From Salinivirgaceae bacterium (GTDB taxonomy: Bacteria; Bacteroidota; Bacteroidia; Bacteroidales; Salinivirgaceae): a stretch of DNA of 38,352 nucleotides. The notes below the pieces were generated by a model, which had not been told where the DNA came from, did not search any database, and saw only the letters and a list, made by a program, of their open reading frames with translations. Both the position numbers and the translations under genes were made by a program. The DNA lies in contig PKTE01000069.1 in the NCBI GenBank assembly GCA_002869335.1, positions 1-38,352 of the forward strand, given 5' to 3'. Below are positions 1 through 38,352 of this stretch, in pieces. The number at the start of each line of letters is the position of its first letter. Position 1 is the first letter of the stretch.

Positions 1-342
1 GAAGTTTACAAAATCGTTTACTTTGTATTGAAGCCAGGCTTGTTCAATATAAACCTCTTCCACATGTTCAAGTTCAACTTCTGTTACAAATTGTGTACGG
101 TCATTAAATTGATATCCGAATAGCAAAACGATTCTGTGTACATCTAGTTTTCCGTTTTGACGAATCTCTCCATCAAGTGGCTGGTTATAATGTACCTCTC
201 CGTATCCGCCAATTTTTAATTTACCATTGGTTTGAATTAGTTTTTCTGCACTGTTTACGTAAACATTTGTGCTGTCTTTTTGAGCCACTCCATTTATGAC
301 CATTGCCAATCCTAAAATAATTGTAATTGTAATTTTTTGCAT
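1..342 (-). CDS. Porin-like outer-membrane protein, N-terminal part (runs off window)
   Basis: The reading frame opens at the ATG at 342-340 and stays open to base 1, giving 114 residues of a longer protein. It starts with a typical signal peptide (hydrophobic stretch ending NGVAQ) and continues with a mature start, KLKIGGYGEVHYNQ, followed by DVHRIVLLFGYQFND and an acidic stretch EVELEHVEEVYIEQAWLQYK. These alternating strands, with the GGYGE opening, resemble the first strands of Bacteroidota phosphate-selective/OprO-type porins. The substrate cannot be told from this part. It is the last gene in its direction here; a TAnnTTTG-type box lies about 40 bases upstream. Outer-membrane barrel is fairly sure, subfamily is not. 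Confidence 0.7.
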   Translation of the reverse strand, partial: MQKITITIILGLAMVINGVAQKDSTNVYVNSAEKLIQTNGKLKIGGYGEVHYNQPLDGEIRQNGKLDVHRIVLLFGYQFNDRTQFVTEVELEHVEEVYIEQAWLQYKVNDFVNF

Positions 343-380
343 TGCTTTATCTCTTTTTATTTAGATTCAATTAACATTGG

Positions 381-388
381 CAAAAGTA
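381..388 (-). promoter_or_regulatory. Possible -7 box of the porin gene
   Basis: On the minus strand this reads TACTTTTG, matching the Bacteroidota -7 consensus TAnnTTTG, and lies about 40 bases before the porin ATG. No TTG triplet stands at the usual 19-21 base spacing, so the promoter is only tentative. Confidence 0.3.
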
Positions 389-487
389 GCGCGCGAAACA
401 CAATTCTGAAATCCCTATTTGTTGGGATATTTAATAAGTAAGTAATATGTTTTAGGTTACAGAAGGTTGGCTTGTGCCTTTTTGGAG

Positions 488-1054
488 TTATTGCGTATTT
501 AAGGTATGCTCTAAAAGTATCTTGATTCCCAGCCCTATTAGTACAAGACCACCAATAAGTTCCAGTTTAATGTTCAATTTATGTCCCAAATGATGACCAA
601 TGTATATGCCTGAAAAGCTAAAGGCAAAGGTTATAATACCTATGATTATAGCAGGAATCCATATTGTTTCGCCAAGCAATCCAATACCAATACCTACTAT
701 TAGAGCATCAATACTTGTGGCAAGCGCCATTCCTGCTAATACTAAATTTTGTGATGGACAAAAGCATGATTGATCCTCTTTTTTTGAGAATCCTTCATAT
801 ATCATTTTTCCTCCAATGGCTGATAATAAAACAAAGGCAACCCAGTGATCATATGCTGCAATTATATTCTGAAAACCTTTGCCTACAAACCATCCAATAA
901 CTGGGAGAACTCCTTGAAAAAGGGCCATGAAAAGGGCAACTTTAAGGCTGTCCGCAATTCGGATTTTTCTCATACAAACTCCGGTGCTTATACTGGCTGC
1001 TAAACTGTCAATTGATAATCCAATGGCTAAAATTAGAATGGCAAGAAAAGTCAT
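488..1054 (-). CDS. mntP: MntP-family manganese exporter
   Basis: This 188-residue inner-membrane protein matches the MntP (DUF204) family in length and layout: six hydrophobic helices in two similar halves of three. The family's conserved acidic motifs are visible, SIDSLAAS near residue 15 in helix 1 and TSIDALIVGIG near residue 113 in helix 4; these aspartates are needed for Mn2+ export in characterised MntP. It is expected to pump Mn2+ out of the cell. The gene stands alone 65 bases after the luxR-type gene, with its own promoter. The short leader leaves no room for a yybP-ykoY riboswitch, which controls mntP elsewhere. Confidence 0.9.
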   Translation of the reverse strand: MTFLAILILAIGLSIDSLAASISTGVCMRKIRIADSLKVALFMALFQGVLPVIGWFVGKGFQNIIAAYDHWVAFVLLSAIGGKMIYEGFSKKEDQSCFCPSQNLVLAGMALATSIDALIVGIGIGLLGETIWIPAIIIGIITFAFSFSGIYIGHHLGHKLNIKLELIGGLVLIGLGIKILLEHTLNTQ

Positions 1055-1077
1055 TTATTGAATTTTTTCAAAAGGTG

Positions 1078-1107
1078 CAAAAATAGCACCATATTTAGTA
1101 TTTACAA
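1078..1107 (-). promoter_or_regulatory. Promoter of mntP, with -7 box inside a dyad
   Basis: On the minus strand a TTG (1107-1105) is followed by exactly 19 bases and then TATTTTTG (1085-1078), a full match to the Bacteroidota primary-sigma consensus. The -7 box sits in the inverted repeat GGTGC-N7-GCACC (1074-1090), so a repressor binding the dyad could block it. Expected transcription start is about 17 bases before the mntP ATG. Confidence 0.65.
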
Positions 1108-1119
1108 TGAAATACAGCA

Positions 1120-1710
1120 TTAAATAAGAGAGTTTGGATCAATGCTATTTGTATCTACAATATTGTTTATTATGGCATAAACAGTTAGTCCGGAGATGGA
1201 TTTAATACCAAGTTTAGCAGTAATATTTTTTCTGTGCGAAATGACTGTATGAATACTTATGTGTAGCTTTTCTGCAATCTCTTTGTTTGTTAGTCCTGTC
1301 GATACTTCCCTTAAAACATCTTTTTCGCGAATGGTAAGATTACTGTTTTCTATTTCATTACTATGAGTTTCTGCTGCTGCTAATTGTGGATGAATAATAT
1401 TGTAGAAATCGGCAGGTTCAGCCCAAATAGATATGGACGAATCAAAACATGTATTTTCAATTGATTCCGATTTATTATGCAGCTGTATAATTACGACTTC
1501 TTTTGCAGCATCCTGATTTCTAATTTGACTGATTATAATATTTTCTGCATGTTCAGTGAAAACAATAAGCTTTCTTGCATCCACCTTTCTTGAAATGAAC
1601 TCCTCGACAGACGGAAAAACAAAAACATCCACATTAAAATATCCTTTTATCACATCAGTTAGTCCGCGACAAATAATGGAAGAGGAATGTATGATTACGA
1701 TTTTTTTCAA
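1120..1710 (-). CDS. LuxR-family DNA-binding regulator with degenerate receiver domain
   Basis: The protein has 196 residues. Its C-terminal third is a clear LuxR/GerE helix-turn-helix: LTIREKDVLREVSTG, then NKEIAEKLHISIHTVISHRKNI, around residues 125-180. The N-terminal part has the length and start (MKKIVIIHSSSIICRGL) of a response-regulator receiver, but the usual acidic pair is replaced by His-Ser and no phospho-acceptor Asp is apparent where one is expected (IVFTEHAE). It is therefore probably not controlled by normal phosphotransfer. The start ATG overlaps the end of the hemerythrin gene by four bases, so the two are translationally coupled, and the hemerythrin protein is the natural candidate for its signal. 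Confidence 0.8.
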   Translation of the reverse strand: MKKIVIIHSSSIICRGLTDVIKGYFNVDVFVFPSVEEFISRKVDARKLIVFTEHAENIIISQIRNQDAAKEVVIIQLHNKSESIENTCFDSSISIWAEPADFYNIIHPQLAAAETHSNEIENSNLTIREKDVLREVSTGLTNKEIAEKLHISIHTVISHRKNITAKLGIKSISGLTVYAIINNIVDTNSIDPNSLI

Positions 1711-2402
1711 ACTGACAATGTATTTTCAATGTGTTTAACCATTGGTATAAGTAAGTTATCCTCTATTCTAGCATGATCAGAAATGTCTTTTTCAAACCTG
1801 CTAAGTTCAATCAAAAAATCATTGGCTACATTTTGATTGTAAGTTGGCGGTATGTGTCTGACAATTAGAGTTTTGAGGTCGTTGATTTTTTCTTCAACAT
1901 TAGTGTGTTCTTTCTCAAAAGTCAGAATTGAAAAGTCGGATTCTTTTTTCTGTGTTTCAACTAACCTGCCAATATATGTGAAAACCCTTGACTCTTCATC
2001 TTCTATATGAGCAATGAGTTCTTCTTTATATTTCTGGTAAAAAGTATGTATGAGTTTGACAGCCCCATTATGAACCTGGCACGATACATTAAGGGTTTGG
2101 AGAATTTTCTCAAGTTTTGGTAGCGCGTAATTTATATAATAAGCATGCGTTTTCTTCAAATAGTTAACTACTTCAAGAATGCTATAATCATTTGGGTTGA
2201 GCTTATGGAAGTAATTCGGATTTTGATAAGTATTCAAAATTGCAAGAAAGAAATTCAGGTTTATATCAACCTTTTTGCAAATCTCTTCAACCGTTTGATT
2301 ATCTAACCCAAGTGAAATATTAAATCTGTTTATCACAGGTAATAGCTGGGTGTTTGATTCAATAACTTCGGCAAAAACATCTGTTGCTTTAATTATACTC
2401 AT
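1707..2402 (-). CDS. Hemerythrin-like domain protein, RIC/ScdA-like
   Basis: This 231-residue cytoplasmic protein has the size and plan of the ScdA/YtfE (RIC, di-iron repair) family: an N-terminal ~65-residue DUF542-like helical domain, then a hemerythrin four-helix domain. Likely di-iron ligands are visible as HAYYINYALPKLEKI, HIEDEESRVF, FEKEHTNVEEKI and DHARIEDNLLIP, giving the usual His/Glu pattern. The N-terminal domain lacks the Cys-Cys pair of true ScdA (here FNISLGLDN), so iron delivery to damaged Fe-S clusters is less certain than O2 or NO sensing. It is the first gene of a two-gene unit with the LuxR-type regulator. Confidence 0.8.
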   Translation of the reverse strand: MSIIKATDVFAEVIESNTQLLPVINRFNISLGLDNQTVEEICKKVDINLNFFLAILNTYQNPNYFHKLNPNDYSILEVVNYLKKTHAYYINYALPKLEKILQTLNVSCQVHNGAVKLIHTFYQKYKEELIAHIEDEESRVFTYIGRLVETQKKESDFSILTFEKEHTNVEEKINDLKTLIVRHIPPTYNQNVANDFLIELSRFEKDISDHARIEDNLLIPMVKHIENTLSV

Positions 2403-2412
2403 TTCTTATAAA

Positions 2413-2444
2413 TATAAAAAGCGATCTCTTCTAATGAGACCGCT
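2413..2444 (-). terminator. Rho-independent terminator of the sulfur operon
   Basis: On the minus strand AGCGGTCTC (2444-2436) pairs with GAGATCGCT (2428-2420) around a 7-base loop, with one G-U pair, and is followed by TTTTTATATTT. It lies 28 bases after the dsrE2-like stop codon and separates the sulfur operon from the hemerythrin gene. Confidence 0.75.
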
Positions 2445-2471
2445 ATTATGCTCATTAAATATTTTACAAAA

Positions 2472-2972
2472 CTACGTAAAAATTATTTGTGTATTTTCTC
2501 CACCGGCTTTTTCATAAAATTCACCTATAGTTAAAACAGCACTTACCTCTTCGTGTAAATCCTCTTTTGTGAGCTTAAACATATCCATTGCCAGCTTACA
2601 TGCATAAATTTCGCCTCCTCCGGCAGTAATCATTTCAAGAAATTCATCTACAGGTGGAATGTCCAATGCATCCATTTGTTTTTTCATCATGGCTGATACT
2701 CCTGCTTCAACTCCAGGAATTCCTCCCAACCAAGTGGGAAAAGGTAATCCGCCAGGCATGCGCATGCCTGGGTTTCCTACTGTTGCAGTATGAAGCTTTT
2801 TCATTTGCTTTTTTGTAATGGCATCAAGCCCGAAAAATGTAAAAAACACCTTAGCTTCAATACCTTCCATTACTGCTCCATTGGCCATAACTAGAGTGGC
2901 ATATACGTCCTCAATACTTGCTTTGGCGCAAATAATACAGACTTTTTTTAATGGTTTATCTTCTTTACTCAT
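2472..2972 (-). CDS. DsrE2-like (DsrE/DsrF/DrsH family) sulfur-carrier protein
   Basis: The 166-residue protein belongs to the DsrE/DsrF/DrsH-like superfamily, closest in pattern to DsrE2: VCIICAKASIEDVYATLVMANGA at the start, FFTFFGLDAI, a Gly/Pro-rich middle (GNPGMRMPGGLPFP, WLGGIPGVEAG), and GGGEIYACKLAMDMF near the end. Cys125 in that last motif is the expected persulfide-carrying cysteine; Cys12 and Cys15 are extra. Family members hold sulfane sulfur and exchange it with TusA/TusE-type partners. It is the last gene of the SQR operon, 115 bases after the TusE-like gene, with a stem-loop in the gap. The usual membrane-anchor helices of some DsrE2 proteins are not obvious. Confidence 0.85.
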   Translation of the reverse strand: MSKEDKPLKKVCIICAKASIEDVYATLVMANGAVMEGIEAKVFFTFFGLDAITKKQMKKLHTATVGNPGMRMPGGLPFPTWLGGIPGVEAGVSAMMKKQMDALDIPPVDEFLEMITAGGGEIYACKLAMDMFKLTKEDLHEEVSAVLTIGEFYEKAGGENTQIIFT

Positions 2973-3001
2973 ATTTTCTTTTTTTTAGCTTAATTTTTTG
3001 G

Positions 3002-3082
3002 AAAAGTCACAGCATGCTTGCAAACATATAGTTATAAGTTGTTCTTTTCATAAGTCCATTTACAATACATGCCGTGACTTTT
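3002..3082 (-). repeat. Long stem-loop between tusE-like and dsrE2-like genes
   Basis: AAAAGTCACAGCATG (3002-3016) and CATGCCGTGACTTTT (3068-3082) form an inverted repeat with a 51-base loop. In minus-strand RNA, the sense of the operon, all 15 positions pair, one as G-U; in plus-strand RNA that position is an A-C mismatch. It occupies most of the 115-base gap inside the operon and lacks a following T-tract, so an RNA-stability or partial-attenuation role is more likely than simple termination. Confidence 0.6.
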
Positions 3083-3087
3083 AATTT

Positions 3088-3399
3088 TTATACGCAACTT
3101 GCTGGTTTAGGAATTCCAGCAAACTTTGAAGAAAGCTTAAGTGGTCCGCCTGGGAATAGCTGATAAAGACCTTTAATATCAGTAATGCCAGATTTACCTA
3201 CTTTACGAATAGATAGCGGCTCACCTGCAGCATGTTTCTCGCGTAAATATTCCAATACTTCGTAATGCTTGTCAGTTAGCTCAATGCCATCTTCTTTTGC
3301 AATCTCTGCAGCTACTTCACGACTCCAATCTTCCATGTTGGTTAAATAACCTTCGTCGTTTAACTGTACTGTTTTACCAGCGATTTCTTTTTCTGCCAT
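3088..3399 (-). CDS. TusE/DsrC-family sulfur-relay protein (single-cysteine form)
   Basis: At 103 residues this is the standard size of TusE/DsrC proteins, and it carries the family signatures: a start around LNDEGYLTNMEDWS, LTDKHYEVLEYLREKH in the helix-turn-helix-like core, IRKVGKSGITDIKGLYQLFPGGP, and a C-terminal arm ending GIPKPASCV. The penultimate Cys102 is the conserved sulfur-binding CysA. The second cysteine of true DsrC, eleven residues upstream, is Ser91 here. It should therefore carry a persulfide but not form the DsrC intramolecular disulfide/trisulfide; functionally it is a TusE-like carrier. It lies in the operon with SQR, DUF1641 and DsrE2-like genes rather than with dsrAB or tus genes. 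Confidence 0.9.
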   Translation of the reverse strand: MAEKEIAGKTVQLNDEGYLTNMEDWSREVAAEIAKEDGIELTDKHYEVLEYLREKHAAGEPLSIRKVGKSGITDIKGLYQLFPGGPLKLSSKFAGIPKPASCV

Positions 3400-3492
3400 A
3401 ATTATATTTTTTAATGATTATTTATCTATGATCTTAGATCAGTTTTGTTTACTAATTTGTTTTGGATTGTATTAAACCATTTACTTAATCAC

Positions 3493-4173
3493 TTACGCTT
3501 TTGGTTGGTTTGCAATGTTTTTTAAGAATGTAACTGCAAAACCAAGTGCTTTTTTCATTTCCGGTTTATTCATTTCACGCATTAATTTCCAAACAGAATA
3601 TTCAGGTACGTTTTCTACCTCCATACTTTGGTATACTTTCACAGCATTGTTTACTGCATCAAGCATTTCCGGCTGTGTGAGGTTTTTCACTGTTTGAAGA
3701 ATTGTTGAGATATTTTCAGCTAATTGTGTCACATCATCTTTCGAGAAATTGGTTACTATATTGTCTACCACATCTCCAAAAGCTGCAAAGAATTCGAAAT
3801 AACCTTTTTGCTCAAAAACATGAAGTTTTTTAGTTGCTTCGATAATTACTTCATTTACAATTGGACCAGCGTCTTTGATAAGGTCATTGGCACTTTCAAA
3901 TAGTGATATAACGTTACCAATGTTTTCAATATTCTTAATGAGCTTTACCACGATAATTTTAAGCGCATCCGGGTCTATTGAAACCTGTTGGTTTTCGAGT
4001 TCTTCAACCGAAGAATCATATATGTCTTTTCCCACAAGGGATAAATCCTTTACAAGGTCTTCAACAGCTTCGGCTTTTAGTCGCTGTTGATTCACATTGT
4101 CCAGAATCAGATCCATTTTGTGGTTCAGTTCATTTATTTGTGTTTGTATGTTTTGGTCTTCCATGGGTGTCAA
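3493..4173 (-). CDS. DUF1641 family protein
   Basis: The 226-residue protein is soluble and almost entirely helical. It begins with a coiled-coil-like segment (EDQNIQTQINELNHKMDLILD), and its second half holds the region recognised as DUF1641: LTQPEMLDAVNNAV, then a conserved end with EYSVWKLMREMNKPEMKKALGFAVTFLK. DUF1641 proteins have no established biochemical function but are repeatedly found next to sulfide:quinone reductase or Hdr-like genes in bacteria and archaea. Here the start codon lies two bases after the SQR stop, so the two are surely co-translated. A scaffold or membrane-recruitment role for the flavoprotein is an inference from this linkage only. Confidence 0.75.
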   Translation of the reverse strand: MTPMEDQNIQTQINELNHKMDLILDNVNQQRLKAEAVEDLVKDLSLVGKDIYDSSVEELENQQVSIDPDALKIIVVKLIKNIENIGNVISLFESANDLIKDAGPIVNEVIIEATKKLHVFEQKGYFEFFAAFGDVVDNIVTNFSKDDVTQLAENISTILQTVKNLTQPEMLDAVNNAVKVYQSMEVENVPEYSVWKLMREMNKPEMKKALGFAVTFLKNIANQPKA

Positions 4174-4175
4174 TT

Positions 4176-5414
4176 TTACAAGTTCACTTTTTTCTTTCCG
4201 GCCATGGTCATATCTGCTTCAATCGGCATCTCTTTTCCGCGTAGCAAAATGTGCCAGTAAATCCAACGGAACATGATTTTACCATAATGATTAATTCGGG
4301 TGTTTTTTAATAATCCGAAAGGGCCAATACCCGGTAATGGAAATGTACCCGGAAGCGGCTCTGTTTCGTAATTGAAATCAATTAACGCACCTTTTCCATG
4401 TCCTGTCTCAATGTAGCAATTGGCGTGACCGTCGAATTTGGCTAGTAGTGGTCTTCCTTCAATGGCACTCATGATATTGTCAAACAAAATTTCTGATGCA
4501 AAGTGAGCTACAGAACCAGCTTTTGAAGTTGGAATATTAGAAGCATCGCCCAGCACAAAAATATTTTCAAATGCGTTTGACTGCAAAGTATGCTTGTCGG
4601 TTGGTATAAAGTTGAGATCATCTCCCAATCCACTGCGCTCAACCATTTCGTCTCCCATGTTTAGAGGTACAATAGTTAGGGTGTCAAATGGCACCTCTTT
4701 TTCATCATAGGATACAAGTACCTTTTTATCATTATCTACACGTTCGATATAAAAGTCGGGTATTACCTCAATGTTTTTTTCTTTCAGCAATTCGCTGAGC
4801 ATTTTTGTAGCTACAGGTTTAGTAAATGCTCCCGGAAGAGGAGTTACTAATTTGATATCTACTTTGTCGCGCATGCCTTTTTTTGCAAAAAATTCTTCGG
4901 CCAGACACACAAATTCAATGGGTGCCACGGGACATTTGAAAGGCAATTCAGTGATGGCCATTACTAGTGTGCCGCCCTCCCAGCTTTTGAAATGACGCTG
5001 TAGAGCCACAGCTCCTTCAACTGTATAAAAGTCGAAAATGTCTTTATACCACAGTTTGTCTTTTAGTCCCGGAGTTTCATCAGGTCTGGTTTGTGTTCCA
5101 GTGGCTACAATTAGAATATCATAGTCTAAAGCTTTCCCATCTTCTAGCAGCACCTGATTTTTTTCACCAACGATCTTATCAATACCTTGGTAAATTACTT
5201 TTACTCCAGCAGGGAAAAAGTCACTTTTTGATTTTATTACGTCCTGTTTATTGTATATGCCAAATGGAATAAATAAAAATCCGGGTTGGTAATAGTGTGT
5301 TTTATGCTTGTCAACGATGGTGATTTCCCACTCGTCGCGGTCTAATGCCTTACGAAGTTTGTTGGCCATCATTGTTCCGGCTGTTCCACCGCCTAGTATT
5401 AATAATTTTTTCAT
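4176..5414 (-). CDS. Sulfide:quinone oxidoreductase-like FAD protein
   Basis: The 412-residue flavoprotein starts with a Rossmann FAD motif (MKKLLILGGGTAGTMMAN) and has ILIVATGTQTRPDETPGL and FVLGDASNIPTSKAGS, the second FAD contact. Cys161 in PFKCPVAPIEF and Cys333 in HANCYIETG match the two redox cysteines of SQR; a third cysteine found in some SQR types is absent. Cys170 is nearby. The C-terminal ~70 residues (PLPGIGPFGLL, IMFRWIYWHILLRG) suit monotopic membrane attachment. It should oxidise sulfide to sulfane sulfur and reduce menaquinone. The start at 5414 is preferred over an in-frame one 92 codons upstream, which would add low-complexity sequence and swallow the regulatory region. Confidence 0.85.
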   Translation of the reverse strand: MKKLLILGGGTAGTMMANKLRKALDRDEWEITIVDKHKTHYYQPGFLFIPFGIYNKQDVIKSKSDFFPAGVKVIYQGIDKIVGEKNQVLLEDGKALDYDILIVATGTQTRPDETPGLKDKLWYKDIFDFYTVEGAVALQRHFKSWEGGTLVMAITELPFKCPVAPIEFVCLAEEFFAKKGMRDKVDIKLVTPLPGAFTKPVATKMLSELLKEKNIEVIPDFYIERVDNDKKVLVSYDEKEVPFDTLTIVPLNMGDEMVERSGLGDDLNFIPTDKHTLQSNAFENIFVLGDASNIPTSKAGSVAHFASEILFDNIMSAIEGRPLLAKFDGHANCYIETGHGKGALIDFNYETEPLPGTFPLPGIGPFGLLKNTRINHYGKIMFRWIYWHILLRGKEMPIEADMTMAGKKKVNL

Positions 5415-5482
5415 AAGATTATATTTTATATTTTTAATGATTCTGGTTTTATCAACTTTAGATATCCAGATATTTGCATATT

Positions 5483-5490
5483 CAAATTTA
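5483..5490 (-). promoter_or_regulatory. Possible -7 box of the SQR operon
   Basis: The minus strand reads TAAATTTG, matching TAnnTTTG, about 69 bases before the SQR start codon. There is no TTG at the expected -33 spacing; the FNR-type palindromes lie a little further upstream, as expected for an activator-dependent promoter. Confidence 0.35.
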
Positions 5491-5523
5491 CGTAATGGTT
5501 TCCCTTGCGTTGAATTTGTCAGT

Positions 5524-5554
5524 ATGATGATTATCATGGTATGATATTTATCAT
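5524..5554. promoter_or_regulatory. Two FNR-type operator palindromes in the divergent sqr / fnr-like region
   Basis: ATGATGATTATCAT (5524-5537) and ATGATATTTATCAT (5541-5554) are each perfect 5-N4-5 inverted repeats, the second extended to 16 bases. They match the FNR box TTGAT-N4-ATCAA except for the outermost base. Their centres are 17 bases apart. They lie 26 bases before the FNR-like start codon and 110 bases before SQR, so the regulator probably controls both itself and the sulfur operon. Confidence 0.75.
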
Positions 5555-5579
5555 AACACTTGATTAACAGAATAAGGAT

Positions 5580-6263
5580 ATGGACCCTAATTGTACGTGT
5601 GAGAAATGTGAGTTGAAAAGTCTTTTCTTTCAGAGTGTTAGTGAAGAGGAGTTGTTCAACGTTTGCAATAATAAAAAGGAAAATGAGCATAAAAAAGGAG
5701 ATTTAATTATCGCAGAAGGAAGCGTAATTAAAGACTTTATCTATCTTAAAAGTGGTTTGGTAAAGTTGTATAAAACAACACGAGACCATGAGCAAATATT
5801 AAAATTTGCAGGACCTTTCGATTTTGTGAGCATTCTTAATATTTTTAGTCATAATAAACATCAATATTCGGTGATGGCTTTGGAGGACTCTGTTACATGC
5901 CATGTGGATTTTGCTGAAGTTCGGAATATGGTGTTGGAAAATGGGGTGTTTGCCCATGGCTTACTTCAAAAAATGGGACAGGTTTCTGACAGCATTATAC
6001 AGGAGTCTCTTCAGATTCGGCGACATAATTTGAAAGGTCGTGTAGCCATTGTGTTGCTCTATTTTGCTAATAGGGTATATGAAAAAGATGAGTTTGAACT
6101 TCCTCTCTCACGGAAGGAAATAGCCGAGTATATTGGTAAAACAACTGAAAATGTCATTCGTGCCCTATCAGATTTTAGAAAAAGTAATATCATTAAGATT
6201 TTTGGAAAAGTAATTGAAATTATTGACAAAGAAAGATTGGAAAGGTTGTCAAAATTTGGTTAA
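5580..6263 (+). CDS. Crp/Fnr-family regulator with FNR-like cluster cysteines
   Basis: The 227-residue protein has an N-terminal cyclic-nucleotide-binding-type beta-roll (about residues 20-125), a dimerisation helix, and a Crp helix-turn-helix (LSRKEIAEYIGKTTENVIRALSDF, about 176-199). Glu190 and Arg194 take the places of FNR Glu209 and Arg213. Cys5, Cys7 and Cys10 form a CxCxxC motif at the N-terminus. Cys107, in ALEDSVTCHVDF, aligns with FNR Cys122 (ALETSMVCEIPF), so a [4Fe-4S] O2 or NO sensor is plausible. It is divergent from the SQR operon, has two palindromes just upstream, and is followed 12 bases later by a sensor kinase. That it controls the sulfur operon is inference. Confidence 0.85.
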   Translation: MDPNCTCEKCELKSLFFQSVSEEELFNVCNNKKENEHKKGDLIIAEGSVIKDFIYLKSGLVKLYKTTRDHEQILKFAGPFDFVSILNIFSHNKHQYSVMALEDSVTCHVDFAEVRNMVLENGVFAHGLLQKMGQVSDSIIQESLQIRRHNLKGRVAIVLLYFANRVYEKDEFELPLSRKEIAEYIGKTTENVIRALSDFRKSNIIKIFGKVIEIIDKERLERLSKFG

Positions 6264-6275
6264 ATTTACTAACCT

Positions 6276-7892
6276 ATGCGTCAAATTCTTAAAATACTTT
6301 TTATTATTGTTTTGTTTGCTACTAGTTGGATTAATCAGTCACTAGCAAGCTCTTCAATAACCGATACTGTGTTTCGTGTAGGTTTGCCAATGGTTCAAGG
6401 ATATATGTATGTTGATGAAAACGATAATCCAAGAGGCTTTCCACTGGAAATTTTAGAAGAGCTATGCAAACAAGAAGGGGTCAAAATAAAATGGATTAAA
6501 GGCTCTTGGCCACATCTTTTTGAAAAGTTAAAGATTGGTGAGATTGATATTTTGCCAGGAACTCAGGTTACCGATGAACGGAAGCAATATATTGACTACT
6601 TAAAGACACCACTTTATACAATGTGGAGCGAATTGTATATCTCTGAGAGTAGTGATTTTAAAAATCTATCCTCATTAAATGGAAAAGCAATAGCTTTAGT
6701 TATAGATGATAATAATGCAATTGGTTTTGTAAACTATATCGAAGGATTCAACATCGATTATGATACAGTATTATTTAATTCACATGAAGACGCTATAAGG
6801 TCACTCCATGATGGTGAGGTGTTTGCTATGGCTGGTCCGGCATTAAGAACATTGAAAAATCCATTTGAAGGAGTTAAAAGCTCAGGGCTCTATTTTAACC
6901 CCACCGATTTGAGTGTTTCTTTTCCAAAAAATAAAAATGTTGAATTAAGAGATAAATTGTCAAAAAGACTGGAAGTTTTGAAAGAAGACCCAGGTTCTAT
7001 TTATTATAAGTTAATGAGACAGTATGGTTTTGCTAGAATTACTCATGAGAAGGAAATAACGCCAAAATGGGTTCGCTGGGTCGTTGTCGGAACTATCATA
7101 TTTATTTTGCTGGCAATTCTTTTTATCATTTTATTAAGACAGCAGGTTGCTATTAAAACAAGAGAACTGCGAATTGCAAAAGAAATGGCAGAAAAAAGCA
7201 ATCAGCTTAAAACAGATTTTTTGCGCAATATGTCTCATGAGATACGTACCCCAATGAATGCGGTTATGGGTTTCTGCGATATGATGCAGCGCTTACCGGA
7301 GGGTAGTAATAAACACGTAAAATACGCAAAAATTATAGGAGACAATTCAAATTCTTTACTTCAAATTATCGAGAATATATTGAAAATTTCTCTATTAATA
7401 TCCGATCAGGTAAAAATTGCTCCTAAGCAATTTGCTCTTAATGACTTTTGTAAAGAACTCGAAGCAAAATATAAGACTATTTCAAGGGTTAAAGATATTT
7501 CTATTGATTTCTCATGTCCATATGGCGAAGAGGAGGTTATGCTAGACGATTTCAAATTAAGAAGTACATTAGAATATATCATTGATAATGCAATTAAGTT
7601 TTCGACACATAATAATCATTCGGGAAAAATAGAGGTTAAATCTATAGTAAAAGACAATAATTTACATATTGAAATTACTGATAATGGAATTGGTATTTCC
7701 AATGATAAGATTAAAGAAATATTTGAACCATTTGTTCAGGAAAGCCCACAAATTAAATTTGAATTTGGTGGTTTGGGTCTGGGGCTTTCTATTGCACGCC
7801 AATATGTGATTTTAATGGGTGGCCAAATCGATGCCACTTCTGACAAAAATAAAGGAACCAGCATTAAACTTCAGATTCCACTTATCAAATAA
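6276..7892 (+). CDS. Sensor histidine kinase with periplasmic solute-binding domain
   Basis: The 538-residue kinase has a signal peptide (residues 1-24), one periplasmic bacterial extracellular solute-binding family 3 domain (about 30-250: FRVGLPMVQGYMYVDENDNP, GEIDILPG), one membrane helix (about 268-288) and then HisKA and HATPase_c domains. The phospho-acceptor is His321 in NMSHEIRTPMNAVMGF; N-box EYIIDNAIKFS, G1 ITDNGIGIS, F-box IFEPFVQ and G2 GGLGLGLSIARQY are intact. It should bind a small periplasmic ligand and signal inward. No response regulator with an intact receiver lies near it; its co-directional neighbour, 12 bases upstream, is the FNR-like gene. The ligand is unknown. Confidence 0.9.
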   Translation: MRQILKILFIIVLFATSWINQSLASSSITDTVFRVGLPMVQGYMYVDENDNPRGFPLEILEELCKQEGVKIKWIKGSWPHLFEKLKIGEIDILPGTQVTDERKQYIDYLKTPLYTMWSELYISESSDFKNLSSLNGKAIALVIDDNNAIGFVNYIEGFNIDYDTVLFNSHEDAIRSLHDGEVFAMAGPALRTLKNPFEGVKSSGLYFNPTDLSVSFPKNKNVELRDKLSKRLEVLKEDPGSIYYKLMRQYGFARITHEKEITPKWVRWVVVGTIIFILLAILFIILLRQQVAIKTRELRIAKEMAEKSNQLKTDFLRNMSHEIRTPMNAVMGFCDMMQRLPEGSNKHVKYAKIIGDNSNSLLQIIENILKISLLISDQVKIAPKQFALNDFCKELEAKYKTISRVKDISIDFSCPYGEEEVMLDDFKLRSTLEYIIDNAIKFSTHNNHSGKIEVKSIVKDNNLHIEITDNGIGISNDKIKEIFEPFVQESPQIKFEFGGLGLGLSIARQYVILMGGQIDATSDKNKGTSIKLQIPLIK

Positions 7893-7928
7893 TCTTTTTC
7901 AACAACCTTGTACGAAATCCTTTTATAG

Positions 7929-7944
7929 TGTGCGTTAACGCACA
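7929..7944. promoter_or_regulatory. Perfect 16-bp palindrome TGTGCGTTAACGCACA
   Basis: This perfect palindrome lies 36 bases after the kinase stop codon and about 140 bases before the first TonB-C-like gene. It has an A-run, not a T-run, after it, so it does not look like a terminator and is better read as a dimeric-protein operator. The binding protein is unknown. Confidence 0.45.
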
Positions 7945-8007
7945 AAAAAGATGTTAAGGTCTTTTTTAACAAATGCCTAATATTCTCATTTACAATACTT
8001 TTGTGTT

Positions 8008-8030
8008 TTTGGCATTAATTTAGTCTAAAT
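8008..8030 (+). promoter_or_regulatory. Promoter-like motif shared with the paralogous gene downstream
   Basis: The motif TTTGGCATTA-N3-TAGTC-N-AAAT is repeated at 8758-8780 with 19 of 23 bases identical, 53 and 63 bases before the two paralogous genes. Both copies read GG-N10-GT, close to but not a clean match of the sigma-54 GG-N10-GC core. A TACTTTTG box (7996-8003) beside this copy is an alternative primary-sigma -7 element. Confidence 0.4.
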
Positions 8031-8083
8031 AAGTGTAACATAACGACGAATTAAGCGTCATACACACAGAAAATAATTAATAA

Positions 8084-8458
8084 ATGAACCCAATAAAACG
8101 TAAAAAAATGAAAAGCCTTAAAACTTTAGCCTTAGTGATGACAATGACTTTTGCATTTGCTATGACATCAAATGTAAATGCAGCAGAATTATCAAAAAAC
8201 AAAGCTGTACAATTAAGCAAAGTTCAAAAAGTTATGGACCGTGCAGTTGATTTTCCACAAGAAGCTCGCGAGCTAGGAATAACAGGTACAGTAAAAGCCC
8301 AAATTGAAGTTGGATTAGATGGAAAAATCGAAGTAGAAGAGATAAATGGTCATCCGGAATTAACAGCTTACGTTGCGAAACAATTGAAAAATGTTTCAAT
8401 TAATGATATCTCATTAACAGGTCAATCGTTTATCGCAAAATTTGACTTTAGGAATTAG
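8084..8458 (+). CDS. Small secreted TonB-C-like protein (paralog 1)
   Basis: The 124-residue product has a signal peptide (hydrophobic run ending SNVNAAE) and a mature region of about 85 residues that resembles a shortened TonB C-terminal fold: FPQEARELGITGTVKAQIEVGLDGKIEVEEINGHPEL, compared with the YPxEAxxxGIxGxVxVxFxVxxDGxV pattern of TonB-C. There is no transmembrane anchor or Pro-rich linker, so it is not an energy transducer itself. The C-terminus (FIAKFDFRN) is shared exactly with the paralog at 8844. A second start at 8108 (MKSLKTL) fits the signal peptide equally well. Function is unknown; a periplasmic binding or assembly role is a guess. Confidence 0.75.
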   Translation: MNPIKRKKMKSLKTLALVMTMTFAFAMTSNVNAAELSKNKAVQLSKVQKVMDRAVDFPQEARELGITGTVKAQIEVGLDGKIEVEEINGHPELTAYVAKQLKNVSINDISLTGQSFIAKFDFRN

Positions 8459-8496
8459 AGTAACTTCCATAGTAATAGTAAATAGTTTTAGTTGAG

Positions 8497-8524
8497 CCGC
8501 AGCAGCAATGTTGCGGTTTTTTTT
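8497..8524 (+). terminator. Terminator after the first TonB-C-like gene
   Basis: CCGCAGCA pairs with TGTTGCGG (one G-U) around a GCAA tetraloop, followed by eight T. It lies 38 bases after the stop codon at 8458. Confidence 0.85.
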
Positions 8525-8527
8525 GAA

Positions 8528-8593
8528 CCATTAAGAAGTTAAGAATAATTAAGAGCTTCGATTACCGTCTTAACTAATCTTAACTTCTTAATG
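8528..8593. repeat. Dispersed palindromic repeat, copy 1
   Basis: Two 26-base arms (8529-8554 and 8568-8593), built of TTAAGA-type units, are inverted repeats with 24 of 26 positions matching and a 13-base loop. The same left end, GAACCATTAAGA and then TTAAGA repeats, recurs at 34893-34923. Together with the terminator and promoter motif it accounts for most of the 385-base gap between the two paralogous genes. Confidence 0.65.
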
Positions 8594-8742
8594 TTTTTAA
8601 AATTCACACTTCATTAACAAATCGCTGTCTTTCAGCACCTTAAATGTGCGGTTATTGGTTTTATGTGCACGAAATTGTGCAATAAAAGAGTTAAAGTTCA
8701 TTTTAACACTTGGGTTAAGTTGTTGATATATAGCGTCATGTG

Positions 8743-8780
8743 TTGCTTTGGCATTGCTTTGGCATTATAATAGTCGAAAT
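8743..8780 (+). promoter_or_regulatory. Tandem 11-bp repeat and shared promoter motif of paralog 2
   Basis: TTGCTTTGGCA is present twice in direct tandem (8743-8753 and 8754-8764). The second copy runs into the motif TTTGGCATTA-N3-TAGTC-N-AAAT (8758-8780) also found upstream of paralog 1. The duplication could offer two overlapping binding sites for the same factor. Confidence 0.4.
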
Positions 8781-8843
8781 GCCTAACCCACATTTCAAAA
8801 ACCTTAACCCGAACCCAAAATATTAACCTTAAAGCCTGTAACT

Positions 8844-9218
8844 ATGAAAACTCTAAAATTTAAAAACCCAATCCGATTTACGGCAATTATTGCCGCTATT
8901 CTATTCTCATCTACTTTGACTTTTGCTAAAACCCCTCCTGCAAACGTATTTAATAATCTTGCTGAGGTTCAAAAAGAAATGTTGCGAGGACAATTAGATG
9001 ATAAAATTGATTTTCCAATGGAAGCTAAGCAATGTGGAGCTTGTGGAATTGTTAAAGCAGAACTAACAGTTGCCGAGGATGGCAGTCTTATTATTAACGA
9101 AATTAATGGGCATCCAGATTTCAAAAGCTATGTGCAAAGGCAATTAAATGAAGTAACCATTGCCGATTATAATTTAATTGGTAAAACATTTATCGCAAAA
9201 TTCGATTTTAGAAATTAG
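8844..9218 (+). CDS. Small secreted TonB-C-like protein (paralog 2, with CxxC)
   Basis: This 124-residue paralog of the gene at 8084 has a signal peptide (FTAIIAAILFSSTLTFAKT) and the same mature fold, with IDFPMEAKQCGACGIVKAELTVAEDGSLIINEINGHPDF and an identical end, FIAKFDFRN. It differs by a CGAC motif at the loop where paralog 1 has LGIT, so it may hold a disulfide or metal that the other cannot. Both are the same length and share a promoter-like motif, so they are probably a tandem duplication under one control. Function is unknown. Confidence 0.75.
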   Translation: MKTLKFKNPIRFTAIIAAILFSSTLTFAKTPPANVFNNLAEVQKEMLRGQLDDKIDFPMEAKQCGACGIVKAELTVAEDGSLIINEINGHPDFKSYVQRQLNEVTIADYNLIGKTFIAKFDFRN

Positions 9219-9268
9219 TGTGGTTTAAAATCGAAACGATTACAGTAATTTTTCTCATAGACTTTAGG

Positions 9269-9293
9269 CCGCAGGATTTCCTGCGGTTTTTTT
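9269..9293. terminator. Terminator between convergent genes
   Basis: CCGCAGGA and TCCTGCGG form a perfect 8-bp stem with a two-base gap, followed by seven T on the plus strand. It ends transcription of the second TonB-C-like gene. The minus-strand lipoprotein gene stops at its edge, but the minus side has only a poor T-tract. Confidence 0.85.
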
Positions 9294-9726
9294 ATAGATT
9301 CAAAATGAATACACGTCTCAAATACCATTTTTTCCCTTCTAAAACAAAAGAGCGGGTTTCAATATATCCGGAACTTGGGATGTATATTTTTTCATCGATA
9401 CCCGTTTGAGTTTTTTCAATTTTACGTTCATATGTGTCCGGATATTGATTAATTGATCTTATCGTTCTGGGAAGTGTTTTTTTGGTAAACTGTTTGGTGT
9501 CAATATTTGACTTCTGATCAGAGGTTGAGAGCTCTTTTATATTGCCTAAATGTTCTACAATTTCAAGAGGGAATAGTATTCTATTGTATTGAAAAACACT
9601 ATCGTTGTAAAACTTTTTATTGAAAGATTTAAAATCTTCAATGCTTGATATCTTTTTTGTACCAGAGCAACTTAAAAGAGCAAAAAGAATTACAATTATT
9701 AAAATAAGGTTTGTTTTATTTTGCAT
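9292..9726 (-). CDS. Small lipoprotein of unknown function
   Basis: The 144-residue product starts with a lipoprotein signal (ILIIVILFALLSCSGTKK), with Cys20 as the lipidated residue and Ser next to it. The rest is polar and shows no family I recognise; a short Ser/Lys-rich linker leads into a mixed region ending in RSFVLEGKKWYLRRVFIL, which looks like a final beta hairpin. Its start overlaps the end of the Xaa-Pro aminopeptidase gene by 11 bases, so the two are co-transcribed and perhaps translationally coupled. Location is probably the periplasmic face of one of the membranes. Confidence 0.6.
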   Translation of the reverse strand: MQNKTNLILIIVILFALLSCSGTKKISSIEDFKSFNKKFYNDSVFQYNRILFPLEIVEHLGNIKELSTSDQKSNIDTKQFTKKTLPRTIRSINQYPDTYERKIEKTQTGIDEKIYIPSSGYIETRSFVLEGKKWYLRRVFILNL

Positions 9727-10990
9727 GATTTTGATTCATTAGTAGTTCAATTTCTTCAATTTCTCTGGGAATTCCATTCATTAAATCTTCATTCCCATTT
9801 TCTGTAATTAGAATATCATTTTCAATTCTTACACCAATTTTTTCTTCCTTAATGTATATGCCAGGTTCACATGTGATTACCATGCCCGGCTCCAGTGGCT
9901 TTATCGGATCGCCTACATCATGCACATCCAGTCCCATAAAGTGACATGTACCATGCATAAAGTATTTTTTGCTAATAGGTTCATCGGGGTCTTGGTTGTC
10001 AATATCTTTTTGTGTTATTAAACCAAGTTGAATCATTTCCTTTTCCATCCAAATGCGAACTTGCTTGTTGATCTCTTTTATAGATATTCCGGGTTTAATA
10101 ATTTTGACGGTCTTTTTTTGCGTTCGTAATACTGCATTGTATACTTCAGCCTGGCGAGCAGAGAATTTTCCATTTACAGGTAAAGTTCGGCTCATATCAG
10201 CGGCATAGCCATTTTTTTCTGCTCCAAAATCCAACAGTAAAATATCGCCATCCTCCATTTTTTTGGTGTTGTCAATATAGTGTAGGGTGCAGCTATTTAT
10301 TCCCGAAGCTACTATAGGATCAAAGGCATGCCCATCGGCCCCGTTGGAAAGAAACGTTCGAATCATTTCCGCTTCAATTTCGTACTCTTTTTTGCCGGGC
10401 TTAATAATTTTAATCAAGTTATTGAATGCCTCGTGAGTAATTCGCACGGATTCTTTTATGCACTTTATCTCTTCAGAAGATTTTATTACACGCAGCCTGG
10501 CTATTTTTGGTTTTAAATCAGTAAGATTAATTTGATCATTGATTTCCAAAACGGAGTCAACCCATTTTCCTGCAATAATGTGATGTAGTGGTCTGCTTAC
10601 AGCCAATGCGTTTGTTTTAGGAGCTAATTCCAATAAAGTAACTTTAAGGCTTTCGGTATAGCGTACTTCATTTATACCAGATATTTCCGATGCCCTGGAT
10701 TTGGAGAGTTGTTCACCATCCCAAATTGCTGTTTTAGGATCGGGTTTAGTGATAAATAATATTTCATTCCAACTATTCTTTTCGCAATATAAAAGTAGTA
10801 CAGATTCCATTTGTGTAATACCAGTGAGATAAAACATATCAGAATCTTGCCGATAAACATATTGCTGGTCGCCATTGCGCATGGCTATTGGATTTGAAAA
10901 TGCTAATGCCATTGTGCCCTTTTCCAATTGCCGTGTCAGATTTTTACGATTTCGACTAAAAAAATCTGATTGTAGGTTTTGTGTACGCAT
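9716..10990 (-). CDS. pepP: Xaa-Pro aminopeptidase (M24B, aminopeptidase P type)
   Basis: The 424-residue enzyme has an N-terminal aminopeptidase-P (AMP_N) domain (about 1-125) and an M24 pita-bread domain. All five metal ligands are in place: two Asp in LLLDFGAEKNGYAADMSRT, His in GTCHFMGLDVHDVGD, Glu in VITCEPGIYI and Glu in GVRIENDILI. It should remove N-terminal residues preceding proline, using two Mn2+ ions, in the cytoplasm. It lacks a signal peptide. The downstream lipoprotein gene overlaps it. The symbol is given by family; several M24B paralogs exist in this phylum. Confidence 0.9.
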   Translation of the reverse strand: MRTQNLQSDFFSRNRKNLTRQLEKGTMALAFSNPIAMRNGDQQYVYRQDSDMFYLTGITQMESVLLLYCEKNSWNEILFITKPDPKTAIWDGEQLSKSRASEISGINEVRYTESLKVTLLELAPKTNALAVSRPLHHIIAGKWVDSVLEINDQINLTDLKPKIARLRVIKSSEEIKCIKESVRITHEAFNNLIKIIKPGKKEYEIEAEMIRTFLSNGADGHAFDPIVASGINSCTLHYIDNTKKMEDGDILLLDFGAEKNGYAADMSRTLPVNGKFSARQAEVYNAVLRTQKKTVKIIKPGISIKEINKQVRIWMEKEMIQLGLITQKDIDNQDPDEPISKKYFMHGTCHFMGLDVHDVGDPIKPLEPGMVITCEPGIYIKEEKIGVRIENDILITENGNEDLMNGIPREIEEIELLMNQNHAK

Positions 10991-11038
10991 TTTTAATTGT
11001 TTACAAGTAATACAAATATAACTAATTTAGATTCGGCT

Positions 11039-11070
11039 TGTTCTGAAAACGGTTGTTATCCTTAATTGCA
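11039..11070 (+). repeat. Left copy of a 32-bp direct repeat bracketing the cytochrome cassette
   Basis: The 32 bases starting TGTTCTGAAAACG and ending TTGCA recur at 17286-17317 in the same orientation with only three differences. The two copies lie just outside the octaheme/YeeE cassette. Between this copy and the first cytochrome gene (about 520 bases) there is a possible gene remnant and a possible promoter, nothing else clear. Confidence 0.6.
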
Positions 11071-11214
11071 AATAAATTCAGTAATGTCCGTTAATAATAA
11101 CTGACCAGGACAGAACTTGAAAGATCGACCCTGTATTTCTACTTTTGAGTAAGACAAAATAAAGCACAAATATTTGCGGACATTTGATTTTAATCAGCTC
11201 CTAAAATTCATTAA

Positions 11215-11356
11215 CAAGATTGTAATATTCCAAATGAAGCAGATTTTAATGCCCTTAAAGATGAAGAAGTTGATCTTTTCTACGATGAAAAACATACACA
11301 CGCACAAGGCTAGTCGCATTGCTTTTTTGGACAAGGAAAATACATATCTTGATTAG
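11215..11356 (+). pseudogene. Possible frameshifted remnant of an unknown gene
   Basis: In one frame 32 codons read with protein-like composition (NIPNEADFNALKDEEVDLFY, then DEKHTHAQG) and end in TAG at 11311-11313. In the next frame the sense continues as SRIAFLDKENTYLD to a TAG at 11354-11356. Both ends are closed by stops, and no start or ribosome-binding site is convincing. I cannot name the parent family; a decayed mobile-element gene is a possibility given the adjacent direct repeat. Confidence 0.25.
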
Positions 11357-11420
11357 CAACACCTTATTAATAAGCAATATAAATTAGCCTGTATATCTGA
11401 TAATAATACCTTAAGATATA

Positions 11421-11449
11421 TTAATATGTAAATGATTATATTATATTTG
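11421..11449 (+). promoter_or_regulatory. Possible promoter of the octaheme cytochrome operon
   Basis: TATATTTG (11442-11449) matches the Bacteroidota -7 box TAnnTTTG, with TTA at 11421-11423 in place of TTG. It would give an untranslated leader of about 130 bases before the first cytochrome gene. Confidence 0.35.
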
Positions 11450-11588
11450 CATCTTTATCTATTAAATGATCCTAATGGCTTGATTGCCAGTGATCTATAT
11501 TGTCTAGTTTGTTTAAATAATGCCAACTATAAATAAGAAAACAGAGTTGAAAAGTCTAATTCATAAGCAAGAACATAATGTATAAATT

Positions 11589-13031
11589 ATGAGAAATCGA
11601 AAATCAATATTTTTTAAGTTTCAGGGTCTGGCAATAGTTTTAGTTGCAATAATTTTAACAACATCTTGCAACAACGAGCCTAAAAATGTTGTTTCTGCCC
11701 CCAAGGCAATTAACCCGTTGGAAAACCGAATGATTCCTCATCTTGACCACACTGCGTATTATCCTGATTCTATCAGTAGTCCACAGGAACTGACAAAGTC
11801 ATGTTTAGAGTGTCATCCGAATAGTGCTAAGGAGGTAATGAAGACTCCACACTGGACGTTTTTAAGCGGTGATGTCGAAAGAAATGGAGAGCATATTCGT
11901 ATCGGTAAGAAAAATCAAATTAATAATTTCTGCATCAGTATAGTGGGTAACTGGGCCAGATGTACTAAATGCCATGCTGGATATGGTTGGACTGATGAAA
12001 ATTTTGATTTTACAGCTGAAGAAAATGTTGATTGCCTTGCTTGTCATGACGGATCGGGTACATACGTTAAAGATACAAGCGGTGTCCCAATGAAAGGTGT
12101 TAATTTACAAGTGGCAGCACAAAGCGTGAGCAGACCGAAAAATGATAATTGCGGTGCATGCCATTTCAATGGAGGAGGAGGCATGGGCGTTAAGCATGGC
12201 GACCTTGATGAGTCTTTACTAAATCCAAATGAAGAACTGGATGTACATATAGGAAAACTTAATTTCCAGTGCGTTGATTGTCACACTACTGAGCATCACC
12301 TTGTATCAGGTAAGGTTAATAATACTTATACTGAGAGAACGACATCAAAAAGGTTTGATTGCGAAAAATGCCATACTGATAAACCCCATACAGATGGTCG
12401 TCTCAATATACATACAGAAAGAATAGAATGTCAAACATGTCATATTCCCGAATATGCACGTAAACTCCCTACAAAAATGACCTGGGATTGGGGAAAAGCT
12501 GGTGATAGCACTAGAGAAGAGAATGTTCATGAATATTTAAAGATAAAGGGAGAGTTTACCTACGAAAAAAATGTTATTCCCACGTATGCCTGGTTTAACC
12601 ATAAAATGGACAGGTATATACTCGGTGATCCTGTGGACCCTGAAACTGAGAATTTAATTAATAAACCCCTTGGCTCCAGAGATGATAAAAAATCTAAAAT
12701 ACATCCTTTTAAAGTTCATATTTCAAAGCAGCCTTATGATGAGGTAAATAAATATTTGATTCCACCATTAACAAGCGGTAAAGGAGGTTTTTGGAATGAA
12801 TTTGATTGGCCTTCTGCTATTAGAAAAGGTGCTGAATTCAACAATCTTCCTTTTAGTGGCGAATGCGATTTTATAGAAACAAAAATGTATTGGCCTATAA
12901 ATCACATGGTAACAACCAAAGATAATGCATTAAAATGTACAGATTGTCATAGTGAGAATAGCCGTATGGATTGGAAGGCATTGGGATATGGGGAAGATCC
13001 AATAAAACATAGTAATAAACAATTGAACTAA
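11589..13031 (+). CDS. Octaheme c-type cytochrome, tetrathionate reductase family lipoprotein
   Basis: The 480-residue protein has eight CXXCH heme-binding motifs, starting at residues 72, 125, 149, 188, 228, 258, 281 and 450; the last stands well apart, as in the Shewanella octaheme tetrathionate reductase (OTR) family. A lipoprotein-type signal (ILTTSC, Cys27) suggests membrane anchoring on the periplasmic or outer side. Family members reduce tetrathionate, and in vitro nitrite or hydroxylamine; the physiological substrate is open. The next gene starts six bases downstream, and the operon goes on with sulfur-transport proteins and a quinol-oxidising cytochrome, which favours a sulfur oxyanion. 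Assignment of the catalytic lysine ligand was not attempted. Confidence 0.85.
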   Translation: MRNRKSIFFKFQGLAIVLVAIILTTSCNNEPKNVVSAPKAINPLENRMIPHLDHTAYYPDSISSPQELTKSCLECHPNSAKEVMKTPHWTFLSGDVERNGEHIRIGKKNQINNFCISIVGNWARCTKCHAGYGWTDENFDFTAEENVDCLACHDGSGTYVKDTSGVPMKGVNLQVAAQSVSRPKNDNCGACHFNGGGGMGVKHGDLDESLLNPNEELDVHIGKLNFQCVDCHTTEHHLVSGKVNNTYTERTTSKRFDCEKCHTDKPHTDGRLNIHTERIECQTCHIPEYARKLPTKMTWDWGKAGDSTREENVHEYLKIKGEFTYEKNVIPTYAWFNHKMDRYILGDPVDPETENLINKPLGSRDDKKSKIHPFKVHISKQPYDEVNKYLIPPLTSGKGGFWNEFDWPSAIRKGAEFNNLPFSGECDFIETKMYWPINHMVTTKDNALKCTDCHSENSRMDWKALGYGEDPIKHSNKQLN

Positions 13032-13037
13032 AGTAAC

Positions 13038-13559
13038 ATGGAAAACAAACAACGACCAGTTAAAAACCCGTATTTTGCAGGGATTATTCTTGGAATTGTT
13101 CTTTTTGCAGCATTTGCCCTAACACAAGGTGGGCTTGGAGCTTCCGGTGCACTGAGCCGTATAAACATAGCTATTACAAAAGTATTTGCTCCTGAACATG
13201 TTGACCATGTCTCTACCTTTGCTGCAGCAGCAGCAGGAGATAAAAGCGCATTAGATCATGCAAGCATATTCCTTTTGATAGGAACGTTTGTTGGAGGTAT
13301 GGCATCTGCTTTTTTCAACAAAAGACTTAAAGTTGAGGTGTTTAAAGGCTCACGAATAACAAAACCACAAAGGTTATTCTTTGCTCTTCTTGGTGGAATA
13401 ATAATGGGCTACGGAGCTAGGTTTGCCCGTGGTTGTACATCAGGACAAGCATTATCTGGAGGAGCTGTTCTTTCTCTTGGTAGTTGGGCATTTATGTTTA
13501 GTGTTTTTATTGGTGGCTATGCTGTAGCATACTTCGTTCGTCGCCTTTGGTTAGATTAA
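13038..13559 (+). CDS. YeeE/YedE-family membrane protein (half-size sulfur transporter)
   Basis: The 173-residue inner-membrane protein has about four hydrophobic helices and the YeeE/YedE (DUF395) signature GARFARGCTSGQALSGGAVLS, with Cys133 as the conserved cysteine. In TsuA, a thiosulfate importer of this family, such cysteines line the path and pass the substrate along by weak S-H-S contacts. Full-size members hold two such halves; here the second half is the next gene, 24 bases on. The pair probably assembles into one transporter for thiosulfate or another reduced sulfur species. Confidence 0.85.
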   Translation: MENKQRPVKNPYFAGIILGIVLFAAFALTQGGLGASGALSRINIAITKVFAPEHVDHVSTFAAAAAGDKSALDHASIFLLIGTFVGGMASAFFNKRLKVEVFKGSRITKPQRLFFALLGGIIMGYGARFARGCTSGQALSGGAVLSLGSWAFMFSVFIGGYAVAYFVRRLWLD

Positions 13560-13583
13560 TTTATTTATAATTAAGAAATTATT

Positions 13584-14780
13584 ATGTTACCTATAGAAAT
13601 TTTATCAGAATTAGGAAAAATCGGAGGATACGCAGTATTCTTACTTATAGGAATCGGCTTTGGAGTTGCTCTTGAATTAGCAGGTTTTGGAGACTCCAGA
13701 AGATTAGCTGCACAATTTTACTTTAAAGATATGACAGTATTAAAGACTATGTTTACTGGTATAATAGTCGCAGCAATACTTATATTTTTATCAGCAGCCA
13801 TAGGAATACTGGATTTCTCACAAATAATAGTTAATAAAACATTTTTATGGCCAGGTATTGTTGGCGGACTTATCATGGGGGTAGGCTTTATTGTTGGAGG
13901 ATATTGCCCCGGTACCTCTGTTGTGGCCGCATCAAGCTTCAAAATTGATGGTCTTACATTCCTTGTAGGGGCGATAATAGGTACGGGACTGTTTGGTGAA
14001 ACTGTTCCATTTTTTGATGAATTCTGGAACTCTTCCTATACTGAAAGATTACTAGTTTCTGATTGGCTAGGATGGTCTATCGGAGCAACAGTATTTGCAA
14101 TTGTAATTATGGCGCTTGTAATGTTTTATGGTGCCGAAAAAGTTGAAGAATTCTTTAAATTTAAAGGATCCGGTAAAAAAGTATCATGGAAAATAACAAA
14201 AAAAGCATATAAAATTGGTGCTGCGGCATTATTTACAATGGCACTTCTGGTGTGGATTATCGGACAACCTGATCTTGACCGAAAATGGGAAATAATGGAA
14301 AGCAAGTATGGTCCACAATTAGACTCTAAAGAGGTAGTTATAAGTCCATTAGAGTATGTTAAGACATATAATGACGCTAGTTTAAGACTTGTTACTTTAG
14401 ACCTAAGATCTCCGAAAGCTTTTAATGAATTTAAGATAAAAGGCTCAAAAAATGCAAATTTGGAGAATCTTCGTGATGCTGAATATGTAAAGCACCTTGC
14501 CTCTTTACCCGCGAACGGATTAGTTATTCTTATTGCTGATGACTACGCTGTTGCTGAACAGGCATGGAAATACCTTAAAGTTCAGAACGTAATAAATGTA
14601 TATATCATGGAGAATGGATTAAAAGATTATAATGAGCTTTTTGCCGATAAAACAATCCATGGAGAAGAAATAGATTTAGCTTCTCCTCCTGCTGAACTAC
14701 TGCATCTATTCCCTGAAGATGCATACATTTCTAAAATAAAAATTGTTACTAAAAAACGTGCCGGAGGATTATGCGGATAA
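13584..14780 (+). CDS. YeeE/YedE membrane protein fused to a degenerate rhodanese
   Basis: The 398-residue protein has an N-terminal YeeE/YedE half (about 1-190) with GGYCPGTSVVAASS, Cys108 being the conserved cysteine. After another membrane helix (about 210-230) comes a rhodanese-like domain (about 265-360: LVTLDLRSPKAFNEFKIKGSKNANL, then LVILIADDYAVAEQAWKYL). The rhodanese active-site loop has no cysteine (IADDYAVAEQ). Instead the protein ends RAGGLCG, with Cys397 next to last on a flexible tail. Direct sulfur transfer by the rhodanese domain is therefore unlikely, while the tail cysteine could take persulfide. It probably pairs with the 173-residue protein upstream. Confidence 0.8.
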   Translation: MLPIEILSELGKIGGYAVFLLIGIGFGVALELAGFGDSRRLAAQFYFKDMTVLKTMFTGIIVAAILIFLSAAIGILDFSQIIVNKTFLWPGIVGGLIMGVGFIVGGYCPGTSVVAASSFKIDGLTFLVGAIIGTGLFGETVPFFDEFWNSSYTERLLVSDWLGWSIGATVFAIVIMALVMFYGAEKVEEFFKFKGSGKKVSWKITKKAYKIGAAALFTMALLVWIIGQPDLDRKWEIMESKYGPQLDSKEVVISPLEYVKTYNDASLRLVTLDLRSPKAFNEFKIKGSKNANLENLRDAEYVKHLASLPANGLVILIADDYAVAEQAWKYLKVQNVINVYIMENGLKDYNELFADKTIHGEEIDLASPPAELLHLFPEDAYISKIKIVTKKRAGGLCG

Positions 14781-14829
14781 TTGATTCTCTCCCATAATTA
14801 TATTTTTTGGTATCACTTAAAGAATAAAA

Positions 14830-16701
14830 ATGAAAAATACATCATCAATAATCAATACAACAATATTAATTTTAATATTAGGATTTCTATCATTAGCGGG
14901 GTTTTCACAAAACAAAAATATCTATTCCTATTCAAATGATAATTGTCTTAGTTGTCATAGTAAGCATGTATCTGTCGATGATTATAACACCTCTGTACAT
15001 AAGGTGTTAAAGTGTAATGCTTGTAACGTCCCAGTTGAAGATATACATGGCAAAACAGATTCATTAGGTCACAAAAAAACCTGTATTAGTACTTTTAAGC
15101 AAACAGATTGTAAAGCTTGTCATAAAGATCAAGTAGCACAACATGAAAATAGTATTCACAATTCAGAAAGGCTACCAGTAAATTGTGCTCAATGTCATAG
15201 TGATATCCACGCAATTAAATCAATAAAAGGTAATAAAACAGCTACAGCAGAGTTATGTGTTAAATGCCACAAAAACCAAACTGAATTCTTCAGTTCAGTT
15301 CACAACACGGCTCTTGAAAAAGGAAATAATGACGCTGCTACTTGTACTGATTGTCATGGTGTCCATAATATCGAGAAAATTGATAATTATGCCCAAGGAC
15401 GAGAGTTTCATACAAAAGCATGCATGACATGTCATTCAGATACTGCAATGATGTCTAGAAACGATGTTTCTACTATTGCAGCTAAAACATACTTTGAGAG
15501 CTATCATGGTAAAGCAGTACGCCTTGGAAACGTTGAGAAAGTTGCAGGGTGTTCTGATTGTCATAGTTCCCACCACATTTTGCCGGCAAGTGATTCTATA
15601 TCAACAATTAACAAAAATAACCTTGTTAATACATGTATGCAATGTCACCCTGGCTCAACAGAAAACTTCGCTAAGTTTATGCCTCATGCCGATGCCCATA
15701 ATAAAAGCAAGAATCCTGTTTTGTATTGGGTAACCTTATTCATGAATGGTCTATTGATTGTTACATTCCTGTTTTTCTTGGTACACTCTTTAATGTGGGC
15801 ATATAGAAGCTTTGCAGAAATGAAGGCAAATAAGGTGAAAGGTATTTCACTAAAAGAACAAAAAAATTCAAAGCAAAAAGTTTATCGTCGCTTTAATAAG
15901 AGGCATATTATTTTACACTTATTCGTAGTTACAAGCTTCTTGGCATTATCAATAACCGGTCTTCCTTTAAAATTTAATGATACCCAATGGGGGAAAGTAC
16001 TTATGGATTTTCTTGGTGGAGTTAAAAGCGCTGGTATTATTCATCGTGTAGGGGCAGTTGTTACCTTTGGGTATTTCTTTATCACACTATACTTAACAGG
16101 AAGATTTCTTTTTACAAGAAAAGTATCTGATCAACCATTTTTAAAACGCCTGTTTGGTGTTGATTCACTTTTCCCTAACAGAAGAGACATGAAAGATTTG
16201 CGTGCTATGTTCCGTTGGTTTGTGTTTAAAGGCCCTAAACCTACTTTCGACAGATGGACATACTGGGAAAAGTTTGATTTCCTTGCGGTATTCTGGGGAG
16301 TTGCAGTTATTGGCTCAAGTGGATTAATGCTTTGGTTCCCTGAATTCTTTAGTAATTTTATGCCGGGATGGACTTTTAATGTGGCTACAATAGTTCACTC
16401 AGATGAAGCACTATTGGCAACAGGTTTCATATTTACAATTCATTTTTTCAACACTCATTTTCGTGCAGAGAAATTCCCTATGGATTTCGTTATTTTTAAC
16501 GGGCAAGTGACTGAAGAGGAAATGAAAAGCGAACGCCCGGAACTATTGAAAAGATATGAAGAAGAGGGTACTCTTGATAAATATTTGGTTAAGAAACGAA
16601 GCTCATTAGCCTGGGATATTTCTTTACGATTATTTGGTTTTACTGCTCTTTTAACAGGCATAGTGCTCGCGCTGCTAATATTATTTTCATTTATAGGATA
16701 A
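14830..16701 (+). CDS. Multiheme cytochrome c / cytochrome b fusion, probable quinol dehydrogenase
   Basis: The 623-residue protein has a signal peptide (about 1-26) and a periplasmic cytochrome c part to about residue 285. That part has eight CXXCH motifs (at 39, 94, 119 and 143, then four more up to about 270) and one altered motif, CNACN at 62-66. Five membrane helices follow, at about 300-325, 355-375, 400-425, 480-545 (two, with HSDEALLATGFIFTIHFF) and 595-620. Their histidines (KRHIILHLF, IIHRVG, VHSDEAL, TIHFFNTHF) suit b-type hemes as in cytochrome b561/FdhI-type proteins. It likely oxidises menaquinol and feeds the octaheme protein at 11589. Confidence 0.8.
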   Translation: MKNTSSIINTTILILILGFLSLAGFSQNKNIYSYSNDNCLSCHSKHVSVDDYNTSVHKVLKCNACNVPVEDIHGKTDSLGHKKTCISTFKQTDCKACHKDQVAQHENSIHNSERLPVNCAQCHSDIHAIKSIKGNKTATAELCVKCHKNQTEFFSSVHNTALEKGNNDAATCTDCHGVHNIEKIDNYAQGREFHTKACMTCHSDTAMMSRNDVSTIAAKTYFESYHGKAVRLGNVEKVAGCSDCHSSHHILPASDSISTINKNNLVNTCMQCHPGSTENFAKFMPHADAHNKSKNPVLYWVTLFMNGLLIVTFLFFLVHSLMWAYRSFAEMKANKVKGISLKEQKNSKQKVYRRFNKRHIILHLFVVTSFLALSITGLPLKFNDTQWGKVLMDFLGGVKSAGIIHRVGAVVTFGYFFITLYLTGRFLFTRKVSDQPFLKRLFGVDSLFPNRRDMKDLRAMFRWFVFKGPKPTFDRWTYWEKFDFLAVFWGVAVIGSSGLMLWFPEFFSNFMPGWTFNVATIVHSDEALLATGFIFTIHFFNTHFRAEKFPMDFVIFNGQVTEEEMKSERPELLKRYEEEGTLDKYLVKKRSSLAWDISLRLFGFTALLTGIVLALLILFSFIG

Positions 16702-16713
16702 GCAAATAATATA

Positions 16714-16763
16714 AACGAATTCAGCTTTCCCATGTGTAGTTTTATCATGGGAAAGTTTTTTTT
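16714..16763 (+). terminator. Terminator of the cytochrome operon
   Basis: CTTTCCCATG (16725-16734) pairs perfectly with CATGGGAAAG (16746-16755) around an 11-base loop, followed by eight T. It lies 24 bases after the cytochrome b stop codon. A decayed second copy with the same flanks is found at 17210-17257. Confidence 0.85.
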
Positions 16764-16800
16764 AAGGAAAGTATCTTCAAACACTTTTTCTTGCGGTATG

Positions 16801-16815
16801 CTGAGCTTGTTGAAG
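16801..16815 (+). repeat. Short dispersed motif CTGAGCTTGTTGAAG
   Basis: This 15-base motif recurs at 34962-34976 as CTGAGCTTGTCGAAG, one base different, in each case inside repeat-rich intergenic DNA. It looks like a genome-wide intergenic element rather than part of a gene. Confidence 0.5.
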
Positions 16816-16872
16816 TGAAAAAAAGTGACAAAAATTCAAGATCAAATTCTTACGCTTGAATAGGGATCGACC

Positions 16873-17042
16873 TAAGTATTTTAAGCGGGCACCTTCTATC
16901 TTGCAGCAAATGGCCGAAGGCAAATTGAAAACTGTCTGAGATGATGCTCAAGAACTTCGAAAAGAAACGAATACATCAATAGCATCATCGAGTTTTTTCA
17001 ATTTAATTTGCGAAAGATAAGAAGGTAGATTAAAATGCTAAG
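16873..17042. repeat. MITE-like imperfect long inverted repeat
   Basis: The stretch 16873-16948 and the reverse complement of 16981-17042 share blocks in the same order: an AAGTATTTTAA/AGCATTTTAA block, CCTTCTATCTT/CCTTCTTATCTT, GCAAAT, AAATTGAAAA and GATGATGCT. The arms are about 60-75 bases with small gaps, around a 32-base centre. It has no open reading frame. It sits between two copies of the same terminator and fills most of the 692-base gap to the next gene; the remaining bases show only AT-rich sequence and short hairpins. Confidence 0.6.
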
Positions 17043-17209
17043 TCTTGACTTTTTTGCTTCGTTTTTGTGTTAAGACAAAAATGAAGATCGAAGAGAAATA
17101 AAGTCTAATAGATCAAAATAGCACTGATTTTCTAGTTCACTATGATCATTTCTTTACTATTAGAAAAGTAATCGTCCATAACTATCTGAAGTGATTCTCA
17201 AATATTATA

Positions 17210-17257
17210 AGCGAATTCAACTTTCTTATATTTAGTTTTATAAGGGGAAAGTTTTTT
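17210..17257 (+). repeat. Decayed second copy of the cytochrome-operon terminator
   Basis: It shares CGAATTCA, CTTTC, TAGTTTTAT and GGGAAAGTTTTTT with 16714-16763 in the same order and spacing. Its stem has lost pairing (CTTTC with GAAAG, then two G-U pairs only), so it is probably weak. No gene stops just before it, which suggests the sequence was duplicated or split by the element between. Confidence 0.6.
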
Positions 17258-17285
17258 AGCAAAAAATCATAATTTTCACTAGCCA

Positions 17286-17317
17286 TGTTCCGAAAACGTT
17301 TGTTATCCTTAAGTGCA
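17286..17317 (+). repeat. Right copy of the 32-bp direct repeat
   Basis: Starting TGTTCCGAAAACG and ending GTGCA, it matches 11039-11070 at 29 of 32 bases in the same orientation. It lies 76 bases before the DoxX gene and just outside the cytochrome cassette and its repeat debris. Confidence 0.6.
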
Positions 17318-17393
17318 TGTTAATTATCAAATTAATTAAAACATTTAATACTAACTTAAGGTTAGAACCGTAAAGCCAACATAATTTTATACA

Positions 17394-17813
17394 ATGAAAA
17401 TTAATCAAAAATCATCACTTAAGTATGTGCATACTGGTCTGCTAATTATTAGGTTGGGGATTGGTATTATGTTTATTCTTCATGGTTTGCCAAAGCTAAT
17501 GGGAGGTCCGGATAAGTGGGAGGCAGTTGGTGGCGCTATGGAAAGCCTCGGAATTTATTTTTTTCCAACTTTTTGGGGATTTATGGCAGGATTTGCTGAA
17601 ACAGTTGGAGGATTATTATTAATTTTGGGTCTTGCATTTATGCCGGCCGCTTTAATGATGGCATTTACTATGTTCATAGCCTTTTTAAAGCATTACACAG
17701 CGGGAGACGGATTTTCAGGTTATTCACACGCGTTCGAGGCAATGATATTATTTATAGGTCTGGCAATTACCGGTCCTGGGAAATATCGGTTGTCTAAGAT
17801 GATAATAAAATAG
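17394..17813 (+). CDS. DoxX family membrane protein
   Basis: The 139-residue inner-membrane protein has the DoxX layout of four hydrophobic helices, starting with the family signature LLIIRLGIGIMFILHGLPKLMGGP and continuing GFMAGFAETVGGLLLILGL and MMAFTMFIAFLKHY. The name comes from the thiosulfate:quinone reductase subunit of Acidianus, but most bacterial members are of unknown or oxidative-stress-related role, and DoxX here is outside the direct-repeat boundary of the cytochrome cassette. A link to sulfur metabolism is therefore possible but not supported by anything in the protein itself. It is followed 80 bases later by glutamine synthetase. Confidence 0.8.
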   Translation: MKINQKSSLKYVHTGLLIIRLGIGIMFILHGLPKLMGGPDKWEAVGGAMESLGIYFFPTFWGFMAGFAETVGGLLLILGLAFMPAALMMAFTMFIAFLKHYTAGDGFSGYSHAFEAMILFIGLAITGPGKYRLSKMIIK

Positions 17814-17893
17814 CATACTAATAATTAGTGTGTGATATTGGGGTTGAGCTTTTTTACTAAACAATCTATATTAACTATTTAAAAATTAGCATT

Positions 17894-20080
17894 ATGCCAA
17901 ACATTCGTTTTAAAGCCTTAGAGCAGATTATGCAGGATAAATTTGAACCTGTAACTGCAAAGTACCAAAAAGTATCTGAATACTTCGCGCGTGCGGTTTT
18001 TACCCATGAGAAAATGCAAAACTATTTATCACAAAAGGCTTATGACGAATTTCAACAATCTATACAACAAAACACTCCTATAAATGAACAGTTAGCCGAT
18101 CAAATTGCATCAGCCATGAAAGGATGGGCTATGGAACAAGGAGCTACTCACTATACTCACTGGTTTCAGCCGTTGAATGGAGCTACTGCTGAAAAGCATG
18201 ATGCATTTATTGATTTTGCAGGTGATCATGACAATTTAGAGCGCTTCTCAGGAAAACTATTAGTGCAGCAAGAACCAGATGCATCAAGTTTCCCAAGTGG
18301 TGGTATGCGAAATACTTTTGAAGCCAGAGGATATACAGGTTGGGATCCGACTTCACCAGCCTTTATCATAGATGGAACACTATGTATTCCAACTGTATTT
18401 ATCTCATATAAAGGAGATTCACTGGATTTTAAAACACCGCTTCTTAAATCGCAAAGAGCGATAAGTGAAGCTGCATCAAAAATATGTCAGCTCTTCGACC
18501 AAAATGTATCTCAGGTAAAAGTTACTTTAGGTTGGGAACAAGAATATTTTTTAGTTGACGAAAGACTTTACATGGCTCGTCCTGATTTGCATCTTACCGG
18601 GCGTACTTTGATGGGGCACGCTTCGGCCAAAGATCAGCAAATGGAAGATCATTATTTTGGAAGTATTCCAAGCCGTGTAATGACATTTATACAAGACTTT
18701 GAGCATCAGGCACATTTATTGGGAATTCCAGTAAAAACACGACACAACGAGGTGGCACCCGGGCAATTTGAATGTGCCCCGATGTTTGAAGAAGTGAATC
18801 TGGCCGTAGATCACAACCAGCTGGTAATGGATCTCATGAAAAAAGTAGCCAGAAAGCACAAATTCCGTGTTTTATTGCACGAAAAACCTTTCCAGGGCGT
18901 GAATGGTTCCGGAAAACATAATAACTGGTCGTTGATGACTGATACGGGCATTAACTTACTTTCTCCCGGTAAAGTTCCAGGTAAAAACCTTATGTTTTTA
19001 AGTTTCCTTGTTAATGCCATTAGCGCCGTTTATCACAATGCGGACATATTGCGTAGTTCTATTGTGTCTGCGGGTAATCAGCACCGTTTGGGAGCTAATG
19101 AGGCACCACCGGCCATTATTTCTGTATTCATTGGTCAGGAGTTAACACGTATTTTGAATCAAATTGCAGATAGTCCTGAAAAGGATCTTTCTGATGAAAT
19201 GTCGGCAAAAATTCAACTGAACATTGCCAATATTCCTGAATTATTGCTTGATAATACAGACCGTAACCGTACATCACCATTTGCATTTACCGGAAACCGA
19301 TTTGAGTTCCGTGCGGTGGGTTCTTCTTCGAATTGTGCATCACCCATGATTGTGCTAAATACAGCAATGGCCGACCAATTGGAGAAATTTTACAAAAAGC
19401 TTTCTGATAAAATGAAAGGTGGAAAGTCATTTGATAAGGTATTGATTTCACTATTACGTGATGAAATATTAACGTCAAAAACGGTACTTTTCGAAGGCGA
19501 TGGATATAGCGATAATTGGGTAAAAGAGGCTGAGGGAAGAGGACTTACAAATGTTCGTTCAGTTTCTGAGGCGTTAAAAAGCTTTGTGAAAAAAGATTCA
19601 GAAAAACTGTTTAGCAAGCACAATGTATTTACAAAAAAAGAGCTTGAAGCACGTTATGAGATTAGTTTAGATATGTTTATCAAACAAATGCAAATTGAAT
19701 CGCGTGTTTTAGGTGATCTTGCTATTAATCATGTGGTTCCTACAGCTATTCAATATCAAAATATTTTAATTGATAATGTGAAGGGTTTGAAAGAGATATT
19801 GGACGGCAAAGATTATCGTGAAATGTCGCAACCACATATTGATTCCATCAAGAAAATTTCAGGTCACGTAAAAAGCATCCGCGAAATGGTTTCAAAAATG
19901 GTTGATGCCCGCAAAAAAGCCAATGAAGCAGAAACCATTGTAAAGAGTGCAGATATTTATGATAAAAAAGTCCAAATTTGGTTCGATGAAATTCGTTACC
20001 ATATTGATAAACTCGAATTGATTTGTGACGACAATATGTGGCCATTGCCAAAATACCGTGAACTATTATTTATTAGGTAA
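17894..20080 (+). CDS. glnN: Glutamine synthetase type III
   Basis: At 728 residues this has the length of GSIII, much longer than GSI. It makes glutamine from glutamate, ammonia and ATP in the cytoplasm, as a double hexameric ring. Family motifs are plain: the N-terminal GSIII domain with QGATHYTHWFQPLNG, GWEQEYFLVDE (Glu metal ligands), TRHNEVAPGQFECAPMFEE, VNGSGKHNNWSL, and NRTSPFAFTGNRFEFRAVGSS, followed by the C-terminal GSIII region. GSIII is the usual form in Bacteroidota, normally ammonia-regulated. It stands alone, ending in a strong terminator. Confidence 0.95.
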   Translation: MPNIRFKALEQIMQDKFEPVTAKYQKVSEYFARAVFTHEKMQNYLSQKAYDEFQQSIQQNTPINEQLADQIASAMKGWAMEQGATHYTHWFQPLNGATAEKHDAFIDFAGDHDNLERFSGKLLVQQEPDASSFPSGGMRNTFEARGYTGWDPTSPAFIIDGTLCIPTVFISYKGDSLDFKTPLLKSQRAISEAASKICQLFDQNVSQVKVTLGWEQEYFLVDERLYMARPDLHLTGRTLMGHASAKDQQMEDHYFGSIPSRVMTFIQDFEHQAHLLGIPVKTRHNEVAPGQFECAPMFEEVNLAVDHNQLVMDLMKKVARKHKFRVLLHEKPFQGVNGSGKHNNWSLMTDTGINLLSPGKVPGKNLMFLSFLVNAISAVYHNADILRSSIVSAGNQHRLGANEAPPAIISVFIGQELTRILNQIADSPEKDLSDEMSAKIQLNIANIPELLLDNTDRNRTSPFAFTGNRFEFRAVGSSSNCASPMIVLNTAMADQLEKFYKKLSDKMKGGKSFDKVLISLLRDEILTSKTVLFEGDGYSDNWVKEAEGRGLTNVRSVSEALKSFVKKDSEKLFSKHNVFTKKELEARYEISLDMFIKQMQIESRVLGDLAINHVVPTAIQYQNILIDNVKGLKEILDGKDYREMSQPHIDSIKKISGHVKSIREMVSKMVDARKKANEAETIVKSADIYDKKVQIWFDEIRYHIDKLELICDDNMWPLPKYRELLFIR

Positions 20081-20102
20081 ATAAAATAGTGTATAAGTAG
20101 AA

Positions 20103-20137
20103 GGGCTGCCAAAATCATGGCAGCCCTTTGTTTTTTT
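20103..20137 (+). terminator. Terminator of the glutamine synthetase gene
   Basis: GGGCTGCCA and TGGCAGCCC form a perfect 9-bp stem with a six-base loop, followed by TTTGTTTTTTT. It begins 22 bases after the stop codon. Confidence 0.9.
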
Positions 20138-20155
20138 ATGTCTTTTAAATCTGCG

Positions 20156-20293
20156 CTGCCGCGCGATTATATCGCGTGGCTTTGTTTCAAGCCTAGATAA
20201 ACTTAAAATGAATATTTCCAATTAAATTATTGCCAGAATTAATTCGGAATAAATAGAAACTAAGTACACCCACGCGATGAAATCGTGCGGTAG
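20156..20293. repeat. Intergenic element with nested inverted repeats
   Basis: The 24-base arms 20156-20179 (CTGCCGCGCGATTATATCGC and GTGG) and 20270-20293 are inverted repeats matching at 20 of 24 positions, about 90 bases apart. Each arm is itself a near-palindrome of the type CGCGAT-N3-ATCG. It sits alone between two convergent terminators and codes for nothing, so it resembles a non-autonomous dispersed repeat. The rest of the 389-base gap is AT-rich with no other signal. Confidence 0.55.
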
Positions 20294-20372
20294 CCGGGTT
20301 TTGAGACACGTCAAAATCCAAACAAAAACAAATAACAATTCAAAATGCAAGTATAAATTTGCACCAGATAGC

Positions 20373-20404
20373 ATAATAAAAGGCTGCCAAAATCTTGGCA
20401 GCCC
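20373..20404 (-). terminator. Terminator of yebC
   Basis: On the minus strand GGCTGCCAA pairs with TTGGCAGCC around a four-base loop, followed by TTTTATTATG. Its stem is nearly the same sequence as the glutamine synthetase terminator 250 bases away, which faces it. Confidence 0.8.
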
Positions 20405-20469
20405 TTAGTTTATTATAAGTTTTGATTTAATCTTTTGTAGCAAGAAGATAGGTTTCTTGCAGAGACTAC

Positions 20470-21180
20470 TTATGCAATATTTGTAAATACATTTTGCACG
20501 TCGTCGTCCTCTTCCATCTTATCCAACATCTTTTCAATCTCTTCTAATTGCTCATCTGTATACTCAGTTGGATCATTGGCGATGCGCTGTAAGGTTGCTT
20601 TTTTAATCTCAATGCCTTTGTATTCAATCGCTTTTGTAAGGTCACCAAATACGGTATAATCACCATAAACGTAAACCATTTCTTCGTGCATTTCAATAGA
20701 CTCTAATCCGGCATCGATCAATTCCAGCTCAAGTTCTTCTGGATCAAAATCGTCAGTTTTTTCGAATTCAATTACAGCTTTGCGACTGAATAAAAACTCC
20801 AAAGATCCGTTTGGCACCATGGAACCACCGGCTTTATTAAAATATGATTTTACATTAGCTACAGTACGCATGTTATTGTCTGTCATACACTCCACAAAAA
20901 CCAATACACCATGAGGCCCTTTGCCTTCAAAGTTCATTTCGATATATGCATCGGCATCTTTTCCTTCGGCACGTTTAATGGCATTCTCAATATTATCTTT
21001 AGGCATATTTTGCGCCTTGGCATTTTGAATGGCCGTTCTTAATTTCGGATTAAGTTCCGGATCAACACCTCCATCTTTAGCTGCAACAGTAATAGCTTTG
21101 GCCAACTTGGGGAATACTTTTGACATCTTATCCCAACGTTTCTCTTTTGCCGCACGGCGATATTCGAATGCTCTTCCCAT
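20470..21180 (-). CDS. yebC: YebC/PmpR family protein
   Basis: The 236-residue protein has the family length and marks: [38 protein letters not shown] at the start (the usual GHSKWxxIxxRK replaced by [15 protein letters not shown]), [39 protein letters not shown], and FSRKAVIEF. The central and C-terminal domains are the normal three-domain cleft. The GRAFEYRRA opening is typical of Bacteroidota members. YebC proteins bind DNA in some species and relieve ribosome stalling at proline stretches in others. It is monocistronic, ending in its own terminator. Confidence 0.92.
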
Positions 21181-21367
21181 ATTATTATGATTTATTTTAT
21201 TTTGAAATTTTTGAATGCGCTAAAATACTGATTTTTTGAACAAAAATGAAGTAGTTTGGTGAATTGTATCTGTTTATGAGCTAATGATCGTATATACAGA
21301 TTAGAGTCTAAAAATTTAGTGGAATTGTTTTTTAAATAATGCGTATGGAAACTCTTAAAAATATCTG

Positions 21368-22249
21368 TTAGTTAGATTCTAATTGATCCAATAATTGGTT
21401 GATAAATGAATTCATTTTCGAAAAAGCAAACCATTTTTTTCCAAGATCCTTTAATGAAGCCCCTATGTGAAATAAATCTAAACGATCAATTACTACAAAC
21501 CTGTCATGAGAGTTGGTGAATACTTTTATATCAATATTTTCATATTGTTCATTGTATTTTGAAATATCTAATTTAAGCTGACGTGATATTTGTCGAGTAT
21601 AAATAGTTACACTAACTCTCTTTTTTCTTTTCGATAGCATAGTTAAGATGGTATCGTCAATGTAATTATCAATTATAATGATTTCTTTTTTTGCTGAGCG
21701 AATTATATCCGAAATAAATGAGTATGCATCAAATAATTCTCCATTATAAAATATCCCTTGGTTGTTTTGTAGTTTTTTTTGCTCTATTCTGTTGAATATT
21801 TGCTGAAACTTTTTGTCATGCACCGCTAATTGAATTTCGAAATGGTTTAATCGACTTAAAAGAATACTATTACTCATAATAGCTCTTCTCATTTCAACAA
21901 ATGCATCTATAATTTGAATACTAATACTTATTGCAGTTTCACTTTTAAGAACAGAGGATAGCATTGCAACACCTTGTTCGGTAAATACAAATGGAGGACG
22001 TCGTAAACCCATTTTATCATCATTGGATATCACAATTTGTGATTTCCATTCTTCAAACTCTAATGGAGATAATTGAAAACGGAATCTTTCTGGAAATCGT
22101 TTTTCATTTCTTTTTACAGCTTGATTTAAAATTCGTGTTTCAACATTATATAAATGAGCAAGATCTCGGTCTATCATCACAGGTAAATCCCGAAATGTAA
22201 AAATACAACTTGAAATATCTCTGTGAGATAGTTCTCTTTGGTTTTTCAT
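21368..22249 (-). CDS. ORF6N-domain protein with PLD-like C-terminal domain
   Basis: The 293-residue protein begins with an ORF6N DNA-binding domain of phage type (about 15-110: LPVMIDRDLAHLYNVETRILNQAVKRN, FVFTEQGVAMLSSVL). A helical linker follows and then, at about 175-285, a phospholipase-D-like domain: AKKEIIIIDNYIDDTILTML, then SHDRFVVIDRLDLFHIGASLKDLGKKW. The HxK catalytic motif reads HDR here, so nuclease activity is uncertain. Proteins with this architecture are common in Bacteroidota, often as single genes of phage or accessory origin. Role unknown; a DNA-binding regulator or defence-related protein is possible. Confidence 0.8.
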   Translation of the reverse strand: MKNQRELSHRDISSCIFTFRDLPVMIDRDLAHLYNVETRILNQAVKRNEKRFPERFRFQLSPLEFEEWKSQIVISNDDKMGLRRPPFVFTEQGVAMLSSVLKSETAISISIQIIDAFVEMRRAIMSNSILLSRLNHFEIQLAVHDKKFQQIFNRIEQKKLQNNQGIFYNGELFDAYSFISDIIRSAKKEIIIIDNYIDDTILTMLSKRKKRVSVTIYTRQISRQLKLDISKYNEQYENIDIKVFTNSHDRFVVIDRLDLFHIGASLKDLGKKWFAFSKMNSFINQLLDQLESN

Positions 22250-22281
22250 GAGGTATATAATCTGTAAACTTGTTTGTAATA

Positions 22282-22313
22282 CAAATATAGTCTTTTGAAA
22301 TATTATAATTCAA
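22282..22313 (-). promoter_or_regulatory. Promoter of the ORF6N gene
   Basis: The minus strand reads TTG (22313-22311), 21 bases, then TATATTTG (22289-22282), a good match to the Bacteroidota consensus, 33 bases before the start codon. Confidence 0.55.
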
Positions 22314-22353
22314 CATTTACCGTTAATTACCAACGATACCTTATTTTTGCTGT

Positions 22354-25300
22354 ATGCGCAGACATTTTATTCTAATTTGGATTTTTATATTGACTTCTCT
22401 GGCTGTTTTCAGTCAGTATAAGAATCTGCGCGTCAAAAAAATACCAATTGCCGACAGCGTTAGAATTGATTCAATACAAATTATTGAAGGGAGCCTATTT
22501 TTGAGATCAGGCTCTAGAGTTATTTCGGATAAGCTATATAATGTAAATTATAAAACGGGAACACTAACTTTTGGAGCAATTGGTATTGACTCAATTACGG
22601 TAGTTTATCGTGTAATGCATCCATCTATTTCGGAGCCATATTTTCATAAAAGCAAACAATTGTTGGTTACTTCCCCCAGGTACGAAATTCCTAAGGACCC
22701 TAATAAGCGGCGTACGCTTTTCGAAGATTCTGAAATTAGCCGTTCGGGTAGTATTTCCCGTGGGTTTACGGTGGGTAACAATCAGGATGTGACCATGAGC
22801 TCAAGTTTAAACCTGCAACTATCTGGTAAGCTAACGAAAGATTTAAACGTTGTGGCTTCAATTACGGATAATAATATTCCTGTTCAGCCAGAAGGAAACA
22901 CTCAGCAATTGCAGGAGTTTGACAAAATATTTATCCGTGTGTATAATGAAAAGGTTAATCTAACCCTTGGAGATTATTTTTTAGAGCGACCCACAGGTAC
23001 ATTCTTGAATGTAAATAAGAAATTGCAGGGTATTCAGGTTGAAAATCGCATAAAGCTTGGAAAGAAGGATGAAAAGAATAAGAAAAGGAATGAGAATAAG
23101 GCAACTTTTAAAAACAGTGTTTCTGGAGCTGTTTCAAAAGGAAAATATTACAGACAGCAATTGGAGCCTATCGAAGGAAACCAAGGGCCTTACAAATTGC
23201 GTGGTGCGAATAATGAGCGGTTCATCATAATTATTGCAGGTTCAGAAAGGGTTATTATTGATGGTCAGGAGAAAAAGCGCGGACAGCAATATGACTATGT
23301 AATCGATTATAACAGCGCTGAAATCTCATTTAATCCTTCTGTACCGATCAATAACGACATGCGCATTTATGTGGAGTTTGAGTATACCGATAAGAATTAT
23401 ACCCGCTTTTTAGCTGCAGAGTATGCTGAAATTCAACATAAGAACTCCCGTTTTTGGTTTAACGTGGTAAGTGAAAGCGATAGTAAAAATCAGCCCATTG
23501 ATCAGGAATTGGATCAGTCTGAAATCGATGTGCTTTCAAGTATTGGTGATAATACCGATAATGCTGTTGTTCCAAATATTACAGAGCAAGAATTCGACGA
23601 GGATATTGCCTTGTATGCTAAGGCCGATACTTTAATTGGTGGTGTGTTGCTTGAGTACTATTATTTTTCGACCAATCCGGATTCAGCTAAATATCGCCTG
23701 GGGTTTTCTTTGGTGGGAGAAGGAAACGGTAACTATATTCAGTCCACAGCCTTGACAAATGGTAAAATCTATGAATGGGTTGCCCCGGTTAATGGAGAGC
23801 CTCAGGGAAGCTATGAGCCAGTTGTACTTTTGGCTGCTCCACAGTCAAAACAGATGGTAACCGCAGGAGGTGAAATTAAATATGGAACCATGAGTTTCAG
23901 CAGAATAGAAATGGCCTGGTCGCATTTTGATGCAAATACATTCTCGTCACTGGATGCTAATGATGATAATGGCTTAGCCGTAAACTACGAAGGTGTAAAT
24001 GAGCTACTTGGCGATTCTTTAAGTAATTTGAAAGTGGAAACAAAATATCAATTTGTTCATAAAAACTTCTCGCCTTTTGAGCGTTTCAGGTCTGCTGAAT
24101 TTGATCGCGACTGGAATATTTCAAACCTCAATATAGACGCTGATCAGCATGTGGCTGGTCTGCTTTTGAAGTACCAGAATAAGAAAAAAATTAATGTTGG
24201 CATCGGGGCTCAATCATTTGTAGCACCCAATGTATTTAAGGGGGTTAAAGGAGAGGCTAATTATGATGTGTCACTCAAGTTTTTGAATTTAAATGGTATG
24301 GCCAGTTATTTAAAAGCTCAAACAGATAGCCTAGTAAGTGATTTTTTACGAAGTAAATCTTCTTTGGGTATTCCATTTTGGAAACTTGAAGCCGGGTTGC
24401 GGTCCGATTTGGAGGTGAATACTTATAAGGATAACGATCAATTGCTTTATGCTACATCATATCAATATTTCCAGTATGAGGCTTATCTCAAAAACAGGAC
24501 TATTGAAGGTTTAGAGGCAGAGCTTACCGGGATTTATAGAATTGATCATAAAACCTGGAATCAAAAAATGACACCGGAGAAAGAGCGCCGTGGCATTTCC
24601 CTGTCAACATCAATCAATAAAAACAGGAAAAGTACCTGGCGCTTAATAGCCAATTACCGACAAGTGAAAATATTGAATGACTCTCTTATTCAAACCCAAT
24701 TGCCGGATCAACACGTAAGTGGGCGGATTGAAAACCGCAGTGTGTTTTTTAATGGAATTATCCGGTCAAGTATTTTTTACGAAGTTAGTACCGGGCTGGA
24801 AAGTAAAAAGGAATACGCTTATTTGGAAGTTGAGCTTGGGCAGGGTAATTATGTTTGGATCGATCGTAATGAAAACGGGGTTAAAGAATTGAATGAGTTT
24901 GAGATTGCCCAAATAGCATCAGAAGGAAATCATATCCGCATTTATATTCCTACAGATGAATATATTTCAGTTTATTCAAATCAATTTAAGCAAACATTGA
25001 ATATTAATTTCAGGAAATGGTCTGTAAGTAAAAAGTCGTGGCAAAAACTAATGGCACGTTTTTCAGATCAGTTTTCATATTCTGTAAGCCGAAAGATCAC
25101 CGACGATAATTTTGTTACTTATGCTAATCCATTTGGAATAGCCAAAGAGGATACTTCATTGATTTCAACCAATAGTGCATTTCGTAATATGTTTAGCTTT
25201 AACCGTACAAACCCAGTATTTGGTGCCGATTTAATCCTAAATCAATCGCTAAGTAAAAACCTTTTAACTAATGGGTTTGAAGGTCGTGAGATGAAAACTA

Positions 25301-25809
25301 TAGAGTTACAAACGCGCTGGAATATTACACGCAATTTAACGTTCATCAATAAAGGGTCTCTAAGCGATAAATCAAAGACAACAGCATATTTTACAGCCAA
25401 TAATTATATCATCAGAAATTATAAAGCTGAAAACATTTTCCGTATTCAACCCGATGTCAAATACCGATTTGAAATTACTTATAAATACGACGATAAACGT
25501 AATCTAAAAGGTGAAGATGTAGCCATACATCATGATGGGGGTGTTTCTTTCCAATATGCTGCAGCTCAGAGGAGTACGCTTAACACTTCTTTTCATTACA
25601 TTGAGGTAAAATACAACGGAACAGGTAATAATTCCTTGACTTACGAACTTTTAAACGGGCTACAGGAAGGAACCAACTATACTTGGGAGTTGGGATGGAA
25701 TAAGCAACTTTCTAAACATTTCCAGATGAGCATCCAATATAATGGTCGCGCCGGCGATGATACCAATACGATACATATAGCAAGTATGAGGGTGAGGGCG
25801 ATTTTTTAA
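22354..25809 (+). CDS. Large Bacteroidota outer-membrane protein of unknown function
   Basis: The 1151-residue protein has a signal peptide ending AVFSQ. Early regions include SGSISRGFTVGNNQDVTMSS and ITDNNIPVQPEGNTQQLQEFD, followed by IFIRVYNEKVNLTLGDYFL. The rest is rich in alternating polar/aromatic strands and ends in a C-terminal aromatic residue (MRVRAIF), as expected for a beta-barrel inserted by BamA. A loop near residue 840 (DRNENGVKELNEFE) looks like a calcium-binding DxNxNG site. I recognise it as a protein conserved in Bacteroidota but cannot name a function. A SprA relationship is suggested by the early motifs but the protein is much shorter than SprA. Confidence 0.65.
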   Translation: MRRHFILIWIFILTSLAVFSQYKNLRVKKIPIADSVRIDSIQIIEGSLFLRSGSRVISDKLYNVNYKTGTLTFGAIGIDSITVVYRVMHPSISEPYFHKSKQLLVTSPRYEIPKDPNKRRTLFEDSEISRSGSISRGFTVGNNQDVTMSSSLNLQLSGKLTKDLNVVASITDNNIPVQPEGNTQQLQEFDKIFIRVYNEKVNLTLGDYFLERPTGTFLNVNKKLQGIQVENRIKLGKKDEKNKKRNENKATFKNSVSGAVSKGKYYRQQLEPIEGNQGPYKLRGANNERFIIIIAGSERVIIDGQEKKRGQQYDYVIDYNSAEISFNPSVPINNDMRIYVEFEYTDKNYTRFLAAEYAEIQHKNSRFWFNVVSESDSKNQPIDQELDQSEIDVLSSIGDNTDNAVVPNITEQEFDEDIALYAKADTLIGGVLLEYYYFSTNPDSAKYRLGFSLVGEGNGNYIQSTALTNGKIYEWVAPVNGEPQGSYEPVVLLAAPQSKQMVTAGGEIKYGTMSFSRIEMAWSHFDANTFSSLDANDDNGLAVNYEGVNELLGDSLSNLKVETKYQFVHKNFSPFERFRSAEFDRDWNISNLNIDADQHVAGLLLKYQNKKKINVGIGAQSFVAPNVFKGVKGEANYDVSLKFLNLNGMASYLKAQTDSLVSDFLRSKSSLGIPFWKLEAGLRSDLEVNTYKDNDQLLYATSYQYFQYEAYLKNRTIEGLEAELTGIYRIDHKTWNQKMTPEKERRGISLSTSINKNRKSTWRLIANYRQVKILNDSLIQTQLPDQHVSGRIENRSVFFNGIIRSSIFYEVSTGLESKKEYAYLEVELGQGNYVWIDRNENGVKELNEFEIAQIASEGNHIRIYIPTDEYISVYSNQFKQTLNINFRKWSVSKKSWQKLMARFSDQFSYSVSRKITDDNFVTYANPFGIAKEDTSLISTNSAFRNMFSFNRTNPVFGADLILNQSLSKNLLTNGFEGREMKTIELQTRWNITRNLTFINKGSLSDKSKTTAYFTANNYIIRNYKAENIFRIQPDVKYRFEITYKYDDKRNLKGEDVAIHHDGGVSFQYAAAQRSTLNTSFHYIEVKYNGTGNNSLTYELLNGLQEGTNYTWELGWNKQLSKHFQMSIQYNGRAGDDTNTIHIASMRVRAIF

Positions 25810-26050
25810 ATTAAATTCCAAAAGAGAGATTCAGCTTTTAGCATTTGAATATTAGCTATTGGCTTTAAGGACGTTTCCAACTTTATATTTTTGTGCTGAA
25901 AGTCTAATAAAACCCTGTTAACCTGTAATCAGAGACAATCAGTTTATCTATTGATATTTAATATTTATAGGAGTTTTTGAAACCAGAACTGGAATCTATA
26001 ATCTTAACTGATTTAGTAATTAAGAAATCAGCAAAATCCGCGATCTACAA
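25810..26050. other. Intergenic stretch without recognised signals
   Basis: AT-rich sequence between two convergent genes. No open reading frame of note, repeat or promoter pair was found; the minus-strand gene's terminator lies just beyond it. Confidence 0.5.
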
Positions 26051-26052
26051 AA

Positions 26053-26088
26053 GAAAAAATCCCAAAAGCTTTTCAGCCTTTGGGATTT
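26053..26088 (-). terminator. Terminator of the C25 protease gene
   Basis: On the minus strand AAATCCCA (26088-26081) pairs with TGGGATTT (26065-26058), with further pairing of AA with TT inside, followed by a T-rich tract (TTTTTTC). It lies 28 bases after the stop codon. Confidence 0.8.
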
Positions 26089-26115
26089 GAATTCTGTTAT
26101 TTGATTATTGTCCTA

Positions 26116-29100
26116 TTATTGTTTGATAATCTTTGTTTGAATTACATTTTTACCATTTGAGAACTGTAAAATGAACAATCCATTGGCTTCATTCGTAATA
26201 TCAACAACTTCATTTTCTTTGATTAGAACGCGATCAATCATTTTTCCTGTGCTATTGAAAATAACCATCGTTGTTTCGTTTTCTACAGAAACATTGAAAA
26301 TACCATTGGATGGATTTGTGTAAACTTTTATACCAGCCAACATAAGTTCATCAATTGAAACAGCAGTAACAGTGATTTCTTCGTTGTATTCTGCATCTTC
26401 GCAGTAGTTTTTAGAAGCCTTTAGGGTTACAGTGTAAGTTCCTTCTTCGGCATACATGTATACAGGGCTCATTTCTTGTGATGTGCCAGATTCATCTCCA
26501 AAGTCCCACATGTAGCTATCCGCATTTTCAGATAGGTTTGTCATTGTAACTTCCAGACTATCGCGGTTGCATGTAAACATAGCATGTTGAGGCTCAGTAA
26601 TGTTCACCTCCACAACATTACTGGTAACTGGATCAAATCCGGTTGCATTAACCTCGGCTTTATAGAAGGTTTGTGCTGTAATTATTTCTGTCGTGAAGCT
26701 ATTTTGATTAGCTTGTGCAACAGATGACCAGTTGCTACCGTCATCTGATTTATGCCACTGAATTGATTCTCCTGCCCAATTACTGATTGTTATTGTTGTA
26801 GTACCTTCCCCACAAATTACGCCTGGCTCAGCATAGGCAAATCCAGCGTAAATAGATGGTTGTACATTCAATGAATAATCTTCAACTTCACCATAGCTTG
26901 AAGTCCCGCATGGCAGAACATCACCTGAATATAATACTCTTACACGCATTGTAACTAATCCTACATGAGCATTTGTTGGTATTGTAATAGTCGCAACTCC
27001 GTCTTGTTCGCTATAGGCAATATCAATTGTTTCACCTTCATCATCAAAATCGCCATCGTAATTCCAGTCAACCCAACAACCCATTTGGTCGCTATCCCAA
27101 TGCTCACCATTAGTTACTGTTAATGTGTATGATGAATCAGGAGAAACATCAGTGGATAGTTCTGTAAAATCAGTATAACTACTGGCCTCTGATGTGTTGT
27201 CGATATCGCCAATTTGCACTCGCTGTATATATTCGTCAGTTGTGTTGCTACTACCGGCTTCACAATATTCAGGGACAAATCCAATAATAACTTGTTTTGT
27301 CTCTTCGGCAGTATATTGTCCGTCAACACCTGCCGATACCTCTAATAATATATCTACTGGAGTTCCATCTGGTGCAGAACCGGCTGCTGTAACATTGTAA
27401 ACAAGAATTGTCGTGTCTCCAAATGCAAGTACTTCCGGATCTGTTGATCCTTGGTTTATGGTTAGGTATTGGTTTGTAGCACTAATTGTTCCTGCAAGAT
27501 TTGTTACATCCGCATGTCCAATGTTTATAACTTCTATTTTTAAATTAGCAGTTTCTGAAGGATCTAAAATTCCATCGCCATTTCCAGTGTCCTCAATTGT
27601 AAGGTTGCCAATTTTGAGTCCGGGAGCATTTACTATAAATGAATGTGTTGATTCATATACAGCTTTTGAGGCATCTGTAATTTGCACATCAAAGGTAATT
27701 TTGTAACCATCTTCAATTGTGTTTTTTACCGACATTATGAAACTTTCATTTGTTACTGTGATTTCATCTGAATCAAGGTTAATAACTGGAACATCTGTAG
27801 CATTGGTCAGACTTTGAACCATTGTGTCAGCAGTAGTCATCGTAACTGTGATATTTTCTGATAAATCAACTCCAACATTTTTAATAGTTAGGTTAAGATC
27901 AAAAGTTTCACCAAAGTCAACCAGCCCATTATTTTCATCTTCAATTTCAAATCCTGTAACTACATCATATGGTCCTGAGGGGGCAATTACCATTACATCT
28001 TTTGTGTAGCGGAAATAGTTTTGCTTGGTCACAGTTACTAATAATTGTGTTCCAGGATTGGGTAGTTCAGTTAACGTGAGTGTACTTTGACTACCTGTTC
28101 CAATGCCTGTTCCAATAATTATTGTTTCCTCAAGTACATTGTCAAAATAGGTTACGGCAATATGTGCACCTTCATCAGCTGTAATGTTCATACTAAGGTT
28201 TCCAAACACATGTGCCTCGGCAGTGCTTACTGTCAATGCTTGTGGAACTTCTGTATATACATTCAGATAAGCATCTCCATGGTGATGGAAAAGTCTGTAC
28301 GTAACCTGCTTGCTTTCTGTGTTATATGGCCATGATGATTGAAAAAGAAAGATTTTACCTGCAATGTTCCCAAATGCCGGATAAACAAAATCAACTGGAA
28401 ATTCAGTTTCTGTATCAGGCATAAATTCAGGCCAGAAGTTGTCGTATAATCCCCATACATAAACATCATTTACAAATGAATAAGAAACCTCGGTAGCAGC
28501 TATTAATCCTAATGCGCCACTATTTTGATCATTGTACGTGTAACGGTGGAGGGCTTCTGTAAAAGTTGGGTCATCACCTGGGTTGTGGAATGCTCCTGTT
28601 TGACAATTAATAGAGAAAATAAATGGTAATTTGTTATCGACGTTTGTAAGTGAGCTAATATTTGAGTTTGTAAAATCTGGTTCTCCCCATCCGGTATACA
28701 TTCCATGATCGCGGTGCTGCAACATGAACGCACATGAATTAATTGCATTGGCAACATCTGTGGCTGTTCCACCTGTCCAGTTACCCAGTTCACCAGGAGT
28801 GGCAGGTAAATAACCTAATCCTTCAGGGCCAAAATAATCCATTACAACTGAAGTATTGGTTGCACTTGACCAGGGATCGGTAGTTGGATTGCCATCATAA
28901 ACAGCATTGATACGAACGGGTTCTTTACCTAGTTCATTTTTCCAGAATCCACCAATGGTTTCTGAACAAATCTGAAACCAACGTTCTGTTTGCCAGCCTA
29001 ATGCAGTGATTGGGTTGTTGTAGAAATTGGCATCTGTGGGTGGATTCATTTCATAATCCATAAATTTAGAAACCATTACATTTAGTTGCGCTTCATTTTC

Positions 29101-30180
29101 AGCCGCTATACGGGCTGTTGCAATTTCAGGTAAATCATCTCCGTCTACATCAGCATATTGGTTATCAGATGCATAATCGGGGTACATTGATGAAGGGTGT
29201 GTAAAAAATGGAGAAATAATACCGTCAGCACCTGTACTATAATCAGCTAAAAACAATACGGCGTCAACAGGATTACTCCAATTATTATAGGCATTATCAA
29301 TCCAGGCTTCAATTGCCGATACTGTATTTCCACCAATTTCAGTAGTTGTTTTCACCATGGTTGAAATACCTTGTTTTCTTCTAAACTCAGCTATTTCATT
29401 GGCTTTGTTTATAAATACTTCGTCATCAATTGTGATAATTACATAATCAGCCTCGTCTGTTTTGCTACTTTGAGGTGCTTGAATTTCGCTAAATTTAGGA
29501 AGTGAAGCATAATTTATAATACTTGAGCTTAGCATTGATTCCCATGTTGAGCTTCTATATTTTGTGTCTCCAAACTGGCCATTACCGCCTTCAAACATTA
29601 CTTCAAATTTAACATCACGGTATACCTTAAGGGTTTTGGTAACCGGATTATATTGAAATGGTGTTATTCCGAGTGTTACAAAATCTACTCCACGCAATTT
29701 ATGTGGTTTTGAAAGTTGAAATGGATTGCCAGGATAAAAGCGATCTTGTGAATATACTTTTTCGTCTTTTGAGTATTCCAATGGTTTTTCGTCTGTGTCA
29801 AGAGGTATTACAGGTGCTGGAGCTATTTGTACATTGGTGTAGGTTTCTACTTTGTAATCAGTAACCAGTAAGTGAGCTTTTGCACCTTGAGGAATGGCAA
29901 TCATGTGACCGTTCCCAGGCAAGTTTGGTTTTCCTGCATCGTTTGGCAGTAATACTCCTGGCATTAATACCATGTTCATCTCTTCTCCTTTTATATCTTG
30001 TTGTTTTAAGGTGAATTGATGAACTGAGTAATTCAATTCAAGTTTGTCAGATTTTTGAGTTCGGACCGTAAGGCCTTGTTTCCCCCAATTGTCTGAAAAC
30101 GAAATTTTTTGAGCGTGTGAGTTAAACGCAATGGTAGCTATTCCTATTAGTAGGAATAATTTCATAATAGATTTGTTCAT
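26116..30180 (-). CDS. Gingipain-like C25 protease with GEVED, PKD and T9SS sorting domains
   Basis: The 1354-residue secreted protein has a signal peptide (to about residue 24) and a C25 propeptide (about 25-235). The peptidase domain (about 240-600) has the catalytic pair His492 in QHRDHGMYTGWG and Cys526 in FIFSINCQTGAF. CARDB/Ig-like segments follow, then a GEVED domain (WVDWNYDGDFDDEGE, GEVEDYSLNV), a PKD domain (YMWDFGDESG, YAEEGTYTVTLKASK) and a C-terminal T9SS type A domain (VYTNPSNGIFNVSVE ... IIKQ). It is exported by Sec, then through the type IX system, and attached at the surface. Specificity for Arg or Lys cannot be read off. It is monocistronic, with its own terminator. Confidence 0.9.
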   Translation of the reverse strand: MNKSIMKLFLLIGIATIAFNSHAQKISFSDNWGKQGLTVRTQKSDKLELNYSVHQFTLKQQDIKGEEMNMVLMPGVLLPNDAGKPNLPGNGHMIAIPQGAKAHLLVTDYKVETYTNVQIAPAPVIPLDTDEKPLEYSKDEKVYSQDRFYPGNPFQLSKPHKLRGVDFVTLGITPFQYNPVTKTLKVYRDVKFEVMFEGGNGQFGDTKYRSSTWESMLSSSIINYASLPKFSEIQAPQSSKTDEADYVIITIDDEVFINKANEIAEFRRKQGISTMVKTTTEIGGNTVSAIEAWIDNAYNNWSNPVDAVLFLADYSTGADGIISPFFTHPSSMYPDYASDNQYADVDGDDLPEIATARIAAENEAQLNVMVSKFMDYEMNPPTDANFYNNPITALGWQTERWFQICSETIGGFWKNELGKEPVRINAVYDGNPTTDPWSSATNTSVVMDYFGPEGLGYLPATPGELGNWTGGTATDVANAINSCAFMLQHRDHGMYTGWGEPDFTNSNISSLTNVDNKLPFIFSINCQTGAFHNPGDDPTFTEALHRYTYNDQNSGALGLIAATEVSYSFVNDVYVWGLYDNFWPEFMPDTETEFPVDFVYPAFGNIAGKIFLFQSSWPYNTESKQVTYRLFHHHGDAYLNVYTEVPQALTVSTAEAHVFGNLSMNITADEGAHIAVTYFDNVLEETIIIGTGIGTGSQSTLTLTELPNPGTQLLVTVTKQNYFRYTKDVMVIAPSGPYDVVTGFEIEDENNGLVDFGETFDLNLTIKNVGVDLSENITVTMTTADTMVQSLTNATDVPVINLDSDEITVTNESFIMSVKNTIEDGYKITFDVQITDASKAVYESTHSFIVNAPGLKIGNLTIEDTGNGDGILDPSETANLKIEVINIGHADVTNLAGTISATNQYLTINQGSTDPEVLAFGDTTILVYNVTAAGSAPDGTPVDILLEVSAGVDGQYTAEETKQVIIGFVPEYCEAGSSNTTDEYIQRVQIGDIDNTSEASSYTDFTELSTDVSPDSSYTLTVTNGEHWDSDQMGCWVDWNYDGDFDDEGETIDIAYSEQDGVATITIPTNAHVGLVTMRVRVLYSGDVLPCGTSSYGEVEDYSLNVQPSIYAGFAYAEPGVICGEGTTTITISNWAGESIQWHKSDDGSNWSSVAQANQNSFTTEIITAQTFYKAEVNATGFDPVTSNVVEVNITEPQHAMFTCNRDSLEVTMTNLSENADSYMWDFGDESGTSQEMSPVYMYAEEGTYTVTLKASKNYCEDAEYNEEITVTAVSIDELMLAGIKVYTNPSNGIFNVSVENETTMVIFNSTGKMIDRVLIKENEVVDITNEANGLFILQFSNGKNVIQTKIIKQ

Positions 30181-30334
30181 GTTTTAGATTTTGATTTGCA
30201 GTATCATAACGTTTTCAGATGTAAAGATATCATTTAATGTGAAATTTGGAAATGTAGAGGGTAATTAAATTCTCATTGATAGATTATTAGCTCTGTTTTA
30301 ATAAAATTGGTAAGTTCGCATAAAATTAATTTTT

Positions 30335-31663
30335 ATGCAGTGGATAAACCTTCTTAACGCAAACCGTTTCAAACAAGAAACTAAAAATCTTAATCCTGTC
30401 GAAATACGTTCTCAGTTTCAGCGCGATTATGATCGAATTATTTTTGCTCCATCTTTTAGGCGTTTGCAAAATAAAACGCAGGTTTTTCCGCTACCGGGCT
30501 CTGTCTATGTTCACAACCGGTTAACGCATAGCTTGGAAGTGGCAAGTGTTGGTCGTTCCCTGGGAAGAAAAGTGGCCAATTATCTGATGAGCGTTGAAAA
30601 GAATATACCAATTCAATTACTGGAAGAAATTCCTACTATTGTATCCACCGCCTGCCTTTGTCACGACATGGGAAACCCACCTTTTGGACACAGTGGAGAA
30701 GATGCACTTTCAAAGTATTTCAGAGAAGGAGCAGGACAAAAACTTCGTAAAGAGTTTTCTGAACAGCAGTGGTTTGATTTATCATATTTTGAAGGAAATG
30801 CCAATGCGCTGAGACTTATGACGCATCAATTCAGAGGCCGACGTCAGGGTGGATTTGTTAATACATATGCTACGCTTGCCTCTATTATTAAATATCCTTA
30901 CGCATCAACACATAGCGGTGGTGCAAAGTATGGTTTTTTTGAAACAGAAAAAGATTCGTTCAAAGAAATTATGGGTCAAACTGGTCTTCATCAAAAGCCA
31001 GATGGTACCTATTCACGCCACCCATTAGTATTTTTGGTGGAAGCAGCTGATGATATTTCATATGTGTTGATGGACATGGAGGATGCTCATCGGTTAAATA
31101 TCCTCTCATTTGAAGAAATGCTTACCTATTTGTCGCCATTTTATGAGGAGGATGAACTTTTGATGGCTAATTTCAAAAAGGTACAACAGGAAGTATCTGA
31201 TAAAAATGAGATTATTGCATTTTTGCGTGCTTCTATCATCAATAAATTAATTAATGCTTGTGCAGATGTTTTTGTGAGTAATTACGAGGATATTATGAAG
31301 GGTAATTTCACAGATGCGCTATATAAACACATGCCAGATCATTTAATGCAAAATATGAAGGCATGTAAAACCATGAGCGTAAAACGTATTTACAATCACA
31401 GATCAGTGGTGAAAATTCAGTTGGCTGGTTATCATGTGCTTGGGACATTGCTGGAGGAGTTTATAAATGCCATTCAAAATCCGGGAGAGTCTTATAGTCA
31501 GCAGCTAATGTCTTTAATTCCTGCACAGTTTGATGTGCTCAATGGCTCATTGTATGAGAAAACACGCAGCGTATTAGACTTTATTAGCGGGATGACAGAT
31601 ATTTATGCGGTTCAGCTTTTCAGAGATATCCGGGGGATTGATTTTGAACAATGGCCTGTGTAA
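30335..31663 (+). CDS. dgt: dGTP triphosphohydrolase
   Basis: The 442-residue cytoplasmic enzyme hydrolyses dGTP to deoxyguanosine and triphosphate. It has the family opening RDYDRIIFAPSFRRLQNKTQVFPL, the first metal His in HNRLTHSLEVASVGRSLG, and the HD motif CHDMGNPPFGHSGEDAL, with His110-Asp111 as metal ligands. A third signature, VEAADDISYVLMDMEDAH, supplies the last Asp ligand. Length and motif spacing suit the Dgt subgroup found in Bacteroidota. It stands alone between two surface-protein genes; the 148-base gap to the next gene holds no recognised signal. Confidence 0.92.
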   Translation: MQWINLLNANRFKQETKNLNPVEIRSQFQRDYDRIIFAPSFRRLQNKTQVFPLPGSVYVHNRLTHSLEVASVGRSLGRKVANYLMSVEKNIPIQLLEEIPTIVSTACLCHDMGNPPFGHSGEDALSKYFREGAGQKLRKEFSEQQWFDLSYFEGNANALRLMTHQFRGRRQGGFVNTYATLASIIKYPYASTHSGGAKYGFFETEKDSFKEIMGQTGLHQKPDGTYSRHPLVFLVEAADDISYVLMDMEDAHRLNILSFEEMLTYLSPFYEEDELLMANFKKVQQEVSDKNEIIAFLRASIINKLINACADVFVSNYEDIMKGNFTDALYKHMPDHLMQNMKACKTMSVKRIYNHRSVVKIQLAGYHVLGTLLEEFINAIQNPGESYSQQLMSLIPAQFDVLNGSLYEKTRSVLDFISGMTDIYAVQLFRDIRGIDFEQWPV

Positions 31664-31811
31664 TTTGACGATTACATATTAATTACTGATCACAATCGAT
31701 TTCGGTTATTACAATGTAACTTTTTCACTGTTTTTTAGTAAAATCTTCAAGACATTTAAGCGAATAATTTTTATATATTCAGCCTCATTTTGCACTTAAA
31801 TCTCATTAGAA

Positions 31812-34800
31812 ATGCGAGTTATTTTACTTTTAGTTGCGATTATTTTTTCTTCTGTATTGTCGGCTCAGGTTGTGTGGATCGACCCAGCTGATGCCACGGT
31901 TGATTCAACAATTACTGTCTATTTCGACGCTACTCAGGGTGATCAGGGGTTGATGGGTTTTACCGAAAATGTATATGTGCATACAGGGGTTATTACCACT
32001 GAAAGTTATGGCAACTCTGATTGGAAACATGTGGTAGCCGATTGGGGTGCTGATGATCCTAATGTGTTGATGACACGATTAGAAACTAATTTATATTCAT
32101 TATCATACAATATTCGATCGTTTTATGGCATTGGTACTGATGAAACAGTACTCAAGTTAGCCTTCGTATTTCGCAACGTGGATGGTTCTGTTACCGCCCG
32201 CAATGCTGATGGTTCAGATATTATTGTGCCTTTACAACTTAATTCTGATTGGGTGTATCAATCATTTTCTAATACAAATAGCGGATTAATTATTCAAACT
32301 TCAGGTGGACAGGTTGTTTTGCGTGACTATACTCAGGCAATTGAAACTGAGATTTTGCCCAGTGGGAATACCTCAGAACCGAGCTATGCCATAGTAGCTG
32401 AACCGACAGGTTATCCATTTTCTGTAAATGAAACCGGGAATGCCATTTTTGTAGAAGGTGAGCAAATGGATTTGACCATTCAGAAATCGCCTCTTAAGAT
32501 TTATTATATTCAAAATGATACTGTTACAGCCCTGAAAAGTTTTTTTACTTCTGATAATGGATCTGGCGGTTTATTAACGTTAGATTTGGACGCAGATGCC
32601 AAACTTTATGGTGGCGGATCACGTGCTGTTCCATTTAATTTGCGAGGTTATTCGCTAGATTTATACAATCAGGCGCATTATGGCTACAGTGCCAATGTAA
32701 ACAACCTTAATGTGAGTATTCCAGTCTTTGTTTCATCAGAAAAGGTGGCATGGATTTTTGATAACCATCATCCGGGACAGGTTGCTGTAAGTGGAGAGGG
32801 CATGACAGATTTAGGTTATCAGGCAAATGGTGGTAATTTGCGTTTTTTTGTTACTGCCGGAGATGATCTAAATATAGTATCAAGTAATATTTCAAACTTA
32901 ATAGGCAAAGCACCTCTGCCTCCAATGTGGGGAATGGGGTTTATACAATCTCGTTATGGTTATGAAACCCAGTCTGAAGCCGAGTCCATCGTGTCGCAAA
33001 TGCGTGATGCTGATTTTCCTATGGACGCGTTAGTGCTAGATCTATATTGGTTTGGTGGAACAAATCGTATGGGAGATTTTGATTGGGATTTATCACGATT
33101 TCCTAATCCGGATCAAATGATTAGCACGCTGCATAATCAGGGAGTGGAAACTATTTTAATAACCGAGCCTTATTTTACGCTGGAAAGTGATCATTATAAT
33201 ACCATTTCATCGCTGGGTTATTTTGCGAAACAAGAAAATGGTGATCCGTTTGTGCTGTGGGGTTTTTGGGCTGGTGACGCCAGCTTGTTTGATATGTCTT
33301 CGCCGTCGGCTCGTGACTGGTTGTGGCCTAAATATGAGAATTTACTCAATCAAAATATTGGCGGTTTATGGACCGATTTGGGGGAGCCGGAAACACATCC
33401 TGCAGAAATGACTCACGAGAGCGGATCAGCCGCCGATGTGCACAACATTTTCAATAACCTTTGGGCTGAAATGATTTTTGAGAATGCTCAAAGCATGTTT
33501 ACTCATCGTAGAATGTTCAATCTCACGCGATCTGGATATACTGGCATGCAGCGCTATGGAACTTACCCCTGGTCCGGTGATATTCAACGAAGTTTTGATG
33601 GGTTACGTTCACAAATTCCTATTATGTTACACATGAGTATCAGTGGAGTAGGATACATGCATTCCGATTTAGGAGGATTTACCGGAGGTGGTCAAAATAG
33701 TGAGTTGTATACGCGTTGGTTAGAATTAGGTGCATTTTCACCAATTATGCGTGCACATGGAACAGGAGTCCCTACAGAACCGATTTTTTACGATACTCAA
33801 ACACAAAACTATGTGCGAAATGCTATTAATTTACGCTACGATTTCCTTCCTTACAATTACACCCTTGCGTGGGAATATTCTACACTAGGAATACCTCTTG
33901 CCAGACCAATGAATTATTATGCGAACTCTCCGAGTGTGCTGGATGATTTAGGTGATCAATATTTATGGGGAAAAGATGTGCTTGTGGCACCAGTCTTAGC
34001 AGAGGGAGTTACGGAAAGATTAGTTTATCTTCCAGATGGTAAATGGGCTAACTATTATAGTGGGCAAGTATGGAATGGAAACACTTCCATTACAGCTAAT
34101 GCACCACTTGGAACTATTCCGGTTTATCTGCGCGAAGGCGGATTCATTGTTCAATCACAAGAGAACTTGAAAACTACTAAACAGTATCAAAGTGATTCAA
34201 TTCAGATAAAGCATTTTATTTCTGCTGATGGGCAAACAAGTGAACAACACTGGTATCACGATAATGGTGAAGATCCAAATAATTTACTATCTGGTAATTA
34301 TGATTTGATGACGCTGACTGGAAATACCATCGGTACGGCATCAAGTATAACCCTGGAGGTTACTGAAAATAATCTAACAGCCCCAGAAAGACGCATGGAG
34401 TTTAAGGTTTACGGCTTAAATACTCCACCAGAACAGCTTGCTTTAAATGATCATACTATTGCATTGTCTTCATCTCAATCTGCATATAACCAATCGTTAC
34501 CTGCAGCATATTGGAACGGAACTTTCTTATACGTACATTTTAATTGGCGCGATACAACCATAAACATTGAATTTGATAGTGAGCCTGCTGGTTTAGATTT
34601 GATCACCGACCGCAATGGTTCAAATGTCTTGGTTGCACCGAATCCAATATACAATCATTCAGTCGTACAGATATGGGTTGATCAGCCTGCAGAATATGAG
34701 TTTGCACTTATGGGTGTTGATGGTAAGATTTATGGTAAAGCCAATTCATATTTATTTACTGGAAAGCAATCTCTTCCGCTTGCAAATATTTCAGAGAATA

Positions 34801-34886
34801 TTGATTTAATGCATGCCGGAGTGTACTTGTTGCAAGTTCGCTCGGGAAGTAATCAAGAAGTAGTGCGATTAGTGCAAACAAATTAA
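31812..34886 (+). CDS. Secreted GH31 alpha-glycosidase with T9SS sorting domain
   Basis: The 1024-residue protein has a signal peptide (VLSAQ) and an N-terminal Ig-like, possibly starch-binding module (about 20-140: VVWIDPADATVDSTITVYFDA). The GH31 N-terminal sandwich and TIM barrel follow. Asp522 in GGLWTDLGEPE is the expected nucleophile and Asp619 in MHSDLGGFTGG the expected acid/base. FIQSRYGYETQSEAESIVSQM and YDFLPYNYTLAWEYSTLGIPLARPM are further family blocks. The last ~80 residues (VAPNPIYNHSVVQIW to VVRLVQTN) form a T9SS type A domain. It should act on the cell surface on alpha-glucosides or related alpha-glycans. No SusC/SusD pair adjoins it. Confidence 0.88.
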   Translation: MRVILLLVAIIFSSVLSAQVVWIDPADATVDSTITVYFDATQGDQGLMGFTENVYVHTGVITTESYGNSDWKHVVADWGADDPNVLMTRLETNLYSLSYNIRSFYGIGTDETVLKLAFVFRNVDGSVTARNADGSDIIVPLQLNSDWVYQSFSNTNSGLIIQTSGGQVVLRDYTQAIETEILPSGNTSEPSYAIVAEPTGYPFSVNETGNAIFVEGEQMDLTIQKSPLKIYYIQNDTVTALKSFFTSDNGSGGLLTLDLDADAKLYGGGSRAVPFNLRGYSLDLYNQAHYGYSANVNNLNVSIPVFVSSEKVAWIFDNHHPGQVAVSGEGMTDLGYQANGGNLRFFVTAGDDLNIVSSNISNLIGKAPLPPMWGMGFIQSRYGYETQSEAESIVSQMRDADFPMDALVLDLYWFGGTNRMGDFDWDLSRFPNPDQMISTLHNQGVETILITEPYFTLESDHYNTISSLGYFAKQENGDPFVLWGFWAGDASLFDMSSPSARDWLWPKYENLLNQNIGGLWTDLGEPETHPAEMTHESGSAADVHNIFNNLWAEMIFENAQSMFTHRRMFNLTRSGYTGMQRYGTYPWSGDIQRSFDGLRSQIPIMLHMSISGVGYMHSDLGGFTGGGQNSELYTRWLELGAFSPIMRAHGTGVPTEPIFYDTQTQNYVRNAINLRYDFLPYNYTLAWEYSTLGIPLARPMNYYANSPSVLDDLGDQYLWGKDVLVAPVLAEGVTERLVYLPDGKWANYYSGQVWNGNTSITANAPLGTIPVYLREGGFIVQSQENLKTTKQYQSDSIQIKHFISADGQTSEQHWYHDNGEDPNNLLSGNYDLMTLTGNTIGTASSITLEVTENNLTAPERRMEFKVYGLNTPPEQLALNDHTIALSSSQSAYNQSLPAAYWNGTFLYVHFNWRDTTINIEFDSEPAGLDLITDRNGSNVLVAPNPIYNHSVVQIWVDQPAEYEFALMGVDGKIYGKANSYLFTGKQSLPLANISENIDLMHAGVYLLQVRSGSNQEVVRLVQTN

Positions 34887-34895
34887 TTTTTTGAA

Positions 34896-34986
34896 CCATT
34901 AAGACATTAAGATTAGTTAAGAGAATATATGAATGCCCTTAATGAATCTTAACTTTTTATACTGAGCTTGTCGAAGTACTTAATGG
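34896..34986. repeat. Dispersed palindromic repeat, copy 2, between convergent genes
   Basis: CCATTAAG (34896-34903) pairs with CTTAATGG (34979-34986), and TTAAGATT-N2-TTAAG (34907-34921) pairs with 34938-34952 at 13 of 15 positions. A 20-base piece containing CTGAGCTTGTCGAAG interrupts the right arm, so the outer and inner stems are out of register. The left end matches copy 1 at 8528. It fills the 110 bases between the GH31 and propeller genes, and may serve as their terminator. Confidence 0.6.
34962..34976 (+). repeat. Short dispersed motif CTGAGCTTGTCGAAG
   Basis: It differs by one base from 16801-16815. Here it is inserted in the right arm of the palindromic repeat, which suggests it arrived after that repeat. 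Confidence 0.5.
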
Positions 34987-34996
34987 TTTTTGGTTT

Positions 34997-37255
34997 TTAT
35001 TCAATTATAATTTTTTGGTACAATCTAGCTCCTCCAATTTCCACCGAAATAAAATACAACCCTTTATTCAGTAAGTTTTGCTCATTATTTATTTCCCATT
35101 CAGTAGATTGGTTTTCTGTGAATTCCATTTCTGTTTGTTTCATCAATTGACCTTGAGTATTGTACAATGAAACCCTTCCTATTCCTGTATAATTTGTTTG
35201 TAAATGAATGGTATTTTTAACCGGATTCGGATAAACAGTTAGTTCATCTTGTATAGAGTTTGAAACAAAAGGGTTTTCTATGCCAACATAAGTTGTATCA
35301 TACATCCAAACGCCTTCGCCAAAGGTAGCAACATAGTATTTGTGTTCGTTTGATACCGGAATTATTTCATATGCACGAGAGTTAAAATCGCCGTTTAGCT
35401 TTTGCCAGGTTTGCCCAAAATCCTGTGAATAAATTATGCCATCCATAATAGTTCCAATATAGATCCGGCTACTATCTTGTGGGTCTACTTTCAGATCTTT
35501 AATCTTTTGCGAATAATAACTTAAAGTATCCGTATCATAAATCTTTGTGAAAGTAATTCCATAATTGGTAGACTGATACACTTGATCGCCTTGGTTGTTA
35601 TTTGCGTAAATAATTTGTGAGTGCTTTGGATCCACTGCTTTTACATTAAAGTCGAAAAAATAAAGATTCCAGGTTTCGCCACCATCTGTTGATCTATGTG
35701 ATCCAAAATATACATTATTTGGATTGATTTCATCTACTATAATTTCTGTACCATAAGGGAAACTATTACTATTAAAGTCGATTAGAAGCTCCCATGTTTC
35801 TCCAAGGTTATAACTTTTATAAAGTTCATTGAATGTATAGCCATATAAGATGAGATTCTCTTTATCTATCCCTAGTTTACTAAAATCGTAAATTGTGTCA
35901 AATGTCTCACCTCCATCAAAAGATCGTAGAATAAACTTGTTGTATTCATAAGCAAATAGCGTATCACCATTTTTCCCCATACTTTTCACCCAATCTATTT
36001 CGCTCATGGTTAGTCGTTCCCAGTGCTGTCCTGCATCTGTTGTTTTCCATAATCCTTGAATTCCACCTGCATATAATATATCAGTGTTTTCCTCTGCCAT
36101 TTCAATATCCTCAATATATGAATTGTTTAATCCTGAATTAGATGGTTCAATTGTATTAGCGCCATCCAAAGAGGTATGCACTCCATACAGGTTTCCGAAA
36201 AATATTTCATCAGCATTTGAAGGGTCTGTAAATGTGTTGTAAGAAAAATATAGTGAATATAGATAGCTAAAATCTTTGTTTTCGAAATATGGGATTATAT
36301 CGAAAGAGTATCCCAGGTCAGTACTTTTATATATATTTTCCCGATTTTCTATATACATTTTTTTATCCTGATCCATAAATAATGATAACCAATCATAATA
36401 ATAGCTTGTGTCGTGTGTTATGTAATTCCATGTTTCACCACCATCTTCAGATTTAGACAGATATGTTTCAAAAAAGACTGTATTATCCACTGCCCACATG
36501 TTAAGTTCATTATCAGGATCAAAGTATATATTTGTGTATAAATAGGTACTAGAAAGTAAACCACCTTCCCAGGTTTCGCCGTTGTTTATACTTTTGTATA
36601 AATGAAAATCGTATGTGATATAAATTCTGTCTGGGAAATAAGGGTTTCGAACAATATTATGTAAAATATCATTTGAGGTTTGCGGCAAACTATCAATTAT
36701 GTTCCATGTTTCTCCTCCATCCATTGTTTGATATACTCCCGTAGAGGTTGTTGTGTTATTGGATATTAGCGAAATTAATCTTTTGTTGGGGTCGCGAGGA
36801 TCAATGTTTATATCACGAATTAGCGTTGTATCTCCAAATTCAAAATTGTACACCTCCCATGAGTCTCCACCATTGAAAGAGCGTAAAGCCATTCTACTAC
36901 CATAAAGAACGTAAATTTCATTTTCATCGGCAGGATTGATTACAATTTTTCGTGGAATATGATAATCGCCCCAAACCGATGGTCCGTCATTATTTCCGTA
37001 TGGAAAGCTTTCGAAATCTAAAAGTCCTTCCGTGCTGCATAAATTCCATGTTTGGGCTTTGTTGATTGATTTGTAGATTACCCCACTATATGTACCCAAA
37101 TATAATACATTGGCATTAGAAGGAGCCATTTCCATTGCCGTTACATTAGCCGTATTTGGACCATTAGTGTACCAATGATTACCCAAATTAATAGATTGTG
37201 CGCTGTAATGATGTATAATAAAAACCAATAACAAAAACGAAATGATTTTTTTCAT
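34997..37255 (-). CDS. Asp-box (sortilin/VPS10-like) beta-propeller with T9SS sorting domain
   Basis: Read from the ATG at 37255, the protein has 752 residues: signal peptide (FLLLVFIIHHYSAQ), then about twelve Asp-box/BNR-type repeats of the S-DGGETW kind (for example SFNGGDSWEVY, TMDGGETWNII, KSEDGGETWNYI, SFDGGETFDTI, STDGGETWNLY, YSQDFGQTWQKL), and a C-terminal T9SS type A domain (VYPNPVKNTIHLQTNY to YQKIIIE). An in-frame ATG 28 codons earlier would put charged residues before the signal peptide and is rejected. Such propellers bind protein or carbohydrate, or act as surface scaffolds; no catalytic signature is visible. Confidence 0.85.
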   Translation of the reverse strand: MKKIISFLLLVFIIHHYSAQSINLGNHWYTNGPNTANVTAMEMAPSNANVLYLGTYSGVIYKSINKAQTWNLCSTEGLLDFESFPYGNNDGPSVWGDYHIPRKIVINPADENEIYVLYGSRMALRSFNGGDSWEVYNFEFGDTTLIRDINIDPRDPNKRLISLISNNTTTSTGVYQTMDGGETWNIIDSLPQTSNDILHNIVRNPYFPDRIYITYDFHLYKSINNGETWEGGLLSSTYLYTNIYFDPDNELNMWAVDNTVFFETYLSKSEDGGETWNYITHDTSYYYDWLSLFMDQDKKMYIENRENIYKSTDLGYSFDIIPYFENKDFSYLYSLYFSYNTFTDPSNADEIFFGNLYGVHTSLDGANTIEPSNSGLNNSYIEDIEMAEENTDILYAGGIQGLWKTTDAGQHWERLTMSEIDWVKSMGKNGDTLFAYEYNKFILRSFDGGETFDTIYDFSKLGIDKENLILYGYTFNELYKSYNLGETWELLIDFNSNSFPYGTEIIVDEINPNNVYFGSHRSTDGGETWNLYFFDFNVKAVDPKHSQIIYANNNQGDQVYQSTNYGITFTKIYDTDTLSYYSQKIKDLKVDPQDSSRIYIGTIMDGIIYSQDFGQTWQKLNGDFNSRAYEIIPVSNEHKYYVATFGEGVWMYDTTYVGIENPFVSNSIQDELTVYPNPVKNTIHLQTNYTGIGRVSLYNTQGQLMKQTEMEFTENQSTEWEINNEQNLLNKGLYFISVEIGGARLYQKIIIE

Positions 37256-37345
37256 AGCTGTGTGTTTTGCAACAAAATACAAATTTTCCACCAAATAACA
37301 ATGAGAAACCTTATCTAATATCAGCGATCTTAGATCCAATATCCA

Positions 37346-38352
37346 TTAAAACTTCCACCTCACCTTAAAATGTACCGATGTCCTGGCAGAACCTTCAATG
37401 AGCTCATTGCCAATCGATATCTCATTTTTATGCAGAAATTCTGTGCGATCGATGCGGGCGTAGAGTGATAAATCTTCTAAAATATCCCATTTTAAATTGA
37501 GGTAATATCGTATTCCTGTATCTTGAAAAGAGGGAACAGAAAAACTATATAACACATCACGCTCATAAGTGTAAATTCTAGCCAAATAATCTTCTACATC
37601 AAAAAGGTTGATACGGAAACTTGCCGATAGCTTGCTGTTTTGGGGTTGATAGAAATGCTCGTAATAGATTAACCAACCATTATATTGAGCTGAATCCTGA
37701 TTGAAGTGACTGTAGGCCAGCCTTACCTGTCCAGTCCATTCAGGAGTATAATCCATGGTAGTTTGAAAGTGCCATTTATACAATTCTCCATAAGTAAGCT
37801 CTGCAAACTGATCGTCGGAAACAGTATTTGATTTTTTCTCGTATTTCAAGCGAGTTTGGAAATCTATATTACGTTTGGGGCTGTAGTCAATGTTGATGAG
37901 GTATTCGCTTCCGTCTGTTGGGGCTTTTTCTCCATAACGCAGCCATGGGAATTTGAAAATATCAGCATACAGATTGATAGTTGTGTATTTAAATGGTAAC
38001 CATTCAAACCCAAAGTAAAATCCTTCTTCGTTTTGTACACCGGAAGATTCTCCAAAGCTGTAACCATGTATTGCCACATAATCTTTATCGTAGTTTCTGT
38101 AAAGTAAAGCTAGTCCTGCTGATTCTGTCGGGTAAAAGGTCATTCCGTATAGTTGTGCAGTTGCATTTGCAGAAGAATAGGCAACTTCACCGAAAAATGA
38201 AAACTTTTGAAGTTGATACATAAAATCTGCAGAGAAATTACTGAAGTTATTACCGTTTGGATCGTACAAATCATAAAGGGCATTATTTCTTCTTACGTCA
38301 TGTTCATATTGGGTGAAAATTCCATTAATATTGGCTTTTAAATTACCAAACC
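37346..38352 (-). CDS. C-terminal part of an outer-membrane barrel protein (runs off window)
   Basis: The frame is open to the right window edge, so these about 335 residues are the C-terminal part of a longer protein; no start was chosen. Alternating aromatic strands run throughout, with YGMTFYPTESAGLALLYRNYD, FYFGFEWLPFKYTTINLYADIFKFPWLRYG and a final strand VHFKVRWKF with terminal Phe, all signs of a beta-barrel. The pattern recalls the C-terminal region of Bacteroidota helix-hairpin-helix proteins with a barrel-like tail, but the N-terminus needed to confirm it lies outside the window. It is 90 bases upstream of the propeller gene in the same direction. Confidence 0.6.
   Translation of the reverse strand, partial: FGNLKANINGIFTQYEHDVRRNNALYDLYDPNGNNFSNFSADFMYQLQKFSFFGEVAYSSANATAQLYGMTFYPTESAGLALLYRNYDKDYVAIHGYSFGESSGVQNEEGFYFGFEWLPFKYTTINLYADIFKFPWLRYGEKAPTDGSEYLINIDYSPKRNIDFQTRLKYEKKSNTVSDDQFAELTYGELYKWHFQTTMDYTPEWTGQVRLAYSHFNQDSAQYNGWLIYYEHFYQPQNSKLSASFRINLFDVEDYLARIYTYERDVLYSFSVPSFQDTGIRYYLNLKWDILEDLSLYARIDRTEFLHKNEISIGNELIEGSARTSVHFKVRWKF

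Follow-up and report, generated by a model that had tools for sequence, protein, structure and literature searches.

Tandem palindromes between a sulfide:quinone reductase operon and a divergent Crp/Fnr-family gene of Bacteroidales: a probable operator for the activation of sulfide oxidation

Two perfect ATGAT-N4-ATCAT palindromes in the genome of a Salinivirgaceae bacterium quite probably form a tandem operator of the SQR-DUF1641-DsrC-DsrE2 promoter, to be bound by the product of the neighbouring Crp/Fnr-family gene, most likely a dedicated activator of the operon. Judged by comparison with related genomes, the palindromes are real and functional, and the case for them is stronger than was stated when they were first noticed in the DNA letters alone (hereafter the sequence-only reading). 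We propose that the regulator would bind the two palindromes as a pair of dimers centred at about −52.5 and −69.5, that the two sites would act cooperatively, and that the bound regulator would activate a −7-box promoter that has no −33 element. The signal would probably be redox or sulfur state, perceived through N-terminal cysteines.

The window, that is, the whole stretch of DNA that was analysed, comprises 38,352 nucleotides (contig PKTE01000069.1 of assembly GCA_002869335.1), and its relevant features are listed in Table 1. The sequence-only reading had placed two perfect sites, with centres 17 bp apart, between the genes for sulfide:quinone reductase (SQR) and the regulator, and their coordinates are confirmed; the intergenic gap that holds them, between the divergent SQR and Crp/Fnr genes, measures 165 bp. 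There are no other perfect matches in the window. The 4.3-Mb genome contains 17 perfect single sites, these two included, with 8 in a reversed control, while the stricter form ATGATAWWTATCAT has one copy genome-wide, namely the distal palindrome at this locus. When the 165-bp gap was dinucleotide-shuffled 5000 times, one perfect site arose in 37 of the shuffled sequences and the tandem pair in none.

Table 1. Features of the SQR/regulator locus (positions within the window)
Feature	Position	Strand	Remarks
DsrE2-like sulfur carrier	2472-2972	minus	
DsrC/TusE-like sulfur carrier	3088-3399	minus	
DUF1641 protein, operon partner	3493-4173	minus	
Sulfide:quinone reductase (SQR), type III	4176-5414	minus	NCBIfam NF049943, 646 bits
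TAAATTTG, predicted sigma-A −7 box of SQR operon	5483-5490	minus	predicted start near 5478
SQR-proximal palindrome ATGATGATTATCAT	5524-5537	.	centre 48 bp from end of SQR −7 box (about −52.5)
SQR-distal palindrome ATGATATTTATCAT	5541-5554	.	17 bp from proximal one (about −69.5)
Crp/Fnr-family regulator, 227 aa	5580-6263	plus	Pfam domains, AlphaFold model
Codons of Cys5, Cys7, Cys10 (C-x-C-x2-C)	5592-5609	plus	Cys7 and Cys10 align with FNR Cys20 and Cys23
Cys29 codon	5664-5666	plus	occurs in orthologs only along with Cys5
Cys107 codon	5898-5900	plus	aligns with FNR Cys122
Recognition-helix codons 189-194 (T-E-N-V-I-R)	6144-6161	plus	Ile193 codon at 6156-6158

The operon order SQR, DUF1641, DsrC, DsrE2 is repeated wherever the whole operon was fetched (L031-L040), including L031, the cultured relative Maribellus sediminis. 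The SQR of the window scores far above the cut-off of the NCBIfam entry 'SQR_III_seleno', yet its gene has no in-frame TGA, so the selenoprotein name misfits this copy. The DsrC-like protein ends in ...KFAGIPKPASCV, with a single C-terminal Cys, and resembles the sulfur-relay protein TusE more than two-Cys DsrC. On the same strand, the sulfur operon is followed by genes for a hemerythrin protein of the Fe-S repair (RIC/YtfE-like) type and for a LuxR-type regulator (1120-2402), and a member of the tetrathionate-reductase family, an octaheme c-type cytochrome, is encoded nearby (11589-13031).

Regulator orthologs, which share roughly 36-58% identity, were collected in the same order and their flanking DNA was fetched; the divergent neighbour is SQR in almost all of these loci. 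Conservation was then counted over 70 divergent SQR/regulator loci of the order, which come from related genomes and are non-independent samples, and among which L034/L101 and L035/L104 are probably one organism each, obtained via two collections, so that the independent number is slightly below 70. A site matching at 9 or more of its 10 positions is present at 66 of the 70 loci (3.4 expected from shuffles), a perfect site at 43 (0.18 expected) and the exact 17-bp tandem pair at 41 (0.04 expected). Loss of the palindromes from relatives that retain the divergent pair had been named beforehand as grounds for giving up the sequence-only reading; they are kept instead, near-perfect in nearly all of these loci and paired in more than half. 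The tandem spacing is 16 bp in a subset of loci; in many loci the pair includes one weak site, and a clean proximal site is absent from a few. Elsewhere in the aligned gap, nothing except the −7 box is conserved to a comparable degree.

The tandem arrangement is largely confined to this locus. In a genome-wide scan of 32 genomes, all nine tandem matches with 0-1 mismatch lie here; at two mismatches, four lie here and four elsewhere. A wider regulon was considered and rejected, as perfect single sites elsewhere in the relatives are few, genome-specific and mostly without the −7 spacing. When 395 genomes from across the phylum were searched for the regulator, none beyond the order had an ortholog at E <= 1e-42. 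The closest relatives sampled, two genomes of the window organism's own genus (G605 and G749), have neither the regulator nor SQR; hence, either the island is a recent gain or loss, or this contig was wrongly binned into the assembly.

The regulator exceeds the Pfam cut-offs for PF00027, PF13545 and PF00325 and belongs to the Crp/Fnr superfamily, with a cNMP-binding-like domain and a Crp-type helix-turn-helix. Its AlphaFold model (pLDDT 88.7) finds A. fischeri FNR among the PDB structures as its best match, with holo-FNR at the top. Nevertheless, strict FNR membership fails, since FNR Cys29 has no equivalent: three of the four FNR cysteines (Cys20, Cys23, Cys29 and Cys122) are aligned. The protein also scores 78.8 bits against the FNR model NF008365, below its cut-off of 228; Ile193 replaces Ser212 of the recognition triad Glu209, Ser212 and Arg213; and the operator, here and in the Ile193 orthologs, is ATGAT-N4-ATCAT and not TTGAT-N4-ATCAA.

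Cys7, Cys10 and Cys107 are nearly invariant; no other cysteines are conserved as well, and this holds for orthologs without Cys5 and Cys29 too. At the position of FNR Cys29, the window protein has Phe, and all orthologs have Phe or another non-Cys residue. Cys5 and Cys29 occur together in 51 of 81 orthologs and are both absent from 29, with a single split case, which suggests that they are a coupled pair. Given these patterns, an FNR-like cluster with another fourth ligand is possible, as is a thiol pair. The O2- or NO-dependent control envisaged in the sequence-only reading is thus unproven: three of the four FNR cluster cysteines have equivalents, while no ortholog has Cys at the third N-terminal position.

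The signal could be read in another way without affecting the activator model. The regulator might not be an Fe-S protein but instead sense, through thiols, the persulfide or polysulfide that SQR produces; we regard this as a plausible minority view. The both-or-neither occurrence of Cys5 and Cys29 is as expected of a reacting pair, and a sulfide enzyme as target would suit such a sensor, as would the missing counterpart of FNR Cys29. However, the equivalents of FNR Cys20, Cys23 and Cys122 are conserved best, even where Cys5 and Cys29 are absent, and holo-FNR is the top structural match, although the model has low confidence at residues 1-20 and is uninformative on cluster ligands. On balance, an FNR-like Fe-S cluster appears somewhat more likely than reactive thiols. 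A bolder proposal, which we put forward as a long shot, is that a Crp/Fnr-fold activator senses sulfane sulfur directly via Cys5/Cys29, perhaps in combination with a cluster, and turns sulfide oxidation on from the tandem sites at −52.5/−69.5. If true, the reading of sulfane sulfur would be a new sensing principle in the FNR fold, combined with a Bacteroidota-specific activator position.

Activation, as opposed to repression, is suggested by the layout of the SQR promoter. The Bacteroidota −7 box occupies −12 to −5 (PMC9723704), which puts the site centres at about −52.5 and −69.5 relative to starts that are themselves predicted. In 39 of the 70 loci, a TAnnTTTG box on the SQR strand has its end 47-49 bp away from the proximal-site centre, against at most 0.9 loci expected from motif density; many of the remaining loci carry a −7 box with one mismatch at the equivalent place. 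With a looser site score the spacing is found in 47 loci. As for the −33 element, TTG is not enriched at that position across the loci. A fixed phase upstream of the −7 box, together with the missing −33 element, is the layout of an activator-dependent promoter, and suggests that SQR would be activated from the upstream sites. For E. coli CRP, −52.5 is an unusual position, so activation from it would be a peculiarity of Bacteroidota. A fixed promoter position was also sought on the regulator side, but the sites lie anywhere between 0 and about 400 bp from the regulator start, and there is no conserved box.

Alternatively, the regulator might be a repressor: its dimers on the palindromes would keep SQR, and perhaps the regulator gene as well, switched off until release by sulfide, polysulfide, O2 or NO. 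SqrR and BigR, well-studied regulators of SQR, are repressors. Repression of the regulator gene would also suit several loci where the distal site overlaps the regulator start codon or a −7-like box, or is no more than about 20 bp away from one of them. Yet a repressor needs no fixed upstream phase, whereas the constant distance between the sites and the SQR −7 box, like the lack of a −33 element, fits activation, and we therefore consider repression unlikely.

That the preferred activator is the neighbouring protein is indicated by its recognition helix. In the alignment, T189-E-N-V-I193-R of the window protein stands against V208-E-T-I-S212-R of FNR, with Glu190, Ile193 and Arg194 opposite Glu209, Ser212 and Arg213, the major FNR-box contacts of FNR (PMC4505428); as first noticed, the Glu and Arg are kept and Ile takes the Ser212 position. 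Across the regulators compared, x-ENVIR helices go with an outer A at 177 of 222 outer positions, while outer T accompanies V-ENVVR (12/14) and M-ENAVR (6/6). Paralogs of the R-E[SN]xxR type have an outer G in 16 of 16 cases, which repeats the published correlation of R180 with G3 (reported along with that of E181 with A6) in Crp/Fnr regulators (PMC1274295) and serves as a positive control. Such paralogs (L140, L145, L150, L156, L173, L176, L177 and L178) have GTGAT/GTGAC-type palindromes upstream of their own starts; operators of other families can thus be read from data of this kind.

The one clean switch, a single evolutionary event, is found in a Val193 clade of 16 genomes (loci L209-L224), which is nested among Ile193 relatives in the tree. 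Sites are present at 15 of its 16 loci, 14 of them TTGAT-type and one mixed (ATGAT/ATCAA), and the N4 letters and site positions are variable. Diverged Val-type regulators beside SQR also have TTGAT-N4-ATCAA, and the T-ENVVR regulator of L040 has a mixed site. An independent-pairs test of residue 193 versus the outer base yielded 4-5 contrasts, each of them concordant or neutral, a number that cannot reach significance. A one-residue code is rejected, as K-ES[AT]-I-R paralogs have Ile at this position yet mostly T in the DNA. Hence, the idea that Ile193 goes with the altered outer base is supported by the Val193 switch and, less strongly, by the paralog cases; we favour a co-variation of residue 193 with the outer base in an N191-V192 context. 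This bears on whether another Crp/Fnr protein of the cell, and not the neighbour, reads the sites. Bacteroidales genomes have several Crp/Fnr paralogs each, some with TTGAT or GTGAT boxes of their own; but the site letters track residue 193 of the neighbour, and SQR without this neighbour is siteless though most such genomes hold paralogs, which makes a different reader very unlikely.

Loci in which the gene pair is broken up indicate which gene the sites serve. In G642, the regulator gene is convergent, lies downstream of the SQR operon and has no site, while SQR retains both sites, with its −7 box at 48 and 65 bp. In G107, where SQR and the regulator are on different contigs, SQR has a site at 49 bp and the regulator has none. 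Regulator copies without SQR are mostly siteless (L028, L105, L124, L130, L133, L142 and L143), and two have imperfect sites (L023 and L026). At L129, the tandem site and the regulator stand opposite a divergent gene other than SQR, which putatively encodes an exported protein, and the −7 box is at 49 bp; SQR was not found in this genome (G659). Conversely, five genomes with SQR but no adjacent regulator (L083, L084, L087, L089 and L090) have no site. In three further loci (L086, L088 and L225), a diverged Crp/Fnr protein with an ENAVR helix occupies the regulator's place beside SQR; two of them show a single TTGAT-N4-ATCAA with its centre 70 bp from the −7 box, and the third a one-mismatch version by eye. 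SQR is rare outside genomes with the regulator, with one occurrence in a set of 80. A different 80 genomes were selected largely for the absence of a strong ortholog; SQR occurs in 11, and on closer inspection several do contain the regulator.

Taken together, these comparisons show that the sites are linked to SQR and not to the regulator gene, and that they need a regulator to be present. At the level of sequence, then, the proposed control of sulfide oxidation is supported by site conservation, by the two separated gene pairs and by the siteless SQR genes without a regulator. The companion claim of autoregulation fares poorly: every divergent locus does have sites upstream of the regulator too, but the site stays with SQR after gene separation, the distance to the regulator start varies widely, and SQR-less regulator copies mostly lack sites, the exception (L129) having another divergent gene at the same −7 spacing, so that sites meant mainly for the regulator's own gene, with SQR control incidental, are the least probable of the explanations considered.

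Dedicated control of SQR or other sulfide-oxidation genes, in several cases with cysteine chemistry, is known from SqrR/BigR/YgaV, CstR and FisR, which have ArsR, CsoR and sigma-54-activator folds; none is of the Crp/Fnr type. The ArsR-type winged helix of SqrR/BigR does not appear in the present regulator, whose Pfam matches are to Crp/Fnr domains only. A literature search returned no paper on a Crp/Fnr regulator of SQR in Bacteroidota, which does not disprove that one exists. The regulator described here would be the probable controller of sulfide oxidation for a broad set of environmental Bacteroidales, in which the search turned up no earlier regulator of this process, and its target a well-marked activator-type promoter in a phylum with little-known activator positions.

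Compared with FNR of E. coli and Aliivibrio fischeri, the regulator shares the Crp/Fnr fold, the helix Glu and Arg, equivalents of Cys20, Cys23 and Cys122, and the half-site core TGAT. It is about 24% identical to FNR, lacks FNR Cys29, has its own Cys5 and Cys29 instead and has Ile for Ser212; its box differs from the FNR box in the outer base A, and its regulon is apparently one operon, with sites at about −52.5 and −69.5. HcpR, DNR and NnrR (PMC1274295) are likewise local Crp/Fnr regulators, often divergent from their target, with co-variation of residues and DNA, but their targets are in nitrogen-oxide metabolism and their boxes are TTGAC, GTAAC and TTGCG. HcpR2, with Pro, Ser or Gln at CRP position 181 and the box GTAAC-N4-GTTAC, is a poor fit, as Glu190 is invariant in the orthologs and the box is ATGAT. 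Finally, the choice between A and T that accompanies residue 193 (FNR 212) is absent from the two correlations in PMC1274295, and Ile193/A, Val193/T and Arg189/G offer a natural variant series for the Crp/Fnr recognition code.

Follow-up and report, generated by a model that had tools for sequence, protein, structure and literature searches.

One of the closest described systems to the protein considered here is TsuA/YeeE, a thiosulfate transporter with conserved pore cysteines, represented by Spirochaeta thermophila structures 6lep and 8k1r. For SoxT, another YeeE-like importer, persulfidated SoxYZ has been proposed as the carrier that releases the sulfur to be taken up (accessible text of PMC11582611). 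In lucinid symbionts, a SoxY variant and SoxZ are encoded beside an octaheme cytochrome of the tetrathionate reductase (OTR) family, and the SoxY arm has the motif VTIGGC (accessible text of PMC11237559). We analyzed a 38,352-nucleotide stretch of contig PKTE01000069.1 from a Salinivirgaceae bacterium (the window), in which a YeeE-type transporter appears to be split between two adjacent genes, the second of which also encodes a rhodanese-like domain and a cysteine-bearing tail. The features of this cassette are as follows.

11589..13031, + strand: octaheme c-type cytochrome of the OTR family; 8 CXXCH motifs; TIGR04315, 543.6 bits (cut-off 375)
13038..13559, + strand: YeeE/YedE first half, 173 aa, with conserved RGC133TSG; Pfam PF04143, 82.6 bits; Cys133 invariant in alignment A3
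13584..14780, + strand: YeeE/YedE second half with rhodanese-like domain and cysteine tail, 398 aa; Foldseek matches to rhodaneses, and to TsuA when joined to the first half
13905..13907, + strand: codon of pore Cys108, motif GGYCPGT; invariant in 39/39 rows of alignment A1
14385..14633, + strand: rhodanese-like domain, residues 268-350; Pfam PF00581, 32.4 bits (cut-off 22.2)
14535..14537, + strand: codon of Ala318, at the catalytic-Cys position of active rhodaneses; Cys in 3/105 homologues
14763..14777, + strand: tail GGLCG, with the Cys397 codon at 14772-14774; Cys invariant in 39/39 A1 rows
14830..16701, + strand: membrane cytochrome with a multiheme c part and a cytochrome b561-like part, presumably a quinone link; weak Pfam/NCBIfam matches

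Both halves belong to the YeeE/YedE family (82.6 and 63.0 bits against a PF04143 cut-off of 27, the second over residues 43-235 as Sulf_transp), and Cys108 and Cys133 are both invariant, consistent with the pore cysteines of a TsuA-like fold. The TsuA thiosulfate transporter models NF052577 and NF041049 gave 34.7/400 and 26.6/645 bits with the first half and did not match the second; no NCBIfam model reached its cut-off for the second-half protein or four of its homologues. Because a PDB sequence search with this fusion returned no match at E up to 1, we turned to fold searches. The AlphaFold model of the fusion, built from 39 sequences, was of moderate confidence (mean pLDDT 78.8), with residues 391-398 below 50 and the end of the tail left unmodelled; its Foldseek matches were rhodaneses, and for most single-domain matches the TM-score by target length was 0.6-0.78. 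When the two halves were modelled together, as the first-pass annotation had proposed, here in the form of a read-through, the top matches were TsuA-TsuB (8k1r) and TsuA (6lep), with TM-scores of 0.42-0.52 by target length and E-values of 1.3e-3 to 3.6e-3, supporting a TsuA-like fold, but the model itself was again of moderate confidence (mean pLDDT 69.6). Neither model gave a match under E 0.001, the best E-values being about 0.001-0.002, and our statements on fold therefore rest on the TM-scores, Pfam and the agreement of family assignments. The window transporter shares with TsuA its family, fold and conserved pore cysteines, but differs in being split into two genes and in having an extra last helix, an outside rhodanese-like domain and the cysteine tail.

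The first-pass annotation had described a rhodanese-like domain lacking its active-loop cysteine and a protein ending in Gly-Gly-Leu-Cys-Gly, and both descriptions proved correct. The domain has the rhodanese fold and Pfam match without the loop Cys, as Ala318 aligns with the Cys of active rhodaneses from the same loci; the catalytic Cys is absent in 102/105 aligned homologues and kept in three (L057, L111 and L130; loci carry labels in L, genomes in G), the column being mostly Ser, Ala or Gly. The C-terminus reads ...KKRAGGLCG, and the 398-aa protein has two cysteines in total, Cys108 in the pore motif and Cys397 in the tail.

Homologues at E 1e-10 or better were present in 64 of 395 Bacteroidota genomes, and a contig scan yielded 42 loci from Bacteroidota, Bdellovibrionota, Chloroflexota, Pseudomonadota and other groups. 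Of the 80 stretches that we examined (up to 20 kb each), 67 surround a second-half match and 13 surround an OTR gene that lacks one. Alignment A1, with its 39 rows, omits L040, which stops short of its TGA, and three loci that are cut off (L061, L069 and L071). Many flavobacterial genomes encode the rhodanese-like part on its own, as a membrane-anchored protein whose gene comes immediately after that of the YeeE half; this protein, too, is Cys-ended. Among closed ORFs whose rhodanese-like domain is fused to, or directly follows, the second YeeE half, the Cys lay within the last four residues in 97/99 (73/74 fused, 24/25 separate). Seven ORFs missed by the rule or the HMM and added by hand brought this to 104/106; as six of the seven were chosen partly for their Cys ending, 97/99 is the unbiased figure. 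The endings include GGLC[GS], SGGCG, xGGC and KKKxEGC, and 40-89 residues (fused) or 49-76 residues (separate) lie between the domain end and the tail Cys. One exception, L141, has a frameshift, with its ...KKKKREGC tail in another frame; the other, L040, has TGA exactly at the Cys codon and reads ...SGGG TGA GGC TAA, with the usual Gly and stop after it. The first-pass annotation had specified beforehand that an unconserved tail Cys, or a loop Cys in most homologues, would count against it, and the alignment gave neither. Together, the dead loop and retained tail suggest that the sulfur-handling thiol has shifted from the loop to an arm.

We also considered a chance origin of the tail Cys. 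Among the other ORFs in these loci that reach at least 150 aa, 33/1475 have Cys in their last four residues, and on this background we rejected chance. At L124:8631-9245 (- strand), a second rhodanese-like protein, also GGC-ended, adjoins the usual tail protein, and two more rhodanese-like proteins are encoded there.

The rhodanese-like domain and tail are predicted to lie outside the cytoplasm. Loops between the predicted helices have mean net charges of +1.3, -0.9, +1.0, -0.5 and +2.2, alternating along the protein with the 196-206 loop the most positive, a pattern that by the positive-inside rule places the domain outside; in 22/25 of the separate proteins, the residues flanking the anchor are more positive on its N-terminal side than on its C-terminal side, indicating an N-in/C-out orientation. 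The first-pass annotation had proposed that the tail cysteine accepts arriving sulfur and hands it to a TusE-like or DsrE2-like carrier. The carrier role is strengthened by the selenocysteine variants described below, but direct handover to a DsrC/TusE-like or DsrE2-like protein is unlikely, because these proteins are presumably cytoplasmic and the prediction puts domain and tail across the membrane from them. The tail probably works between redox enzymes of the periplasm and the pore. The composition of the tail raises a different reading, that a lysine-rich GGC end is a structural or assembly signal, binding a metal ion or docking on the heme of a cytochrome. The 14 residues before the Cys have a median net charge of +4, and multiheme cytochromes are frequent among the partners, as this reading would have it; against it, the same tail also accompanies molybdoenzymes and a secreted rhodanese at loci that lack OTR, and the roles for which selenocysteine is better known are redox and nucleophilic ones. 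We consider a ligand function very unlikely.

Further evidence on the tail came from Chloroflexota, whose tails were located by HMM-anchored reading. A class-wide sample of 298 genomes contained 51 with a match; tails were read in 47 of the 51 (two additional genomes, G931 and G1064, were left out), and four (G395, G572, G605 and G529) have TGA in the tail. An order-wide sample, in which 5/25 genomes matched, added TGA-tailed G703, and G656 of this sample retains the tail Cys. The five genes encode ...GGG-TGA-Gly-stop, with stops TAA, TGA, TAA, TAG and TGA and the register kept in 5/5; an in-frame TGA aligned to a conserved Cys, here seen in five genomes, is expected of bacterial selenoproteins. 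They form one branch of an 83-row tree (SH-aLRT 99), indicating a single origin of the TGA tail; the other four proteins are 58-68% identical to the L040 protein.

A 17-nt hairpin follows each tail TGA, with 7 pairs and a 3-nt loop of GGC or GTT (6 pairs and 5 nt in the scan), beginning 12-13 nt past the TGA in all five genes. The stem is of the AGCCGC type and the loop opens with G and then G or U, 18-20 nt after the TGA by either loop count; one pair varies from A-T to C-G and another from A-T to T-G, with pairing preserved in both. The bSECIS model calls for a 3-9 nt loop, a 4-16 bp stem, a G in the first two loop positions, a spacing of 16-37 nt and an energy of -7.5 kcal/mol or lower (accessible text of PMC13188914). 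With a stem of at least 6, these constraints fit 5/5 TGA-tail genes, compared with 11/77 Cys-tail genes and 268/10000 dinucleotide shuffles (hairpins compared TGA-anchored; duplicates L032, L040, L053, L058 and L072 removed; L061 and L069, cut by the contig end, counted as having no tail). The passing hairpins of the 11 Cys-tail genes were different ones, mostly longer and with other start positions.

The pore cysteine shows the same substitution in three of the five genes (G572, G529 and G703), where GG[FY]-TGA-PGT lies inside an otherwise conserved frame and is accompanied by a second, identical stem-loop, GGTAGC-GGTC-GCTACC; the remaining two retain Cys in the pore. SelA was found in 4/4 tested genomes of the TGA-tail set (G703 outside the four), and tRNA-Sec in G395, G572, G605 and G703 (65-71 bits; anticodon TCA in the three checked); in G529 it was not found, the best match being a tRNA-Ser. 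At a strict limit of E 1e-60 or better, SelB was above cut-off in 2/4 TGA-tail genomes. The L040 genome has tRNA-Sec (67.8 bits) and SelB (326.6 bits, cut-off 242), although SelB alone is not specific, being above cut-off in 11/12 genomes tested alongside L040. No selenocysteine was seen within the OTR of the selenocysteine-tail clusters L040, L223, L224 and L225.

These TGA codons could instead be plain stops, the tail cysteine having simply been lost. Their restriction to a single clade, a hairpin that could be a terminator and the missing tRNA-Sec of G529 would suit such a loss, but the Gly codon and stop remain in register in 5/5, the hairpin keeps one spacing and a compensated pair, SelA (4/4) and tRNA-Sec (4/5) are present, and in three genes the pore TGA falls inside a conserved frame, making a plain stop highly improbable. 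The tail residue of the five Chloroflexota relatives is thus, judging from their genes, apparently selenocysteine. Selenocysteine in YeeE (motif GUxSG) and, separately, in an OTR-family protein has already been listed (accessible text of PMC13188914), so the occurrence of selenium in a YeeE/OTR system has a precedent. Neither the GUPGT nor the GGGUG site found here matches the listed YeeE motif, and the GGGUG tail is absent from the selenoprotein listing in that accessible text.

That selenocysteine takes precisely these two places, tail and pore, argues that both residues perform nucleophilic or redox (chalcogen) chemistry, and the near-invariant Cys, apparently replaced by selenocysteine in five relatives, makes the tail probably a built-in sulfur-passing arm. 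The same pairing can be read as a redox gate, in which a disulfide between the tail and pore cysteines opens or closes the channel according to periplasmic redox state and no sulfur is carried. A protein with two cysteines only, both of which become selenocysteine together in 3/5 genes, as in a selenenylsulfide or diselenide pair, would fit a gate. The pore Cys is nevertheless kept in 2/5 of the selenocysteine-tail genes, and a gate leaves the association with three kinds of sulfur enzyme unexplained; we judge it distinctly unlikely. A further YeeE copy, without the rhodanese-like domain, occurs at L040:15579-16250 (+ strand), with TGA at its pore Cys (GAGF-TGA-PGT) and beside a three-heme protein and a PhsA-like molybdoenzyme.

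A sulfur redox enzyme accompanied the cassette in 66/68 Bacteroidota loci. At distances of up to 6.5 kb from these 68 second halves, we found OTR in 36, a PhsA-like molybdoenzyme in 25, a secreted tandem rhodanese in 5 and no partner in 2, of which one lies on a short contig and the other is a YeeE half without rhodanese. The contig scan, with 43 second halves, gave OTR in 33, OTR with a molybdoenzyme in 1, a molybdoenzyme in 2 and none in 7, several of the last being on short contigs or having an OTR missed by the gene caller. The OTR-family assignment of the window's own partner is supported, beyond its TIGR04315 score and 8 CXXCH motifs, by a match to PDB 1sp3 (E 3.8e-131), and homologues of the membrane cytochrome lie directly downstream in L031-L037. 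The PhsA-like molybdoenzyme scored 512.7 bits for PhsA (cut-off 694) and has NrfC-like and NrfD-like partners. As the partner enzyme varies between loci, the substrate is not fixed. Conversely, OTR does not require the cassette: of 61 OTR genes above cut-off, 36 adjoin it and 25 do not (tables read by hand). A further OTR gene of the genome from which the window comes is located on a different contig and has no YeeE cassette beside it (L170, G000:C254:4808-6073).

Elsewhere in the window lies a set of genes that is possibly the cytoplasmic side of the cassette.

2472..5690, - strand: DsrE2-like, DsrC-like and DUF1641 proteins and a sulfide:quinone-oxidoreductase-like flavoprotein; Pfam

The same four-gene set adjoins an OTR-YeeE cassette in different phyla, at L055:979-3794 and L060:12660-15754, and this is consistent with a link to the cassette in the window. 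Other features of these neighborhoods were also recorded. An 11-heme cytochrome like ExtM stands beside the PhsA-like cluster in L107 (250.6 bits, cut-off 800), L109, L112, L114, L121 and L128. In the window, two neighboring 124-aa proteins (8084-8458 and 8844-9218, + strand) are an apparent tandem duplicate, with CGAC before the shared C-terminal part only in the second (8844-9218). In many Chloroflexota loci (e.g., L055:4791-5129), an ArsR-type repressor that resembles TsoR (61.6 bits, cut-off 115) and BigR lies directly upstream of OTR; the selenoproteins TsoA, TsoB and TsoC are among those listed (accessible text of PMC13188914).

The outside location, the flexible tether and the periplasmic sulfur-enzyme neighbors suggest a shuttle in which the arm carries sulfane sulfur between an enzyme and the pore. 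In the mechanism that we favor and consider reasonably likely, the two adjacent genes would form one split YeeE transporter in which a tethered, SoxY-like swinging arm relays sulfane sulfur from periplasmic enzymes to the pore and on to cytoplasmic carriers. The rhodanese-like domain of the second half would lie outside the cytoplasm, no longer catalytic, and extend into a flexible tail rich in lysine. At a sulfur redox enzyme of the periplasm, which in the window would be the OTR-family octaheme cytochrome that the membrane cytochrome feeds, the reactive Cys397 of this tail would load sulfane sulfur, either as a persulfide or as an S-thiosulfonate. The tail would then offer the sulfur to pore cysteines Cys108 and Cys133, the latter in the other half, from which it would pass to the cytoplasmic carriers. 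Covalent loading, docking and the loading species are what we infer from this arrangement. The arm might instead work in export: cytoplasmic sulfane sulfur would leave through the pore and load the tail Cys, and the periplasmic OTR or Phs-like enzyme would reduce it off as sulfide with electrons from quinol via the membrane cytochrome. In favor of export, reductase function is known for OTR and PhsA relatives, the cassette has its own quinone-linked cytochrome, the relatives of cytB match the family of the cytochrome b subunit of thiosulfate reductase, and the SQR-like flavoprotein, DsrC and DsrE2 encoded upstream could supply sulfur. The characterized family members TsuA and SoxT are, however, described as importers (accessible text of PMC13047784 and PMC11582611). 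We therefore regard an export arm as rather unlikely and favor import, which would fairly probably be the direction of the relay.

The relay has in common with SoxT1A/SoxT1B and SoxYZ a proposed YeeE-like import from a periplasmic swinging-arm carrier (accessible text of PMC11582611), but there carrier and transporter are separate proteins, whereas the protein in the window has its arm attached, on a domain with the rhodanese fold. Like SoxY, the extracytoplasmic part (placed there by charge only) has a Gly-rich C-terminal arm with one conserved Cys, and the sulfur intermediates proposed here follow by analogy from the shared Gly-Gly-Cys tail; unlike SoxY, a different domain precedes the arm, and the likeness is a three-residue motif with no sequence homology found. 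The SoxY profile TIGR04488, which is named for GGCGG, the SoxY arm motif in its longer form, had no match in the window's genome, and no SoxY model was among the NCBIfam matches of the window protein. In the open-access literature searched, including the accessible text of PMC12142623, PMC13047784, PMC11582611, PMC11237559, PMC6548844, PMC13188914 and PMC9312934, there was no account of the cysteine tail. We would give an even chance to the broader reading that a split YeeE channel with a tethered arm is an undescribed, widespread plug-in, a dock for at least three unrelated periplasmic enzymes (octaheme OTR, a Phs/Psr-type molybdoenzyme and a secreted rhodanese), in which arm and pore thiols form one relay with selenocysteine at both ends in some Chloroflexota.

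To our knowledge, little has been established about how sulfane sulfur passes between enzymes of the periplasm and pores of the YeeE type, and the fused arm makes one such route explicit and testable by a single cysteine change. The native substrate of OTR-family octaheme cytochromes is debated, and the cassette supplies a physiological context for them; should OTR act on sulfur bound to a protein and not on free tetrathionate, the substrate chosen for in vitro assays may have been the wrong one. Standard annotation would end the five selenocysteine-tail genes one codon short of the reactive residue, yet it is these genes that, with no experiment needed, mark the two residues that matter.
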